A stretch of 64,000 nt of DNA. Source: an uncultured bacterium. GTDB lineage: Bacteria; Bacteroidota; Rhodothermia; Rhodothermales; UBA10348. The notes under the pieces were generated by a model, which was not told the origin of the DNA, did no database searches, and saw only the letters and a program-made list of their open reading frames with translations. Below, piece by piece: positions 1-64,000 of this stretch (position 1 is its first letter; each line of letters begins with the position of its first letter). The stretch spans positions 248,001 through 312,000 of the forward strand of contig CALSQR010000001.1 in the NCBI GenBank assembly GCA_943788505.1, read 5' to 3'. A program made the translations under genes and the position numbers.

Positions 1-46
1 GAGCTCCTTGTAGCGGGTTACCACCACGGATGACAAGTTTGTCCAT
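1..46 (-). CDS. murA: MurA, UDP-GlcNAc 1-carboxyvinyltransferase (N-terminal fragment, cut by window edge)
   Basis: The minus strand from position 46 starts with ATG and reads MDKLVIRGGNPLQGA before the window ends. That is the typical opening of MurA, which transfers enolpyruvate from PEP to UDP-N-acetylglucosamine in the first committed step of peptidoglycan synthesis. Only 15 codons are visible, so the call rests on this N-terminal signature alone. The gene is transcribed leftwards, divergent from the cysteine desulfurase, and shares the 47-202 intergenic region with it. Confidence 0.7.
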   Translation of the reverse strand, partial: MDKLVIRGGNPLQGA

Positions 47-202
47 TATCTCAGATTTCTGAGGGCGATTCTAAAAGGAATGATCGACATCTGGTGACGT
101 CAATATATGGGTGCGCCGGTCGGTTCGAGAGTCCAATGATTCAGAACTCTGAACGTTTCGTTTGTCTGCTGCGTATATCGACACCCCGCATCCCAAAGGA
201 CC

Positions 203-1354
203 ATGACTAACACGACGCATATTTATCTCGACCATTCAGCAACTAGCGCAATTCGCCCCGAAGTATTGGAGGGGATGATGCCGTGGTTGACAAGCCAGTT
301 CGGGAATCCTTCTTCGGTATACCGTGCGGGACGTGAAGCACGCCATGCACTTGAATCGTCAAGAGCTCGTATCGCAACCCTTCTAGGTGTGGGGCCAGCA
401 GAGATTACTTTTACTTCAGGAGGGAGTGAGTCTAACGGTACCGTAATCGCTTCGCATACCAACCCCATGCGTCCTGGGGTAATTACCTCGTCCATTGAGC
501 ACGAGGCAACACTCGAACCCGTCAGGCAACACGATATCCACACGATCATTAAGCCAGATTCGTCGGGCCGCGTGACGAAGGGCATGCTCAGTTCTTTGGG
601 AGAAGAACGTCTCAAGAACACGGGCCTAGCGTCCTTTATGCTGGTGAACAACGAGCTGGGAAGTATCAATCCTATCGTAGAGTTGAGTGACTTCTTGCAT
701 GAACATGGCATCATGATTCATACGGACGCAGCGCAAGCGGTTCGAACGATTGATCTAGTTCCGATAGCCAAGAATGCGGATTACCTGTCCATGTCTGGGC
801 ACAAGTTTGGCGCGCCTAAGGGGAGTGGTATCCTGATGGTAAAAGTCGGTACACCCTACGTACCGCTTATCCGAGGTGGTGGGCAGGAACAGGACCGTAG
901 AGCAGGTACTGAAAATGTGGCTGCAGCCGTTGGGCTTGCTGTTGGCTTGGAATTGGCTATCGCAGAACGGGAGTCATTGGTTGCGCAATGCTTGGCGTTT
1001 AGAGAGATGCTTGTCAATGGATTGACTAATGAACTAGGGGATTCTCTTCGCATCAACTCTTCATTGAACGACAGCTCACCTCACATTCTGAACGTAGCCA
1101 TTGTGAATTCGGATGGGGTTGGTCTCGACGGTGAAATGCTCATTCTTGGATTGGATATCGAAGGCCTGGCAGCATCAGCTGGATCTGCCTGCAGCTCAGG
1201 CACGATAAAGACGAGTCACGTGCTCGATGGTATCGGTGTGGCATCTGATGTCGCGAGAGGAGCACTACGACTGTCTATGGGGCCGCAGACTACGTCAAAG
1301 GAGATCAATCACGCCGTTGAGATAGTTAGTCGGGTCGCGAAGCGGATGATGTAG
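203..1354 (+). CDS. Cysteine desulfurase (NifS/IscS family)
   Basis: A PLP enzyme of 383 aa that removes sulfur from L-cysteine for Fe-S clusters or tRNA thiolation. The start YLDHSATSAIRP, the TFTSGGSESNG segment, the HTDAAQA motif and the PLP-lysine motif MSGHKFGAPKG are all present. The sulfur-accepting Cys lies in a SAGSACSSG loop near the C-terminus; the short insertion around it resembles the NifS/IscS group rather than SufS. The ATG at 203 follows AAAGGA closely. No iscU or other Fe-S assembly gene is adjacent, so whether it serves Fe-S assembly or tRNA sulfuration cannot be decided here. Confidence 0.93.
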   Translation: MTNTTHIYLDHSATSAIRPEVLEGMMPWLTSQFGNPSSVYRAGREARHALESSRARIATLLGVGPAEITFTSGGSESNGTVIASHTNPMRPGVITSSIEHEATLEPVRQHDIHTIIKPDSSGRVTKGMLSSLGEERLKNTGLASFMLVNNELGSINPIVELSDFLHEHGIMIHTDAAQAVRTIDLVPIAKNADYLSMSGHKFGAPKGSGILMVKVGTPYVPLIRGGGQEQDRRAGTENVAAAVGLAVGLELAIAERESLVAQCLAFREMLVNGLTNELGDSLRINSSLNDSSPHILNVAIVNSDGVGLDGEMLILGLDIEGLAASAGSACSSGTIKTSHVLDGIGVASDVARGALRLSMGPQTTSKEINHAVEIVSRVAKRMM

Positions 1355-1513
1355 GCCGGCTGCGCTTGGCGCGAATGCAGTCAAAGGATCAGATCGATCC
1401 GGTTTTCCTGGTCTTCCGACGATTATTGAAAACAGCCGCATATTCGGGTTGGAACGTGAGACTAACCTGAATATCTTGCCAGCCTACGCTAGGATCAACC
1501 AACCCGTCCCATT

Positions 1514-2557
1514 ATGCAGCCGGAAGGAAAACTCGAAGAAATTGGAGCGTTTAAGACGCTAGAACAGTTCATCATCGAGCGTCAATTCACTGTCGAGTCC
1601 TCCACTGGCGCTTTTTCAAGATTGCTGCGCGACATAAGTGTAGCAGCCAAGCTAGTAAACTGGCACATGCGCCGAGCTGGAATTGTCGATGTGTTTGGGA
1701 GTACGGGAGAGATTAATGTTCAGGGCGAGGTCCAAGCAGTGATGGATGCGCTGGCCCATAAAGAATTTGTCAGAGCACTCCGACGCGGCGGGGAATGCTG
1801 TCTAATTGGTTCAGAAGAGCACTCCGAGGCAATTCCGATGCGGACTGCCGACGATAACGAAGGCAAGTACATTGTCCTTCTGGATCCTCTTGATGGATCA
1901 TCCAATATTGAAGTCAACGTATCAGTCGGTACGATATTTAGTATCTATCAGCTTCCTGAAGGTGTTAAGGAGGTCACGCTTGATGCGGCACTGCAGCCCG
2001 GGATCCTACAGGTAGGAGCCGGTTACGTTGTATATGGAAGTTCGACAATCCTTGTTTACACGACCGGGGATGGTGTGAATGGCTTTACATTGGATCCCTC
2101 GATCGGGGAGTTCCTCCTTACGCACCCGGATATTCGAACGCCTGAAGATGGCAACATGTACTCCGTCAACGAAGGCAACTATGAGAGTTTTGACATAGGT
2201 CTTAAGAAGCATATTAAATGGATGCAGCAGGAGAGGGCCGACGACGGAAGACCCCTAAGTACCCGGTATATCGGATCATTCGTAGCTGACTTCCATCGGA
2301 ATCTTCTGAAGGGAGGGCTATACATGTACCCAGCAACTCATAAGAGCCCTGAAGGGAAATTGCGCTTGATGTACGAAGCTAACCCGTTGGCCTACATCGT
2401 AGAGCAGGCTGGTGGTTTGGCTTCAACGGGAAGCCAGCGCATTCTTGAGGTCAAACCGACCAAACTGCATCAGAGAATAGCAGTCTATATTGGAAGCAGG
2501 AAAATGGTGGAGACAGCCGAAGCATTTTTGAGGGGCGAAAGGGACTTAGATCCGTGA
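1514..2557 (+). CDS. fbp: Fructose-1,6-bisphosphatase, class I
   Basis: A 347 aa protein, the usual length for class I FBPase, which hydrolyses fructose-1,6-bisphosphate to fructose-6-phosphate in gluconeogenesis. The metal-binding signature LLDPLDGSSNIEVNVSVGT is intact, as are the central GNMYSVNEGN segment and the C-terminal PATHKSPEGKLRLMYEANP block that carries the sugar-phosphate site. The stop overlaps the GTG start of thrB by four bases (GTGA), which suggests translational coupling. No strong ribosome-binding site precedes the ATG. Confidence 0.96.
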   Translation: MQPEGKLEEIGAFKTLEQFIIERQFTVESSTGAFSRLLRDISVAAKLVNWHMRRAGIVDVFGSTGEINVQGEVQAVMDALAHKEFVRALRRGGECCLIGSEEHSEAIPMRTADDNEGKYIVLLDPLDGSSNIEVNVSVGTIFSIYQLPEGVKEVTLDAALQPGILQVGAGYVVYGSSTILVYTTGDGVNGFTLDPSIGEFLLTHPDIRTPEDGNMYSVNEGNYESFDIGLKKHIKWMQQERADDGRPLSTRYIGSFVADFHRNLLKGGLYMYPATHKSPEGKLRLMYEANPLAYIVEQAGGLASTGSQRILEVKPTKLHQRIAVYIGSRKMVETAEAFLRGERDLDP

Positions 2558-3501
2558 TAGAACCTCGTTCCACTGCCACTGCTTGGGCGCCGGCATCTGT
2601 CTCGAATTTGGGTCCAGGTTTCGATGCCTTAGGAGCCGCCCTCTCGTTTGCTGGTGATACAGTTTCTGTGACTCGAACGGACGGCGGTGGGTGTGTCGTT
2701 CAGTTTGATCCACTTGGTGCTTGGTCTGGTCCTACAGACCCCTCTATGAACACCGCTGCGTTAGCTGCACTTCGCGTAGGAGAGTTGGCCGGCTACACTG
2801 GGGGGCTATTCATCAAGATTCGAAAAGGACTGAAAGCGGGAACGGGTCTTGGCAGTTCTGCGGCAAGCTCAGTAGCAGCGGCTGTCGCTGCTAATGCTCT
2901 TTTTGGGTCCTTACTTTCCCCACATGAACTGATCAATCCTGTAATGCACGGCGAATCGGCTGTTTCAGGGTCGCCGCATGGTGATAACGTCCTTCCATCG
3001 TTATTTGGCGGATTTGTATTGGGACGTTCTCGCAGCCCACTAAACCATGTCCGAATTCAAGGATGGGATGGACTCCATCTTGCCATCATCTTACCTGACA
3101 TTCAAGTCTTAACTCGTTCTGCGCGGGAAATATTGCCTACAAGCATTTCTCTTGCTGACGCTGTAGACCACGCATCGAGGCTCGGGCTGTTGGTAGATGC
3201 GTTGCACCGTCAGGATGCTCAGGCCTTAGCAACCCTTGCGATGAGCGACCAACTCATTGAACCGCTTCGTGCTTCCTTGATTTCCGTTTATGATGTGATA
3301 AAACAAGCCGCTTTGGATGCAGGTGCTCTGGGGTGCGCGCTTTCCGGGTCAGGACCGGCGATGCTCGCTTTTTCTGACGATCAAGAAGAGGCAGAATTAA
3401 TCCGGCAGGCCATGGAAACTGCATGTACTACCCTTAATGTTGAGTGCTTAACGGTGATAGACAAGATTAACAATCAGGGCGCTCACGTCATTGTAGGGTG
3501 A
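2554..3501 (+). CDS. thrB: Homoserine kinase (GHMP family)
   Basis: A 315 aa GHMP-fold kinase that phosphorylates L-homoserine with ATP in threonine synthesis. The N-terminal APASVSNLGPGFDALGAAL motif and the phosphate loop KAGTGLGSSAASSVAAAVA are characteristic of ThrB, and a C-terminal GCALSGSGPAMLAF motif closes the fold. The GTG start at 2554 overlaps the fbp stop, and thrC begins 20 bp downstream, so fbp-thrB-thrC look like one transcript. The usual upstream partner thrA is not in this window. Confidence 0.95.
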   Translation: MIEPRSTATAWAPASVSNLGPGFDALGAALSFAGDTVSVTRTDGGGCVVQFDPLGAWSGPTDPSMNTAALAALRVGELAGYTGGLFIKIRKGLKAGTGLGSSAASSVAAAVAANALFGSLLSPHELINPVMHGESAVSGSPHGDNVLPSLFGGFVLGRSRSPLNHVRIQGWDGLHLAIILPDIQVLTRSAREILPTSISLADAVDHASRLGLLVDALHRQDAQALATLAMSDQLIEPLRASLISVYDVIKQAALDAGALGCALSGSGPAMLAFSDDQEEAELIRQAMETACTTLNVECLTVIDKINNQGAHVIVG

Positions 3502-3521
3502 TTTGACAGTCACAGAGGTAC

Positions 3522-4805
3522 ATGATGATTTCATTTTGCAGTACACGTGATCCAGCGCTACTTGCCTCTGCTGGAGAGGCTTTGGAGGTGGGCCTAGCGT
3601 CAGATGGTGGCTTGTTCATACCGCAATCGTTTCCAACGATTGATGTTGCGGCCTTGCCTTCTGAAAGCTTTCAGGAGATGGCTAAGATGTGGTTACACGC
3701 CTGGCTAAAAGGGACTGAGTTCGAGAAGGACATATCTTCCGTCGTAGACGATGCCCTCAACTTTTCTGTACCTATCTATCGTCTAGACGAGAATACAGCT
3801 GTTCTTGAACTGTTTCACGGTCCAACCTTATCGTTCAAGGACTACGGCGCAAGAACAATGGCACGGCTACTTGGCCAGCGCCTTGCAAGAACTGGGGGTA
3901 ATAGAATTATTCTTGTGGCAACTTCCGGAGACACAGGGAGCGCCGTGGCCGACGGTTTCGCTGGGATTGATGGCATCCAAGTAGTTCTGCTTTACCCAAG
4001 CGGTGGTGTAAGCGAAATCCAGGAACGGCAATTGATTGTCGAGCGGCCCAATGTGCAGGCTCTCCGTGTCAAAGGGTCTTTTGATGACTGTCAGCAATTA
4101 GTCAAAGGTGCCTTCGCTGATCCTGCATTAGTAGGAATACCACTTTCAACAGCCAATTCTATCAATATTGGAAGGCTTCTCCCACAGATGCTTTACTATG
4201 TCTGGGCTGTTAAGCACTTGCAGAACAACGACATTGAGTTCTATGTACCTAGTGGAAACCTAGGTAATATGACCGCTGGGGTAATGACTCATCTGGCGGG
4301 ATTATCTGTGCATGGATTACGGGCTGCTCACAATGCCAACGATTTTTACCCCGCCTTCCTGCTAGATCCCTCCACAGCTTTCGGATCAACTATTCAGACA
4401 TTGTCTAATGCGATGGATGTAGGGGCCCCTTCAAATTTCGAGAGACTGCAGGCTTTATTGAATCCGGCCAAAATGCGTCAGTTAATTCAGGGTGAGGTGG
4501 TCTCCGACCAGGACACTATCGCATCCATGCAACGGGTATATGAACAATACGGTTATTTAGCAGACCCTCACACGGCTGTAGGGCTTGAGGCATCGCGCAG
4601 ATTCCGCCTCAAGAGTGGGGAAGAGCGGCTTCACGTCATTCTCTCGACAGCTCATCCAGCAAAATTTCCAGAGGTTTGCGAACGGGCGTTGGGGATCAAA
4701 CCAGTAGAACCTGCTCAACTGGCTGCTCTTCGAGATGCTTCAACGAATGTGGTCGACATTGGAGCGCAAAGAGAGCACTTAGCAAGCGTTCTTTTAGGCT
4801 TGTGA
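3522..4805 (+). CDS. thrC: Threonine synthase
   Basis: A PLP-dependent lyase of 427 aa that converts O-phosphohomoserine to threonine. The PLP lysine sits in the motif LSFKDYGARTMARLLG, and the family blocks VATSGDTGSAVADGF, SANSINIGRLLPQ and PSGNLGNMTAG are all visible. The length and motifs fit the longer, E. coli/yeast-like class of threonine synthase. It is the last gene of the fbp-thrB-thrC run and ends only 14 bp from the convergent M23 peptidase gene. No clear terminator separates the two. Confidence 0.95.
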   Translation: MMISFCSTRDPALLASAGEALEVGLASDGGLFIPQSFPTIDVAALPSESFQEMAKMWLHAWLKGTEFEKDISSVVDDALNFSVPIYRLDENTAVLELFHGPTLSFKDYGARTMARLLGQRLARTGGNRIILVATSGDTGSAVADGFAGIDGIQVVLLYPSGGVSEIQERQLIVERPNVQALRVKGSFDDCQQLVKGAFADPALVGIPLSTANSINIGRLLPQMLYYVWAVKHLQNNDIEFYVPSGNLGNMTAGVMTHLAGLSVHGLRAAHNANDFYPAFLLDPSTAFGSTIQTLSNAMDVGAPSNFERLQALLNPAKMRQLIQGEVVSDQDTIASMQRVYEQYGYLADPHTAVGLEASRRFRLKSGEERLHVILSTAHPAKFPEVCERALGIKPVEPAQLAALRDASTNVVDIGAQREHLASVLLGL

Positions 4806-4819
4806 GGTAGACGAGAGGG

Positions 4820-6580
4820 TCAGCGTGTAAAGGGAATCTCACGCGAAGCCGTATTGCCCTTGTTGTCTGTTACCGTCATCTCCAGCATGTGAGAACCACG
4901 CGGCAGGTCATTCTCGAAACGATGCCGAAGAAGTTGATATTTGGCATCATACTCAAAAAGCACCCACTCCCCGTCAATAGTACCCCGATAGGATCTTATA
5001 CCACTGAAACCATCACGAATGCGGATTCTTATCTCGCCCGTAGATGCCATATTCTTACCCGGAGAGATGTTCAGAGGGCGTATTTCGGGTGGATCGTCAT
5101 CTACCGTGACTACAAACGTACCGAAGCTGCGAACGCTTGTTTTCACACTTCGCCCATTCCACTCGCCGCCGGCCCAGGAAAGGGACCCGTTACTAGAAAC
5201 CTGTGCGATCACAGCTTTGTCGTGTAGCTCTTCGGGGAGATCGGGGGCGGAGATCTCGAGAGAAAGTGGCTTGTGAACTGGCACGACGCGGTCATGAACG
5301 CTGTGAAGTGCTGAATAGACAGGCCGCTTTAAACCGAAGGCGGGTAGTTCTGAGTAATGAAACTGGATATCGTCGTAAAGCGCACCTGCAGGGGCTCGAA
5401 GTGTGAACCCTCTGGCTCTGTATGTGAATAGTTCTTCGTGGCTCCATCTATATACCTCTGAGCTCTCATCGATTCCGGATGAGTCTTCAGAGTAGGTGCC
5501 AAAGACGTCAAACGAGAAACCAGCGGCATTTCCATAGGCGTCTTCAACTTGTACGTCGATGTCAGATACATCGCCTGGCGTCACTGTGAAAACACCTTCG
5601 TCCTTCGTTTCGTACATCGGTAACTCGTTGCCGGGCAACACAAATCCGCGCTGGACCCATCTGCCTGATGAACTCCGTTCAGCGTAATCCACATGAGCGT
5701 TGATAAAACGAGTTTGGTCAAACGCAAAGCGCTCTAGAACAGACTCGAAAATTGACTCGTCATCTTTTAATACTCGTATTTTGTACTGACCTAACAGGTT
5801 GTTCGAGCCATCATGGAAATCATGGGTCTGAACTCCAATACCTATGGGGCCCGATGCCTCAATTCTGTCCACGCATTGCATCACGATTGATCCGTTGTTG
5901 CGAATCAGCTCCACGAAGGCACTTTCACCCGCTTCGATAATTCTCCAACCGCCGGTTCTGGAATCCCTTAGTCTAATTCGTGATGTGGTGCCCAGTGCGT
6001 AGACTTTAAAACGATAAATCCGGGGTTTGATCGTGTCTTTAACGTCAAATCCCCATAACAAAGGATTCATGGGCCAGCCCGTTCGTTCATCCCGGATCTC
6101 GAAGTGGAGATGAGGACCAGACGATCCACCGGAATTACCTGAATAGGCTATGAGTTCTCCTTTTAGAACAGGAAAACGACCTCGATCAGGAAACATCTGG
6201 ACGTCAAATCGTTCTTCAGCGTACTGACGTTCTTTAACTGCCAACTGGATGTTTTCGCTAAAACGATCTAGGTGACCGTAGACAGTCATGTAGCCATTCT
6301 GATGCGAAAGGTATAACGCGTTGCCGTAGCCACCTGGCGAAACAGCGACGCGAGACACCCATCCATCGGCGGCGGCATACACAGGATACCCAGCGTGGCC
6401 CTGGGTTTTCATATCCAGACCACCATGGAAATGATTACTTCGCATCTCCGCGAAGCTGCCGGCCAGATACAATGGAATCCCGAGAGGGGATTCAAAATAA
6501 TCATCCGGATAAGGATCCGGATTGGCACTACCAAATAGAATAAAGGCAATCGCTCCTGCCACTATGGCACGCCACTTCAT
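4820..6580 (-). CDS. Secreted M23 (LytM) family metallopeptidase with C-terminal beta-rich domains
   Basis: A 586 aa exported protein. The N-terminus (KWRAIVAGAIAFILFGSA) is a short signal peptide. A LytM/peptidase M23 domain follows at about residues 45-180, with the zinc ligands HFHGGLDM (HxxxD) and the GPHLHFEIRD (HxH) motif intact, so it should be an active endopeptidase on peptidoglycan cross-links. The remaining 400 residues carry no motif I recognise by name; their pattern suggests beta-sandwich modules, including a DGFSGIRSYRGTIDG segment like those in long Bacteroidota M23 proteins. It is divergent from the AI-2E gene with only about 21 bp between start codons. Confidence 0.9.
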   Translation of the reverse strand: MKWRAIVAGAIAFILFGSANPDPYPDDYFESPLGIPLYLAGSFAEMRSNHFHGGLDMKTQGHAGYPVYAAADGWVSRVAVSPGGYGNALYLSHQNGYMTVYGHLDRFSENIQLAVKERQYAEERFDVQMFPDRGRFPVLKGELIAYSGNSGGSSGPHLHFEIRDERTGWPMNPLLWGFDVKDTIKPRIYRFKVYALGTTSRIRLRDSRTGGWRIIEAGESAFVELIRNNGSIVMQCVDRIEASGPIGIGVQTHDFHDGSNNLLGQYKIRVLKDDESIFESVLERFAFDQTRFINAHVDYAERSSSGRWVQRGFVLPGNELPMYETKDEGVFTVTPGDVSDIDVQVEDAYGNAAGFSFDVFGTYSEDSSGIDESSEVYRWSHEELFTYRARGFTLRAPAGALYDDIQFHYSELPAFGLKRPVYSALHSVHDRVVPVHKPLSLEISAPDLPEELHDKAVIAQVSSNGSLSWAGGEWNGRSVKTSVRSFGTFVVTVDDDPPEIRPLNISPGKNMASTGEIRIRIRDGFSGIRSYRGTIDGEWVLFEYDAKYQLLRHRFENDLPRGSHMLEMTVTDNKGNTASREIPFTR

Positions 6581-6601
6581 ATCGCGTAATTCCTCTTGAG
6601 A

Positions 6602-7654
6602 ATGGTTCGCTTCAGCAAGAATAGCAATCTGTCCAATGTGTTCCTCGGCATTATAGCCGTTTTTGTCCTGGGCGTCATCTTCGTTCAGCTCAAGACGGTT
6701 CTCATGCCGTTTGTCATCGCTATCCTGCTCTCGATTATCTGTAAGCCGATGATTCTATGGCTGCGGAATAAGGGTATTCCCATGTTTGCGGCTCTTTTCG
6801 GAGTGTTATTGTTGTTTTCCCTCGTTCTATTCCTGGTGGGCTGGGTGTTGTTCTCGTCAACCGAGTCCTTTATAGCCGAGTTGCCGGGGTATCAGTCAAA
6901 AATGTCCGTAATCGTTAGCGATATGGAAGCTTGGCTCATCTCGATGGCGGAACGCTTGAATTTGCAGGTGAGTGACTTTAAATGGAGTGATGCAATACAA
7001 CTTTCTTCCGTGACGGCAGCGGTTACATCGGGGCTAGGCTCGTTCATCAGTTTCGTTACGACCACATTCCTTGTTTTGCTTTTTATGCTCTTTATCCTTG
7101 CTTCGAGCGGCGAGCTGGGCATGAAAGTCAGAAGTGCATTTCCTGAGCAATACGCAGACTGGATGGCTTCTGTGTTAAAGACGGTGGACTCGCAAGTACG
7201 TCAGTACCTGGTCACAAAGACATTGGTCAGCGTAGGGACCGGGACGGTGACGTGGTTAACCCTTTGGTTGATCGGCGTCGATTTCCCCTTGGTATTCGGC
7301 TTCATTGCTTTCACGCTTAACTATATCCCAAATATTGGAAGTACGATAGCCGTTCTATTTCCCTTTGCATTAAGCTTGTTACAGTTTGAGACGTTGACGG
7401 CACCGTTACTAGTTCTGTTGGGACTTGGGTCGACTCAAATCCTGATGGGCAACGTTATTGAGCCTCGAATCATGGGATATAGTCTAAATCTTAGCCCATT
7501 ACTGATTCTTGTTTCCCTAATCTTTTGGGGTTGGCTCTGGGGCCTGTGGGGTATGGTGCTAGCCGTTCCACTTATGGCTACCATCAAGATCGTGTTTGAA
7601 AACCTAGAGCCCATGCGGCCGATTGGCAAGCTCATGAATGGACCGGCGCACTAG
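6602..7654 (+). CDS. AI-2E family transporter (YdgG/TqsA/PerM superfamily)
   Basis: About 350 aa with the arrangement of this family: two N-terminal membrane segments, a soluble middle region around residues 90-140, then five or more membrane helices. The C-terminal block with the VIEPRIMGYSLNLSPLLIL segment and the WGLWGMVLAVPL motif is diagnostic. Family members export autoinducer-2 or act as putative permeases or Na+/H+ antiporters, so the substrate cannot be assigned. An in-frame TTG at 6596 is an alternative start; I prefer the ATG at 6602. The gene lies divergent to the M23 peptidase and convergent to hutF. Confidence 0.85.
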   Translation: MVRFSKNSNLSNVFLGIIAVFVLGVIFVQLKTVLMPFVIAILLSIICKPMILWLRNKGIPMFAALFGVLLLFSLVLFLVGWVLFSSTESFIAELPGYQSKMSVIVSDMEAWLISMAERLNLQVSDFKWSDAIQLSSVTAAVTSGLGSFISFVTTTFLVLLFMLFILASSGELGMKVRSAFPEQYADWMASVLKTVDSQVRQYLVTKTLVSVGTGTVTWLTLWLIGVDFPLVFGFIAFTLNYIPNIGSTIAVLFPFALSLLQFETLTAPLLVLLGLGSTQILMGNVIEPRIMGYSLNLSPLLILVSLIFWGWLWGLWGMVLAVPLMATIKIVFENLEPMRPIGKLMNGPAH

Positions 7655-7731
7655 AATTGTATGCGCAGGTAGGCAGCAATACTAACCTACGGGGAACGGC
7701 TCGTCGAGTCTGCGCCTTTAAACGCCCCTTT

Positions 7732-9048
7732 CTATGTAGTCTGCAGTCTGGGTCTTCCTGAAGTATAGACCTGGCTGATTACCGATTTGTCGCCAGAGTA
7801 CATGCATGCTGCCAATGCGTCATCGGGTGTACGAGCATCGAGAAGTGGGTGATGATCAGATAAAACAACCAGGTCAGCAGAAGACCCTTCTTCGATTCGT
7901 CCAACGGCCATTCCGCTGGCACGTCTTCCACCCTCGCAAGCCTGCAGGTATAGCCTTGTGGCCACGGAAAGTAAGGCATCCATCTTGAACGCATTTCGCC
8001 GGCGGGAAGACAGCCGCTGTTGCCAATCCATCAGGCGGATTTCCTGAAATGGGTCAACGCATAGATTACTGTCCGAGCCAATACCCCATGTCCCGCCTTC
8101 GGAGATAAACCTACTCAAGGGGAAAAAACCATCGCCCAGATCCGCCTCAGTCGTCGGGCACAGTCCTACAGTAATTTGGCGCTCAATCAATTGCCTTCGT
8201 TCTGGGTCGCTCATATGCGTTGCATGAATCAGGCACCAGCTAGAATCTGGCTCAAAAGCATCCAAGAGCCATTCAACGGGCCTCTTTCTGTGCGCTAAAA
8301 TACACTCATTGACCTCTCGAACTTGCTCGGCGATGTGGATGTGAACGGGTGCGTGTGGAGCCGTATCTGCTCGATGATCTATCACAGCTCGTATTGAGTC
8401 CAGCCCTACAGCCCGAAGCGAATGAGGAGCATAGCCAATTGATTGTAGCGGAGAGCGAGGGCTCTCATCACGCAAGTGTTCAATCAATCGCAAATAGACC
8501 TGGGTGTCCAGACCAAAGGATCGTTGCTCCGGTGCTAGAGGTTGTTCACCAAAGCCTGCCTGCTGATACAGCACGGGAAGCAACATCATCCTCATTCCCG
8601 TAGATTCTGAGGCACGCAGAAGTGACTCAGCCATCAATACAGGTATTTCCGCATTATCTCTTTGAACTGCTCCATGCGTGTAATGGAACTCACAGACTGT
8701 AGTGTAGCCATGTGAAAGCATATCGGCATATAGACGTTGCGCCCCCTTAAACTGGGAATCTGTAGTCAAGGCCGCTGCTTCGGAATACATACGGGATCTC
8801 CACGACCAGAAATCATCCTCCGGACGCGAAAAACGCTGAGTGCGACCGACTAGGTGCCGCTGAAAGGCATGGGAATGAAGGTTGATCATGCCCGGAATAC
8901 AGATGGGGAGATCCGGCGGCGTAATGGCAGGCCCAACAGAGACAATCAATCCGTCCTTATCGATCGAAAGCTCCATGTGCTGGTGCCATCCATTGGGCAG
9001 CAGCATCCATTCTGCGGAGAGAGTATGTAGGCCGGCGGAATCAATCAT
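7732..9048 (-). CDS. hutF: Formimidoylglutamate deiminase
   Basis: A 438 aa amidohydrolase-superfamily protein. The N-terminal metal motif is INLHSHAFQRH, typical of HutF, and HIHIAEQ, LIHATHM and the aspartate motif GIGSDSN follow. HutF converts N-formimidoyl-L-glutamate to N-formyl-L-glutamate and ammonia in the five-step branch of histidine degradation. No other hut gene (hutH, hutU, hutI, hutG) lies in the window, so the pathway must be completed elsewhere or this is a related deaminase. It lies downstream of moxR on the same strand, with 148 bp between them. Confidence 0.85.
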   Translation of the reverse strand: MIDSAGLHTLSAEWMLLPNGWHQHMELSIDKDGLIVSVGPAITPPDLPICIPGMINLHSHAFQRHLVGRTQRFSRPEDDFWSWRSRMYSEAAALTTDSQFKGAQRLYADMLSHGYTTVCEFHYTHGAVQRDNAEIPVLMAESLLRASESTGMRMMLLPVLYQQAGFGEQPLAPEQRSFGLDTQVYLRLIEHLRDESPRSPLQSIGYAPHSLRAVGLDSIRAVIDHRADTAPHAPVHIHIAEQVREVNECILAHRKRPVEWLLDAFEPDSSWCLIHATHMSDPERRQLIERQITVGLCPTTEADLGDGFFPLSRFISEGGTWGIGSDSNLCVDPFQEIRLMDWQQRLSSRRRNAFKMDALLSVATRLYLQACEGGRRASGMAVGRIEEGSSADLVVLSDHHPLLDARTPDDALAACMYSGDKSVISQVYTSGRPRLQTT

Positions 9049-9196
9049 TCCGCAAGGTAGTGAACACGCTCAATTGTATAGGCAGGCGAAACGCTGTTTG
9101 CCGATCAATACAGATAAACGAGGACAGACCACAAAGTGCAACTAACCCTTAACAGATTGAAAGGTTAGAAAGGATGAATATCTGCACTCGTTCGGG

Positions 9197-10201
9197 TCAT
9201 ACAGTGTTTTCGAGCATTCTATTAATGATCTCTACACTGGAAACGCCATCAGCTTCAGCGGTGAAGTTGGGTACGATGCGGTGTCGCAACACGGAGACGG
9301 CAATACTGTTTACATCCTCTATGCCTGGCGTAAGACGACCGTCAAGGGCAGCCATTGCTTTAGCTCCGAGGATCAAGTACTGAGAGGCACGTGGGCCGGC
9401 ACCATAACCCAGATAATTTTTGACAAAGTCTGGTGCAAGGCCTCCTTCAGGTCGAGTCTTAGTGACAAGGCGCACTGCATATTCAATCACATTGTCTGCG
9501 ACTGGAATCTGACGGACCAAGTGCTGGTACCGTTGAATATCTTCGCCGGTCATAACCTGAAGCTTCTCAGGCCGAGAATCACTTGTAGTTTGACGAACGA
9601 TATCAACTTCTTGTTGAAACGTTGGATAATCCAACCACAGGTTAAACATGAAGCGATCCAACTGAGCCTCTGGAAGGGGATAGGTTCCTTCCTGTTCAAT
9701 AGGGTTTTGCGTGGCCAAGACAAAAAACGGTTCCGGCAGCGAGTAGGTGTGTCCAGCTGCCGTTACGCGGTGCTCCTGCATAGCCTCCAAGAGCGCAGCC
9801 TGTGTCTTTGGGGGAGTTCTGTTAATCTCGTCGGCCAAGACAACATTTGCGAACACTGGCCCCTTAACGAACTTGAATTGGCGCCGACCGGTCGTAGCAT
9901 CCTCCTCAATGATCTCCGTTCCAGTGATATCGCTGGGCATGAGGTCTGGAGTAAACTGTATCCGAGAAAAGTCCAAGTCAATTGCATCCGCAATTGTGTG
10001 CACAAGTAGCGTCTTTGCCAATCCTGGAACGCCAACCAACAACACATGTCCTCGGCAAATCATGCTGAGGAAAATCTGTCGGATGATCTCATCCTGCCCC
10101 ACAATCACTTTGCCGATTTCGGCCCGAAGGGACTCGAAGCCAGCGTGTAGTTCGTTTACAGTGTCGGGCGAGGTCGAATTGTCAAAATTGGTTTCTGGCA
10201 C
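9197..10201 (-). CDS. MoxR family AAA+ ATPase
   Basis: A 334 aa AAA+ ATPase. It shows the MoxR-type Walker A GVPGLAKT (Ala before the Lys), the Walker B VLADEINRTPPKTQAALLEAMQE and the sensor region LATQNPIEQEGTYPLPEAQLDRF. MoxR ATPases act as chaperones that mature or insert metal cofactors, usually with DUF58 and von Willebrand A partners. Here no such partner follows. Instead the gene sits one base after a SurA-like gene, at the end of a run of exported PPIases. The link to envelope protein folding is an inference from that context. Confidence 0.93.
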   Translation of the reverse strand: MPETNFDNSTSPDTVNELHAGFESLRAEIGKVIVGQDEIIRQIFLSMICRGHVLLVGVPGLAKTLLVHTIADAIDLDFSRIQFTPDLMPSDITGTEIIEEDATTGRRQFKFVKGPVFANVVLADEINRTPPKTQAALLEAMQEHRVTAAGHTYSLPEPFFVLATQNPIEQEGTYPLPEAQLDRFMFNLWLDYPTFQQEVDIVRQTTSDSRPEKLQVMTGEDIQRYQHLVRQIPVADNVIEYAVRLVTKTRPEGGLAPDFVKNYLGYGAGPRASQYLILGAKAMAALDGRLTPGIEDVNSIAVSVLRHRIVPNFTAEADGVSSVEIINRMLENTV

Positions 10202-10202
10202 G

Positions 10203-11579
10203 TCAGTTATCTGTTGCTAGATTCAGTTCACGGGCACGCCCGCGGAGGTCAATGTATACGGACTTCTTGAGATCGAGGAGCCATTTCTCCATGATCAATT
10301 GTTGTTTGTCTTGCAGTGCACGCTCTTCGATCAACTCGTAATCCGTCGAAATATCCACGCGATGCGAAGGGATTCTGGCCTCGAGACGAACAATATGAAA
10401 AGCACGGCGACCGTCAATTAGTTGCACTTCTGATGGCTCAGAGATATCGCCTGGGTCCATTTCAGACAATGTCCGTTGCCAAAGGCCACCAAGTGCCTCG
10501 ACATATAGGTTTCGTTCTCCCGTGTTCGGATCGCTTACTCTACCGCCCTGTGACTTGCTAAACTCTTCTTCTGATTCTTCGCGAGCAAGAGCTTCAAATG
10601 AAGCCCGCTTCGTTAGTATGGAATCGCGAATTTGGGTCAGGTCAGCTATTGCAGGGCCAGAGTCTACTTTACGATCGTCGAACGATATGAGAATATGGTT
10701 GTAATCGATTCGGTCCCCGCGGCGAGCATTTACACGCAAGAAATGAAGACCGAACTGCGTTTCAAAGACGCGTGAGTACATGCTAATGGCTGCCCGAGAA
10801 GCTACCGCGGCAAATTCGGGGACTACTTCGTCTAGGCCCATGTTTTCATAGAGCCCTCCGTTTGGGGCAGAGCCTGGGTCATCAGAAAAAAGTTGCGCCA
10901 TCTCTTCCATTGTACTTGCTCCAGCCACGACACTGTCTCGAATAGACGTGATGATTTCCATCGCCTCATTACGGGCCGCTTCAGTCACCTTGGGTAGCTT
11001 CACGATATGAGAAACCCGTACAAGGTCCGGCAAAGTGGGAAGAGAATCTGTAGGGATTTGAGCAAACCATTGGCGGACATCTGTAGGCGTTGCTTTAATC
11101 GAGGACATCTTTTGGCGTCGGAACTCGTCGGCGAGTAGGCGATCGCGATAGTCTTCGCGCAGATCTGCCTTCACTTCTAGTACTGATTTTCCATAAATCT
11201 CTTCCAAACGGGCTTGACCGCCGACTCGTTGCTGGATCTGCTCAATCTGAGAATCGAGCATCTGGTCAACCTGTTGATCAGTCACAACTAGGTTGGTATC
11301 TCTTTGCGCATGGGTTACCAAGACTTTATCATTCAGGAGTTGAACGAGTGCCTCTTGCCACAGCTCCTCTGACCATTCCATTTGCTGCTGGCTCATGACA
11401 CCAAGCACCATCCCGTCAACATCAGATTGGAGGATGATATAGTTACCCACTACGGCAACGATCTCATCCAGAACACGACCTTCTTGCGCCTTAACAGTGG
11501 ATGCTGAGCTACCAACGAAGGTGAGAAGAAAGAGAGAGAGAAGAGCTGTGCTGAATGGACGATTAAGCATCGAAATCAT
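10203..11579 (-). CDS. SurA-like periplasmic peptidyl-prolyl cis-trans isomerase
   Basis: A 458 aa exported chaperone/PPIase. The N-terminus is a cleavable signal peptide ending near VKAQ. A SurA_N-type helical domain (about residues 35-165) begins VLDEIVAVVGNYIILQSDVD. Two parvulin (rotamase) domains follow; the first starts around RVSHIVKLPK and the second around YNHILISFDD. This is the SurA architecture, expected to escort outer-membrane proteins to the BAM complex. A second ATG nine bases in (11570) is an alternative start. The gene abuts moxR and belongs to the same minus-strand unit as the two upstream parvulin lipoproteins. Confidence 0.88.
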   Translation of the reverse strand: MISMLNRPFSTALLSLFLLTFVGSSASTVKAQEGRVLDEIVAVVGNYIILQSDVDGMVLGVMSQQQMEWSEELWQEALVQLLNDKVLVTHAQRDTNLVVTDQQVDQMLDSQIEQIQQRVGGQARLEEIYGKSVLEVKADLREDYRDRLLADEFRRQKMSSIKATPTDVRQWFAQIPTDSLPTLPDLVRVSHIVKLPKVTEAARNEAMEIITSIRDSVVAGASTMEEMAQLFSDDPGSAPNGGLYENMGLDEVVPEFAAVASRAAISMYSRVFETQFGLHFLRVNARRGDRIDYNHILISFDDRKVDSGPAIADLTQIRDSILTKRASFEALAREESEEEFSKSQGGRVSDPNTGERNLYVEALGGLWQRTLSEMDPGDISEPSEVQLIDGRRAFHIVRLEARIPSHRVDISTDYELIEERALQDKQQLIMEKWLLDLKKSVYIDLRGRARELNLATDN

Positions 11580-11637
11580 GTAACAGGAAACAAGTGGTGA
11601 TGCTTTCTGGAGATAGCATCGAGTGATTACGAGCAGC

Positions 11638-11805
11638 TTAAAGGTCCTTTCCGGTAAGCGTCTCCCGAAAAAGAGGGAGGGCTAGCAATAAACACCAGGC
11701 ATGGACGCCGAGACGCATCCATCGAGGATAGGACTCAACAAAGTTGCTGGCTCGAATAACGTGACAAAGCTCGAAAAATTGCAAACCGAGAACGGAGGGC
11801 GTCAC
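11638..11805 (-). CDS. Possible 55-aa small protein, coupled to upstream PPIase gene
   Basis: An open frame of 55 codons starts with GTG overlapping the stop of the upstream parvulin gene (GTGA), the same overlap seen between fbp and thrB, and ends at a TAA. It nearly fills the gap before the SurA-like gene. The predicted product begins MTPSVLGLQFFELC, and its middle (WCLLLALPLF) is hydrophobic and could span a membrane. I recognise no family. The overlap and placement are the only support, so it may be a chance frame in a spacer. Confidence 0.25.
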   Translation of the reverse strand: MTPSVLGLQFFELCHVIRASNFVESYPRWMRLGVHAWCLLLALPLFRETLTGKDL

Positions 11806-12623
11806 CGAATCTCCAGTTCCTCTCTGGCCAATGCCCGTGTGCGAAGCCGTTGAACCTGCCGTGCATACAACTGTTTCCTCATTTGGATTGCCACTCTGTC
11901 GCGAATGTCATCCCTGATCATGTCGATAGAAGGGACCGTGCCTTCGGGCAATCTGTCCAACAATTGTACTACGTGAAAAGCCGTCTCGTGAGCGAAAACC
12001 GACATTACTTCACCCACGTCTAGGCCATCTACCGCCTGGTTTAGTCCTGGGATTGCGGCGAAAAGCTGTCGCTGCGGATAAAACGCCTCTTCATTGAGTC
12101 CTTGGTTTGCATTTCTTCCCATCGGACGGGGTAGCGGTTCAAGACCTGATCGCTGAAGTATTCCCCGAGCTGCTTCGGCTGAATCCGCATCGTCAAAAAT
12201 GATGTGGCGAACCTTGACAAAAGGCTCCCGCAGTGCCAGCTGATCTCGGTGTTGCTCGTAATAGGTCTGTAAAGCTGATTCATTGGGCCCGTTACCTAAT
12301 TCTTCTGACACAGCGCGATTTACGAACGCGTTAATTAGTACTGACCGTTCATTGTCCGCAAGTAAACGTTGTACTTCTGGATCTCCGCGAAGACCGCGGT
12401 CCCGGGCTTCCTGAAATAATAACTCATTGGTTACCCATTGCTCAACTATCTGAGAAACGACATCAGCAGAGTCAAGAAACACGGATTGGTTTTCAAGCAA
12501 GCGATTGATTTCATTCATGGTCAAGACAGCCTCTCCAACCCGGGCAACGTATTCCGGAGCGGGTGGAGTCTGTTTGCAAGAGGACACTCCAAGGACAATG
12601 ACCAAGAAAATCGCTGACCTCAT
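11802..12623 (-). CDS. Parvulin-like peptidyl-prolyl isomerase lipoprotein
   Basis: A 273 aa protein with a lipoprotein signal (IVLGVSSC; Cys would be the lipidated residue). A SurA_N-like helical segment (VARVGEAVLTMNEINRLL onward) is followed by a PPIC-like region around KVRHIIFDD that is shorter than a full parvulin domain and may have little isomerase activity. The C-terminal stretch is rich in Arg and helical. The start ATG overlaps the stop of the larger upstream PPIase by one base (TAATG), so the two are probably translated together and may act as a pair in the periplasm. Confidence 0.8.
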   Translation of the reverse strand: MRSAIFLVIVLGVSSCKQTPPAPEYVARVGEAVLTMNEINRLLENQSVFLDSADVVSQIVEQWVTNELLFQEARDRGLRGDPEVQRLLADNERSVLINAFVNRAVSEELGNGPNESALQTYYEQHRDQLALREPFVKVRHIIFDDADSAEAARGILQRSGLEPLPRPMGRNANQGLNEEAFYPQRQLFAAIPGLNQAVDGLDVGEVMSVFAHETAFHVVQLLDRLPEGTVPSIDMIRDDIRDRVAIQMRKQLYARQVQRLRTRALAREELEIR

Positions 12624-14665
12624 TACAACCCCGAGTCTATCTCTACCAATAATTCCAAGACACTTGGATAGACTTCAACCCCGAAAGCCGTCCTCAAATC
12701 TGAAATCAGCTTTTCTTCGAGAACTACTTGATACTCGCCAACCACTTGAGAGCGAGCTTCATCCAACGTCATTGCGCGTGCTGCCTCGATACCATCATTA
12801 TAGAGAGCAAGCCACCCCTGATTGAACTCTTTTGAATCAGTAATGCTACCTGGCTCCACGGTCAACACCTCGTCAAAGAGTGAACCGGTCGGCTCGGTAA
12901 CCCAGGTTGTGTCTGCACGGAGGCTGATTGTTGAATCCGAAGCAACACCTTCGAGAGCGGCAACAAGGCCGTTCTCTTGTACGCTATCAACAAACGCGCG
13001 GAGCACCGTTTCATCACGTGATGAATAGCTGATCACGCGGGTACGATCCTGATACTGATAGGAGTCCTGATTAGCCTCGTAATGCGCCAACAGTCCCGTA
13101 GAATCTTGAGCTGCTTTATTCCATACCATCTGCTCCATGAAACGGAATAGGAGGAGGCCGTCCCTGAAGTCAGTCATCGTAGTAGCAAAATCTACATCGC
13201 GCTCCTCCAATCGGTTGATTTCCCATTCAATAGCTAGATCGTCAAAGTATTTGTCCATCACCGCAAAGACGCGATCCTCGACATTAAAGCCACTGGAGAC
13301 GATGGATGTGCGGAAATATTCAGCAAATTCTTGGAGACCAATTTCCCTGTTGCCGAGCCGCATGACAGGTTTAGAGTCCATAGACTCTTCGAAATCTGAA
13401 AGGGCTAACCAACGAATGAGTGAATCAAGTGCCATCTCCCCAGCCCACTCAGATACAAGCGTAGAGTCTACCCAAGTGCCGACTTCCTTTCTGGTATTAG
13501 CGGCAAATTCCTTTTCGGCCTTTTGTGCTCGAGGCATTTGACTGATTCGTGTCTTAAGTCGGTCATATTCCTCCTCGAATGATGCTAATGGTGTTTCATC
13601 AACAAACTGGATGAAATGAATGCCAAACGGAGTCTGGACTGGACCTGTCCAATCACCAGGTTGTTCAATCGCGAATGCAGCGTCCCGAAAGGTGAACGGC
13701 AGTCCGGCGTCAAATGCCAGTGTCCCAATAGCACCGCCTTGGGGCGCCGAATTCTGATCGTCCGAAAGCGCTCTAGCAACCTCGCCAAATACTTCTCCAG
13801 CTTCAAGTCGAGCCAACACGGCACCAAGACGTTGTTCAGTGTCAGCTTGTTCAGCAGGGGTGTTTGCAGCGGGGCGAATCATGATGTGGGCCAACGCACG
13901 GTCAGCCGGCATAGGTTTGCGCCCGCTGACGTGTAAGATGTGATAGCCGAAATCAGTGCGGAAAATCTCACTTGTTTGCCCAACTTCAGTATTGAAGGCC
14001 ATGTCTTCGAACTCTTCGACCATTCTGCCCCCTCCAAAGAATCCAAGCTGTCCCTGATAGCCGGGACTTCCAGGCGAGCCAGCAGCCGAAGGGTCCTGAG
14101 AAAAACGGGCAGCCATTAGGCCGAAATCAGCCCCAGCAACCACGGAGTCTCGAACCGCGCTTAGTTGCGTCCAGGCATTGAGAGTGTCTTCTGGCGAGTC
14201 CGTCTTGCTCACCGTGATTAGGATATGGCTGGCGTCTACAGCTTCTAGACGGCGGTCGTACATCTCCCTTACTAATGGTTCAAATATTTCGCGTTCGAAG
14301 AGATAGGGTCTAGCCAGCTGAAGTCGGTATTGATCAATTTCCTCCTGCAATGTTGGATCTTGATCCAACCCTTCCTTTCGTGCCTGCAAGACCTTGAGTC
14401 GGAAATCAACAAATCGGGTGAGAAAGTCCTGGTATTCAGCTAGGTCTTGGGCCTGGGTTGCTGACGTACGTCCATTTCTGTCATAATGGGCCTTGAAATC
14501 ATCTAAGGTGATGTTTAGGCCGTCAATGACGGCAACTACGGGTTTATCAGAGGCGTCTTCTGCGTTTTCATCCACTATGATTACAGTTGGAGAGGATGAA
14601 GTACATCCTGCTATCACGAGGAAGCTTGTAAAGAGAAGAAGGGAAAGAAATCGTTGTAGGTACAT
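12623..14665 (-). CDS. Large peptidyl-prolyl isomerase lipoprotein with two parvulin domains (SurA/PrsA/PpiD-like)
   Basis: About 680 aa from the ATG at 14665, chosen because it places a lipoprotein signal (LLFTSFLVIAGC) at the N-terminus; the frame stays open to 14821, but that stretch runs through repeat DNA. A helical domain with the phrase VAVIDGLNITLDDFKAHY is followed by two parvulin domains: one from ASHILITVSK to HILHVSG, one from ALAHIMIRP to GIHFIQFVD. The remaining roughly 300 residues form a long C-terminal helical region. It is the first gene of the minus-strand envelope-folding operon and faces the ECF sigma gene across the decamer repeats. Confidence 0.85.
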   Translation of the reverse strand: MYLQRFLSLLLFTSFLVIAGCTSSSPTVIIVDENAEDASDKPVVAVIDGLNITLDDFKAHYDRNGRTSATQAQDLAEYQDFLTRFVDFRLKVLQARKEGLDQDPTLQEEIDQYRLQLARPYLFEREIFEPLVREMYDRRLEAVDASHILITVSKTDSPEDTLNAWTQLSAVRDSVVAGADFGLMAARFSQDPSAAGSPGSPGYQGQLGFFGGGRMVEEFEDMAFNTEVGQTSEIFRTDFGYHILHVSGRKPMPADRALAHIMIRPAANTPAEQADTEQRLGAVLARLEAGEVFGEVARALSDDQNSAPQGGAIGTLAFDAGLPFTFRDAAFAIEQPGDWTGPVQTPFGIHFIQFVDETPLASFEEEYDRLKTRISQMPRAQKAEKEFAANTRKEVGTWVDSTLVSEWAGEMALDSLIRWLALSDFEESMDSKPVMRLGNREIGLQEFAEYFRTSIVSSGFNVEDRVFAVMDKYFDDLAIEWEINRLEERDVDFATTMTDFRDGLLLFRFMEQMVWNKAAQDSTGLLAHYEANQDSYQYQDRTRVISYSSRDETVLRAFVDSVQENGLVAALEGVASDSTISLRADTTWVTEPTGSLFDEVLTVEPGSITDSKEFNQGWLALYNDGIEAARAMTLDEARSQVVGEYQVVLEEKLISDLRTAFGVEVYPSVLELLVEIDSGL

Positions 14666-14784
14666 ACCCTTTGAATGGCGTTTGAATTCCGGCAAATATG
14701 AGGCTAGAAAAGTATCCTTAAAAGCAGCGCATCCACGCACTAGGGAACGCAATGGTTCCATTTTAAAGCAGTTGCCATCACCTC

Positions 14785-14824
14785 CGAGCAACTTCGAGCA
14801 ACTTCGAGCAACTTTGAGCAATAT
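14785..14824. repeat. Tandem 10-bp repeat, CGAGCAACTT x3 plus one degenerate copy
   Basis: Three perfect head-to-tail copies of CGAGCAACTT (14785-14814) and a fourth imperfect copy (TGAGCAATAT, 14815-14824) lie between the PPIase operon and the ECF sigma gene. The 10-bp period places each copy on nearly the same face of the helix. The position between two divergent promoters suggests a multi-site operator, but slippage-generated junk is possible. Confidence 0.75.
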
Positions 14825-14895
14825 GAAGGGTCAAAGAAGGTGAGGGCTAGAAGGGCCTTCCTTCCTTGAATCCTCTAAAGGAGTAAGAGTATAAA

Positions 14896-15537
14896 GTGTT
14901 GGGGTTGCTAGCAATCGACTTTGACCTAAGCCATATGAATGAACACGCACTTATAGATTCATTCCGTTCGGGTGACGAGTTTGCATTCGTCAGTCTGTAT
15001 AACCGGTACAAGGGACCGGTCTATTCCTTTTGCTACAAAATGCTCCTTGATTCGGATGCGGCACAGGATGTTACGCAAGAGACCTTCCTGCGAATCTATG
15101 AAAACCGCGACAGACTGATGAAGTCCTCTGCGTTCAAGTCTTGGCTATTTACCATAGTGAGAAATCAATGCTTAAATGCCCTCAGGCGATCCGGTAAGCA
15201 CGTGGGGATTGAGCCAGATGGTGCGAATTTGCCGGTATCCATCGACACACCATTCACTCGAATGGAAAGGTCGGAGCAGGTTCGTTTTGTAACCAAGTTT
15301 CTAGAATCTCTAAGCCCTGAATATCGGGAAGTGATCGTGCTTAGAGAATATCAGAACATGACCTACGAAGAAATTGCAGCCGTCACGCGAAGCACGATAA
15401 GTGCGGTTAAATCGAGGCTCTTCAAAGCCCGTCGGAAGCTTGCTCAACTCATGGAGCAGTCAATTGGCATGTCGAAAAACAACGTGGCTAGGGCTGTTAA
15501 CGAAGGGTCAGATTTACCCACCATTTCAACAAACTGA
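14896..15537 (+). CDS. ECF RNA polymerase sigma factor (sigma-70 region 2/4)
   Basis: A 213 aa sigma factor with only regions 2 and 4, the ECF (group 4) layout. Region 2 runs around FVSLYNRYKGPVYSFCYKM and DAAQDVTQETFLRIYE; region 4 holds LSPEYREVIVLREYQ and an HTH at MTYEEIAAVTRSTISAVKSRL. The GTG at 14896 follows AAAGGAG at about 12 bp; an ATG at 14935 is an alternative start. A membrane protein lies 25 bp downstream and is a likely anti-sigma factor. The sigma factor may control the facing PPIase operon as an envelope-stress response, which is an inference from layout only. Confidence 0.9.
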   Translation: MLGLLAIDFDLSHMNEHALIDSFRSGDEFAFVSLYNRYKGPVYSFCYKMLLDSDAAQDVTQETFLRIYENRDRLMKSSAFKSWLFTIVRNQCLNALRRSGKHVGIEPDGANLPVSIDTPFTRMERSEQVRFVTKFLESLSPEYREVIVLREYQNMTYEEIAAVTRSTISAVKSRLFKARRKLAQLMEQSIGMSKNNVARAVNEGSDLPTISTN

Positions 15538-15562
15538 CTGTGAAGGTGCCTCGCAAAAGGAC

Positions 15563-16057
15563 ATGAAATCCGAAATTGAAATGACATACAGCGGAAACGA
15601 GGAGGATCTCAATCTCTTTCTAGACGGGGAACTGCCTTTTCAGAAGCAGAGTGATCTGTATGCCCATTTGGCTGAAAGTCCTTCATCACGCTCCTTTATG
15701 GACATGGTGATGCTATTTCGCAGGATGAGTCGACAGGAATGTATTGAATTGCCACCTGTAGCAGATGAGCGATTCTTTCAGCGGTTAGCAGAAGTCAAGG
15801 CATCTAATGAACGATTTGATAGGGTAGAGGACCGAAAGCCACTTTGGAATACTCGTAGGCTTGTTTCAGTTCGCACAGCCATTGCAGCGGCTGTTGTCAT
15901 TTTCACGGTTGGGTTATTAGTGCCGCTTTCTGCGGACACAGGGACTACTTTTGTGGAGCAGGAAGAAGAGCGAGTCTATTTCGACACGCCACAGACGCGG
16001 GTGTTGCAATCCTACATTTATGTATACGAACCAGGATTGACCATCGAAGCGGAGTAG
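15563..16057 (+). CDS. Putative anti-sigma factor, single-pass membrane protein
   Basis: About 164 aa from the ATG at 15563, which follows AAAGG; the frame remains open upstream inside the sigma gene. The N-terminal cytoplasmic part (EEDLNLFLDGELPFQKQSD) resembles the short helical sigma-binding domain of anti-sigma factors. One membrane helix follows (RTAIAAAVVIFTVGLLVPL, about residues 105-125) and then a short extracytoplasmic tail. The HxxxCxxC zinc motif of ZAS proteins is absent. Position directly behind an ECF sigma gene is the main support for the function. Confidence 0.65.
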   Translation: MKSEIEMTYSGNEEDLNLFLDGELPFQKQSDLYAHLAESPSSRSFMDMVMLFRRMSRQECIELPPVADERFFQRLAEVKASNERFDRVEDRKPLWNTRRLVSVRTAIAAAVVIFTVGLLVPLSADTGTTFVEQEEERVYFDTPQTRVLQSYIYVYEPGLTIEAE

Positions 16058-16114
16058 GATTGACGGGATCTCCTTGAATAGACTCGTATCTTCGCGGTCC
16101 ACATCAACACAGTA

Positions 16115-17596
16115 TTGCCTCGAGTTCGTATGCGTGTCAGATTTGCCCCCAGTCCTACCGGTTATCTCCACATTGGTGGACTCAGAACCGCGCTCTATAA
16201 TTTTTTGCTAGCTCGGAAACACGGCGGTACGTTCGTTCTGCGCGTTGAAGATACCGACAGAACACGTTTTGTCGAGGACGCAGAGGCCGATATTCTGTCC
16301 TCTCTCACTTGGGCTGGGATCCAATTCGATGAGGGACCGGGTTTGAATGGTGGATATGGTCCGTACCGGCAGTCCGAAAGGAGTACACGGTATGCCGAGG
16401 TTGCAAATCACCTTATTGAGCACGAAAAAGCCTATATAGCTTTTGATAGCTCCGAGGAGATAGACGCGCTGAAGGAGCGACTCCGAACTCCTGAAAACCC
16501 GTCTCCTAGGTATGACCACGAGACTCGTCTGTCAATGAGTAATTCGCTGACGATGTCTTCAGAGGACGTTGCTCGAAAGGTAGCGGCCGGTGAAGAATAT
16601 GTAGTACGTCTTCTGGTCACTCCTGGCTCGCAAATAAAGTTTACCGACGTTATACGTGGAGAAGTGGAGTTTGACAGCGCCACGGTCGATGACCAAGTAT
16701 TAGTCAAATCTGACGGGCTGCCAACATATCACTTGGCAAACATCGTAGATGATCACGACATGGCCATTACGCATGTCATTAGGGGCGAAGAGTGGTTACC
16801 TTCCACTCCCAAGCACGTTCTTCTGTATCAAGCAATGGGGTGGGATGTACCGCAAATGGCGCATTTGCCATTGATTCTAAGCCCAACAGGTGGAAAGCTT
16901 TCAAAGCGAAATGCCGATAAACAGGGAATCCCCGTATCAGTCAGTCAATACCGAGAGGCAGGGTATGAGGCGCATGCTCTGGTTAATTTCCTGGCAATGT
17001 TAGGCTGGAATCCGGGAGATGACCGAGAAGTCTTTTCTATGGAAGAACTGATTGAAGCTTTTTCCCTGGAGCGGGTCGGGCAGTCTGGCGTTCAGTTCGA
17101 TTTGCAAAAGCTAGAATGGTTTAATGAGCATTGGCTTCGAAGTAGATCGGATAGTGATATTGCTGATGAGCTTGAGACATCTATTCAGGACACATTCAGC
17201 GACGTTAGCCGGGAGCATCTAGTGGAGGCAGTGGCTCTTATGAAGGATCGGCTTTCCTTTGCCTCAGATCTCTTAGAGGCTGAGTATCTGTTCCGTCGTC
17301 CCTCCAGCTACGATGAAAAGTCAGTGGCAAAACGATGGAAAGATGATTCGCCAGTAGTGCTTGCCGCGTTCGCTGATTCGCTGGAATCAGTGGATGAATG
17401 GACTCTCGATAAACTGGAAGAAGCGCTTCAGACCTTTGTCGAAATACACGAGATGGGGATGGGTAAAATCATGTTCCCCATCCGCTTAGCGTTATCAGGG
17501 CAGCCATCCGGGCCAGGGCTGTACGAAATGATGGCCTTGTTCGGAAAAGACGAGACGATTGCACGGTTCAGGGCATGCAATGACGCATTAGCCTAA
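16115..17596 (+). CDS. gltX: Glutamyl-tRNA synthetase
   Basis: A class I aminoacyl-tRNA synthetase of about 490 aa that charges tRNA-Glu. The HIGH-type motif is in FAPSPTGYLHIGGLRTALYN and the KMSKS-type motif is KLSKRNA. The Glu-binding loop RVEDTDRTR and the HVIRGEEWLPSTPKH block are intact. A TTG at 16115 gives the longest frame, but the ATG at 16130 (MRVRFAPSPTG) matches family starts better and is probably the true one. It runs convergent to meaB. Confidence 0.95.
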   Translation: MPRVRMRVRFAPSPTGYLHIGGLRTALYNFLLARKHGGTFVLRVEDTDRTRFVEDAEADILSSLTWAGIQFDEGPGLNGGYGPYRQSERSTRYAEVANHLIEHEKAYIAFDSSEEIDALKERLRTPENPSPRYDHETRLSMSNSLTMSSEDVARKVAAGEEYVVRLLVTPGSQIKFTDVIRGEVEFDSATVDDQVLVKSDGLPTYHLANIVDDHDMAITHVIRGEEWLPSTPKHVLLYQAMGWDVPQMAHLPLILSPTGGKLSKRNADKQGIPVSVSQYREAGYEAHALVNFLAMLGWNPGDDREVFSMEELIEAFSLERVGQSGVQFDLQKLEWFNEHWLRSRSDSDIADELETSIQDTFSDVSREHLVEAVALMKDRLSFASDLLEAEYLFRRPSSYDEKSVAKRWKDDSPVVLAAFADSLESVDEWTLDKLEEALQTFVEIHEMGMGKIMFPIRLALSGQPSGPGLYEMMALFGKDETIARFRACNDALA

Positions 17597-17654
17597 CAGG
17601 CGGGAGAAACACCGTCCACGCCAACGTCATGAATACTCCGCGCACGTTTGGCGC

Positions 17655-18665
17655 CTACGTCTTGTCCATTAGAACGTTAACGAAATGCGCCGCTGCCGTA
17701 AGAGGGGTCGTATTTCCGTCGGTGATTGCATTTCGCAAGTCAGTTTTCAACGATTGTAGATCTGTCCGCTCGGAGGCAATCTGCTCGATCGTCCGTGCTA
17801 CGGCGGAGTCAAACCACTTCAGACGCTGATCTGCTCTGCGTTTATCGAAGGCGCCGTTTTCCAGATGGCTATTGCACCAGCTCGAAATCAAGCTCAGAAG
17901 CTCAGAGATTCCACTCCCGAATTCGGCAGAGAGGCAAGTAACCTCGACATCATCGTGTGGGCGAAGTAGGTGAAGAGCCTGTTTGAGTTCGTTAGCAAAA
18001 CGTTTGCTGGCCTGGACACGGTCTCCGTCAGTTTTATTGACAACGACCAGATCCATAGACTCCAAAATGCCTCTTTTAATGCCTTGCAATCCATCCCCTG
18101 AGCCTTCCATCGTCACTAAAAGGACGATGTCTACTAAATGGGCGACAGATGTTTCTGATTGACCGACCCCCACTGTCTCGACAAGGATTCGATCAAATCC
18201 GGCTACTTCACAGACCATGATCGATTCACGCGTCATAGCACCCACTCCACCAAGCTGTCCCGAAGAAGGCGTTGGACGGATAAATGCTTTGCTATGACCC
18301 GATAATCCACTCATGCGGGTTTTATCGCCGAGGATACTACCGCCGGTTATTTCGCTCGATGGGTCAATGGCCAGAACAGCCACCGTGTGCTCGGCCTCTA
18401 CTAGCATCAATCCCAAGCGATCGATAAGTGTGCTCTTACCAACTCCTGGGGAGCCAGTGACTGCGATCCGAACCGTGGGATGTGCTATCCTCGTAGTTAG
18501 GTATTGCGCACATCTTTCAAGAAACCTGTTCCTTATCTCTTGATCTACACGTCTTCGACTCTCAATCAGAGTTAAGGCTCGGGCAAGCACCTGGATGTCT
18601 CCCTGCGTGAGAAGATCGAACGTCTCGTCCGATGAGAAGTCTATTGATGAGAAGTCGATCATCAT
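17655..18665 (-). CDS. meaB: Methylmalonyl-CoA mutase-associated GTPase MeaB (ArgK family)
   Basis: A 336 aa G3E GTPase. Walker A is [14 protein letters not shown], followed by [20 protein letters not shown], the ETVGVGQSE switch segment and the VVNKTDGD base-recognition motif. MeaB protects and reactivates adenosylcobalamin-dependent methylmalonyl-CoA mutase. The start (ATGATG at 18665-18660) overlaps the stop of the mutase gene, so the two are translationally coupled and expected to act together. Confidence 0.95.
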
Positions 18666-21600
18666 GCGTCAATTTGTAGTAGTAGCAGATCCAGCAATTC
18701 CTCAGCCGCCTCAGGAATGACGGTCCCGGGGCCAAAGATAGCTGTTACTCCAGCCGCTAAAAGGGCGGAGATGTCTTGCTCTGGAATCACACCACCTGCG
18801 ATCACGAGAATATCGCCACGACCTTTTTCCCAAAGAAGCGTCACCAACTCAGGGACGAGGGTTCGATGCGCTCCCGCCAGCGAGGACACACCAATCAAAT
18901 GCACATCATTCTCTATGGCTTGTCGCGTTGCTTCAGCCGGCGTCTGGAAGAGAGGTCCGATATCTACATCATATCCCATGTCGGCAAACGCTGTTGCAAT
19001 AACGCGGGCACCTCTGTCGTGACCGTCTTGCCCCATCTTGGCTACTAGAATGCGAGGCCTTCGGCCAACTTTTTCTAGAAATATGTCAGATTTCCGTTTC
19101 ACTATGTCCAATGTACTGCGTTCACTGTATTCTGCCGCATAGACGCCTGAAATCGTTGGTGAGTTTGGTATGTGTCTTCCAAATGCGATCTCTAATGCGT
19201 CCGATATTTCTCCCAACGTCGCGCGCGCCCTAGCAGCTTCTATACACGGCTCCATAAGCATCGCGTTGGGTGTCTCAGCTGCCGAAGTCAGCTTTCTAAG
19301 GGCTTCTACAACTGCACTTTCATCTCTCGAAGCGCGAATGCGCAAAAGACGTTCTATCTGCGATGTGCGCACAGCTGCATTATCAATCGAGCGGACCTCG
19401 ACGTCCGACGAGTGGACCGGTCTAAACTTGTTTACGCCAACGATAACCTCAGCTCCAGTGTCGATCCTTGCTTGGCGTTTCGCTGCGGCCTGCTCAATAC
19501 GCATTTTGGGAATACCTTGAGCTATCGCTTGGGACATACCACCAGCGTCTCGTACCTCTTTGATGTGCTGTTGGGCTTGGGTAATCAGTTCGTCTGTCAG
19601 TTCTTCTAGAACAAAACTGCCTCCAAATGGATCGATTACATCGCATAAATCAGTTTCCTCCTGAAGAATGCGCTGTGTATTCCGGGCAACGCGAGCAGAA
19701 AAGTCAGTTGGTAAGGCTATGGCTTCATCCAGTGCATTTGTATGGAGGGACTGTGTATTTCCTAGAACCGCGGCCACCGCCTCGACACACGTCCTAGCAG
19801 CATTGTTAAAAGGATCATGCGCTGCCAAGGACCAGCCAGAGGTTTGGCAGTGCGTTCGAAGCATACGGGATTTAAGCTTTTTAGGAGCGAATTCTTGCAT
19901 CAGTTCGGCCCACAGGGTTCTGGCTGCTCGCAGTTTCGCAGCCTCCATCAAGGGGTTCATGCCAATTCCAAAAAAGAACGATATGCGCGGAGCAAATGCA
20001 TCAACATCCAACCCAGCCTCTACAGCTTGCGAGACGTACTCTAATCCATCTGCAAGTGTGTAGGCCAGTTCTAAATCTGGCGATGCGCCCGCCTCGAGCA
20101 TATGGTATCCGCTGACCGAAATAGGATTAAAGCGAGGCATTTTCTGCGATGAGAAACGAATGATGTCTCTCACGATTCGCATAGAAGGGTCAGGCGGGTA
20201 AATAAACGTATTCCTCACCATGAACTCCTTCAGGATGTCATTCTGAATCGTTCCCGAAAGTTCGGACAGAGGCACACCGCTCTCCTCAGCTGCTACAACG
20301 AAAAATGCCATGACTGGAAGCACAGCTCCATTCATGGTCATCGAGACACTCATTTCTCCCAGAGGAATGTCCTTGAAGAGTAGCTTGATATCATCAACCG
20401 AATCAACGGCAACTCCTGCCATTCCAACATCCCCCGAAACTCGTTCATGATCGGAATCATATCCGCGATGGGTGGGGAGATCAAACGCTACTGACAGGCC
20501 TTTTTGACCAGCCGCCAGGTTTCTGAGGTAAAATGTGTTCGATTCTTCAGCCGTCGAAAAACCTGCATACTGCCGAATGGTCCACGGCCGTCCGAGGTAC
20601 ATGCTGGAATAAGGTCCGCGAGTAAACGGAATCTCACCAGCAGGTTGCAAGGCCCGCTGGTTTTCTCGACGTACCGGTTTCGCCGGCGCTGGACTCATCA
20701 ACGAGGACAACCCAGGATGCGAATTAGAAATGTCCTTTCTCTCTCTAGGCGTCGAAGGCGCTGGAAGAGGAGGGAAGCTGACGTTTTTCCCTAATTGACT
20801 AGTCGAATCAATTAACTGCTTGCGTTGCGAGAGCTCTCTATCCCTCAATATTGAGCTCAAAAAGGGCTCGTGAAGGGCAAGCTCGGTTGTATCCATGGAT
20901 CTCCAGCTCAGAAATCGTTTCCAAGCGGTGTCGAAAAAAGCCGTCGTCGCAGATTCCATTGAAAAAGCACCACGCAGTGGATCCGTAGATCCATCCAAAC
21001 AGGACTCATGGCGTAAGAGCAATGAAATATTCGCCGCAAGACGGGTCGCTTCAGGGTCAGACTCATAGGAAGATGCAGAATTGTATCCTGCCAAGCTGAA
21101 ACGATCACATCCTCCAAGTACGGCAGAAAGCCCCTGCAGTGTAGTTCGGACGAGATTGTCGTATTCGTCCGTTGGGCTTAGTTCTTCCCGGTCTGAGACG
21201 CCGTGAAAAATGGGTTGTGCTTCCGAGTTATACTGACTCGCAAGGTGAGTCAATGCCAAACGAAGCGCTCTCAAGAATGCAGAGGCTTGGAGAAGCATCT
21301 TACTTACAGGCACGTACACAATTGGTGCGTCCATGCTTGCCGTTTGCAGATGGCCCGAGGAAGTCAAGGCAGACGAATAGTGTCGATCTAAGCTATATAG
21401 TGCCAACGCGATACGATTTATGGGACCTAAACCATAGGCGGAAGCTGGAAGAAGGTCCACAACAGGTCGGCGCACCCCAGAATGATCACCACCGTGTCGC
21501 AATCGGATATCCAATCCCGAGATAACGTTCCAGAAAGAAGCTAGCTCATTATCGTAATGAAGGGCCTTGCAGTTTGATCCATCCCAAGACGTCTTAGACT

Positions 21601-21868
21601 CTTCCGTAGTCTGAAAGGAGAGAAGGACGGTAGTATTGTCGGAATAATGTTCTCCCTCTTTTGGAGCATTAGACGTTATCAGAAGTCCATCGTAAGAAGC
21701 GTCATGAGTCAAAGGCACGTAGGTCCAGTCACGCATAGACTCTGCCGTCGTGACGCCTGATGTAAATTCTTGAACCTCAAGGGACACATCAGCATCCGGA
21801 TGCCATGTGAGATCACCTTCGCTCAATTTCCCTCGAGAATCTTTTACTATGCGTTGTTTCCAATCCAT
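18662..21868 (-). CDS. Methylmalonyl-CoA mutase: shortened small-subunit-like domain fused to the full large subunit
   Basis: A 1068 aa protein that should interconvert (R)-methylmalonyl-CoA and succinyl-CoA. Residues from about 405 to the end are a complete large subunit: [20 protein letters not shown], the [20 protein letters not shown] block, and a B12 domain with DGHDRG at 948-953 (His950 as the cobalt ligand) and GVSSLAGAH. Residues 1 to about 360 resemble the small subunit MutA; the match is clearest at [16 protein letters not shown] (238-253) and the [17 protein letters not shown] block. This part has no B12 domain and is shorter than a normal MutA. Subunits are usually encoded separately. 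The gene is followed by meaB and preceded 12 bp upstream by a TrmH-family gene. Confidence 0.9.
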
Positions 21869-21880
21869 GAAGAGATTGAG

Positions 21881-22435
21881 TCAAATTGAGGCGATGAAAG
21901 AGGGTCGCATCGAACGGAACGAACGCACTACGTCATATAGCATGACGCCTGTAGCGACAGAAACGTTCAAGGACTGTTTGACGCCGAACTGTGGCAATTC
22001 TAATGCTAGATCACATTCCTCGATGAGATCATCGGATACCCCCATGATCTCGTTCCCAGCAATAATACACAACGGGAATGTCGCTTCGGTTAGTATAGAT
22101 GCGTCCGATGGAGAATCTGTAATCTCAAGGGCAGCAATAGTGTAGCCCTCCAACTTCAAACGCCTAACAAGCTCTAGCGCATCTTGTTCATGTGACCATG
22201 GAACAGTGTCTTGAGCTCCTAGCGCCGCCTTGTGAACGGCCCGGTGGCTTCCGTCAGGGGTGAATCCGCAGCAATACACACGCTCAAGGCGGAGAGCGTC
22301 CGCAGTGCGCAAGATGGACCCGACGTTGTGGGCCGAGCGAATATTCTCCATCAGGATGGTAATGGGGTGTCGCACAACCTCAGATAGTGCCTGCGGTTGT
22401 AATCGTGGGATTTCCTCATGGCGAAGTCGTCGCAT
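21881..22435 (-). CDS. TrmH/SpoU family RNA 2'-O-methyltransferase
   Basis: A 184 aa SPOUT methyltransferase. The characteristic motifs are present: an ENIRSAHNVGSILRTADAL block at the N-terminal side, FPLCIIAGNEIMGVSDDLIEECD for the knot, and LELPQFGVKQSLNVSVATGVMLYD for SAM binding. The target (tRNA or rRNA ribose) cannot be told from sequence. The short length and lack of an N-terminal RNA-binding extension fit a minimal TrmH/TrmL-like enzyme. It is first in the minus-strand run trmH-mutase-meaB and divergent from cmk. Confidence 0.88.
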   Translation of the reverse strand: MRRLRHEEIPRLQPQALSEVVRHPITILMENIRSAHNVGSILRTADALRLERVYCCGFTPDGSHRAVHKAALGAQDTVPWSHEQDALELVRRLKLEGYTIAALEITDSPSDASILTEATFPLCIIAGNEIMGVSDDLIEECDLALELPQFGVKQSLNVSVATGVMLYDVVRSFRSMRPSFIASI

Positions 22436-22517
22436 AAATAATCGTTAGACAATGGAGGGGCGATAAGGAACGGTCAGTTTCGGACCATCAATTCACGGAA
22501 ATCGTGATACATGGTTA

Positions 22518-23246
22518 TTGAAACGTCGTTCATCCGGCAATAGTTTGGACACAAACAACGTGAAAACAGTGATTATTGCCATTGACGGGCCAGCAGGCTC
22601 AGGAAAAAGTTCTACCGCTAAAGAGGTTGCTCGTAGAACCGGCGCGCTTTATATGGACACAGGTGCCATGTATCGTGCAGTCGCGCTTAAGGTAATCAGA
22701 GAAGGCTACGACCTCTCCGAGCAGGGTGTTTTGGATAGATTGCTTCCTACTCTTGATATCCGTTTGGAGGAAGCATTGGAAGGGGTGAGAGTTCTTCTCG
22801 ACGGTCAAGATGTTTCTTCGGCCATACGTACAAACGACGTCAGTACGATGTCTTCGCGTGTCAGTAGTTTTCCAGAAGTCCGGCTTCGGATGGTTGAATT
22901 GCAGCGTAAGACCGCTGATCGCGAAACCGAGAAGGGAAAAAAGGTCGTGATGGAAGGACGGGACATAGGTACCGTCGTATTTCCAGATGCGCAATTCAAG
23001 TTCTTCGTTACAGCCGCACCTGAGGTTCGCGCGAAAAGAAGAGCTGTAGAGCTCCGACAAAGAGGAGAAACCGTAGATGAAGCCCACCTTTTGCAGGATA
23101 TCAAGGATCGGGATGCCCGCGATGCTGGAAGGAAGCATTCACCTCTGCGGCAGGCAAAAGACGCCATTGTGCTTGACACGAGTTCGATGACGTTTGAAGA
23201 ACAGGTGGAGAATATAATTAGGGTAATTGAAGGGAACGCAGCCTGA
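22518..23246 (+). CDS. cmk: Cytidylate kinase
   Basis: A 242 aa P-loop kinase that phosphorylates CMP and dCMP. The P-loop AIDGPAGSGKSSTAKEVARR is followed by LYMDTGAMYRAVALK, the GRDIGTVVFPDA segment and the RDARDAGRKHSPL lid region, all typical of Cmk. The longest frame starts at a TTG (22518); a GTG at 22560 (VKTVIIAIDGP) would match family N-termini more closely. The gene precedes rpsA, the conserved cmk-rpsA pairing seen in many bacteria. Confidence 0.94.
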   Translation: MKRRSSGNSLDTNNVKTVIIAIDGPAGSGKSSTAKEVARRTGALYMDTGAMYRAVALKVIREGYDLSEQGVLDRLLPTLDIRLEEALEGVRVLLDGQDVSSAIRTNDVSTMSSRVSSFPEVRLRMVELQRKTADRETEKGKKVVMEGRDIGTVVFPDAQFKFFVTAAPEVRAKRRAVELRQRGETVDEAHLLQDIKDRDARDAGRKHSPLRQAKDAIVLDTSSMTFEEQVENIIRVIEGNAA

Positions 23247-23388
23247 CTGATCAGGTACAAGTCAGTCTGAACCAAATTGGCTCAGACCGTCACGGAGTGG
23301 GATTCAGAACGGTATTTCAGTAAGTAGACCTGAGGCTGCTGGTCCCCCAAACTGCCCTGACCAGCGAGTGCTCAACACGTGGACCCTC

Positions 23389-26088
23389 ATGGCTGATGAT
23401 CAGCAGAAGGAAGTCCAGGACTCCGAGGAGACCCCCGCGGCAGAAACGCCGAAAGTGGAGGAGACCCCAGTCACTGAAGAAACTTCCGATACTACGGGTT
23501 CCGACGCGACCGCTGAAAGCACAGATTCTCCTGTTGCTGAAGAAGCAGAAGCTACACCGGAACCAGACATTGAGGCCGCATCTGATGTAGATGCCGCATC
23601 CGTCGAAGAGGAATCAACCGAAGACGCAACCGACAACACAGACGCAGAAGCAGCACCCGCTGACGAAGCAGAAGGAGCTGCGCCTGTTGCAGAAGAAGCT
23701 GCGCCTGTTGCAGAAGAAGCTGCGCCTGTTGCAGAAGAAACTGCGCCTGTTGCAGAAGAAACTGCGCCTGTTGCAGAAGAAGCTGCGCCTGTTGCAGAAG
23801 AAGCTGCGCCTGTTGCAGAAGAAGCATCATCAGATACAGAAGTTGAAACTGCTGAAGCACCCGCTTCATCAGGTGATGATGTATTTGACGAAGATGTTGC
23901 GATGGGTGAAGAAGACACAGATCCAGTTATGTCCGAGTCAGATGCTTTAGTGCACGCTCCAGGCATGATTGGATTCACCGGTGAAATATCCGGAGAAGTC
24001 TATCGTCTCGAAGACCTCGACAACATTATTGATCCAGACGACGCAAACGTCGGACTGGACGAACTGCGCAAACTTGTTGAAAACACGCTAACGAACGTCT
24101 CTGAAAATGAGATCGTCGCAGGACGCGTGATCAGCATTGGTGAAAAGGATGTCGTAATCGACATCGGCTTCAAATCAGACGGTATTGTATCTCGAAGCGA
24201 ATTCGGGGCCGAGCTCGAGGTTGATGAAGAAGTCGAGGTATTCCTTGAGCGCATTGAAGACTACCACGGACAACTTGTCCTCTCTAAAACGAAAGCCGAT
24301 ACGGTTCGCAGATGGCGCCGTATCGAGGATGCTTTCGATAATGAGGAAGTCCTCGAAGGAACGATCGTTCGCCGTATTAAAGGCGGTATGATTGTGGAAC
24401 TGTTTGACACCATGGAAGCATTCCTTCCTGGATCGCAGATCGACGTTCGCCCAGTGCGCGACTTCGACGCGTATCTAGACAAGCGAATGGAGTTCAAGAT
24501 TGTCAAGCTGAATCCAGCCAACGAAAACATTGTGGTCTCGCACAAAGCCCTGATCGAAAAAGATCTGATGGCACAGCGCGAAAACATTCTGTCCACGATG
24601 GAGCCTGGTCAGATCTTAGAAGGTATTGTCAAGAACATCACAGATTTCGGTGTCTTCATCGACCTCGGTGGCGTCGACGGTCTTCTTCACATCACGGATC
24701 TTTCTTGGGGTCGCGTATCTCACCCATCAGAGCTCGTTACTCTGGATGAAAAACTCAACGTTGTTGTCCTCGACTACGACAAAGAGCGTCAGCGCATCTC
24801 TCTTGGTCTCAAACAGTTGCAGAAGCATCCGTGGGAAGACATCGAAGAGAAGCTTGCTTCCAGCCAGGTTGTTGAGGGTAAGGTCGTTTCGATCACCGAT
24901 TACGGTGCATTCGTCGAGCTTGAAAAAGGAATTGAAGGTCTGGTCCACATCTCAGAAATGAGTTGGACTGAGCACATTCGCCATCCTTCGCAGATGGTGT
25001 CGCTCGGACAGTTGGTTCAGGTAAAAATCCTGAATGTCGATTCAGACGGCAAGAAGATTTCCCTTGGAATGAAGCAGCTTGAGCCAGATCCATGGGAGAA
25101 TATTGCAGAGCGCTATCCACCGGGAACGGTCATGCGAGGCAAAGTCCGCAACATCACCAACTTTGGTGTATTTGTCGAGATTGAGCCGGGCATAGACGGG
25201 TTGGTCCACATTTCGGATCTGTCATGGACCAAGCGTATCAGCCATCCTTCCGATATGGTCAAGAAAGGCCAGGAATTGGATGTTGTCGTACTGAATATCG
25301 ATACAGCCGATCGACGAATTTCACTTGGTCACAAGCAGGTTGATACCAACCCATGGAATCAGTTTGCAACGGTTTACGCCGAAGGCAGTGTTTCCAGTGC
25401 CAAAGTCGTCCGTCAGGAAGACAAAGGTATTGTCGTCGAATTGCCGCTTGAAGTGGAAGCATTTGTTCCTGATGGAGAACTGCCAGAAGGCCGTGCCATT
25501 GGCGCCTTTAAGGAAGGCGAGGAGCTTGAAAACCTCTACGTCATCCGTTTTGACGCTAACCAGAAGGAAATTGTGCTAAGTGCCATGGAGCAGTCGCGTA
25601 CGGAAGAACGCGCTGAACGCCAGGCAGAACGCCGTGAGCAACAGGCTGCACGCCGCGATGAGCAGCGTTCCGTTAAGCAGTTCATTGAGAAGGAATCGTC
25701 CAGTGGGCCAGCCACTCTCGGTGAGCTCAGCGGACTTGCAGAACTCAAAGCACAGATGGAACAGGCAGAGGCCGCAGTTTCTGAAGGTGCCGCTGAAGAG
25801 CCTGCAGCCGAAGTAGCTGAAGAGGCTCCTAAGAAAGCCACTAAAGCCAAGGCCAAAGCAAAGCCTAAAGCGAAAGCGAAGCCAAAAGCTGAGGAAGAGC
25901 CAAAAGCTGAGGAGGAGCCCAAAGCTGAGGAAAAGCCAAAAGCAAAGGCGAAACCGAAAGCCAAAGCGAAGCCGAAGGCAAAGAAAGCTGAGGAGCCGGT
26001 AGCAGAAGCTGCACCTGAGCCTGCAGCTGAAGCTGCTCCTGAAGAGGCTACTGCTGAAGAACCTTCTGACGACAAGAAAGAAGGTTGA
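23389..26088 (+). CDS. rpsA: 30S ribosomal protein S1 with acidic N-terminal and basic C-terminal extensions
   Basis: About 899 aa from the ATG at 23389 (MADDQQKE). Six S1 RNA-binding domains span roughly residues 235-740; domains 3-5 show the clearest signatures (ITDFGVFIDLGGVDGLLHITDLSW and close copies). S1 recruits mRNA to the 30S subunit. Before them lie about 190 residues rich in Glu, Ala and Pro, including seven copies of (A/T)APVAEE. After them comes a Glu/Ala stretch and a Lys/Ala/Pro tail (KAKAKPKAKAKPKA). Typical S1 is about 560-650 aa, so both extensions are unusual. A strong terminator follows at 26111. Confidence 0.94.
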   Translation: MADDQQKEVQDSEETPAAETPKVEETPVTEETSDTTGSDATAESTDSPVAEEAEATPEPDIEAASDVDAASVEEESTEDATDNTDAEAAPADEAEGAAPVAEEAAPVAEEAAPVAEETAPVAEETAPVAEEAAPVAEEAAPVAEEASSDTEVETAEAPASSGDDVFDEDVAMGEEDTDPVMSESDALVHAPGMIGFTGEISGEVYRLEDLDNIIDPDDANVGLDELRKLVENTLTNVSENEIVAGRVISIGEKDVVIDIGFKSDGIVSRSEFGAELEVDEEVEVFLERIEDYHGQLVLSKTKADTVRRWRRIEDAFDNEEVLEGTIVRRIKGGMIVELFDTMEAFLPGSQIDVRPVRDFDAYLDKRMEFKIVKLNPANENIVVSHKALIEKDLMAQRENILSTMEPGQILEGIVKNITDFGVFIDLGGVDGLLHITDLSWGRVSHPSELVTLDEKLNVVVLDYDKERQRISLGLKQLQKHPWEDIEEKLASSQVVEGKVVSITDYGAFVELEKGIEGLVHISEMSWTEHIRHPSQMVSLGQLVQVKILNVDSDGKKISLGMKQLEPDPWENIAERYPPGTVMRGKVRNITNFGVFVEIEPGIDGLVHISDLSWTKRISHPSDMVKKGQELDVVVLNIDTADRRISLGHKQVDTNPWNQFATVYAEGSVSSAKVVRQEDKGIVVELPLEVEAFVPDGELPEGRAIGAFKEGEELENLYVIRFDANQKEIVLSAMEQSRTEERAERQAERREQQAARRDEQRSVKQFIEKESSSGPATLGELSGLAELKAQMEQAEAAVSEGAAEEPAAEVAEEAPKKATKAKAKAKPKAKAKPKAEEEPKAEEEPKAEEKPKAKAKPKAKAKPKAKKAEEPVAEAAPEPAAEAAPEEATAEEPSDDKKEG
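23677..23823 (+). repeat. Seven tandem 21-bp repeats inside rpsA encoding (A/T)APVAEE
   Basis: Seven near-identical 21-bp units of the form GCTGCGCCTGTTGCAGAAGA(A) run without interruption; units four and five start with ACT instead of GCT. The near-identity at DNA level, including third positions, points to recent expansion by slippage or recombination. Copy number could differ between strains without breaking the frame. Confidence 0.92.
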
Positions 26089-26110
26089 TCCAAATCAGCT
26101 GATGTACGTT

Positions 26111-26148
26111 AAAAAGGGGGCTGCACTACGTGCCGCCCCCTTTTTGCT
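26111..26148 (+). terminator. Rho-independent terminator of rpsA
   Basis: A perfect 11-bp inverted repeat AAAAAGGGGGC / GCCCCCTTTTT (26111-26121 and 26135-26145), with a nested GCAC/GTGC pairing in the loop, is followed by a T-rich tract. It lies 22 bp after the rpsA stop. Confidence 0.92.
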
Positions 26149-26189
26149 TTTATATACGAAGAGAGATTATTAGAGAAGAGAAGAAAAGA

Positions 26190-27017
26190 ATGAGTAACGC
26201 ACCTGATTGGAAAGCCGCCACACCGAAAGAGCGCCAAATGAACAAGGCCCTCTTAGAGAGGACTGATGGGATAGTTCACAAATTGCTTGAGCGTCTATTG
26301 GCCGATAGAGAGGTCAATCTGTACCATAGTTACGCCAACGTGGTGTCTGTAAGACGGTTAGGATACAACGACCATGGTCCCGTTCATGCACGAATCACGA
26401 CATACAATGCGCTAAAGATCCTGAGACTATTGCATGATGGCGGGGTTGAAACGAGTCTTGAGCGGGAAGAAGTCGGTACTTTTGAAGACTCTCAGATTGC
26501 TGTGGTATTAGGATGTTTTCTGCACGACACCGGAATGGGTGTAGCAAGGGACCGACATGAATGGCATGCCATTAACCTAATCGATCCCATCATCCGGGAG
26601 TATCTCCAATGGCTTCTTCCAGGAGCAATAGATCGCCATGTTGTGCTCCGGTCTATGATCCATGAAGTCATTGTGGGCCATATGGCACACGTGAGAATTC
26701 ATTCCATTGAGGCCGGTGTAGTGTTGGTCGCTGATGGGACGGATATGACAAAGGGACGTTCTCTTATCCCATTTAATCTCCAATCAGAGCCTGAAGTTGG
26801 AGATATGCACCGGTATTCGGCCAACACTATTTCGAAGGTTGAAATTACTAAAGGATCTCACAAACCTGTGAGAATCAGCATTAACATGGACAACACGACA
26901 GGGCTTTTCCAGATCGAGGAAGTATTGATGTCCAAAGTCAAAGCGTCTCCCGTTATGAAGCACCTTGAGATCGAAGCATTAATTGAAGGACAAGCACCCA
27001 GAATGTATCTAAAATAG
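26190..27017 (+). CDS. HD-domain metal-dependent phosphohydrolase of unknown substrate
   Basis: About 275 aa from the ATG at 26190 (MSNAPDW); an open frame extends back into the rpsA terminator and is unlikely to be used. The HD motif is CFLHDTGMGV, preceded by a conserved NDHGPVHARITTYNALKILRLL helix that carries an upstream His, and followed by further His/Asp residues (DRHEWHAIN and EVIVGHMAHVRIHSIEAGVVLVADGTDM). These match the metal-binding pattern of HD hydrolases. I recall similar stand-alone HD proteins in archaea and in Bacteroidota relatives, but no substrate is known to me. Neighbours do not suggest one. Confidence 0.75.
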   Translation: MSNAPDWKAATPKERQMNKALLERTDGIVHKLLERLLADREVNLYHSYANVVSVRRLGYNDHGPVHARITTYNALKILRLLHDGGVETSLEREEVGTFEDSQIAVVLGCFLHDTGMGVARDRHEWHAINLIDPIIREYLQWLLPGAIDRHVVLRSMIHEVIVGHMAHVRIHSIEAGVVLVADGTDMTKGRSLIPFNLQSEPEVGDMHRYSANTISKVEITKGSHKPVRISINMDNTTGLFQIEEVLMSKVKASPVMKHLEIEALIEGQAPRMYLK

Positions 27018-27050
27018 CAGAAGCATCACCTTAAGAGGTGGGTGGGCTAC

Positions 27051-28010
27051 TTAGGATTTGTGGCCTTTAGAGCTCAATCGCTCCCAAGCAAGACCCGCTG
27101 CGGCCAAGTCTTCAATGCTAGCTCCAACGGATTTAAAAACAGTGATAGCATCCGCGTTTCGTCTGCCAAGGTGTTTGCCGCTACAGAGTCTTGGTAGATC
27201 CGACACGATATTTTCGAACGTCCAGTCTGAGTCAATGGAGGCCTGTATCAGGTCCCCTGCCTCGTTTTGGGCGCCTTCGAGCGTGTCAACAAAGATGTCA
27301 GAACGAGTAATCAGGGCGGTGTCGGTTTCTCGCATCGTCGCCGTATATGCTCCAACTAGATCTATATGAGTACCCGGACGTACTGCTTCGCTGTTAAAGA
27401 GGGGAGATCGTGACAGGGTGGCACAGCTCACAATGTCGGCCATATCCAATGCCGATTCAGGGTCATGACTGATTGAAACCTCAAGACTGGTGGTATCTTG
27501 TAGTTCGTCAACCAGACGGTCTCTTCGCGTGGCCGATCGATTCCAGCAAATGACACGCTCAATAGGTCGAACGGCCGCATGAGCCAAAACTAATGGGTAA
27601 GCCAGGCTGCCGGCGCCCATCATAAGCAGCGTACTGGAATCCGGACGAGACAGATAGGATGAGGCTAAAGCCGAGGTCGCAGCCGTTCTAAGTTTTGTCA
27701 GAACATTGCCGTCAAACATAGCCAGTTCTTGACCCGTTCGCGCATCCTTTAACACGTAAGAAGCGTGCACAGAGGGAATTGATAGCTTGGCATTATCAGG
27801 ATGAATGGTTGCGAGTTTAATTCCGATATAACGCTGATTCCAAGCGGGCATCAGTAAAAGCGTTACATCCTGATTGGAATGCGTTGGCACACTCAAATGA
27901 ACGCGGCTAGGTTGTGGGGTATTGAGAGAAAAAACACTCTTTATCGCCTCAACAAGATCTACTGGGGCCAGTAAGCGTTTGAGCTCCTCAGCGTCGACAA
28001 AGGGCGTCAT
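27051..28010 (-). CDS. Ornithine cyclodeaminase/mu-crystallin family protein
   Basis: About 319 aa from the ATG at 28010 (MTPFVDAEELKRLL); the frame remains open to 28082. The Rossmann motif is MMGAGSLAYPLVLAHA, near VICWNRSATR, and the family block GIKLATIHPDNA is present, as is the VLTKLRTAATSALASSYL segment. Members include ornithine cyclodeaminase, alanine dehydrogenase (archaeal type), and ketimine or pyrroline-2-carboxylate reductases. I cannot choose the substrate from sequence. The gene is divergent from the 2-phosphoglycerate-kinase-like gene with about 100 bp between starts. Confidence 0.82.
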   Translation of the reverse strand: MTPFVDAEELKRLLAPVDLVEAIKSVFSLNTPQPSRVHLSVPTHSNQDVTLLLMPAWNQRYIGIKLATIHPDNAKLSIPSVHASYVLKDARTGQELAMFDGNVLTKLRTAATSALASSYLSRPDSSTLLMMGAGSLAYPLVLAHAAVRPIERVICWNRSATRRDRLVDELQDTTSLEVSISHDPESALDMADIVSCATLSRSPLFNSEAVRPGTHIDLVGAYTATMRETDTALITRSDIFVDTLEGAQNEAGDLIQASIDSDWTFENIVSDLPRLCSGKHLGRRNADAITVFKSVGASIEDLAAAGLAWERLSSKGHKS

Positions 28011-28108
28011 GGCTCGAGTGATTTGTTGGGAGGTGATAGAATCGTAGCTTCTTAACGAGGCCAAGATACACGTGAGTCGCATTAGACACCGATCCGAAGA
28101 GAAAGAAC

Positions 28109-29275
28109 ATGAGACTACACATCGTTAGTAAAACTGAGGGAGCATCGATTCCCTTCCTTCGAGGTATTCTCACGCGCTCCTTACAGAAGGCCGGGTTGCC
28201 ATTTGAAGACGCGTATAAAATTGCATCCGATGCCCGTGATTTACTTGAAGATAGGGAGGAGATCCCAGGGGATGAGTTGCGAAGAGAGGTGGTTCGGCTT
28301 TTAGAAAACAATGGTCATAGCGAGCATGTTGAATCCTACCTGGGCCCGAGGGCTGAGGCTGAGGGAATTCGAGTACTGACATCAGACGGTTCCGATGCGC
28401 CATTTTCGAAAGGGCAGCTAGCTGACTCACTCGAAATATGTGCTCTACCACGTGAAACACTTTATGATTTAGCCATCCGTATAGAAACAGAGCTCGTTCA
28501 AACCGACTGCACGGAAGTAACCTCAAGCGAACTCACAGGTCTGGTTCTCGAAGCACTCGAGAGGGACATCAGTAAACCTGCCGCAGAGGATTTCCGACGT
28601 TGGGTCGATTTTTCTCATAGCGGTAGGCCTTTGGTCATTCTTATTGGAGGCACTACAGGTAGTGGGAAAAGCTCTGTAAGCTCTGAGCTAGCGCATAGAC
28701 TCGATATTGTCCGAACGCAGTCAACTGACATGCTTCGAGAGGTGATGCGCTTACTAGTACCAGAACGCCTTGTACCCACTATCCATACATCTTCGTTCGA
28801 GGCTTTTGAGAAGCTACCGGTTGTCAACACAACACCGTCCGAAAAGGACATGGTGCAGGGCTACCTAGCGCAGTCGTCTCAGGTCGCAGTTGGAATTGAA
28901 GGTGTGCTAAATAGGACGGCGAATGAGAGTGTCTCTCTGATCGTCGAGGGAGTCCACTTGCATCCGCGTTTGATGGCTGAGATTGCCGAGCGCTCCGACT
29001 GTATTGTTGTTCCGGTGCTTCTGTCTGTATTGAAGGCAAAGCGGCTTAAGAAGCGTCTAATAGGACGTGGGCATCTAATCCAGTCACGTCGATCTGAGCG
29101 TTACATCAAAAACTTCGACCGTATTTGGGATCTTCAGTCCTTTCTGTTGGACGAAGCGGATCAATTTGATATCCCTATCATCCCCAATAATAACGAAGAG
29201 GCAGCAGTACGGGCTGTTTTGCAGACGGTATCAGGTGTTTTGCGAAGAGAGTTTGACGTACCGACTCAGCCGTAA
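28109..29275 (+). CDS. 2-phosphoglycerate kinase-like P-loop protein with two N-terminal ATP-cone-like repeats
   Basis: A 388 aa protein. The C-terminal half holds a P-loop kinase with Walker A ILIGGTTGSGKSSVSSEL (about 177-194), followed by STDMLREVMRLLVPERLVPTIHTSS and IVEGVHLHP, which match the 2-phosphoglycerate kinase family of methanogens. The N-terminal half contains two related helical segments (about 12-70 and 95-155) that resemble the ATP-cone-like domain found in that family. In archaea the enzyme makes 2,3-diphosphoglycerate on the way to cyclic DPG. The bacterial role is unknown to me. It ends overlapping the convergent pstB gene by 10 bp, which places it beside the phosphate island. 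Confidence 0.75.
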   Translation: MRLHIVSKTEGASIPFLRGILTRSLQKAGLPFEDAYKIASDARDLLEDREEIPGDELRREVVRLLENNGHSEHVESYLGPRAEAEGIRVLTSDGSDAPFSKGQLADSLEICALPRETLYDLAIRIETELVQTDCTEVTSSELTGLVLEALERDISKPAAEDFRRWVDFSHSGRPLVILIGGTTGSGKSSVSSELAHRLDIVRTQSTDMLREVMRLLVPERLVPTIHTSSFEAFEKLPVVNTTPSEKDMVQGYLAQSSQVAVGIEGVLNRTANESVSLIVEGVHLHPRLMAEIAERSDCIVVPVLLSVLKAKRLKKRLIGRGHLIQSRRSERYIKNFDRIWDLQSFLLDEADQFDIPIIPNNNEEAAVRAVLQTVSGVLRREFDVPTQP

Positions 29276-30084
29276 CGTCCCTCAATGTAATCGGCTGTTT
29301 TCTGATGGGTAGGGGTCAAAAAAAGATCTTCCGTACGCCTGTGTTCCATCATTTCACCCATTAGCATGAACGCGCATTCGTCAGAGGCACGGCGCGCTTG
29401 TGCCATATTGTGTGTCACAATCAGAATGGTATAATCCCCACGCAAATTCCAGATAAGCTCTTCCACAGTCTCAGTAGCTTTGGGGTCGAGCGCCGAGCAA
29501 GGTTCGTCCATTAACAGCACTTCTGGCTTGACTGGAAGAAGTCGGGCGATGCAGAGCTTCTGCTGTTGTTCTAGCGACAACCCAGTTGCGAGACGGTCTA
29601 GTCGGTCCTTCACGTCGTCCCACAAGAGCACATCGCGAAGAGCCTTTTCTACAATAGTATCGGCCTCAGCTTTAGACGATTGCTTTCCATGATGAAGCTG
29701 ATACGCAAACAGGATGTTCTTGCGTACAGAGACGGGAAGGGGGTTGGGACGTTGAAACACCATGCCTACGCGACTTCTTACTTGAGTCAAGTCAACCTGT
29801 GGGGCATAAATATCGTGACCTAATACGTCCACCTTGCCTTCCGTACGGACATACCCGAATCGTTCATTGATTCTGTTAACGCATCGTAAAAGGGTCGATT
29901 TACCGCACCCAGATGGGCCTATCAGGGACGTGACGATCCCGCGTTTTACTGAAAAGTCGACATCGAAAAGCGCCTGGAACGTTCCGTACCAAAGATTTAG
30001 CTTCTCAGTCCGAACAGCAATGTCAGCTTTCAGGCTATGTCTCGCTTCATCCAACCCTACCACTGGAAATAATGATTCAGCCAA
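29266..30084 (-). CDS. pstB: Phosphate ABC transporter ATPase PstB, copy 1, with degenerate signature motif
   Basis: A 272 aa ABC ATPase of the PstB family. Walker A GPSGCGKST (56-64), the Q-loop VFQRPNPLP (Gln111), Walker B LLMDEP, the D-loop SALDP and the switch VTHNM (His225) are all intact. The signature that should read LSGGQ is LSLEQ (169-173). It is the last gene of the pst operon and overlaps the upstream pstB copy by 8 bp. The degenerate signature, paired with the losses in the other copy, suggests that the two form a heterodimer on PstC-PstA. It powers high-affinity phosphate import across the inner membrane. Confidence 0.92.
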   Translation of the reverse strand: MAESLFPVVGLDEARHSLKADIAVRTEKLNLWYGTFQALFDVDFSVKRGIVTSLIGPSGCGKSTLLRCVNRINERFGYVRTEGKVDVLGHDIYAPQVDLTQVRSRVGMVFQRPNPLPVSVRKNILFAYQLHHGKQSSKAEADTIVEKALRDVLLWDDVKDRLDRLATGLSLEQQQKLCIARLLPVKPEVLLMDEPCSALDPKATETVEELIWNLRGDYTILIVTHNMAQARRASDECAFMLMGEMMEHRRTEDLFLTPTHQKTADYIEGRYG

Positions 30085-30850
30085 AACGTCCCTCCAGGTA
30101 ATCTGTTGTGCGTTGGTCCTTAGTTCTGCCGTCGAATAGTTCGTTCGTTTGTCCGATTTCTACGAGCTCTCCATTCAAGAACAAAGCGGTACGATCAGCC
30201 AGACGCTCGGCTTGTTGGACTAGGTTTGTGACCAGAATGATCGAGAGCTCCTTCTTGAGATCCCTTAACACATCCTCGATCCGCATCGTTGTGACGGGAT
30301 CGACTGCGATGGAGAACTCATCCAGCATTAAAAGCTTCGGCTTCTGTGATAGCGCCCGGGCAATCGTCAGGCGTTGTTGCTGTCCACCTGATAGCAATGA
30401 GCCAAGAGAATTGAGACGATCTTTTACCTCATCCCATAATGCAGCTCTGGTTAGGCAGTTTTCCACAATATCGTCCAACTCACTCTTATTACGCACTCCG
30501 GAAATCCTAGGTGCGAAGGCAACGTTTTCGTAGACAGAGAGCGGAAGACCAACGGGCAAAGGAAAGACCACACCCATTTGTTTGCGCAACGAGTACAGAT
30601 TTCTCCACTTGGAGGTATCGTAGCCATAGAACTCAATCAGTCCTTCGGTGCGCATGCCATCTGTAAACTCATCCATCCGGTTGATGGCCTTCAGGAAAGA
30701 CGTCTTACCACTGTTTGCTGGCCCAATTATGCCAAATATTTCGTTGGGCCGAACATTCAGTGTAACATCTCTAAGGATCGTATTGGATCCATAAGAGATG
30801 TTCAAATCCCGAATGTTGAGTACAGGTATGTTCTGTGAGGTGTCTATCAT
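30077..30850 (-). CDS. pstB: Phosphate ABC transporter ATPase PstB, copy 2, lacking Q-loop Gln and switch His
   Basis: About 257 aa from the ATG at 30850, one base after the pstA stop; the frame stays open to 30904 inside pstA. Walker A is GPANSGKTS (43-51), the signature LSGGQQQ (153-159) is canonical, and Walker B LLMLDE keeps its Glu. The Q-loop reads VVFPLP (Pro97 in place of Gln), the D-loop is AVDP, and the switch region reads LVTNLVQQA (Asn209 in place of His). These changes predict weak ATP hydrolysis at its own nucleotide site, while its intact signature can complete the site of the other PstB copy. Confidence 0.9.
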   Translation of the reverse strand: MIDTSQNIPVLNIRDLNISYGSNTILRDVTLNVRPNEIFGIIGPANSGKTSFLKAINRMDEFTDGMRTEGLIEFYGYDTSKWRNLYSLRKQMGVVFPLPVGLPLSVYENVAFAPRISGVRNKSELDDIVENCLTRAALWDEVKDRLNSLGSLLSGGQQQRLTIARALSQKPKLLMLDEFSIAVDPVTTMRIEDVLRDLKKELSIILVTNLVQQAERLADRTALFLNGELVEIGQTNELFDGRTKDQRTTDYLEGRFG

Positions 30851-30851
30851 C

Positions 30852-31721
30852 CTACCATTTTTTCTTGTTTCGGAGATAAACACGGAAGCCAATGGATAGC
30901 GCATTCATTGTGAGCACAATCCCGATCAAGAGGAGAGCCACGCCGTATGGCAAATTCTCAGGCACATTTGGGACCTGCGTCGAAACAACGAACAGGTGCA
31001 AAGAAAGCGCCATCGTCTGGTCATATACCGACTCTGGCAGAAACGGGAGGAAGAAAGCTGCTCCCGTGAACATTATTGGTGCTGTTTCGCCTGCCGTCCG
31101 AGACACTTCAAGAATGATCCCAGTCAAAATGCCGGAAATGGCATTGGGTAGCACAATGCGACGGATAGTTTGCCAGCGCGTAGCCCCTAGGCTCCAGCAG
31201 GCTTCTCGGAATGCCTGGGGTACCGATTGTAATGATTCCCTAGTGGCTACGATCACTACTGGTAGAGCCATTATTGCCAGGGTCAAACTGGCTGCTAGGA
31301 TACTCGTCCCAAACTTAAAAAAGAGTACAAAGGCCCCAACACCGAAGAGAGCATGCACGATGGAAGGAACGCCCGCCAAGTTGATGATTGCTAGGTTGAT
31401 TGCGCGAGTCAACCAGTTGTCAGCCGCGTACTCACTTAGATAAATTGCGGCGGCAATGCCCAGAGGTACCGAAAAAACCAACGCGAGCGATACTAGGAAA
31501 ATGGTTCCTAGGAAGGCTGGGAAGATGCCACCTTCGGTCATGCCGTTACGAGGGAACTCGCTCAGGAATTCCCAAGAAATCGCTCCGCCGCCTCGTACAA
31601 CTAAAAGCGTGAGAATGACGAGAACCGGCAGAATTAGCAGGACAGTCATAACAAGGAACAGCAGCCGCCATCGACCCTGTACCTTGTAATTCTGTAGGTT
31701 CAGTTCAGTTGCTAAAAACAT
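30852..31721 (-). CDS. pstA: Phosphate ABC transporter permease PstA
   Basis: A 289 aa inner-membrane permease with six predicted helices. The family features include VFSVPLGIAAAIYLSEYA, the conserved AGVPSIVHALFGVGAF segment, and the EAA-type coupling loop REACWSLGATRWQTIRRIVLP that contacts the ATPase. It begins three bases after the pstC stop and is followed by pstB copy 2. With PstC it forms the phosphate channel. Confidence 0.94.
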   Translation of the reverse strand: MFLATELNLQNYKVQGRWRLLFLVMTVLLILPVLVILTLLVVRGGGAISWEFLSEFPRNGMTEGGIFPAFLGTIFLVSLALVFSVPLGIAAAIYLSEYAADNWLTRAINLAIINLAGVPSIVHALFGVGAFVLFFKFGTSILAASLTLAIMALPVVIVATRESLQSVPQAFREACWSLGATRWQTIRRIVLPNAISGILTGIILEVSRTAGETAPIMFTGAAFFLPFLPESVYDQTMALSLHLFVVSTQVPNVPENLPYGVALLLIGIVLTMNALSIGFRVYLRNKKKW

Positions 31722-31724
31722 GGA

Positions 31725-32666
31725 TTACTTCTTTCGGATGCCCTTTACGACAAGGTCTGCCGTGAGGTTGATCAGGAAGGTGATAATGAAAAGGAAGATG
31801 CCGAGTGTGAAAAGGGCTCCATAGTGGTCAGAACCTACTGCCGTTTCGCCCAATTCTGCGGCGATGGTAGCCGTCAACGCTCGAACTGAGTCAAATGGAC
31901 TACCAGGAATATTGATTGAATGACCGCTGGCCATCAAAACTGCCATCGTTTCACCAAATCCACGCCCGATGCCGAGCAGTACGGCGGATACAAGTCCGTT
32001 TTTTGCAGCAGGCAGCACAACTTGGCGGATCATTTGCCACTTCGTTGCCCCCATCGCTTCCGCTGCTTCTCGGTACTTGTCAGGTACAGCTTTGAGAGCA
32101 TCCTCTGCAATGGTGGTCATGATCGGAGCAGCCATCAAGCCCAAAATGATGCCGGCATTCAGGACATTCAGTCCGATCGGGATGTCGAACAGGTCAATGA
32201 TGATCCCGTTCATGATGGTCAAACCAATGAAACCCCATACAACGGATGGGATTGCGGCTAACAACTCAACAAGGATCTTAAGCGACTCTCTTGTCTTACC
32301 GGTAGCAAACTCGCCGATATAAATGGCTGCACCCAGAGAGAAGGGAATCGCTACTAGCATCGCCATACCTGTCACACTCGCAGTGCCCACGATTAGCGCC
32401 AGCGCCCCAAAAGTCTGGTTGTTCTCTGAAGTAGGTCGCCAATTAATAGATCCGAAAAACTCCGTAAAGGAGAACCCTTCGAAAAGAAAAGAGAAACCCT
32501 CTTTGCCGACGAAAACGAAGATTCCTACGATGAAGATTACGGCTGAGATACCGCCCACGAACATCAGGACCTGAACCGTTTTGTCGACGAACCAAGAAAC
32601 ATCTCTTCTGTCGAGGCGGCCCTCCTGGATGACTGTATCAGACATGCTGCTTGTAGTTTCAGTCAA
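31725..32666 (-). CDS. pstC: Phosphate ABC transporter permease PstC
   Basis: A 313 aa inner-membrane permease. It has an N-terminal helix (VLMFVGGISAVIFIVGIFVFV), the IPFSLGAAIYIGEFA and LAAIPSVVWGFIGL blocks, and the coupling loop REAAEAMGATKWQMIRQVVLPAA. These are diagnostic for PstC. Its start overlaps the end of the phoU fusion gene by eight bases. A second ATG (MSDTVIQEG) lies 21 bases in. Confidence 0.94.
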   Translation of the reverse strand: MTETTSSMSDTVIQEGRLDRRDVSWFVDKTVQVLMFVGGISAVIFIVGIFVFVGKEGFSFLFEGFSFTEFFGSINWRPTSENNQTFGALALIVGTASVTGMAMLVAIPFSLGAAIYIGEFATGKTRESLKILVELLAAIPSVVWGFIGLTIMNGIIIDLFDIPIGLNVLNAGIILGLMAAPIMTTIAEDALKAVPDKYREAAEAMGATKWQMIRQVVLPAAKNGLVSAVLLGIGRGFGETMAVLMASGHSINIPGSPFDSVRALTATIAAELGETAVGSDHYGALFTLGIFLFIITFLINLTADLVVKGIRKK

Positions 32667-33717
32667 CGGAAGGACCCCGAACGAGATGGACTAGATCGTC
32701 AACCTTGTCGGAAATGAAATGGAAAACCTGCTCTGCTCCGGCGTCTAAGGGGAGATCCCATCTGATTGGAACCACGCCATACGGCAGTTCTGAGCAATAA
32801 TCAGCAATGTCTGAATTCAACGTTATCAGAACATCATGATCGCGCCAGTGCTCTGAATCTGAGTAAATCCCGCTCGGGTCCTGTCCGCTGAGTTCCAATC
32901 CTCTTTCTTCGCACAGATTTTGGATGTCGCGAGAAATAGCTTCTGCGGGCGTTTTTCCCAAACTGGAAGAAGAAATTCGGTCGGCATGGAATTTCCTGCA
33001 CAAGGCCACTGCAATCTGAGTAGCTGCGTTATCCTCTGCATCGAGAAAAAGCAGCCTGTAACGACGACGCTGCTTCGTCTTGCCTGTACTGGAAAACACG
33101 ACCTCTTCGCACAGATTCTTCGCCTGATCGGCAACACGCTCAATCTGCCTGACAATTACTAGTCGAGCAAACTGCTCCGATCGGGTTAGAAGGTCCATGT
33201 CCTGGCCCAACAAGTCTGAAAGTGTGACCAGAAAGTCGCGGTCGACGCTGGAAGCCAGCTTTGACGTAGATGTCGCCAGTTCTGGATCCTGACTCGAATA
33301 CGCAGTAAGAGACCGATGAAGCATGGTCAAAGCATCGCCGGCCATCTTCTCGAGATCATTCTTGAAATCACCAGATGGTGTTGATTTCATTTGTACGGAC
33401 TCGCGAGAGATCGTCACGGCATAATCCCCAAGACGCTCAATCAGGATGATGATCCTGAGGGAGGAGGAAATGAATCGTAGGTGCCCAGCCGAAGGCAGGT
33501 GCTTCGCAATGAACCGATGACATTTCAAGTTGAGCGCGTCTACCTCCCTATTGACCGGGTGGTCACCCAAGATTACCTGGTAGGAGAGACGGCTGTCTCC
33601 TGTAACTAGCGCTTCAACAGCCTTGGAAAGGCCTTCATGGACGGCTATTCCGAGGCGATGAATGCTTGAGCGAATGTCGTCTAGATCGCGAGCAAGTCGC
33701 TGTTCCAGTTGTGACAT
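32659..33717 (-). CDS. phoU: PhoU fused to a catalytically dead ArsC/low-molecular-weight phosphatase-like domain
   Basis: A 352 aa protein. Residues 1 to about 210 hold two PhoU helical repeats, with the signature helices RIIILIERLGDYAVTI (88-103) and RQIERVADQAKNLCEE. PhoU represses phosphate uptake and links Pst to signalling. From residue 219 the sequence follows the ArsC/LMW-PTP fold (YRLLFLD, then LCEERGLELSGQDP, DVLITLNSDIADYC and RWDLPLDAG). In the CX5R phosphate loop the Cys is Asp226 and the Arg is Ala232, so phosphatase or reductase chemistry is not expected. The domain may bind phosphate or a partner as a sensor. No histidine kinase or PhoB gene is nearby. Confidence 0.85.
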   Translation of the reverse strand: MSQLEQRLARDLDDIRSSIHRLGIAVHEGLSKAVEALVTGDSRLSYQVILGDHPVNREVDALNLKCHRFIAKHLPSAGHLRFISSSLRIIILIERLGDYAVTISRESVQMKSTPSGDFKNDLEKMAGDALTMLHRSLTAYSSQDPELATSTSKLASSVDRDFLVTLSDLLGQDMDLLTRSEQFARLVIVRQIERVADQAKNLCEEVVFSSTGKTKQRRRYRLLFLDAEDNAATQIAVALCRKFHADRISSSSLGKTPAEAISRDIQNLCEERGLELSGQDPSGIYSDSEHWRDHDVLITLNSDIADYCSELPYGVVPIRWDLPLDAGAEQVFHFISDKVDDLVHLVRGPSVD

Positions 33718-33736
33718 AACAGATTGTTGAAGTTGA

Positions 33737-33755
33737 TGTAGGCAATACGCCTACG
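33737..33755 (-). other. Hairpin just after the pstS stop codon
   Basis: GTAGGC and GCCTAC (33738-33743 and 33749-33754) form a six-base-pair stem with a five-base loop, starting two bases after the pstS stop on the minus strand. No T-tract follows, so it is more likely an mRNA-stabilising or processing element that raises pstS levels over downstream genes than a full terminator. Confidence 0.6.
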
Positions 33756-33756
33756 A

Positions 33757-34653
33757 TTACATGCTTGCTGGAGAGCAATCAACCGTGTCGGCGGGAGCAT
33801 ATCCCTTGGCCAGAATGATGCATTGGCCCTCAGAACTGAGAATCCATTGTAGATACTCTGCAACGGCTCCTTCGGGCTGCCCTGCGGTGTACATGAACAA
33901 AGGCCGTGCAATCGGATACGTCGCGTCAATAGCAGTTTCTACGGTCGGGAAAACACACTCCTCGGATCCATCTGCAATCACACAAGGCATATGGATTTCG
34001 TCCGTTGCGTAGGCCAGACCGCTATACCCGATAGCACATGCCGTATTCATTACGAGGTCGACTACGTCTTTGGAACCATGCATATCGCGGGATCCAAGCT
34101 TGAAGTCACCTTCGTCCAATACAGCCTCACGGAAGTAGGCATACGTGCCAGAATTGTTCTGCCGGCTGATTCGGATGATCTCGTCGGAAGAACAACCAGG
34201 AACAGTAACACCTAGCTGTGACCAACGCTCAAGGCTACCACCATCGACATAAATCTCGCGCAGTTGCTCAACACTCATTTCCTGAATCGGATTGTCTTCA
34301 TGCAGGAAGATCGCAAGTGCATCATACCCGACGATAAACTCAACAGGAGCTTGACCAGCCTCAGCCATGGTAGTTGCTTCAGACTCTTTGATTTGACGAG
34401 ATGCATTTGCAATATCAACCGTCCCGTTGATCAAGGAAGCGATACCGGTCCCAGAACCGCCACCCGTGACAGCTATAGCAATGGCTGGGTTGACAGTCTG
34501 ATAGGCCTCGGCCCAAGCCTGAGCTACGTTAACAAGTGTATCAGAACCCTTGTTCTGAAGGACAACGCGGGAGGAGCCACCCTCGGGGCGACCACAGCCT
34601 GCGATCATAATGACAGCAAGCAAGAGAGAATACATTTTCAGGTAGGAACGCAT
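33757..34653 (-). CDS. pstS: Phosphate-binding lipoprotein PstS
   Basis: About 298 aa from the ATG at 34653; the frame remains open to 34698. The lipoprotein signal is LLAVIMIAGC. Family features follow: VLQNKGSDTLVNVAQAW, the GGGSGTGIASLINGTVDIANASRQ phosphate-binding loop, and SRQNNSGTYAYFREAVL. It captures phosphate in the periplasm for PstC-PstA. Hairpins lie on both sides of the gene (33737-33755 and 34696-34722), which may set its expression apart from the porin and the downstream pst genes. Confidence 0.94.
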   Translation of the reverse strand: MRSYLKMYSLLLAVIMIAGCGRPEGGSSRVVLQNKGSDTLVNVAQAWAEAYQTVNPAIAIAVTGGGSGTGIASLINGTVDIANASRQIKESEATTMAEAGQAPVEFIVGYDALAIFLHEDNPIQEMSVEQLREIYVDGGSLERWSQLGVTVPGCSSDEIIRISRQNNSGTYAYFREAVLDEGDFKLGSRDMHGSKDVVDLVMNTACAIGYSGLAYATDEIHMPCVIADGSEECVFPTVETAIDATYPIARPLFMYTAGQPEGAVAEYLQWILSSEGQCIILAKGYAPADTVDCSPASM

Positions 34654-34695
34654 AGTACTTGTAGTGTGTGATTGTGCGTTGATAAAATGGATGAA

Positions 34696-34722
34696 CACCG
34701 TGCATATGAGATGTACACGGTG
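34696..34722 (-). terminator. Hairpin between porin gene and pstS (possible attenuator)
   Basis: CACCGTG (34696-34702) and CACGGTG (34716-34722) form a seven-base-pair stem with an additional CAT/ATG pairing in the loop. On the minus strand the following bases are TTCATCCATTTT, a loose T-rich stretch, so partial termination after the porin gene is possible. It could equally be a stability element. Confidence 0.5.
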
Positions 34723-34737
34723 CTTTTAGCCATCCAA

Positions 34738-35730
34738 TCAGAAGGAAACCCATGCTGTCAAACGACCCGTAATAGTCGGATCATCATCGAGGTCAGATTT
34801 CTGATAAATGAGGTTTGGAATAAACTCGACGCCGGATTCCAGACGGAATGCAAATCCGATTGTGGCCCAGTCTTCGGCAGACTCTGCTCCCCGGTTGTCG
34901 CGGTCTGAGTAGTCGTAACGGGCAATAATGCGGCGAGAATCAGATAAGTCGTACGAGCCATAAACTGAAATGCCGTTCCGTATGTCCTCATCAGTCATGC
35001 CATCAAAAGAAATGGGGTTATAAAACCCTTCGACTCCTATGCGAGCCTTTTCTAAGGTGTACCCGAGGAAGGCATTAATATTCAATGAGCTACCGCCGTC
35101 AAAAGCATAGTAGTCCGAAGCAACCGTCATTTGAATGGCAGCACTAGGGGCATAACCGACCAGTCCATAAACACGCTTGAACTTGTCTGTTTCGGCCTTG
35201 CCAGCTGAGTTGTTGGCAAACATGGCGCTGTACGTGAGACGACCATCAGGGCTGATGGGGCCATCCAATCCGATACCAATGTCTCGCGAGTTAGCGATCT
35301 TCGCCCGGTCTTGAATGGTTTTCTCTATGGCGCGGTATCCCCAGTGATCCTCAGATGCTCCCCATATTGGAGGTCTGCTTAAGCCTAAAGTGGCACTGTG
35401 TCCGGCTCCAATAACATTTTTCCACTTGACATAAAGGTCTTTGATATACGGCGCCGGCTTGCCGTGCACATTCTGAGAGTCGTCGCTACTTTCAAACCTA
35501 AGCCGTCCAGAAAAGCGATCCGATTTCTTAAAATCAGCAGTCAGCCGTGCTCTCCTAAAACCGAATCCATTTTGGCCTTCAAAATCACGCTCCGGAGAAT
35601 TCAAGACGTAACTATAGTCTGAAAACAAAACTCCTTTAAAGGAAATAGCATCCTGTGCTATAAGACCTTTTGGCATCGTCAGTACAATAAACAGGGCGAC
35701 TAAGGCCACTACAAGGGAAGATCGATTCAT
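34738..35730 (-). CDS. Phosphate-selective porin (OprO/OprP family) beta-barrel
   Basis: About 330 aa from the ATG at 35730 (MNRSSLVV); the frame stays open to 35808. A signal peptide ends near GLIAQ. The rest alternates polar and hydrophobic residues in beta-strand pattern, with motifs FGFRRARLTADFKKSDRFSGRL and GLSRPPIWG typical of the OprP family, and ends in Phe as expected for BAM-inserted outer-membrane proteins. It is first in the porin-pstS-phoU-pstCAB operon, which supports a role in letting phosphate cross the outer membrane. Confidence 0.85.
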   Translation of the reverse strand: MNRSSLVVALVALFIVLTMPKGLIAQDAISFKGVLFSDYSYVLNSPERDFEGQNGFGFRRARLTADFKKSDRFSGRLRFESSDDSQNVHGKPAPYIKDLYVKWKNVIGAGHSATLGLSRPPIWGASEDHWGYRAIEKTIQDRAKIANSRDIGIGLDGPISPDGRLTYSAMFANNSAGKAETDKFKRVYGLVGYAPSAAIQMTVASDYYAFDGGSSLNINAFLGYTLEKARIGVEGFYNPISFDGMTDEDIRNGISVYGSYDLSDSRRIIARYDYSDRDNRGAESAEDWATIGFAFRLESGVEFIPNLIYQKSDLDDDPTITGRLTAWVSF

Positions 35731-35880
35731 GGGGTACGTACCAAAAGGCTGGTATGCAGGATTGTTAAGGAGGGAGTCGTTGACTGCAATGCAAGTGTAT
35801 TGAGCCAATGTTACCTTACTGTAAACAGTTACGATGAAGTTTTCGAGAGCCTATATAATTCCCCTTAGAGTGCCAGAATA
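35731..35880. promoter_or_regulatory. Divergent control region of porin-pst operon and Na+/Pi transporter gene
   Basis: The 150 bp between the two divergent phosphate genes must hold both promoters. It contains a small inverted repeat ACTGT-AA-ACAGT (35818-35829) and a repeated GTTAC word (at 35810-35814 and 35828-35832). Neither matches the enterobacterial Pho box, so any PhoB-like site here is only a candidate. Confidence 0.4.
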
Positions 35881-36687
35881 GTGGAATACATATCATCATC
35901 CGTTGATCTAGACTGGTGGCAACTCATCGTTTCTGTGGGAGCGGGATTAGCAATATTCCTCTACGGACTCCTCTTATTGACAGATGGGTTGAAGCGTGCT
36001 GCTGGCTCAACCATGAAGCGAATATTGGGGCGAATGACATCAAACCGCTTCAAGGGCGCCTTGGCCGGAGCGTTTATAACCTCCGTGATTCAATCTTCTT
36101 CCGTCACGACAGTCTTGGTTGCTGGCTTTATCTCTGCAGGATTGATGGGGCTTACCGAAAGCGTCGGCGTCATCATGGGCGCAAATATTGGAACTACAAT
36201 CACGGCCCAAATTGTGGCATTCAAGGTAACTAAAGCAGCCCTAGTACTGATTGCGATAGGTGGTATCGGCTTTGTTTTTAGCTCAGTCCAAAAGAGAAAA
36301 AATATCTTTCTGATATCTCTGGCTTTAGGGTTCATTTTTTTTGGAATGACCCTTATGTCAGACGGTACGGCTCCACTGCGTACTTATGCTCCTTTCATTG
36401 ACTTCATGCAGTGGATCGAGTCACCCCTCCTAGGGATTCTGGCCGGTGCACTATTTACCGCCATCGTTCAAAGTTCTTCCGCCACGACAGCTATAGTAAT
36501 CGTCTTGGCGACTCAGGGACTAGTTACTTTGGAAGGTGGCATCGCCTTGGCGTTCGGTGCCAATGTGGGAACATGTGTCACCGCATTTCTTGCCAGTCTT
36601 GGTAAGCCGGTGGACGCCAAGAGGGCAGCACTAGTACATGTCATGTTTAATGTAGCTGGTGTTCTCATCTGGGTCGGGTTTTATTGA
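35881..36687 (+). CDS. Na+/phosphate cotransporter (NptA/PhoU-domain family), N-terminal part of a frameshifted gene
   Basis: This frame encodes the membrane part of a type II-like Na/Pi cotransporter. It has the two repeated signature motifs, VIQSSSVTT and IVQSSSATT, plus GANIGTTITAQ and GANVGTCVTAF. GTG (35881) is the start. The frame ends at a TGA (36685-36687) just after VAGVLIWVGF, in the middle of a helix. Removing one T from the TTTT run at 36679-36682 would continue it directly into the next frame (IDELVLMVHWL). The break is therefore a single-base frameshift, either a true mutation or an assembly error. Confidence 0.85.
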   Translation: MEYISSSVDLDWWQLIVSVGAGLAIFLYGLLLLTDGLKRAAGSTMKRILGRMTSNRFKGALAGAFITSVIQSSSVTTVLVAGFISAGLMGLTESVGVIMGANIGTTITAQIVAFKVTKAALVLIAIGGIGFVFSSVQKRKNIFLISLALGFIFFGMTLMSDGTAPLRTYAPFIDFMQWIESPLLGILAGALFTAIVQSSSATTAIVIVLATQGLVTLEGGIALAFGANVGTCVTAFLASLGKPVDAKRAALVHVMFNVAGVLIWVGFY

Positions 36688-37576
36688 CGAGCTCGTCTTG
36701 ATGGTACACTGGCTGACTGCCCAGGCAGGTTCTGAGGTCTCGGTCGATATTGCGAAGCGTGTTCCAAGGGAGATTGCCAATGCCCATACCATATTTAACG
36801 TGTTGAACACGGTAATCCTGATCGGCTTTGCTACACCTATGGCAAAACTGTCCAGGTGGGCAATAAAGGATCAACCCATCAAGCAGGGTAGTCTTCTAGA
36901 AGCGAAATATTTAGATGACTCACTTATTTCTACTCCGGCACTTGCGTTAGATCGAGCCCGTCTTGAGATCGGACGAATGGGTGAGAGGCTTATTGAAATG
37001 GTTGGAATAGCAGGTCATCTTATTTCAGAAGAAAGTGAGCAAGATTCCATTACGCTACGAACGTTGGACGATGAAGTCGATTCTCTGTATTTACAAATAA
37101 CATCCTACCTCGGCCGCGTTTCGAGTGGGCAAATGACTGGTGAGGAGGTAAAGACGTCTCAGCTCTTTCTTGCTGCTGCCTCTGCTTTAGAGAATCTTGG
37201 GGATCAAATCGACCTAAGATTCGGAGTCGACTTTGCTGAGAGAAGCCGTTTGATGCTGGATTTTAGCCCGCAGACCCGGAATTTACTCAAGGACTTAATC
37301 CTGTCAGTAATCCCCAATTTGGAGCTGACCTTAAAGGCTCTAGACGAGGGTGATGTCGAGTTAGCTCAAAGGATACGTCTATCCAAAGCTCAATTAAAAT
37401 CTTCCGTCGAGAAATTACGAGTCCACCTTATGTCCCGTCTGGCTGAGAGTTCTGGAGAACGCGCTCGTGTCTTTGGACTAGAAACCGAGGTTGTAGAAGC
37501 AGCAAAGCGACTCAACGACATATCTCGTAGAATAGCTAAGTTAGTTATTGCCCGGTACGAAGCGCCAAAAGGGTAA
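36659..37576 (+). CDS. Na+/phosphate cotransporter, C-terminal part with PhoU-like domain (same frameshifted gene)
   Basis: The frame is shifted by one base relative to the upstream half. The real product would join at about 36683 with IDELVLMVHWL. It contains the last membrane helices (AHTIFNVLNTVILIGFATPM) and a C-terminal helical PhoU-like domain (roughly the last 200 residues, TLRTLDDEVDSLYLQITSYL to the end), the standard layout of NptA-type transporters. The ATG at 36659 lies within the upstream half and is probably not a real start. A perfect palindromic terminator follows 16 bp after the stop. Confidence 0.85.
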   Translation: MFSSGSGFIDELVLMVHWLTAQAGSEVSVDIAKRVPREIANAHTIFNVLNTVILIGFATPMAKLSRWAIKDQPIKQGSLLEAKYLDDSLISTPALALDRARLEIGRMGERLIEMVGIAGHLISEESEQDSITLRTLDDEVDSLYLQITSYLGRVSSGQMTGEEVKTSQLFLAAASALENLGDQIDLRFGVDFAERSRLMLDFSPQTRNLLKDLILSVIPNLELTLKALDEGDVELAQRIRLSKAQLKSSVEKLRVHLMSRLAESSGERARVFGLETEVVEAAKRLNDISRRIAKLVIARYEAPKG

Positions 37577-37592
37577 GGAGCCTATTAGATAC

Positions 37593-37632
37593 AGAAACGG
37601 CATGCTGAGGAGCTCCTCAGCATGCCGTTTCT
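37593..37632. terminator. Bidirectional terminator: 40-bp perfect palindrome
   Basis: The arms AGAAACGGCATGCTGAGGAG and CTCCTCAGCATGCCGTTTCT are exact reverse complements with no spacer. The element sits between the convergent transporter and aldehyde dehydrogenase genes. In RNA it gives a long GC-rich stem ending in a T-rich side on each strand, so it should terminate both transcripts. Confidence 0.88.
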
Positions 37633-37673
37633 CACGTGCTTTTGCAAGGCCGAAACCGTGCTAACGCCTACTT

Positions 37674-39167
37674 CTAGTCCTCAACGTTGTCGATTTGTGC
37701 TTTCTGCAGCTTGCCGCTGTAGTCCACATAAACCGTTTTTGTCTCGGTATAGAATTCGAAAACTTCCCATCCACCTTCACGGTGTCCGTTACCTGTACCC
37801 TTAACGCCGCCAAACGGCATGTGGGCCTCGGCACCGATAGTCGGGCCGTTCACGTACGTGATACCAGCTTCTATCTCGTGCATGGCACGGAAAGCGGTTG
37901 CAATATCTTGCGTATAAATTGCTGAAGAGAGGCCAAACTCAATATTGTTAGCCACTTTTACAGCCTCCTCGTAAGAGGATATTTTGATGACGGAGAGCAC
38001 GGGACCAAAGATTTCCTCTTTGGCAATCCTCATATTTGGTGTCACATTGGTGAAGATGGTTGGCTCTAAAAAGAATCCATCTTCAAGCCCCGGGCCTTCT
38101 GCCCGGTTACCACCCAAAGCGAGGGTTGCACCTTCTTCTTTTCCAATGGCGATATAGGACTCGATTTTGTCAATGGCCTTTTGATTGATGACAGGACCCA
38201 TTTCGGTGTCGTCTTCATTGCCGTACCCAATTTTGAGTGCGGAGGCACGCTCTTTCAGCGTGTTCACCAGTTCGTCGTGAACGTCTTCGTGTACGATGAG
38301 GCGGGAGGTCGCTGTGCATCGCTGTCCCGTTGTTCCGAAAGCGCCCCAAAGCAGTCCTTCAATAACAAGGTCTAGGTCCGCATCGGCCAGAACGATCATC
38401 GGGTTTTTGCCACCCATTTCTAAGGAGAAACGTTTGTGGAGGCGTCCACAAGATTCCCCAATTTTACTTCCGGTAACAGTAGATCCAGTAAACGAGACCG
38501 CGTTAACGTCTGGATGCTCAACGAGTGCGCGTCCTGCGTTAGCACTTCCCTGAACCAGGTTGACAACACCTGATGGGAGTCCTGCATCTTCAAAAATCTT
38601 AACTAGAAGAGCACCGCTATGGGGAGCATCTTCGCTTGGTTTGAACACTACCGTGTTGCCGGCTGCTAGCGCTGGAAACATCTTCCAAGTTGGTACAGCG
38701 ACTGGGAAATTCCAGGCTGTAATCACACCGCAAACGCCGATAGGGCGTCGAATAGACATGTTGAACTTATTTGGCATCTCCGAAGGAACGGTATGGCCAA
38801 ACAATCGACGGGTCTCAGTGGCAGCGTAATACGCAGTATCGATCGCCTCCTGAACATCGCCTTTCGTTTCAAAAAACGGCTTGCCCATTTCGCGGGTCAT
38901 TTGAAATGCTAGCTCGCTCTTGCGCTCCGTCAAAAGGTCGCCAATGCGTCTGAGGTAGTCTCCTCGGGCCGGCGCAGGCATGCTTCCCCACGTGCGGAAA
39001 GCCTTTCTGGCTGCCCGTACGGCGTCGTCCACATCTTCGACTCCCGATTCTGGAAAGTTGCCGATAACGTCGCTGTTTACAGCAGGGTTAACGTCTTTAA
39101 AGGTGGCTCCGGCGGAAGCTTCCTGCCAGATGCCGTCGATGTAGTTCTTTGTCAGTGCTTCGGACAT
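37674..39167 (-). CDS. NAD(P)-dependent aldehyde dehydrogenase
   Basis: A 497 aa ALDH-superfamily enzyme. The oxyanion-hole Asn is in GVITAWNFPVAVP, the general base Glu in LEMGGKNP, and the nucleophilic Cys in GTTGQRCTATSR. The cofactor loop FTGSTVTGSKIG is standard. The extended ETKGDVQEAIDTAYYAA segment and C-terminus recall semialdehyde dehydrogenases (alpha-ketoglutaric or aminoadipic type), but the substrate cannot be fixed. The gene stands alone, convergent with the transporter and divergent from the aminotransferase. Confidence 0.9.
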   Translation of the reverse strand: MSEALTKNYIDGIWQEASAGATFKDVNPAVNSDVIGNFPESGVEDVDDAVRAARKAFRTWGSMPAPARGDYLRRIGDLLTERKSELAFQMTREMGKPFFETKGDVQEAIDTAYYAATETRRLFGHTVPSEMPNKFNMSIRRPIGVCGVITAWNFPVAVPTWKMFPALAAGNTVVFKPSEDAPHSGALLVKIFEDAGLPSGVVNLVQGSANAGRALVEHPDVNAVSFTGSTVTGSKIGESCGRLHKRFSLEMGGKNPMIVLADADLDLVIEGLLWGAFGTTGQRCTATSRLIVHEDVHDELVNTLKERASALKIGYGNEDDTEMGPVINQKAIDKIESYIAIGKEEGATLALGGNRAEGPGLEDGFFLEPTIFTNVTPNMRIAKEEIFGPVLSVIKISSYEEAVKVANNIEFGLSSAIYTQDIATAFRAMHEIEAGITYVNGPTIGAEAHMPFGGVKGTGNGHREGGWEVFEFYTETKTVYVDYSGKLQKAQIDNVED

Positions 39168-39298
39168 GGACCTAAAATTTGCATTTACGGGATCTTTAGG
39201 GGCACAAATTACCTAGATGTGCGACGCGTGGCAAACAAAGATTCTGCGCGGAAATTCAATCATCCTGAGCCAGTATGATCGTATATTCGGGCCTTATT

Positions 39299-40522
39299 AT
39301 GTCGGATGTTGAAACTGAAGAGACTATGAACGAACTGGAAAAAAGACTCTCGCAAAGGGTGACATCGGTGCCGCCATCAGGTATCCGTCGATTCTTCGAG
39401 ATTGCAGCTTCTATGAAGGAGGTAATCACTCTTGGAATAGGGGAGCCAGATTTCGCCTCGCCGGATGCAGTAATTCAAGGCGCAATTCGTTCTTTACACG
39501 AGGGCAAGACTGGGTATACATCTAATGCAGGCATCGCCCCACTGAGAGAAGCTATCGCGGAGGATTTGAATCGGCGATACAACGTTACCTATGATCCCGG
39601 AAGTGAGATTCTGGTAACTGTTGGAGTCAGTGAGGCTGTTCAGTTAGCCATGCTTGCCCTAATTGACCCCGGTGACGAAATACTAATTCCAGAACCGTGC
39701 TTTGTCTCTTATGGTCCAGCGTCTGTGTTTGCAGGAGGTGTCGTCAAATACGTTCCAACGTCTGTTGAGAATGACTTTCAGGTTACAGCGGCGGATATCG
39801 AATCCCGTATCACAGATAAAACCAAGCTCCTATTTTTGGCATATCCGTCAAACCCGACCGGAGCAGTATTAAGGCGTGAGGTACTAGAGGAAATAGCGGA
39901 AGTGGTCGTCAAACATGATCTACTTGTCCTCTCTGATGAGATCTACGATCGTTTGATATACGGAAATGCGTATGAGCGCGGGCACACGTGCCTTCCGTCT
40001 ATCGAGGCACTTCGAGATCGAACCATTCTGCTAGGCGGTTTTTCGAAGGCTTATGCCATGACGGGTTGGCGTGTGGGATATGTATGTGCCCCTAAACCCA
40101 TATATGATGCCCTGTACAAGTTGCACCAGTACATTATCATGTCGGCACCAACAGCCGGCCAGTGGGGTGCTCTTGCCGGTATAAAAGAAGCTCAGGATGA
40201 TGTAGAACGAATGCGACAGGCTTACGATACTCGTCGTCGCGTGATCGTTGACGGCTTTCGAGCTGCGGGTATGCCTACTTTTGAGCCAGAAGGAGCGTTC
40301 TACTGTTTCCCTGACATTACCTCCACAGGTCTATCATCAGAAGAGTTCGCTCAAGAACTTCTACAGTCACAACATGTGGCAGTCGTTCCTGGTGATGCTT
40401 TTGGCCCAAGTGGGGCGGGTTTTGTGCGATGCTCCTACGCCAACTCCATGGAAAACATTCAAGAGGCTGTACGAAGAATTACACTGTTTGCAGAGCAGCG
40501 AAAAATTGATCTCCAGTCATAG
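39299..40522 (+). CDS. PLP-dependent aminotransferase, class I/II (fold type I)
   Basis: About 407 aa from the ATG at 39299 (MSDVETEE); 39275 and 39326 are other possible starts. The substrate-side motif GIGEPDFASP, the YPSNPTGAV block, the DEIYDRL motif and the PLP lysine in GGFSKAYAMTGWRVGY place it in the class I-gamma group with aspartate and aromatic aminotransferases. The exact amino donor is not clear. It is followed 16 bp later by a small membrane protein and then prfB, with which it may share a transcript. Confidence 0.9.
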   Translation: MSDVETEETMNELEKRLSQRVTSVPPSGIRRFFEIAASMKEVITLGIGEPDFASPDAVIQGAIRSLHEGKTGYTSNAGIAPLREAIAEDLNRRYNVTYDPGSEILVTVGVSEAVQLAMLALIDPGDEILIPEPCFVSYGPASVFAGGVVKYVPTSVENDFQVTAADIESRITDKTKLLFLAYPSNPTGAVLRREVLEEIAEVVVKHDLLVLSDEIYDRLIYGNAYERGHTCLPSIEALRDRTILLGGFSKAYAMTGWRVGYVCAPKPIYDALYKLHQYIIMSAPTAGQWGALAGIKEAQDDVERMRQAYDTRRRVIVDGFRAAGMPTFEPEGAFYCFPDITSTGLSSEEFAQELLQSQHVAVVPGDAFGPSGAGFVRCSYANSMENIQEAVRRITLFAEQRKIDLQS

Positions 40523-40537
40523 TTTAAAATACCTCTA

Positions 40538-40888
40538 ATGAAGTACGCTAGTTGGATCCTGAGCTTGCTGGTATCCATTGCGCTCCATGTGTTTATGGGG
40601 TGGTCTTGGAGTATTGCCGGAGCCGTTTTGGTTGGCGCTTTGCAACCTCGGTTAGGTTGGCTGGCTGGTGGAACTGTTTTAACGCTTTCTTGGGGCTTGC
40701 TAATCGGGAGCAACTTTTTCGTCGCACCGAAAGAGACATTCAACATGATCAACACAGTTGCCCAGCTCATAGGAGATCTTCCGGGCTTTGTCACCGTTGC
40801 AGCAACATTGATGATCGCTTTCGTTCTTGGCAGTGCTAGCGGTTGGCTAGGTGCTGCCATCACCCAGAAAAGGAGTTCCAAGAAATGA
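40538..40888 (+). CDS. Small membrane protein of unknown function, overlapping prfB
   Basis: A 116 aa protein with three to four predicted membrane helices (for example WILSLLVSIALHVFMGWSW, the AGGTVLTLSWGLLIGSNFF segment and FVTVAATLMIAFVLGSASGWL) and a basic tail KRSSKK. I recognise no family. Its TGA overlaps the ATG of prfB by three bases (AATGA), so translation of the release factor may be coupled to it. Confidence 0.7.
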   Translation: MKYASWILSLLVSIALHVFMGWSWSIAGAVLVGALQPRLGWLAGGTVLTLSWGLLIGSNFFVAPKETFNMINTVAQLIGDLPGFVTVAATLMIAFVLGSASGWLGAAITQKRSSKK

Positions 40889-41992
40889 TAGAGAGAGAGC
40901 AAATTCGTAGCCTGTCAGAGCGTGTGGACACGCTCGGGAGGTATCTTTGACCCTGCGGGTCGAGAAGAACGAAAAGCAGCGTTGGAGAAGAAGCGGTTGG
41001 ACCCGGGATATTGGGATGATTCCGATGCCGCACAGCAGACTGAGAAAGAGATAGCCTTTGAAAAAGGTTGGCTGGACGCTTGGGATACGATTAAGACCCA
41101 CGTGGACAACATTGATACACTGCTGTTAATGGAGTCTGAGGAGGGAGAAGACTTGGCATCCGAGATCGAGGCCGAATACGGTACGCTGTTGGCTCTCGTG
41201 GACGACCTGGAGCTGAAAAGTTTGTTAAGTGCGCCTGATGATCATCGCGATGCTATCCTGACCATTAATCCGGGTGCTGGTGGGACGGAAAGTCAAGATT
41301 GGGCAGCTATGCTGGTGCGAACGTATACCCGGTGGGGCGAAAGAAATGGATATACGGTCCAGTTGCTAGAGTATCAAGACGGCGAAGTGGCAGGAATCAA
41401 GAGTGCATCTCTCGCCATCCGAGGTGACTTTGCCTACGGGTATCTAAAGTCAGAATCAGGAGTCCATCGCTTGGTCAGGATTTCTCCGTTTGATTCATCC
41501 GGTCGACGGCATACATCATTCTCGAGTGTATTTGTCTTCCCAGAGATTGATGACACGATCGAGATCGAAATCAAGTCGGACGAACTAGAGCTGCAGACTT
41601 TTCGCTCTGGTGGTAAGGGTGGTCAGAATGTGAACAAAGTGGAAACTGGTGTTCGCTACATCTGGACAGGACAATTGTCGGATGGCACTGAATCCCGGGT
41701 TGCTGCGGAATGTACCGAAGAGCGAAGCCAGCTACAGAACAAGGAGCGGGCAATGATGATGCTTAAAAGCAAAATCTATCAGCTTGAGCTGCAGATTCAG
41801 GAGGCTGCCAAGAACACTGTAGAGGGCAACAAAAAGAAGATCGAATGGGGATCTCAGATCCGCAGTTATGTCTTCCAGCCGTACACTATGGTCAATGACC
41901 ATAGGACGGGAACGAAGAGCACAGACGTTCACTCCGTAATGGATGGCGATCTGGACGAGTTCATTAAAGCGTTTCTCATGCAAGATGCCTAA
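40885..41992 (+). CDS. prfB: Peptide chain release factor 2 (programmed +1 frameshift)
   Basis: Translation starts at ATG 40885 and gives 21 codons (MIEREQIRSLSERVDTLGRYL), then meets an in-frame TGA at 40948. The sequence GGGAGGTATCTTTGAC matches the known RF2 recoding site: an internal Shine-Dalgarno three bases upstream of CTT-TGA-C. After a +1 shift the product continues DPAGREERK to 41992, for about 368 aa. The SPF tripeptide (RISPFDSSG) and the GGQ motif (GGKGGQNVNK) are present. RF2 reads UGA and UAA, so its own UGA adjusts its level. Terminators follow at 42008. Confidence 0.96.
40936..40951 (+). promoter_or_regulatory. RF2 recoding (programmed +1 frameshift) signal
   Basis: GGGAGG at 40936-40941, a TAT spacer and CTT-TGA-C (40945-40951) form the standard prfB shift site. 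The internal Shine-Dalgarno pairs with 16S rRNA and pushes the ribosome forward when UGA decoding by RF2 is slow. Confidence 0.94.
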
Positions 41993-42007
41993 ACAACTAT
42001 GCCGTAA

Positions 42008-42040
42008 AAGCCCGGGCAGGTCATTGATTTTCCCGGGCTT
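42008..42040 (+). terminator. Terminator hairpin after prfB
   Basis: AAGCCCGGG (42008-42016) and CCCGGGCTT (42032-42040) form a nine-base-pair stem with a 15-base loop, 16 bp after the prfB stop. The following bases are only moderately T-rich, so termination may be partial. Confidence 0.7.
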
Positions 42041-42055
42041 CCTGCTTTATATTGG
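42024..42055 (+). promoter_or_regulatory. Candidate Bacteroidota-type promoter for the rimP-nusA-infB operon
   Basis: TTG (42024-42026), 21 bases, then TATATTGG (42048-42055) resembles the TTG-N(17-23)-TAnnTTTG promoter described for Bacteroidota. It would start transcription near 42062, just before the second hairpin. The match is not perfect, and it overlaps the prfB terminator. Confidence 0.4.
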
Positions 42056-42066
42056 GGATTGCGAAA

Positions 42067-42095
42067 AGAAGGGAGGCGGCCAGCCGCCCTTTTTT
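42067..42095 (+). terminator. Terminator-like hairpin in the rimP leader (first)
   Basis: GGCGG and CCGCC (42075-42079 and 42084-42088) form a strong stem, with A-rich bases before it and six T (42090-42095) right after it, the classic intrinsic-terminator shape. It could be a second prfB terminator or an attenuator in the rimP-nusA leader. Confidence 0.8.
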
Positions 42096-42118
42096 GTTGA
42101 AGCGGGGATTCCCTGTGG

Positions 42119-42147
42119 CGCCCGTCCGAGCATCGGACCGGGCGTTT
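42119..42147 (+). terminator. Terminator-like hairpin in the rimP leader (second)
   Basis: CGCCCG-TCCGA and TCGGA-C-CGGGCG pair with one bulged base (42119-42143) and are followed by TTTT. It lies about 90 bp before the rimP start, where a full stop would silence the operon, so regulated read-through is likely. Confidence 0.7.
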
Positions 42148-42235
42148 TCTACAAATGGACTATCCGTTTGAGGGAATACCTGAGCTGTTTCTTTCACAAG
42201 AATCAGTGCATGAATGCAGCGTACCTACGTTATAC

Positions 42236-42742
42236 ATGGCAATTAAGGAGCAAATAGCTAATACGACTGATAGCGAACGATTCGGCCGCCCAGGATCGCT
42301 CGAGTCACGAATTATGTCTTTCCTTGACGAGATTATCTCGCGGGAAGACTGGTTTATCGTCGATGTTTCGGTTCGTGGAGGTAAGGGTTCGCGCGTAGTT
42401 GAGGTCTATATGGATGGAGATGAAGGTATTTCTATCACTGATATGGCTAAACTGAGCAGAGAACTATCATTTTTGCTCGACGCAGAAGACATCATAAAGG
42501 GTAAATATCTTTTAAACGTTTCGTCTCCTGGAGACGAAAGAGCGCTATTGCTCGAAAGGCAGTATCAGCGACACACTGGTAAGACGTTGGAAGTTCTCGT
42601 TAATCGTGAAGAAGGTCCAATATGGCTCGAAGGTGAAAACCTCGGTGTCAACGATGGCGTTCTCACACTTAAGGTTGCTTCTTTATCTCAGGAAATACCA
42701 CTGAACGGTATTTCAAAAGCACGCATTAAATTGCCCTGGTAG
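42236..42742 (+). CDS. rimP: Ribosome maturation factor RimP
   Basis: About 168 aa from the ATG at 42236 (MAIKEQIANT); the frame stays open upstream across the leader. The RimP core is visible: EDWFIVDVSVRGGKGSRVVEVYMDGDEGISI, the DMAKLSRELSFLLD helix, and the LLNVSSPGDERALLL loop. RimP assists maturation of the 30S subunit. It heads the rimP-nusA-infB-rbfA-truB cluster, a conserved arrangement that joins transcription elongation with ribosome assembly. Confidence 0.9.
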   Translation: MAIKEQIANTTDSERFGRPGSLESRIMSFLDEIISREDWFIVDVSVRGGKGSRVVEVYMDGDEGISITDMAKLSRELSFLLDAEDIIKGKYLLNVSSPGDERALLLERQYQRHTGKTLEVLVNREEGPIWLEGENLGVNDGVLTLKVASLSQEIPLNGISKARIKLPW

Positions 42743-42798
42743 GGAGACGTTGAGACCGGCTCGGCCGGCGAATGGCTCAGATTAGGGAGAAAATAACC

Positions 42799-44271
42799 AT
42801 GCAGAATTCAGATCTTGTTTCCTCGTTTGCGGAAATTGCCCGGGAGAAGGGCATCGACCGTGATTCGTTGCAGCTCATCGTGGAAGATGTTTTTCGTGCC
42901 ATGATCCGGAAACGGTACGGTTCGGATGATTCGTTTGAAATCATCCTGAACCCTGACCATGGCGACATCCAGATTATCCACGTGCGCGAAGTCGTTGAGG
43001 ATTGGGCTGTTGAAGACCCCGTAACTCAGATCGAAGAAACGGATGCCGTCGTTATTGACGAAGACTTCGAGGTTGGGGATGAGGTTGCTGAGGAGATAGA
43101 GTTCAGAGACTTTGGCCGACGCGCTGTCATGACTGCGCGCCAAACGTTTAGCCAACGAATTCGAGATATTGAAAAGGATAATACTGTCGAATGGTATCAA
43201 GACCTCGTTGGAGAGGTCGTCGTGGGTGAGTTATACCAGATGCGTCGCCGCGAAATACTGGTAATGCATAACAAGGCAGAGTTGAAAATGCCTCGTGAGG
43301 AACAGATCTATCGCGATCGATTCCGCAAGGGTGACATGATCCGTGCCGTGATCAAGGAAGTAGGGCGCGAGCCCAACGGTGATCCACGCATTGTTATCTC
43401 CCGCGCCGATGAACTGTTCATGGAGCGTCTTTTCGAACTAGAAGTACCCGAAATCGATGAGGGTCTCGTAGAGATTAAGAAGATTGTTCGCGAGCCGGGT
43501 GACCGTGCAAAGGTTGCAGTCGTCAGTTATGATGAACGCATTGATCCAGTAGGAGCCTGTGTCGGAATGAAAGGCTCAAGGATTCACTCGGTAGTTCGCG
43601 AGCTCGGTAACGAGAACATCGACGTTGTGCAGTGGACCGACGATACTGTCGAGATGATCAAACGGGCTCTTTCGCCTGCGAAACCTCTCATGGTGCAGCT
43701 GAATGACCAGTTAACGCCTCCGCGTGCTAAAGTTGTTGTTCAGGCTGATGAGGTATCCCAGGCAATCGGCCGCGGTGGTATCAATATCAGACTTGCATCC
43801 AGGCTGACAGGGTACGAGATAGACGTATATCGCGAAATCCCAGAATCCGAAGAGGATATTGAGATTCAAGAATTCTCAGATGAGATTCCAGAAGAGCTTC
43901 TACAGAAGCTCCGGGATATTGGGTGTGACACAGCACGTGCCGTTCTTGAGCTGTCACGCGATGAGCTAATGCGTAGAACTAGCATGGAAGAAGAAGAAGC
44001 TTCACACGTGCTTAAAGTAATCCGAACAGAGTTTGCTGAAGAGTCAGCGGCTGCCGCGAATACATCTGATTCCGAGGAGGTTGCACCTGAGTCTGTTGCT
44101 GAAGAAACTGCAGCTGAAGCTGTTGCAGAGGAAGTTCAGTCGACTGAAGATGCCGCTGTCGAAGATGCTTCTGCCAAAGAGCCCCAAAAAAATGACGCTG
44201 ACGAAGTAGCTGCTGAAGCTACGCCGATGGCCGGTGATGAAGAGGTAGAGGAGAAAGAAAAGACTGACTGA
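42799..44271 (+). CDS. nusA: Transcription termination/antitermination factor NusA
   Basis: About 490 aa from the ATG at 42799 (MQNSDLVSSFAE), which follows AGGGAG; an upstream ATG at 42772 is less likely. The N-terminal RNA-polymerase-binding domain, the S1 domain around LVGEVVVGELYQMRRREI and two KH domains (GACVGMKGSRIHSVVRELG and AIGRGGINIRLASRLTG) are present. The C-terminal part carries one helix-hairpin-helix-like region and about 75 acidic residues rich in Glu and Ala. NusA controls pausing and termination and often regulates its own operon. Confidence 0.95.
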   Translation: MQNSDLVSSFAEIAREKGIDRDSLQLIVEDVFRAMIRKRYGSDDSFEIILNPDHGDIQIIHVREVVEDWAVEDPVTQIEETDAVVIDEDFEVGDEVAEEIEFRDFGRRAVMTARQTFSQRIRDIEKDNTVEWYQDLVGEVVVGELYQMRRREILVMHNKAELKMPREEQIYRDRFRKGDMIRAVIKEVGREPNGDPRIVISRADELFMERLFELEVPEIDEGLVEIKKIVREPGDRAKVAVVSYDERIDPVGACVGMKGSRIHSVVRELGNENIDVVQWTDDTVEMIKRALSPAKPLMVQLNDQLTPPRAKVVVQADEVSQAIGRGGINIRLASRLTGYEIDVYREIPESEEDIEIQEFSDEIPEELLQKLRDIGCDTARAVLELSRDELMRRTSMEEEEASHVLKVIRTEFAEESAAAANTSDSEEVAPESVAEETAAEAVAEEVQSTEDAAVEDASAKEPQKNDADEVAAEATPMAGDEEVEEKEKTD

Positions 44272-44316
44272 CCGAGCATCGCTCCGGTCAATATTTTAGC
44301 GACCAACCCCTGATAC

Positions 44317-47196
44317 ATGTCCACAGATAATAAATTCAAAAAAGTCCGTTTGTTTAAGCTCGCTAAGGAGTTCAACGTATCCGTTGATGCTTTAGTCGAG
44401 CACATTACGGAAGCAGGTCATGCCGACTCCCTTGTGGGAGCTGGCATCAACGCCGCTGTTGCTACAGAGGTGGCGTACGAGGACCTGATGGACTTTTTTG
44501 CCGATGACAAAGTCCAGGCGGACCGACTCAGTCGCAAACGTGCAGCAATGCATGAAACAGAGGAGGAAGGTGAACCATCTGGTGACGCCCCTGAAAAAGG
44601 TCCCGAAGATGCAACAGCGCCAGAGGCTGTTGAGGAAGCGGAAGCTGCGCCTGCAGCGCCAGCTCCAGAGCCAGAGCCAAAAACTGTTGCAGATGAGCCC
44701 AAGCCGGCTCCGGAAACGACTCCTAAAGAGGTTGTTGTGGCAGAAGAGCCTGATCCCGAGCCTGTTGCCGAAGAGGTTGAAGAAGTCGTTGAAGCTACAG
44801 TCGAGCCTGCGCAAGAGATTGAGGAAGTAAAAGAGGCTCCGGAGGCTGCAGATACCGCTGTCGTAGTAGACGAAACACCGCCCCCAGCCGCTGAAGAGGA
44901 TCATGAGTCTTCACAGCCCGAATCTGTTCCAGCACCCGTCACACCTGAGAATAGTGCCGAAACTGCCGTTACGGAAGACCCGGTAAGTCCTACAGATGAG
45001 ATAGCAGTAGGGGATGAAGCGACACTAGATGAGGCAGAAGCTGCCCTAATCGATCCCGCCGCATTGTTTTCGGCAGACCGCTACAAGCTCACCGGGACCA
45101 AAATACTTGGCAAAATTGATCTTGGTACGGTTGAAGATTCCGAACCAGGCGCCAAGCGTAAGCGCAAAAGAAAGCGTACTCGCATAGAAAGTGCGGAGGA
45201 TTCAGCAGGTAAAACCAAACCGGCTCCGGCATCGCCCGATGCTAAAGGCAAAAAAGCCACAAAGAAATCCCGCAAGAAAGGGCCTGCCGTCGATGAAAAA
45301 GATGTAGAGGCGACCCTGCAAGAGACCTTACGTGAGTTGGAAGCAGGTGCAAGTCGCGTTCGCCAGAAGCGCCGTCGTCAACGAAGAGATAGTCGTGCCG
45401 CAGAACGTGAGCGGGCTGATGAAGAACAGCAGGATCTGTCAACGACACTCGAAGTGACAGAATTCATTTCGACTGGCGAGTTAGCCAACCTGATGGAGGT
45501 CCCGGTCACAGAGGTTATTTCTACTCTGTTCGCCGCAGGCATGGTAGTTTCGATTAATCAGCGACTTGACGCTGACACTATTACGATCGTTGCCGATGAG
45601 TTTGGGTTTGACATTGAATTCTTGACTGACTTCACGGGAACCGATGTTACCATCGCTGAGGATGATCCAGCAGACCTCATTCCTCGTGCACCGGTTGTTA
45701 CGGTCATGGGCCACGTTGATCACGGAAAGACGTCACTTCTAGACTACATCAGAAGTGAAGACGTGGTTGCCGGCGAGGCCGGTGGTATCACCCAGCATAT
45801 TGGTGCCTATCAGGTTAAGCTCAAGAGTGGTAAGGACATAACCTTCCTAGATACTCCTGGTCACGAGGCCTTTACAGCCATGCGTGCTCGTGGAGCTCAA
45901 GTAACAGATGTTGTCGTCCTCGTCGTAGCGGCCGATGACGCTGTTATGCCTCAAACGGTTGAGGCTATCAACCATGCTCAAGCAGCTGGGGTGCCAATTG
46001 TTGTAGCCATCAATAAGATGGATAAAGATGGTGCTAATCCTGATAGGGTAATGCAGCAGCTTGCCGATAAGAATGTGCTAGTTGAGCAGTGGGGAGGAAA
46101 GATTCAGTGTGAGCAGGTTTCTGCGCACTCAGGTCTAGGGATTCCAGAATTGCTCGATAAGGTTCTTCTTGAAGCCGAATTACTTGACTTGAAAGCGAAT
46201 CCAAATAGAAATGCGGTTTCGGCCGTCATCGAATCCCGACTAGAGAAAGGACGTGGGAACGTTGCGACCGTTCTGGTTCAAAATGGAACGCTGAAAGTCG
46301 GCGACCCTTTCCTAGCAGGTATCTGGAGTGGACGCGTCCGCGCTATGTTCGATGAACGGGATCGCCGCGTCTCTGAGGTCGGTCCTTCCCAGCCTGCATT
46401 GGTTATCGGACTAGATGGTTCACCGGCTGTTGGTGACACCTTCCTGGTTCTAGACACGGAAAAAGAAACGAAGGATCTTGCGGCACGTCGTCAGCAAATT
46501 CAACGCGAACAGTCACTTCGTCAGCGCAAGCACATTACGCTAGACGAAATTGGTCGACGACTTGCACTTGGAGACTTCCGTGAGCTTAACCTGATCGTGA
46601 AGGGAGATGTTGCGGGTTCTGTTGAAGCCCTCTCTGATTCCTTGATGAAATTGGGTACTGAAGAGGTAGTAGTAAACATTATCCATAAGGGCGTTGGAGC
46701 CATTAATGAGAGCGACGTTGTCCTAGCTTCGGCTTCGGATGCCATCATTGTAGGTTTCCAAGTTCGACCTGTCCTAGGAGCTCGCAAAGCTGCAGAAAGA
46801 GAAGAGATAGACATCCGACTTTATTCGGTGATCTATCACGCTATTGAAGAAGTAAAAGATGCCCTTGAAGGTCTACTTTCTCCAGAGCGCAGTGAAAAGA
46901 TTATCGGTGTGGCAGAAGTGCGAGACACGTTCAAAGTACCCAAACAGGGTACTATCGCAGGATGCCACGTGATCGAAGGGCGCATCAACCGTTCAGACAA
47001 AATCCACCTAATCCGCGAGGGTGTAGTCATCTATGATGGCAAACTTGCATCCTTGAAGCGATTCAAAGATGATGTGCGGGAAGTCCTAAATGGATACGAG
47101 TGTGGAATGGGCATCGAGAACTTCAATGACCTGAAAGTAGGGGACCAGATCGAATCGTACGAGATCATTGAGACAAAACGTACGCTTGACGACTGA
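44317..47196 (+). CDS. infB: Translation initiation factor IF-2
   Basis: A 959 aa GTPase. The N-terminal IF2_N helix (KFKKVRLFKLAKEFNVS) is followed by about 250 residues rich in Glu, Pro and Ala, then a basic patch (GAKRKRKRKRTR) and a second IF2_N module. The G domain has GHVDHGKTSLLDYIR, DTPGHEAF and NKMD. The C-terminal domains that bind fMet-tRNA complete the protein. The long disordered linker is typical of IF-2 in this group and resembles the acidic parts of S1 and NusA in this window. Confidence 0.96.
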   Translation: MSTDNKFKKVRLFKLAKEFNVSVDALVEHITEAGHADSLVGAGINAAVATEVAYEDLMDFFADDKVQADRLSRKRAAMHETEEEGEPSGDAPEKGPEDATAPEAVEEAEAAPAAPAPEPEPKTVADEPKPAPETTPKEVVVAEEPDPEPVAEEVEEVVEATVEPAQEIEEVKEAPEAADTAVVVDETPPPAAEEDHESSQPESVPAPVTPENSAETAVTEDPVSPTDEIAVGDEATLDEAEAALIDPAALFSADRYKLTGTKILGKIDLGTVEDSEPGAKRKRKRKRTRIESAEDSAGKTKPAPASPDAKGKKATKKSRKKGPAVDEKDVEATLQETLRELEAGASRVRQKRRRQRRDSRAAERERADEEQQDLSTTLEVTEFISTGELANLMEVPVTEVISTLFAAGMVVSINQRLDADTITIVADEFGFDIEFLTDFTGTDVTIAEDDPADLIPRAPVVTVMGHVDHGKTSLLDYIRSEDVVAGEAGGITQHIGAYQVKLKSGKDITFLDTPGHEAFTAMRARGAQVTDVVVLVVAADDAVMPQTVEAINHAQAAGVPIVVAINKMDKDGANPDRVMQQLADKNVLVEQWGGKIQCEQVSAHSGLGIPELLDKVLLEAELLDLKANPNRNAVSAVIESRLEKGRGNVATVLVQNGTLKVGDPFLAGIWSGRVRAMFDERDRRVSEVGPSQPALVIGLDGSPAVGDTFLVLDTEKETKDLAARRQQIQREQSLRQRKHITLDEIGRRLALGDFRELNLIVKGDVAGSVEALSDSLMKLGTEEVVVNIIHKGVGAINESDVVLASASDAIIVGFQVRPVLGARKAAEREEIDIRLYSVIYHAIEEVKDALEGLLSPERSEKIIGVAEVRDTFKVPKQGTIAGCHVIEGRINRSDKIHLIREGVVIYDGKLASLKRFKDDVREVLNGYECGMGIENFNDLKVGDQIESYEIIETKRTLDD

Positions 47197-47226
47197 TCTG
47201 GCCCATCAACAGGAGCAGGAACGATC

Positions 47227-47649
47227 ATGAGCATCCGTACTGAACGAGTAGCCAGTTTATTTCAGCGCGAAATTGCAGGAATACTAGGCACCGAGTTCGC
47301 AGATCAATTACATCCAATGGTCACCGTAACAGGAGTACGTGTTACGGCTGATCTCTCGATTGCCTATGTAGATTGCTCCGTCATGGGTGACACAATGGCG
47401 CAGAAAACTGCCGTCATTAGCAAGTTGTCGGACTTGACGCCAAAGATTCGCAAGAGCTTAGGCCAAGCGATACGGCATCAGGTTAAAAAAATTCCGGAAT
47501 TGCGTTTCTTTTTGGACGAGACACTCGAACATGCTTCCCGCATGGATGAGCTATTTGGGAAGATCCGCACGGAGCGCAGCTCTAGGGATGGGAGCGTGAA
47601 TCAAGAACAGGAGTCTCTCGAGGATGGCTCTGAAACTGCAACCAACTGA
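47227..47649 (+). CDS. rbfA: Ribosome-binding factor A
   Basis: A 140 aa KH-like protein that binds the 30S subunit near helix 1 of 16S rRNA during late maturation. The family pattern is visible in RVASLFQREIAGIL at the start, VTGVRVTADLSIAYVDCSV, and IRKSLGQAIRHQVKKIPELRFFLDETLEHASRMD. The ATG at 47227 follows an AGGAGCAGGA stretch. Its 3' end overlaps truB by 26 bp. Confidence 0.93.
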   Translation: MSIRTERVASLFQREIAGILGTEFADQLHPMVTVTGVRVTADLSIAYVDCSVMGDTMAQKTAVISKLSDLTPKIRKSLGQAIRHQVKKIPELRFFLDETLEHASRMDELFGKIRTERSSRDGSVNQEQESLEDGSETATN

Positions 47650-48373
47650 CTCCATGGCTCTGGCTCCAGATCCTGCCTCAGTTCCTGTCTGCATGTCGCC
47701 TGAGGTGCCCACGTCTTGGGATCCATTGATCCTGTTAATTGACAAGGCCCAAGGGGACACGTCCTTCGATGTGATTAGGCAATTACGTCGTTTCTCTCCG
47801 ATTAGAAAAATAGGCCACGCAGGCACACTTGACCCGATGGCTACCGGCTTATTGATTTGTCTGAGTGGTCGGGCAACTAAACTCATGAATCATTTTCTTG
47901 GGCAGTCCAAAGTCTATGTGGGGACGATCCGTCTGGGGCAAACTACCCCCTCATGGGATGCTGAAACGGCTGTTATAGAAGAAGTGGACGCTTCTCATAT
48001 TACTAATGAGGTACTGTCAAACGCTATTCCAGACTTCACAGGGGACATCGTCCAGACAACACCAGTGTACTCTGCCGTTAAGGTCGAAGGCGAGCGTTTA
48101 TACCAAAAAGCAAGAAGAGGAGAGAAGGTCAAGCTTCCCACTAGGCAGGTAACAGTCCATTCCTTCGATATTTTGGAAAGGCGTGGAGCAGACGTAGACT
48201 TTGAAGTATCCTGCTCGAGTGGCACCTACATACGCAGTTTAGCTCACGAGCTAGGCCAACAACTTGGGACCGGGGGACACTTGGTTGCTCTTCGCAGAAC
48301 AGCCATCGGGGAAACAAGCGTCGACGGCGCCTGGAAAGTAGATGATCTAGCTCGTTCTTGGAAGGCTCAATAG
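47624..48373 (+). CDS. truB: tRNA pseudouridine-55 synthase
   Basis: A 249 aa pseudouridine synthase. The catalytic Asp is in the motif RKIGHAGTLDPMATGLL, and the family blocks VYSAVKVEGERLYQKARRGE and CSSGTYIRSLAHELGQQL follow. It is shorter than E. coli TruB because the C-terminal PUA extension is reduced. The ATG at 47624 has AGGAG ten bases upstream and overlaps rbfA; later in-frame ATGs at 47654 and 47693 are possible. Confidence 0.92.
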   Translation: MALKLQPTDSMALAPDPASVPVCMSPEVPTSWDPLILLIDKAQGDTSFDVIRQLRRFSPIRKIGHAGTLDPMATGLLICLSGRATKLMNHFLGQSKVYVGTIRLGQTTPSWDAETAVIEEVDASHITNEVLSNAIPDFTGDIVQTTPVYSAVKVEGERLYQKARRGEKVKLPTRQVTVHSFDILERRGADVDFEVSCSSGTYIRSLAHELGQQLGTGGHLVALRRTAIGETSVDGAWKVDDLARSWKAQ

Positions 48374-48381
48374 GTACGACA

Positions 48382-49314
48382 ATGACCCTTGCCTTCATAT
48401 TAGGAGACCCGGAAAGAAGAGAATCTGCAGTCACCATTGGGAGCTTTGATGGTGTTCATCTAGGCCACAGAAAAGTCCTCGACCTGCTTGCCTCGGTAGC
48501 TGATGATCGTGGATTGTCCGCAGTAGTAGCGACGTTTGATCCGCATCCCAGAGTAGTTTTGGGTGGGCAACATCCTGAGTTGTTGACATCCGTGGAAGAG
48601 CGCAGCAACCTCCTTGCTGAGCTCGGAATCGAACGCTTTGCGGCCATTGACTTTACCCACGACATAGCGTCTATGTCACCTGAATTGTTTGTTGAGGATA
48701 TCCTTGTCAACCGACTGGGGGCCAGAGCCGTCATTGTTGGGCATGATCATCGGTTCGGACAGGACCGAAGAGGAGATGTCAACCTGTTGAAGGCACTTGG
48801 TGGGCATCATGGCTTCGATGTAATCCAATGCGATCCCCTTGAATGGGAGCAAGCAACAGTATCATCGAGCCGAGTTAGATCTCTCCTGAGAACGGGAGAT
48901 GTGTCGGGAGCCGCAATGCTATTGGGTCGCAGATATGCCGTATCGGGACGCGTGATTCACGGAGCAGGACGTGGACGCCGCATTGGGATCCCGACTGCCA
49001 ATATCTCCCCGCTTTCTTTAGAGCAATTAATTCCTGGTATTGGCGTCTATGCTGTTCTTGTCAGTCTTCCAGGTGCGTCAGAATTACATCCTGGCATGAT
49101 GAATATCGGTCGGCGGCCCACTTTCGATGGTGTTGACATTCACTTAGAAGTGCACCTACTAGATTGGTCAGGTGACCTCTATGAGCGTGAAGTTCGTGTT
49201 GAATTCGTCCAAAGGATCCGAAATGAGCAGAAATTCGATAGTGTAGACGGCCTGATTCAGCAACTTAACAAGGACCGAGACCGTTGTAGCGCCCTGTTAA
49301 GAGATTTATCTTAA
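48382..49314 (+). CDS. ribF: Bifunctional riboflavin kinase/FAD synthetase
   Basis: About 310 aa from the ATG at 48382 (MTLAFILG); a TTG at 48358 overlaps truB and is less likely. The adenylyltransferase part has VTIGSFDGVHLGHRKVL and VVGHDHRFGQDRRGD. The C-terminal kinase domain has GRVIHGAGRGRRIGIPTANIS and GMMNIGRRPTFDG. Together they convert riboflavin to FMN and then FAD. The position after truB is the conserved order. Confidence 0.94.
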   Translation: MTLAFILGDPERRESAVTIGSFDGVHLGHRKVLDLLASVADDRGLSAVVATFDPHPRVVLGGQHPELLTSVEERSNLLAELGIERFAAIDFTHDIASMSPELFVEDILVNRLGARAVIVGHDHRFGQDRRGDVNLLKALGGHHGFDVIQCDPLEWEQATVSSSRVRSLLRTGDVSGAAMLLGRRYAVSGRVIHGAGRGRRIGIPTANISPLSLEQLIPGIGVYAVLVSLPGASELHPGMMNIGRRPTFDGVDIHLEVHLLDWSGDLYEREVRVEFVQRIRNEQKFDSVDGLIQQLNKDRDRCSALLRDLS

Positions 49315-49450
49315 CATTATTGAGCAGTCTCTAGCCTTGTTGCTGGATTCTCTTATTTACATCAGATGGAATTCGTTTCCTCAACGGCGACTAGCTTGCC
49401 GGGAAATCGGGTTCTTCTTTAGCATGATATTAATCTAAAGAGGTTCTCAC

Positions 49451-49717
49451 TTGATCGCGAAAGAACAAAAGACTGAACTCATTGAGAAGTTTGGTAAGTC
49501 CAATACGGACACGGGTACGGCAGAAGTGCAAATTGCCATCTTCTCGACCCGCATTAATGAGTTGACAGAACACCTGAAGGCTCATTCCAAAGACCATTCC
49601 ACCCGCAGAGGATTGCTCAAGTTGGTTGGAAAGCGTCGTCGTTTGCTAAACTACCTGATGAACACAGATATCGAACGATATCGTACAATCATTGTAGAAT
49701 TGGGCATACGTAAATAG
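49451..49717 (+). CDS. rpsO: 30S ribosomal protein S15
   Basis: An 88 aa ribosomal protein with the S15 pattern [47 protein letters not shown]. The best start is TTG at 49451, with AGAGG seven bases upstream; no ATG occurs at a sensible position. It binds the 16S rRNA central domain. The pairing rpsO-pnp is conserved, and a long hairpin follows at 49726. Confidence 0.95.
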
Positions 49718-49725
49718 ACCATTTT

Positions 49726-49761
49726 GCACGGCGGAACGCCCACGAGGGCGTTCCGCCGTGC
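49726..49761 (+). terminator. Long hairpin between rpsO and pnp
   Basis: GCACGGCGGAACGCCC (49726-49741) and GGGCGTTCCGCCGTGC (49746-49761) form a perfect 16-bp stem with an ACGA loop. Only a weak T-tract follows (CTTTT about ten bases later). It may terminate, or act as a double-stranded processing site, as in the E. coli rpsO-pnp spacer. Confidence 0.8.
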
Positions 49762-49808
49762 GTTAGTGCACTTTTGGATTCATTCTTTTCCAGTCCGATA
49801 GTGCCCAC

Positions 49809-49842
49809 GGCTCAGCCCAGGACTTGTTGTCCCTAACGAGCC
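49809..49842 (+). promoter_or_regulatory. Secondary structure in the pnp leader
   Basis: GGCTC (49809-49813) pairs with GAGCC (49838-49842), enclosing a GGAC-TTGTT-GTCC hairpin. It lies about 40 bp before the pnp start. Such a structure could take part in control of pnp, but that is an analogy to E. coli only. Confidence 0.4.
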
Positions 49843-49882
49843 ACAGTTATGTGTAGGAAAGGAAGAAAAAAACGGTTAGAAA

Positions 49883-52165
49883 ATGTCTAAAGCAGTTATC
49901 CGGGAAATCGAATTAGCCCCCGGAAAAGTTCTCAGTCTGGAGACCGGACGTCTTGCCAAGCAGGCAAACGGCTCGGTAGTAGCCAGACTGGGAGATACCA
50001 TGGTACTTTGTACGGCTGTCCTCGCGACAGAAGCCCGTGAAGGTCAGAGTTTTTTCCCTCTCACGGTCGATTACCGCGAGAAATTCTCCGCCGCAGGAAA
50101 GATTCCAGGTGGATTCATCAAGCGTGAAGGACGCTCGACGGACAAGGAGACTCTGTCTTCTCGTATCATCGATAGGACACTACGTCCGCTCTTCGGTGAT
50201 AACTTCTTCAATGAAGTTCAGATCATTTGCTCAGTCCTTTCAGGGGATGATGAAAATGATGGCGACGTCGTAGCAGGTGTGGGCGCTTCCGCAGCATTGA
50301 TGCTAGCTGGCGCTCCATTTGAAGGTCCAATTGCTTCAGTTCGCGTCGGACGCGTTGAAGGCGAGTTCATAGTGAACCCAACGTTTGAGCAGCTCGAGTC
50401 ATCAGACATTAACCTCATTGTTGCTGGAAAGAGTGACGCCATCGTGATGGTTGAAGGTGAAATGGATGAGATCTCAGAAGAAGAGATGCTTCAGGCACTT
50501 GAAGTCGGACACAACGCTATTAAGGATTTGTGCCAGGGTCAGATCGATCTGGTTGCCGATGCAGGCGGAGCTAAAACTTTCGAATATTCACCAGTCGGTC
50601 TTCCGGAAGGTGTTGTAGAGGCTGTACATGACTTTGCAGCCAAAAGGCTTGAAGATCACATTTTGCTCCCTTATGCAAAGGAAACGTTCTACGGTGGTAT
50701 CTCTGACATCAAGAAAGAAGTGGTTACTCACTTCTTAGGTGAAGGCGAGAATGCTGTTGACGCAACCGAGCAGGGCTGGACGAAGTCCGACATCAAAGAA
50801 GCTGTCGGTAAAGTTGAATCCAATGTCATGCGTGAACTCATTCTTCGGGATGGTCGACGCATCGATGGACGTGGATTGACGGATGTTCGTGCCATTTGGA
50901 ACGAAGTCGGTTATCTCCCTCGCGTACATGGTTCAGCCGTCTTTACTCGTGGTGAAACACAAGTAATGTCCAGTGTCACACTGGGTACAGGTAAGGATGT
51001 ACAGCCAGTCGATCAGATTTTTGACACGAAGGATAAGTCGTTCTTCCTTCACTACTCATTCCCACCGTTCAGTGTTGGAGAAGCCCGCTTCTTGCGTGGC
51101 CCAGGCCGACGTGAAATTGGACACGGAATGTTGGCTGAACGCGCGCTTCAGCGTGTGATCCCCGGCCAAGATGAGTTTCCTTACACGATCCGCATCAACG
51201 CTGATGTACTTGAGTCTAATGGTTCTTCCTCCATGGGAAGTGTCTGCTCTGGTTCAATGGCGATGATGGATGCTGGTGTACCGATCAAGAAAGCCGTTTC
51301 TGGTATCGCAATGGGTCTCATCTCTGATGGGAAACGCACCGCGATCCTTAGCGACATTCTTGGTACGGAAGACCACCTTGGAGATATGGACTTCAAACTG
51401 ACCGGTACCCGCGACGGGATCACCGCTTGTCAGATGGACATCAAAATCTCCGGCCTAAGTCACGACGTTATGTCACAGGCACTGCATCAGGCAAAAGAAG
51501 GTCGCCTCCACATTCTCGACTGCATGGAAGAGACGATCAAAGAGCCTAGGCTCGATCTATCTCCTTATGCACCACGTCTAACGCAGATCACTATCGATGC
51601 CAGCTTCATTGGCGCCGTGATCGGACCAGGTGGCAAGATCATTCAGGGTATCCAGCGCGAAACAAATACCGTCATTGAAATCCGCGAGGAAGAAGGAGTC
51701 GGTATTGTAGTTATTGCTGCCAAAAATGGTGATGACGCCATGGCTGCCCTCGAAATCGTTAAAGGTATCGTAACCGTGCCTGAAGAAGGTGCCGATTACG
51801 AAGGTACCGTTCGTAAGGTTGAAGGCTTTGGTGCGATTGTAGAAGTTCTTCCAGGTAAGGAGGGTCTACTACACGTTTCTGAGCTCGACTACGGATATGT
51901 AGAGAATGTAAACGACTATCTACAGGTTGGCGATAAAGTCAAAGTTAGGCTCATCGAAGTTCGTGACGACGGAAAACTGCGCTTCAGCCGCAAGCCCTTC
52001 CTCGAAAAACCAGAAGGCTACGAAGAACGCCCTCGCGAACGCCGTGATGGCGGTGGCGGCGGACGCGGACGTGGACGCGATGGTGGACGAGGTCGAGACG
52101 GTGGCGGACGAGGTCGAGATGACAATCGGGGCCGCGACCGAGATCGTAATCAGGATCGCGACTAA
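49883..52165 (+). CDS. pnp: Polyribonucleotide nucleotidyltransferase (PNPase)
   Basis: A 760 aa phosphorolytic 3'-5' exoribonuclease. Two RNase PH domains are present; the second carries the active block around LESNGSSSMGSVCSGSMAMMDAG and the ILGTEDHLGDMDFKLTGT segment. A KH domain (FIGAVIGPGGKIIQGIQRET) and an S1 domain (YEGTVRKVEGFGAIVEVLPGKEGLLHVSEL) follow. The last 50 residues are an Arg-Gly/Asp-rich tail, probably another RNA contact. A terminator lies 19 bp after the stop. Confidence 0.96.
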   Translation: MSKAVIREIELAPGKVLSLETGRLAKQANGSVVARLGDTMVLCTAVLATEAREGQSFFPLTVDYREKFSAAGKIPGGFIKREGRSTDKETLSSRIIDRTLRPLFGDNFFNEVQIICSVLSGDDENDGDVVAGVGASAALMLAGAPFEGPIASVRVGRVEGEFIVNPTFEQLESSDINLIVAGKSDAIVMVEGEMDEISEEEMLQALEVGHNAIKDLCQGQIDLVADAGGAKTFEYSPVGLPEGVVEAVHDFAAKRLEDHILLPYAKETFYGGISDIKKEVVTHFLGEGENAVDATEQGWTKSDIKEAVGKVESNVMRELILRDGRRIDGRGLTDVRAIWNEVGYLPRVHGSAVFTRGETQVMSSVTLGTGKDVQPVDQIFDTKDKSFFLHYSFPPFSVGEARFLRGPGRREIGHGMLAERALQRVIPGQDEFPYTIRINADVLESNGSSSMGSVCSGSMAMMDAGVPIKKAVSGIAMGLISDGKRTAILSDILGTEDHLGDMDFKLTGTRDGITACQMDIKISGLSHDVMSQALHQAKEGRLHILDCMEETIKEPRLDLSPYAPRLTQITIDASFIGAVIGPGGKIIQGIQRETNTVIEIREEEGVGIVVIAAKNGDDAMAALEIVKGIVTVPEEGADYEGTVRKVEGFGAIVEVLPGKEGLLHVSELDYGYVENVNDYLQVGDKVKVRLIEVRDDGKLRFSRKPFLEKPEGYEERPRERRDGGGGGRGRGRDGGRGRDGGGRGRDDNRGRDRDRNQDRD

Positions 52166-52184
52166 TTCTGATACGCGAAAATAA

Positions 52185-52219
52185 AATAGCGGCGGCCATT
52201 CGGCCGTCGCTATTTTTTT
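52185..52219 (+). terminator. Rho-independent terminator of pnp
   Basis: AATAGCGGCGGCC pairs with GGCCGTCGCTATT (one G-U pair) around a short loop, followed by a run of seven T. Confidence 0.9.
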
Positions 52220-52266
52220 ACCTTCTTTTCCGGCTGATGTCGGATTCGACAGCATAAAAGGCATAA

Positions 52267-53499
52267 ATGTCCCTACAGTTCCAGAAAACAACCCTTCCAA
52301 ACGGCGTTCGAATCGTCACCGAGCACATTCCTTCTGTACGAAGTGTATCCGTTGGTGCTTGGATAGGAGTAGGAAGCAGGGATGAAACTCCTGACGAAAG
52401 CGGGATGTGTCATTTTATTGAGCACATGGTTTTCAAGGGCACCCGCAAGCGACGAATGCATCATATTGCTCAACGGATGGAAAATGTTGGCGGCTATCTA
52501 AATGCGTTCACCTCGAAGGAGTTTACCTGCTACTATTCTCGCTGTCTCGATGAACACTTGCCCCGGGCGTTAGACACCGTTCTGGATCTGGTTGTGAATC
52601 CGGTTTTTCCGGAGAAGGAGCTAGAACGAGAAAAGGATGTAGTGCTCGAAGAGATGAAGATGTACGAAGATACTCCTGATGAATATGTCTTCGACTTGTT
52701 GGATAAGGCAATTTATGGCAAAGATGCCATGGGCCGACCGGTAATTGGTACAGAGGAATCCGTAACGGGATTTTCTCGGGATAGTCTGGTCGAATTTCTA
52801 TCGTCAAATTACACCGGCGAGCGTGTTGTCGTAGCGGTTTCAGGAAACGTAGCCCATGCTCGAACTGTCCGTCTCGTTCAAAAGGCCCTAGAGGGAATCT
52901 CTACTTCAGGGCGAAAAACAGACAGAAGGGAAGCGCCCGAAACATCCATACAGAATATCGTTGAGACAAAGCCAATGCAGCAGGCACATCTCATACTTGG
53001 AGCCAGGGGTCTGGATGTCCACCATTCAGATAGAGTAGCTCTTTCTGTGCTTAATACCGTCCTAGGTGGCGGCATGTCAAGCAGACTAAATCAAAATATC
53101 CGAGAGAAATACGGATACTGTTATAACATCTACTCCTTCGCAAATATGCATTCCGATTCCGGCGATTTCGGCGTGTATATGGGCACTGACGCGACAAAGG
53201 CTGATCGATCCATTAAGCTTATACGGCGGGAACTGGATAAATTAGTACAGAAGCCGGTGTCCAAAACGGAGCTTGAGCGTGCAAAAAGCCAAGCAAAAGG
53301 AGCAATAATGTTGGGACTGGAGAACATGAGCTCTAGAATGATGCGTATTGGCCGGCAGGAATTGTTTTATGGACGCTACTTTTCTTTAGATGAGATTCTA
53401 GATCTACTTGATCAAGTTACCTCGGAAGACCTCCAGCGAACGGCAACTCAGATATTCGCTCCCGAACGTTTTTCGGAGATAAGACTTATTCCCTCATGA
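52267..53499 (+). CDS. M16 family zinc peptidase (processing-peptidase-like)
   Basis: A 410 aa protein with the inverted zinc motif HFIEH (CHFIEHMVFKGT) and the downstream Glu in EREKDVVLEEMKMYEDTPDE. This is the single-chain, roughly 45 kDa M16B type related to mitochondrial processing peptidase beta. Unlike exported M16 enzymes in other Bacteroidota it has no signal peptide, so it is probably cytoplasmic. Its stop overlaps the start of the epimerase gene (ATGA). Confidence 0.93.
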   Translation: MSLQFQKTTLPNGVRIVTEHIPSVRSVSVGAWIGVGSRDETPDESGMCHFIEHMVFKGTRKRRMHHIAQRMENVGGYLNAFTSKEFTCYYSRCLDEHLPRALDTVLDLVVNPVFPEKELEREKDVVLEEMKMYEDTPDEYVFDLLDKAIYGKDAMGRPVIGTEESVTGFSRDSLVEFLSSNYTGERVVVAVSGNVAHARTVRLVQKALEGISTSGRKTDRREAPETSIQNIVETKPMQQAHLILGARGLDVHHSDRVALSVLNTVLGGGMSSRLNQNIREKYGYCYNIYSFANMHSDSGDFGVYMGTDATKADRSIKLIRRELDKLVQKPVSKTELERAKSQAKGAIMLGLENMSSRMMRIGRQELFYGRYFSLDEILDLLDQVTSEDLQRTATQIFAPERFSEIRLIPS

Positions 53500-54449
53500 T
53501 ATCAGCAGAAAAACAGTCGAAAAAGATTCTAGTAACTGGTGGAGCAGGCTTCATTGGTTCACACATCTGCGATGCCTTGCTCTCAAGTGGATATAGTGTC
53601 CATGTCATGGATGACCTTTCTGGAGGCAGAAGAGAGTTGCTTGCAGAGGGCGTTGTTTTTCATGAAGTCGACATTCGCAGTCCTGAAGTGCATGTGATAT
53701 GGAAGGCCGAACAGTTCGATGTAATGTTTCATTTGGCGGCCCAAATGGACGTACGCAGGAGCGTGGCGGACCCACAATTTGATGCCGATGTTAATGTAGG
53801 GGGACTGTTAAACCTGATGGAAGCAGGACGGAAACACGGGTTGAAAAGGGTCATATTCTCCTCAACAGGCGGCGCCATTTACGGTGAACCTGATTACGTG
53901 CCCCAAGACGAAGACCATGCGCTGCAACCACTATCACCGTATGGCATAACAAAATTATGCACTGAGAAGTATCTCTATTTCTATCAGTCAACTTGGGGCA
54001 TCGACTTTGTTGCCTTGCGCTATGGAAACGTTTACGGCCCACGGCAAAACCCACACGGAGAAGCAGGAGTGGTTGCAATATTTTGCGAGCGCATGCTAGA
54101 CGGTAAGCAGCCTATCGTTAATGGAGATGGCTTACAGACGCGCGACTATGTTCACGTTTCAGATGTCGTATCTGCCAACATTGCGGCATTGGAAAAGGGA
54201 GTAAGTGGCATTTTTAATGTTGGCACCTCAATTGAGACGACGGTAGTGACTCTTTTTGAGACACTTCGGGATGAATTGGCGCCACACATGCCCGTAGAAC
54301 ACGGTCCTGGGAAACCGGGCGAACAGCGTCGTTCAGTACTATCTTTTGTGGCAACTACCTCGTCGCTGGACTGGACTCCTACTATTACTGTTCGCGACGG
54401 ACTGACTGAGACGGCTCGATGGTTCAGGAACCAGCGCTCCGATAACTGA
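53496..54449 (+). CDS. NAD-dependent sugar epimerase/dehydratase (GalE-like SDR)
   Basis: A 317 aa extended short-chain dehydrogenase. The NAD-binding motif is VTGGAGFIGSHICDAL, with the active site SSTGGAIYG and YGITK (Tyr and Lys), and the substrate block RYGNVYGPRQNPHGEAGVVAIF. These resemble UDP-glucose 4-epimerase of the archaeal/bacterial short type. The exact nucleotide sugar cannot be decided. It is translationally coupled to the M16 gene and lies just upstream of scpA. Confidence 0.88.
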   Translation: MISAEKQSKKILVTGGAGFIGSHICDALLSSGYSVHVMDDLSGGRRELLAEGVVFHEVDIRSPEVHVIWKAEQFDVMFHLAAQMDVRRSVADPQFDADVNVGGLLNLMEAGRKHGLKRVIFSSTGGAIYGEPDYVPQDEDHALQPLSPYGITKLCTEKYLYFYQSTWGIDFVALRYGNVYGPRQNPHGEAGVVAIFCERMLDGKQPIVNGDGLQTRDYVHVSDVVSANIAALEKGVSGIFNVGTSIETTVVTLFETLRDELAPHMPVEHGPGKPGEQRRSVLSFVATTSSLDWTPTITVRDGLTETARWFRNQRSDN

Positions 54450-54454
54450 GCACC

Positions 54455-55246
54455 ATGTACAAGATTAGACTCCAACAATTTGAAGGTCCTCTTGACCTGC
54501 TTCTCTTTTTCATTCGAAGAGATGAGTTGGATATCCATGACATTCCGATTGCCTCAATTGCGGACGAATTTCTGGAGTACGTCTCGTACATGGAAGAAGT
54601 AGACCTAGATGGAGTAGGAGACTTTCTGTATATGGCTGCCGTGCTTATAAACATCAAAACACGGATGCTCCTCCCATCCCAGGATTTAGATGAAGATGGG
54701 GAGCCTATCGATCCGAGGATGGAGTTGGTGGAACGTCTTTTGGAGTATGTGCGATTCAAAGAGGCCTCTGACCATTTAGAAGAGAAATACGCCGAAAGAG
54801 CCTTGCAGTATGTTCGTGGTGCCGCCTCCGCGATAGAGGATACACTAGCGGATCCTGACGATGAACTGGTTGAAGCAACCGTCTTTGACCTAATTACTGC
54901 CCTACGGCGCGTCCTCACCGATGCACCAGATGAGTTATTTCATAACATTGTAACTGAGTCATGGTCAGTTGAGGACCAGCAGATATTTCTTCGCGGAGAA
55001 CTTGTCAGCAACGAGAAGAGATCGTTTGTGGAAATGGCAACTGGCCGGTCTAAACCGTTTATCATAGCCACTTTCCTTGCCGTACTTGAGATGGCTAGGA
55101 CGGGCGAAATCGATATCTTTCTGGCCGGTGATGCTAGTGATTTCCATGTTCGGCTAAGGTCAATAGAGGAGGTCACGGCTCATGAAGGGAGTGAGCAAAA
55201 GGAATTAACCCAAGCTCGGGATGACAAATCCCGGAAAACGAAGTAA
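54455..55246 (+). CDS. scpA: Segregation and condensation protein A (kleisin)
   Basis: A 263 aa kleisin that bridges the SMC head domains in the chromosome-condensing complex. The N-terminal signature IRLQQFEGPLDLLLFFIRRDELDIHDIPIA is diagnostic, and the C-terminal winged-helix part (KRSFVEMATGRSKPFIIATFLAVLEMARTG) is present. It is followed six bases later by scpB, its usual partner. The smc gene is not in this window. Confidence 0.94.
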   Translation: MYKIRLQQFEGPLDLLLFFIRRDELDIHDIPIASIADEFLEYVSYMEEVDLDGVGDFLYMAAVLINIKTRMLLPSQDLDEDGEPIDPRMELVERLLEYVRFKEASDHLEEKYAERALQYVRGAASAIEDTLADPDDELVEATVFDLITALRRVLTDAPDELFHNIVTESWSVEDQQIFLRGELVSNEKRSFVEMATGRSKPFIIATFLAVLEMARTGEIDIFLAGDASDFHVRLRSIEEVTAHEGSEQKELTQARDDKSRKTK

Positions 55247-55251
55247 GGCAG

Positions 55252-55992
55252 ATGGAAGCGAACATGCCAGATGAACATTATGATGTATCCTTCGATTCTG
55301 CCATCGAAGCATTGATATTTGCCGCAGAAGAGCCCGTATCTGGTGTCGATCTTGCTCGGTCATGGTCAGATGCCATGAGATTGGAGCAACCTTCAGTCTC
55401 AGAGGTACAGGATGCAGTTGATCGCATCAATGCTAGACTCGTTGAGTCTGAACGGCCTTATCGAATAGAATCCTGGGGAGGAGGCTTCCGTTTTGCTACG
55501 CGAAAAGAGGTTGCGCCGTTTTTGAGGGCACTCTTTATTACCGACAGACAGCGAAAGTTATCTCGGACGCTAATGGAGTCCCTCGCAATTCTTGCCTATA
55601 GGCAACCAGTATCACGATCCGAGTTGGAGTTTGTGCGAGGGGTTGATTGTGACTATGCAGTCCGCAAACTGCTTGAATATGGATTGGTTGATGTTGTTGG
55701 ACGATCAGAAAGGGTGGGTAGGCCCCTCTTGTACGGTACGACTGACAAGTTTCTCGAGTTGTTTGGTCTGCATACCTTGGATGAGTTGCCTAACCTTAGA
55801 GAGTTAGAGTCAATTCTCGATGATCCGGCTTTTCAAAAGGAGAAGGCCCGCTTGTTGATGACGACAGGTGTGCAATTGCCCTTGCTGGAAAGGGAATCTG
55901 GAGCCGAAGAAGATGCAAGCAATGTGCCTGTATCAGGAGAAGACGATGAATCTGGAGAGGTCCGACGCGACGATGGGAAACAGGAAGGATAA
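55252..55992 (+). CDS. scpB: Segregation and condensation protein B
   Basis: A 246 aa protein with two winged-helix domains. The characteristic motif is LMESLAILAYRQPVSRSELEFVRGVDCDYAVRKLLEYGLV, with GRPLLYGTTDKFLELFGL after it. ScpB dimerises and binds ScpA-SMC. The acidic C-terminal 40 residues are not conserved. Its 3' end overlaps the start of the pseudouridine synthase gene by about 47 bp in another frame. Confidence 0.94.
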   Translation: MEANMPDEHYDVSFDSAIEALIFAAEEPVSGVDLARSWSDAMRLEQPSVSEVQDAVDRINARLVESERPYRIESWGGGFRFATRKEVAPFLRALFITDRQRKLSRTLMESLAILAYRQPVSRSELEFVRGVDCDYAVRKLLEYGLVDVVGRSERVGRPLLYGTTDKFLELFGLHTLDELPNLRELESILDDPAFQKEKARLLMTTGVQLPLLERESGAEEDASNVPVSGEDDESGEVRRDDGKQEG

Positions 55993-56932
55993 TAAACGAA
56001 GCGGGGCTGGTCATTCAGGAAAAGGGTCCTCTAATAGCGGACCTACATCCAGTGGTGGACAACGCTCAGATAGCGGAAGCAGAGGACCTGGTGGTGCGGC
56101 AGGGAAACGACGCCCGGGATCTGGAACAGGGGCAGCTGGGGCTCGATACAGAGGTAAGCCCACAGGCGCGAACAGGCGGCCTACATCCACACCCGTTTTG
56201 ACGCTTGATGAACCGGTACGACTAAACAGATACATCGCCAGCAGTGGTACCTGTTCCCGCAGGGAAGCCGATGACTTAATCAACCAAGGTTTAATCAAAC
56301 TAAACGGCGAAGTCGTCAGCGAACTCGGCACCAAGGTTTCCAAAGGCGATCGGGTAATGGTTAATGGAAAACATATAGTTCCAGTTGATCGGGAGTATCT
56401 CTTGATGAACAAACCTACGGACACAATCACGACAACGTCGGACGAAAAGGGTAGGAGATCGGTGATGGACCTACTAGATGCACAGGAGTACGGTACATTA
56501 GGTCTATTTCCAGTTGGTCGACTGGACCGGCATACAACTGGTGCGCTGCTCTTGACGAATGATGGAGACCTGGCACACCGTCTTATGCATCCGAGTTATG
56601 TGGTCTCGAAACAATATTTGATCGAAACCCGTGACCCTGTTGATGAAAAACAGCTTACGGCGCTGCAAACAGGAGTAGAGCTAGAAGACGGAATAGCGAA
56701 GGCTGATCGCGTCTCGTATGCGGATGACGCCAGCCCCACTTGGTTAGTTATGTCTCTGCACGAAGGGCGGAATAGGCAGGTGAGACGAATGTTGGAAGCT
56801 CTAGGCAACGAAGTCGTGAAACTGGATCGAGTCCGTTATGCCGGACTTACCACAGAAGGAATCCGAAAGGGAAGATGGCGTCGTCTATCCCGGGATGAAG
56901 TCGCGGTGTTATACCGCAAAGTGAAACTGTAA
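55946..56932 (+). CDS. rluB: 23S rRNA pseudouridine synthase (RluB/RsuA family) with Gly/Ser-rich N-terminus
   Basis: About 328 aa from the ATG at 55946, which has AGGAGA five bases upstream inside scpB; the ATG at 55973 is an alternative. The first 85 residues are a low-complexity Gly/Ser/Arg-rich tail. An S4 domain follows (VRLNRYIASSGTCSRREADDLI), then the catalytic domain with the Asp motif LFPVGRLDRHTTGALLLTNDG and the block LHEGRNRQVRRMLEALG. It modifies a uridine in the 50S subunit. scpA-scpB-rluB is a common gene order. Confidence 0.92.
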   Translation: MNLERSDATMGNRKDNKRSGAGHSGKGSSNSGPTSSGGQRSDSGSRGPGGAAGKRRPGSGTGAAGARYRGKPTGANRRPTSTPVLTLDEPVRLNRYIASSGTCSRREADDLINQGLIKLNGEVVSELGTKVSKGDRVMVNGKHIVPVDREYLLMNKPTDTITTTSDEKGRRSVMDLLDAQEYGTLGLFPVGRLDRHTTGALLLTNDGDLAHRLMHPSYVVSKQYLIETRDPVDEKQLTALQTGVELEDGIAKADRVSYADDASPTWLVMSLHEGRNRQVRRMLEALGNEVVKLDRVRYAGLTTEGIRKGRWRRLSRDEVAVLYRKVKL

Positions 56933-56978
56933 ACCGATTGATAACGAAACCGTATCATCCTTCCCAATTCCATAGATC

Positions 56979-58472
56979 ATGCAGAGCTCGGATTCTCATA
57001 TGTCCCACCCAAAGTTTCGTAGTGAAGGCCTGACGTACGACGATGTATTGCTCGTTCCGGCACGATCAGGTGTCATGCCGAGAGGTGTATCTACAGCAAC
57101 AATGCTTACGAGAAACATCCAACTCAACATTCCTCTTGTTTCGGCAGCCATGGATACGGTGACGGAATCTGATATGGCCATCGCAATGGCGCGAGAAGGG
57201 GGAGTAGGTGTTCTCCACAAGAATATGTCTATTGATCAGCAGGCCTCTGAGGTTCGTAGGGTCAAGCGCTCAGAGAGCGGTATGATTATGGATCCGATCA
57301 CGCTGTCTGGCTCCGAGACTGTAACAGCTGCTAGAGCTATGATGGCTCGGTTTTCGATAGGTGGAATACCAATCGTTTCTGCTGATCAGATTCTAGAAGG
57401 GATTGTTACGAATAGGGACCTTCGATTCCAGATGGATGGTGCGATCAGGTTGGCGGATATCATGACGAAAGCTCCGTTGATCACAGCTCCGGAGGGTACC
57501 ACCCTCGATGAGGCTGAAGCTCTTCTGGAAATGAATAAAATTGAAAAGCTTCCTGTTGTAGACGGCTCGGGAAGGCTGACAGGTCTGATCACCTTCAAGG
57601 ACATTCAAAAGAAGCGTCAGTTTCCGAATGCCTGTAAAGATGAGCATGGACGACTACGGGTAGGTGCAGCTGTTGGGCCTACGACGGATATGCTAGACCG
57701 AGTAGCCGCGCTCGTTGCGGCAGAAGTTGATTTTATCGCATTGGACACCGCCCACGGCCATAGCGAAGGCGTTTTAAAAGCTGTTAAGACCGTTAAGGAG
57801 GCATATCCTGACTTGGACGTAATAGCAGGCAATGTCGCAACGGCAGAGGCCACGCTAGATCTCATCGAAATGGGCGCCGATGGTATCAAGGTTGGAATTG
57901 GCCCCGGATCTATATGTACTACCCGAATTGTTGCTGGTGTGGGTGTTCCACAGCTTAGTGCCGTCCTGGAGTGTGCTGAAGCGGCGGCGCCGCACGGTGT
58001 ACCGGTGATCGCCGACGGTGGAATCAAGCAGACGGGCGAAATTCCTAAGGCCTTGACTGCGGGAGCACAGTGTGTAATGATTGGTGGCCTATTTGCGCGG
58101 GTTGAGGAGAGTCCGGGAGAGACTATCCTATACGAAGGACGTAAGTACAAAAGCTATCGTGGCATGGGCTCTTTGAGTGCCATGCAGGATGGGAGTAAGG
58201 ATCGTTATTTCCAGGATGCTGAGGACGATATTAAGAAACTCGTGCCTGAAGGAATTGAGGGGCGTGTGCCGTTCGGAGGAACCCTTCACGAGGTCGTCTA
58301 CCAGATGCTTGGTGGACTACGCTCTGCTATGGGGTACTGTGGCTGTGCAACCGTAGAGGCCTTGTACGAGCGTGCGCAGTTTGTTAGAATAACCGGTGCA
58401 TCCTTCGCGGAAAGTCATCCCCATAACATCGCCATTACAAAAGAAGCGCCGAACTACAGCACACGCTCCTAA
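56979..58472 (+). CDS. guaB: IMP dehydrogenase
   Basis: A 497 aa enzyme that oxidises IMP to XMP with NAD in guanine nucleotide synthesis. The start [15 protein letters not shown], two CBS domains (about residues 100-215), the catalytic loop [17 protein letters not shown] with the active Cys, and the flap region [16 protein letters not shown] are intact. Starts at 56979 and 57000 are both possible. Its stop shares one base with the start of the next gene (TAATG). Confidence 0.96.
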
Positions 58473-59563
58473 TGGTGGCACCCTACACTGCATCGTATGC
58501 GAGCCGCATTGCCAAGCTACGTGGACACCTGAAGCTCGAGCAAGGAGAGGCCGTGTTGGTGACCTCTCTAAAGGATATTCGATGGTTGGTAGGATTCAGT
58601 GGATCCAATGCAGTTATAGTCATCGATAGAGACGGCTTACTTCTCGTGACAGACGGGCGATATGCAGTTCAAGTCGGTCAGGAATGTCCCGGGCTTGACG
58701 TCAAAATCACGAGTGGCAATGCATTTGCTTCCGCAATTGACCATGTAGCGACAGAACCAGTTCATACGGTTCACTGCCAAGCTAACCATATCACGTGGGA
58801 GCAATCCCAATTGACTCATTCGAAGCTGCAAAAGGCCGATTTGCAGCCACTCGATGATCCGTTACCTGAATTTCGGGCCTCCAAAACTGAGCAGGAGATT
58901 CGGTTAATCGAAGAGGCCTTGGAGATTACTGAATCAGTCTACGAGGAATGTCTTGGGATTATTGAAGACGGAATGACAGAGTTGGATCTTGCCGCAGAAC
59001 TGGATTATCGACAGCGAATTGCAGGTGGACAGGGCCAGGCGTTTGATACCATCGTCGCATTCGGCGAAAACGCAGCTCTACCTCATGCCAGGCCTTCTGC
59101 GCGAAAGCTAGCTAAAGGTGATGTCATCCTAATGGATTTTGGCTGCGTAGTTGATGGGTATCATTCAGACATGACTAGAACCGTATTCTTCGGCGCGCCC
59201 ACGGACACCATTCGCATGTCGTACATGGCAGTGAAAGAAGCGCTAGAAGCAGCCGCTGAAAGAGCATCTAGTGGACTAATCGGTGCTACACTTGATGCCG
59301 TCGCCCGAGACCTGCTTTCGCGTCATGGATTAGGTTCGTTTTTTCAGCACAGCTTAGGACACGGCGTTGGATTAGACATACATGAGTTTCCTACTCTATC
59401 TAGTCGCGGAGCATCGCCAATCCCAGATTTCAGCATTATTACGTTGGAACCAGGAGTCTACATTCCCGGTGAGTATGGAATTCGGATCGAAAATATGGGA
59501 TTGCTTTCTCCAGATGGATGCCGCATCCTAAATCGGACACCTATTGATCCCATTATTTTATGA
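58472..59563 (+). CDS. M24 family Xaa-Pro peptidase
   Basis: A 363 aa creatinase-fold metallopeptidase. An N-terminal domain of about 120 residues is followed by the catalytic part with metal ligands in MDFGCVVDGYHSDMTRTVFFG, the HSLGHGVGLDIHE motif and the LEPGVYIPGEYGIRIENM block. It removes N-terminal residues before proline from short peptides in the cytoplasm. It is coupled to guaB upstream and overlaps the flavoprotein gene downstream (ATGA). Confidence 0.92.
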   Translation: MVAPYTASYASRIAKLRGHLKLEQGEAVLVTSLKDIRWLVGFSGSNAVIVIDRDGLLLVTDGRYAVQVGQECPGLDVKITSGNAFASAIDHVATEPVHTVHCQANHITWEQSQLTHSKLQKADLQPLDDPLPEFRASKTEQEIRLIEEALEITESVYEECLGIIEDGMTELDLAAELDYRQRIAGGQGQAFDTIVAFGENAALPHARPSARKLAKGDVILMDFGCVVDGYHSDMTRTVFFGAPTDTIRMSYMAVKEALEAAAERASSGLIGATLDAVARDLLSRHGLGSFFQHSLGHGVGLDIHEFPTLSSRGASPIPDFSIITLEPGVYIPGEYGIRIENMGLLSPDGCRILNRTPIDPIIL

Positions 59564-60231
59564 TGGATACTATTTCATTCAAGTCATTCAGTCATCCGTT
59601 GAGTCTTACTCCGGAAGAAATGCGCGAACGCACGCAGAACTTTCATTCCTTGATGGATGGACGCAGAACGATACGGGAATACGTTGATACTCCGGTAGAT
59701 CGGGAAGTAATTGAGGACTGCATAAGAGCGGCTGGAACGGCCCCTTCGGGTGCTCACAAACAACCGTGGCACTTTGTTGCGATATCTGACCCAGAAATCA
59801 AGAAGCAAATTCGAGAGGCTGCGGAAGAAGAAGAGCATTCGTTTTACCACGGTAGAGCAGGAGAGGAGTGGCTAGAAGCCCTTCGCCCGTTTCGCACGAA
59901 TGAGAACAAGCCGTTTCTGACGATTGCGCCGTATTTGATCGCTGTCTTTGCTCGAAACTTCGATCTAGGATCCGATGGCAAGCGCTCAAAAAACTACTAT
60001 GTCCCAGAGTCGGTTGGTATTGCTACTGGAATGTTGATAACAGCGCTGCATCAAGCTGGATTAAGCACGTTAACACACACACCCAGCCCCATGGGGTTCT
60101 TGAATAAAGTGCTAGGCAGGCCATCGCACGAAAGAGCTGTCATCCTATTAGTCGTCGGTCATGCAGCGCCCGATGCTCAGGTGCCTGATATCGAGCGGAA
60201 GGATCTCCAAGACATAGCTACCTTCATTTGA
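59560..60231 (+). CDS. Iodotyrosine deiodinase-like flavoprotein (nitroreductase superfamily)
   Basis: A 223 aa FMN protein. Beyond general nitroreductase features (RRTIREYVDTPV near the start) it carries the block AAGTAPSGAHKQPWHFV and an active-site lid EEEEHSFYHGRAGEEWLEALRPFRTNENK. In vertebrate and bacterial iodotyrosine deiodinase, a Glu, a Tyr four residues later and a Lys 21 residues after that hold the zwitterion of the halotyrosine. Here Glu92, Tyr96 and Lys117 keep exactly that spacing. Reductive dehalogenation of halotyrosines is therefore the most likely activity. It overlaps its neighbours on both sides (ATGA and TTGA). Confidence 0.82.
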   Translation: MMDTISFKSFSHPLSLTPEEMRERTQNFHSLMDGRRTIREYVDTPVDREVIEDCIRAAGTAPSGAHKQPWHFVAISDPEIKKQIREAAEEEEHSFYHGRAGEEWLEALRPFRTNENKPFLTIAPYLIAVFARNFDLGSDGKRSKNYYVPESVGIATGMLITALHQAGLSTLTHTPSPMGFLNKVLGRPSHERAVILLVVGHAAPDAQVPDIERKDLQDIATFI

Positions 60232-61526
60232 TAATTGTGGGCGACTCTTTCACTGCAAATACCCGCCAGGCTCTTGTCGTGGCATACTATTTCCCGCCGC
60301 TCGGTTTGTCGGGTGTGCAACGTATCGCTAAGCTTGTAAAGTACTTGCCAGATCATGGTTGGAATGTCACTGTCATCACTGTTCAGCCTGGCGCCTATTT
60401 TGCTTTTGACGACACATTGGCTTCTGAGCTTGATCGTCCCGGTATTCGTGTCCATAGAACTCAAACCATGGACCCAACTCGGAGAAAAAGTGGCCGTAAG
60501 GTTGTAGCCTTTCCGAGTGAAGCCAAGCGCCGCTTACTATCTCGAATTACGCAGTGGCTGTTTCTTCCGGACAACAAGCGTGGATGGATTAAGCATGCGC
60601 TTAAAGCGTATGAAGAGCTCGCATCTTCCACTAAATTCGATGTCGTCTTTTCAAGTGCTCCGCCATATACGTCATTCCTGGTCGGCTCAGCCATAGCAAA
60701 ACGTGCAGGGATACCTCTCTTTTTAGATTACAGGGACGATTGGATCCAGAATCCACGTCATTCTTATCCAACTACACTGCACCGTTGGTTACAAATCAGA
60801 ATGGAGCAGCGTGCAGCCGGATTTTCTTCCAGTGTTACGGTCATCAATCAAGAGATAGGTTTTCTAGTTTCTAAGAGGTTGCCGACGGCCGATGTGCATG
60901 TGATTCCGCAAGGCTTTGATGCCTCGGACTTTGTTTATCAGGACAATCTTGAACAGGAGTCTAACAGACGAATTCGATTCCTTTACACTGGTATGTTTTA
61001 TGATGCCCAGCGTCCTGACACCTTTCTTACGGCGCTCTCTGGCCTCTTTAAGAAGCGTCCTGAATTGCGAGGAAAGATAGAAGCGCGTTTTGTGGGTTTA
61101 GCGCCGGAAAACGGAACGAAGTTGACAAACAGCCTCGGTCTTCAAGACTCCGTTCATTTTACCGGCTACCTTGATCACAAGTCGACCATTCGAGAGATGC
61201 AGCTTGCGGATGTTCTTTGGATGACGATTGGCCACCAGAAAGGAGGCAATATGATCTCCACGGGTAAATTATTTGAGTATTTCGGCAGTCGAAAGCCGAT
61301 TCTTGGTCTTGTACCTGATGGGGCTGCAGCCACGGCCATAAAGAGCTACGAAGCCGGATGGATATGCGATCCGGATGATGTACAAGCTGTTCAGAATGCC
61401 CTAGAAGGGGTTGTTGCCAAAATAGAAGACGGTAGCCTGCCAATTCCTAATGAGAGTTTTGTTCAGAAACATGATCGTCGTCGGCTCGCAGGCGAAGTAG
61501 CACGTCTTTTTGAATCACGTCTTTGA
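60228..61526 (+). CDS. Glycosyltransferase, family 4-like
   Basis: A 432 aa GT-B glycosyltransferase. The N-terminal half opens with ALVVAYYFPPLGLSGVQRIAKLVKYLPDHGWNVTVIT, typical of GT4 donors of cell-surface sugars. The C-terminal half has IRFLYTGMFYDAQRPDTFL and the donor-binding region around LFEYFGSRKPILGLVPDG. No acceptor can be named. The start is uncertain: TTG at 60228 overlaps the preceding stop, while a GTG lies nine bases later. It is not part of a visible polysaccharide cluster. Confidence 0.85.
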   Translation: MIIVGDSFTANTRQALVVAYYFPPLGLSGVQRIAKLVKYLPDHGWNVTVITVQPGAYFAFDDTLASELDRPGIRVHRTQTMDPTRRKSGRKVVAFPSEAKRRLLSRITQWLFLPDNKRGWIKHALKAYEELASSTKFDVVFSSAPPYTSFLVGSAIAKRAGIPLFLDYRDDWIQNPRHSYPTTLHRWLQIRMEQRAAGFSSSVTVINQEIGFLVSKRLPTADVHVIPQGFDASDFVYQDNLEQESNRRIRFLYTGMFYDAQRPDTFLTALSGLFKKRPELRGKIEARFVGLAPENGTKLTNSLGLQDSVHFTGYLDHKSTIREMQLADVLWMTIGHQKGGNMISTGKLFEYFGSRKPILGLVPDGAAATAIKSYEAGWICDPDDVQAVQNALEGVVAKIEDGSLPIPNESFVQKHDRRRLAGEVARLFESRL

Positions 61527-61599
61527 TCATTTTAGAAGTCGAAATTTTTGTATGTTTCGCCACTCGTTAACCGCTGGGACAGAAACGATCTAATCGCAC

Positions 61600-62013
61600 A
61601 TGACGGCCCCTACGGATCCATCTAAAAAGATCATCATCTCCAGTCGCTTCGAGGAGCTGGACCGGATCGTGGATGAAGCTGAGGCTTTCTATAAAGCCTG
61701 TCTCAGCGATGAAGAAAAAGTGTTTACTGGCGTACTTCTTGCCAGTGAAGCCGTTACAAATGCGATTGAGCATGGCAACGCCAGTGATCCAGCTAAAAAA
61801 GTCATCATAGACTTCCGGCTAAATGGGACGCAGGCAGAGCTCTGGGTAGAGGACGAAGGGGACGGATTCAATAGGGATGATATAGCTAATCCGTTGGCAT
61901 CAGAAAATCTACTTGAAGACGGCGGACGTGGTATTTTCCTGATCGAACGATTGGCCGACGGGGTAAAGTATGAGAAGGAAGGTCGTAGAATCGGTATTTT
62001 CTTTAGTCTCTAA
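61600..62013 (+). CDS. RsbW-like ATP-binding protein (anti-sigma factor kinase family)
   Basis: A 137 aa GHKL-fold protein. The N-box SEAVTNAIEHGNASDP, the G1 motif LWVEDEGDGF and the G2 motif GGRGIFLIERLADGV are intact. These match RsbW/SpoIIAB-like serine kinases that bind sigma factors or phosphorylate STAS antagonists. No STAS or PP2C partner is adjacent. The gene overlaps the convergent miaA by 11 bp at its end. Confidence 0.85.
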   Translation: MTAPTDPSKKIIISSRFEELDRIVDEAEAFYKACLSDEEKVFTGVLLASEAVTNAIEHGNASDPAKKVIIDFRLNGTQAELWVEDEGDGFNRDDIANPLASENLLEDGGRGIFLIERLADGVKYEKEGRRIGIFFSL

Positions 62014-62926
62014 GGCTTGCCAGTATTTCCCCTGCGATGTCTGATGTCTCTCGTTCGCCCACATCAATCCATTGGGCATCCGGATACCTTCGGTACCAGG
62101 TTAGTTGTCGCTTTGCGTACCGGCGGGAATTGCGTTTAATCAGTCGTACAGCCTCTTCTATTGGGTACTCCCCAGTGATGGCGGGAATTAATTCCTGATA
62201 CCCAATAGTTCGAAAGGCATTGCCCGTCACATCAGCACCGGCTGACATGAGTTGTTCTACCTCTCGTAATAAGCCGGACGCCATCATTGCCTCAACTCGC
62301 TGGTCTATACGCTCATATAGTTGTTGCCTAGGGCGGTGCAGGATAATGAGACGAAACGTCTGGTTCGGCAGGGGAGGAGGAGTATGAAAGCTGCTAAGCG
62401 GCATGCCCGTCCCCTCGAACACTTCAAGGCCACGAATGATACGTTGGGTCTTTGATGCGTCTAGAGTGGCAGCAAACGCTGGATCGGCCAAAACGAGTTC
62501 TGCATGTAATACGTCAGGACCTTCCTCTTCGAGGCGATGGTTGAGGCGCTCTCTAATGGTGGGTTCGACGAAAGGGATATCCGAGAGTCCCTCAATCAAT
62601 GCATGTACATACAGAGTTGACCCACCGGTTATAACAACGTTTTTACCACGTGCTTGAATGTCGGGAATCCGCTCAGTGGCGGCTGCGGCAAAGCGACCTG
62701 CCGAATAATCTTGGTCAAGACCATATTCGGCAACGAAATGATGCGAGATCCTGCTCAGCTCCGGCTCCAACGGGCGAGCGGTACCAATTTTGAAGTCAGA
62801 ATAAATCTGGCGGCTATCAGCCGAGACGATTTCAGCTCCCATAATCTCGGCCAAATCAAGGCTAATGGCTGTTTTGCCAACGGCAGTTGGCCCAGCAAGA
62901 ACTGGAATAGCTGTAAGCTTTTGCAT
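62003..62926 (-). CDS. miaA: tRNA dimethylallyltransferase
   Basis: A 307 aa P-loop enzyme that prenylates adenosine 37 of tRNAs reading UNN codons. The P-loop VLAGPTAVGKTAISLDL, the SADSRQIYSDFKIGTARP block, the GGSTLYVHALIEGL segment and the C-terminal RNSRRYAKRQLTWYRR helix are all present. It lies 26 bp after the recombinase gene on the same strand and probably shares its promoter. Confidence 0.95.
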   Translation of the reverse strand: MQKLTAIPVLAGPTAVGKTAISLDLAEIMGAEIVSADSRQIYSDFKIGTARPLEPELSRISHHFVAEYGLDQDYSAGRFAAAATERIPDIQARGKNVVITGGSTLYVHALIEGLSDIPFVEPTIRERLNHRLEEEGPDVLHAELVLADPAFAATLDASKTQRIIRGLEVFEGTGMPLSSFHTPPPLPNQTFRLIILHRPRQQLYERIDQRVEAMMASGLLREVEQLMSAGADVTGNAFRTIGYQELIPAITGEYPIEEAVRLIKRNSRRYAKRQLTWYRRYPDAQWIDVGERETSDIAGEILASLRD

Positions 62927-62952
62927 GATTAAGCCGGAAGAAAACGATTCCT

Positions 62953-63862
62953 CTAAACGTCCAGGTACTTTCCGGATGAATCATCCGGCCGGGCATGGGA
63001 ATATCTACTCGTGGTTGTGAGGGGACTTATGTCCAAGCGTCTCCTTGACGAGATGCGTTGGAGCCCCATGATCAAGAGAGTGGGACGCATGCGCGTGTCG
63101 AAGCCAATGGGGAGATACAGCGCGATCAACACCGGCCATTGTAGCTGCCTTACGGACGATTCGCCAAATCTGAGGCCGAGAAAGTGGACCTCCTTTAGCT
63201 GAGCGTATCACGGGATCTTTCAACGATCCGAAACCAGCGTGTTGTTCTGCACTGCGCAGATTTATCAATATGGACCAAATAGACGCAGGAACGAGCACAT
63301 TGCGTGTTTTGGACCCTTTTCCTATCAGAGTTATGATGCATTCACTAGGCGAACCAGGGATCTTCTTTTCCTGAACATGCTCCCAATTTAGGGTCACTAA
63401 TTCCGAAACCCTTGCACCAGTCGAATAGAAAAGACGCAAAAGAACTGAATTGCGCTCTGAATCGGCTGTGTGCAAAATATCTTGGACCTCATTCTCTGTA
63501 AGGATGCGCTGTGCAAGCATATCAGGGATTTTAGGAAGGGATATGGCCGCGCCAACATTGAACGAGAGGTAGCCAACCTTATGCCCGAAGCTAAAAAGAC
63601 TCTTTACCGATGCAAGTTTGCGTGCTCGAGAAGAGACGGCCAATCCTTCGCCTTCCAGGTGATCCAGCCAACTCCAGATGTCATCCAGCTTAGCCCTGGT
63701 CAGTTCTACGCCTGTAAATAAAAGGAACTGACTGATGTCCCTGGAATAAGCTTCCTTTGAGCTGACCGCTTTTGAGCGAAGCCAAAGTGCTATCAAATGA
63801 TCATCACTGTTGGCATTCGTGATTCGGTCATCTCTGGGGACGTATGGTGTGATATCTGACAT
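62953..63862 (-). CDS. Tyrosine recombinase (XerC/D-like), frameshifted before the catalytic Tyr
   Basis: A site-specific recombinase of about 300 aa with an N-terminal SAM-like domain and a catalytic domain with Arg (YSTGARVSELVTLNW), Lys region (GKGSKTRNVLVP), HxxR (PHWLRHAHASHSL) and LGHKS. In the plain frame it stops at 63005 with PHNHE and lacks the Tyr. If one base of the GGGG run at 63021-63024 is removed, the frame continues as LTTTSRYSHARPDDSSGKYLDV to a stop at 62953, restoring Tyr. So the gene has a single-base frameshift, or the assembly has an error. A candidate promoter adjoins the start. Confidence 0.85.
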
Positions 63863-63897
63863 AATGTAACATAAGGTTAATTACGTTACATAGTCAA
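63862..63897 (-). promoter_or_regulatory. Candidate promoter and operator of the recombinase-miaA unit
   Basis: On the minus strand TTGACT (63897-63892), 17 bases, then TTATGT (63874-63869) lie directly before the ATG at 63862, which would make the transcript leaderless or nearly so. An inverted repeat ATGTAAC (63864-63870) / GTTACAT (63885-63891) overlaps the -10 box and the spacer and could bind a repressor. Confidence 0.4.
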
Positions 63898-64000
63898 TAC
63901 GAGTAATCAGAGAGCATACTTGGCTCGGTTATCCGTTGCGGCACAACCTTATAAGTGCTACCTCAAAGAATATACTGTAGCAAGTACGTTCATAATCCGG

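Follow-up and report, generated by a model that had tools for sequence, protein, structure and literature searches.

What does a phosphate-signalling protein PhoU do with an attached arsenate reductase domain that has lost its catalytic residues? The question is raised by a gene in the window, the 64,000-nucleotide stretch of DNA that was analysed here. The gene, phoU::arsC*, is located on the minus strand (33717..32659) and is an intact open reading frame coding for 352 amino acids. Residues 1-213 (33079..33717, minus strand) form the PhoU part. Residues 7-213 matched TIGR02135 with an E-value of 7.6e-37 and 127.0 bits, slightly below the equivalog cut-off of 130.25, and PF01895 was matched above its cut-off (E 3.7e-24). 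The AlphaFold2 model of the full protein showed two domains (pLDDT 92.8, pTM 0.80), and Foldseek aligned the PhoU half over a full-length PhoU fold to the PhoU structure 4q25 with a TMt of 0.92. Both E/D-x-x-x-D motifs are found in the protein, at E94..D98 and E193..D197. In the alignment columns of the family E94, D98 and D197 are invariant, and position 193 is E in 34/79 and K in 43/79. The protein shares with known PhoU proteins (TIGR02135/PF01895, for example 4q25 of Pseudomonas aeruginosa) the fold, the motifs and the location in a pst operon, but it differs from them in its C-terminal pseudo-ArsC domain, in belonging to a clade of its own, and in the position of its gene, which does not close the operon but is placed between pstS and pstC or opens it.

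The original prediction had described the C-terminal part as a domain of the ArsC/LMW-PTP fold and had proposed a structure prediction and a fold search. Both were run and, together with profile searches, returned this fold. When residues 222-341 or so of the domain (ArsC*, residues 214-352; 32662..33078, minus strand) were searched as a single sequence, the matches were weak, with E 5e-4 for TIGR02691 (thioredoxin-type arsenate reductase) and E 2e-4 for 3rh0; in a single-sequence search of ArsC*, Pfam LMWPc gave E 0.097. A profile of 53 family members matched PDB 2l17, a glutaredoxin-type arsenate reductase, with E 8e-17, followed by 2ipa/1jl3 and 3t38, and PF01451 was matched by 35 of the 53 members at E<=0.01. 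Foldseek with the AlphaFold2 model found the ArsC structures 3rh0, 1jf8 and 1jl3 (TMt 0.75-0.80, E 1e-6 to 1e-5). A receiver domain, considered for the DEDN-like start, found no support, as the best 50 fold matches listed were of the PhoU, ArsC and LMW-PTP type.

The alignment confirmed that the catalytic cysteine is replaced by Asp226 (codon 33040..33042, minus strand) and the arginine of the CX5R loop by Ala232 (codon 33022..33024, minus strand), as had been predicted. Among 84 non-redundant pseudo-fusions the residue at the Cys position is Asp in 78, Gly in 2, Glu in 2, Ser in 1 and Asn in 1, so that it is acidic in 80/84 and never Cys, and the P-loop has lost its Arg in 77/84. In the comparison set of stand-alone or intact-fusion ArsC domains, both residues are present in 21/21. 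To the question raised beforehand, whether both residues are always lost in other genomes, the answer is yes for the Cys (84/84) and no for the Arg, which is kept in 7/84. These seven Cys-less proteins (L107, L108, L124, L127, L128, L076 and L089) are possible intermediates in the loss. At the family columns that correspond to the redox Cys of ArsC, the listed residues include no Cys, the position of the general-acid Asp of ArsC and LMW-PTP is not conserved in the family, and ArsC* has neither the CX5R(S/T) loop nor the DP acid of LMW-PTP. ArsC* therefore resembles the thioredoxin/glutaredoxin-type ArsC proteins (pI258, B. subtilis, 2l17) in its fold, its P-loop frame and the S-x-G motif, but is without their nucleophilic Cys, P-loop Arg, redox Cys and acid Asp. 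With LMW-PTP and Wzb it shares the fold family, but not the catalytic residues, and it is nearer to ArsC than to Wzb in sequence and fold. Judged by the residues lost, ArsC* is catalytically dead, both as arsenate reductase and as phosphatase.

Other features of the domain are kept or newly conserved. The P-loop Asn/Asp is N in 62/79 and D in 14/79, S-x-G follows strand 2, and P312, W320 and the linker residues G212/K215 are newly conserved in the fusion family. Asp226 is at the end of strand 1, where many members read DxDN, and may stand in for the Cys thiolate in the P-loop, holding the loop closed. Its near invariance and the DxDN sequence could also be taken as signs of a new activity centred on Asp226, such as a metal site or a phosphoacceptor. 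The second acid, however, is variable, with K, H or E frequent in Rhodothermales, and a further cluster of conserved acids was not identified in the family alignment of ArsC*, which makes a new activity highly improbable.

The age and spread of the fusion were followed in a genome collection, where 78 loci were found, 77 with a full-length fusion and one truncated at the end of a contig. More fusions came from searches of about 1,200 additional genomes, and after thinning 84 distinct Cys-less proteins were left; these genome draws are samples and not censuses, and many of the relatives are metagenome-assembled genomes. The carriers belong to Rhodothermales, Gammaproteobacteria, Acidobacteriota, Verrucomicrobiota and others. 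In a tree of the PhoU halves all 49 sampled pseudo-fusions formed a single clade with a support of 100/99 and with no intact member inside. By this sequence evidence, the Cys-less fusions are one ancient clade kept across phyla. A recent loss of the Cys in the window's genome is ruled out, since the Cys is absent in 84/84 relatives. Loss of the domain from Cys-less fusions was not seen, apart from the one protein cut by the contig end. In relatives with an estimable dS, simple pairwise NG86 estimates gave a dN/dS of 0.07-0.32 for ArsC*, somewhat higher than for the PhoU half in most pairs. As the catalytic residues are lost and dN/dS is at this level, ArsC* is dead yet kept under purifying selection. 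The mean pairwise identity is 39% for ArsC* and 50% for the PhoU half; ArsC* thus evolves faster, which suggests that any contact surface on it is not strongly fixed.

Four fusions with an intact CX5R loop (L143-L146) were found in other phyla searched. They resemble the pseudo-fusions in the PhoU-ArsC domain order and the pst operon, but differ from them in the intact loop, in a single canonical PstB (LSGGQ, VTH) and in a canonical PhoU half. They stand at the end of pstSCAB operons, and in three of the four loci (L143, L144 and L146) a gene of the ArsR::ArsC type is directly upstream of pstS, its domains being confirmed by family search for one of the three. The operons of L143-L146 look like arsenate-linked phosphate importers. 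In the tree of the PhoU halves the intact fusions fell among canonical PhoU in two places, which argues for independent fusions and leaves them unsupported as ancestors of the pseudo-fusions. A tree of the ArsC domains, calculated with the P-loop columns left out, was consistent and weakly resolved (SH-aLRT 80 at the key fork). Intact homologues had been named beforehand as the finding that would make the copy in the window a simple recent loss; they exist, but with their PhoU halves grouping with canonical PhoU this alternative fails. The intact fusions with upstream arsR::arsC in 3/4 indicate that such fusions arise in arsenate settings, and some Cys-less members keep the Arg, as would be expected if ArsC* were a remnant in decay, carried over from an old pst operon linked to arsenate. 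Against such a relic stand the dN/dS values, the Asp conserved in 78/84 and the retention of the full-length domain across phyla, and we consider it very unlikely.

The location of the fusion in a pst operon, as originally described, was borne out by matches for pstS, pstC, pstA and pstB, all in one operon on the minus strand. The gene for the phosphate-binding protein PstS (33757..34698) matched TIGR02136 with 221.5 bits, above the cut-off of 206.6. The permease gene pstC (31725..32666) matched TIGR02138 (272.5 bits) and pstA (30852..31721) matched TIGR00974 (268.6 bits), both above their cut-offs; the longest reading frame of pstC shares its first 8 bases with the end of phoU::arsC*. Upstream of pstS a porin O/P-like outer-membrane protein is encoded (34738..35808, minus strand), with a weak match to PF07396 (E 0.003) and conserved synteny in Rhodothermales relatives. 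In relatives with enough flank the gene order is pstS, phoU::arsC*, pstC, pstA, pstB1, pstB2. The Verrucomicrobiota-type operon has the same content with the fusion first. Further observations concern the surroundings of the operon. An ATP-cone protein similar to 2-phosphoglycerate kinase is encoded beside it at 28109-29275 (NF003259 E 4e-83, under the cut-off), and homologues are repeatedly found close to the pst operon in Rhodothermales, Gammaproteobacteria and Acidobacteriota. At 35881-37576, a Na/Pi cotransporter gene with a C-terminal PhoU domain has a frameshift near 36659-36687, which is either a sequencing error or real; both parts are in one frame in L002, L005 and L007, and L051 is also shifted.

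The operon contains two pstB genes, a feature absent from the original claims, and neither product has every canonical ABC motif. PstB1 (30077..30904, minus strand; TIGR00972 E 6e-83) has kept Walker A, LSGGQ and Walker B, with the H-loop His changed to Asn (VTN). PstB2 (29266..30084, minus strand; TIGR00972 E 7e-98) has kept Walker A, Walker B and the H-loop His, with LSGGQ changed to LSLEQ. The two proteins are degenerate in complementary ways, and such a pair is seen in the window at 29266-30904 and in L002-L079 and L179-L195, conserved across phyla. Among the relatives PstB1 has VTN in 56/57, the remaining one being a gap there, and LSGGQ in 57/57, and PstB2 has a degenerate signature in 56/56 (LSLEE in most relatives, otherwise LSLEQ, LQLEQ or LALEE) and the His (VTH) in 56/56. 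An ATP site of an ABC transporter is composed of the Walker motifs and the H-loop of one subunit and the signature of the other subunit. We infer that PstB1 and PstB2 form a heterodimer, in which by this rule one site would be consensus and the other degenerate, and only the site of PstB2-Walker and PstB1-LSGGQ should hydrolyse ATP efficiently. Two adjacent pstB genes are also known from Firmicutes such as Enterococcus faecalis (PMC12096839), but in the operon described here one PstB has lost the His and the other LSGGQ.

The pair and the fusion mostly occur together, but an obligatory link in both directions is ruled out because the pair also occurs without ArsC*. A search for close PstB1 homologues (E<1e-125) that covered 296 genomes from the phylum of the window and 369 from a gammaproteobacterial class found them in fusion-carrying genomes and in one fusion-less genome, G044, which has the PstB pair in an operon without phoU. 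The reverse exception is G321, where the fusion is present and a PstB1 fragment and PstB2 are encoded elsewhere, beside phoB-phoR on a gapped scaffold. More distant pairs of the PstB1/PstB2 type were found alongside a plain PhoU (L201; PstB pairs L186-L188), and in L199 the operon with the pair has no PhoU. The asymmetric ATPase is therefore a wider trait in which the pseudo-fusion is nested, and ArsC* is not required for that ATPase.

It had been suggested that the fusion takes the place of a separate sensing partner, no PhoR-like kinase being nearby. In many gammaproteobacterial relatives phoB and phoR directly follow pstB2. They do so on the same strand in 10 loci, and in 3 more loci they are next door on the opposite strand. 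On its other contig, the genome of the window encodes a PhoB-like/PhoR-like pair, below the equivalog cut-offs, with PhoB as the best model for one and PnpS followed by PhoR for the other. These findings speak against a replacement of PhoR by the fusion. In G321, PhoB and PhoR were found above the cut-offs, and the PhoU search of that genome gave the fusion, two PhoU parts in long frames of the Na/Pi-cotransporter type and one weak frame of 188 aa, and no ordinary PhoU. The linkage to phoB-phoR, together with a genome that has PhoR and no ordinary PhoU, makes it more likely that the fusion works with PhoR than in its place.

We therefore favour, with somewhat better than even confidence, that the protein serves as PhoU specifically for a distinct Pst importer with a PstB1/PstB2 pair and that ArsC* is a non-catalytic docking module, because the domain is dead, conserved and linked to the operon. 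The PhoU half would act as PhoU does elsewhere, reading the transporter through PstB and restraining PhoR and/or the import. The former active-site face of ArsC* would contact a partner, most likely, judging by co-occurrence, the PstB pair, or alternatively PhoR or PhoB. A working analogy is given by the D2 pseudophosphatase domains of receptor PTPs (RPTP-gamma, PMC2638020), where a dead phosphatase domain is a regulatory contact surface, although D2 is of another PTP class, is human and sits beside an active domain.

Of the two roles considered at the outset, docking is compatible with the data and a sensor for phosphate or arsenate is less supported. Binding of an anion or small molecule (phosphate, arsenate or a phosphometabolite) to the old P-loop, relayed to PhoU, would fit the preserved fold, P-loop Asn/Asp and S-x-G, the phosphate-import setting and the recurrent 2-phosphoglycerate-kinase-like neighbour. 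We regard it as unlikely, as the frequent loss of the Arg and the acidic residue at the Cys position are both unfavourable and should repel an oxyanion; the loss of the Arg in combination with the new Asp makes docking more likely than oxyanion sensing. It is also rather doubtful that the chief role of ArsC* is to determine the oligomeric state or stability of PhoU, with ArsC* itself having no partner. The high-confidence two-domain model and the conserved inter-domain linker G212..K215 would agree with this, but the near-invariant Asp226 and the restriction to operons with asymmetric PstB would be left unexplained.

Within the docking reading PhoU could use its extra domain to recognise one side of an asymmetric transporter. 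We put forward quite tentatively, as a proposal with a small chance of being right, that ArsC* reads this asymmetry in a separate Pst subtype, docking to one side of the PstB1/PstB2 heterodimer so that a single PhoU reports turnover to PhoR. Such a mechanism, if true, would be a kind of signalling of which importers with two identical PstB subunits offer no described example.

In the open-access literature no report of a PhoU-ArsC fusion was found, and a recent PhoU survey (mBio 2026, PMC13170248) was limited to PhoU proteins without extra domains. The operon looks like a distinct and so far undescribed form of the system for phosphate import and signalling, in which a pseudo-ArsC/LMW-PTP domain has been added to phosphate signalling and the PstB pair suggests that one site carries the ATP cycle of a phosphate importer. 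The way in which PhoU senses the transport state of Pst and relays it to PhoR is not yet well understood. The natural version seen here, with an asymmetric ATPase and a dead-enzyme arm on PhoU, provides a handle for contact mapping, in which each PstB subunit and the ArsC* arm are separable.
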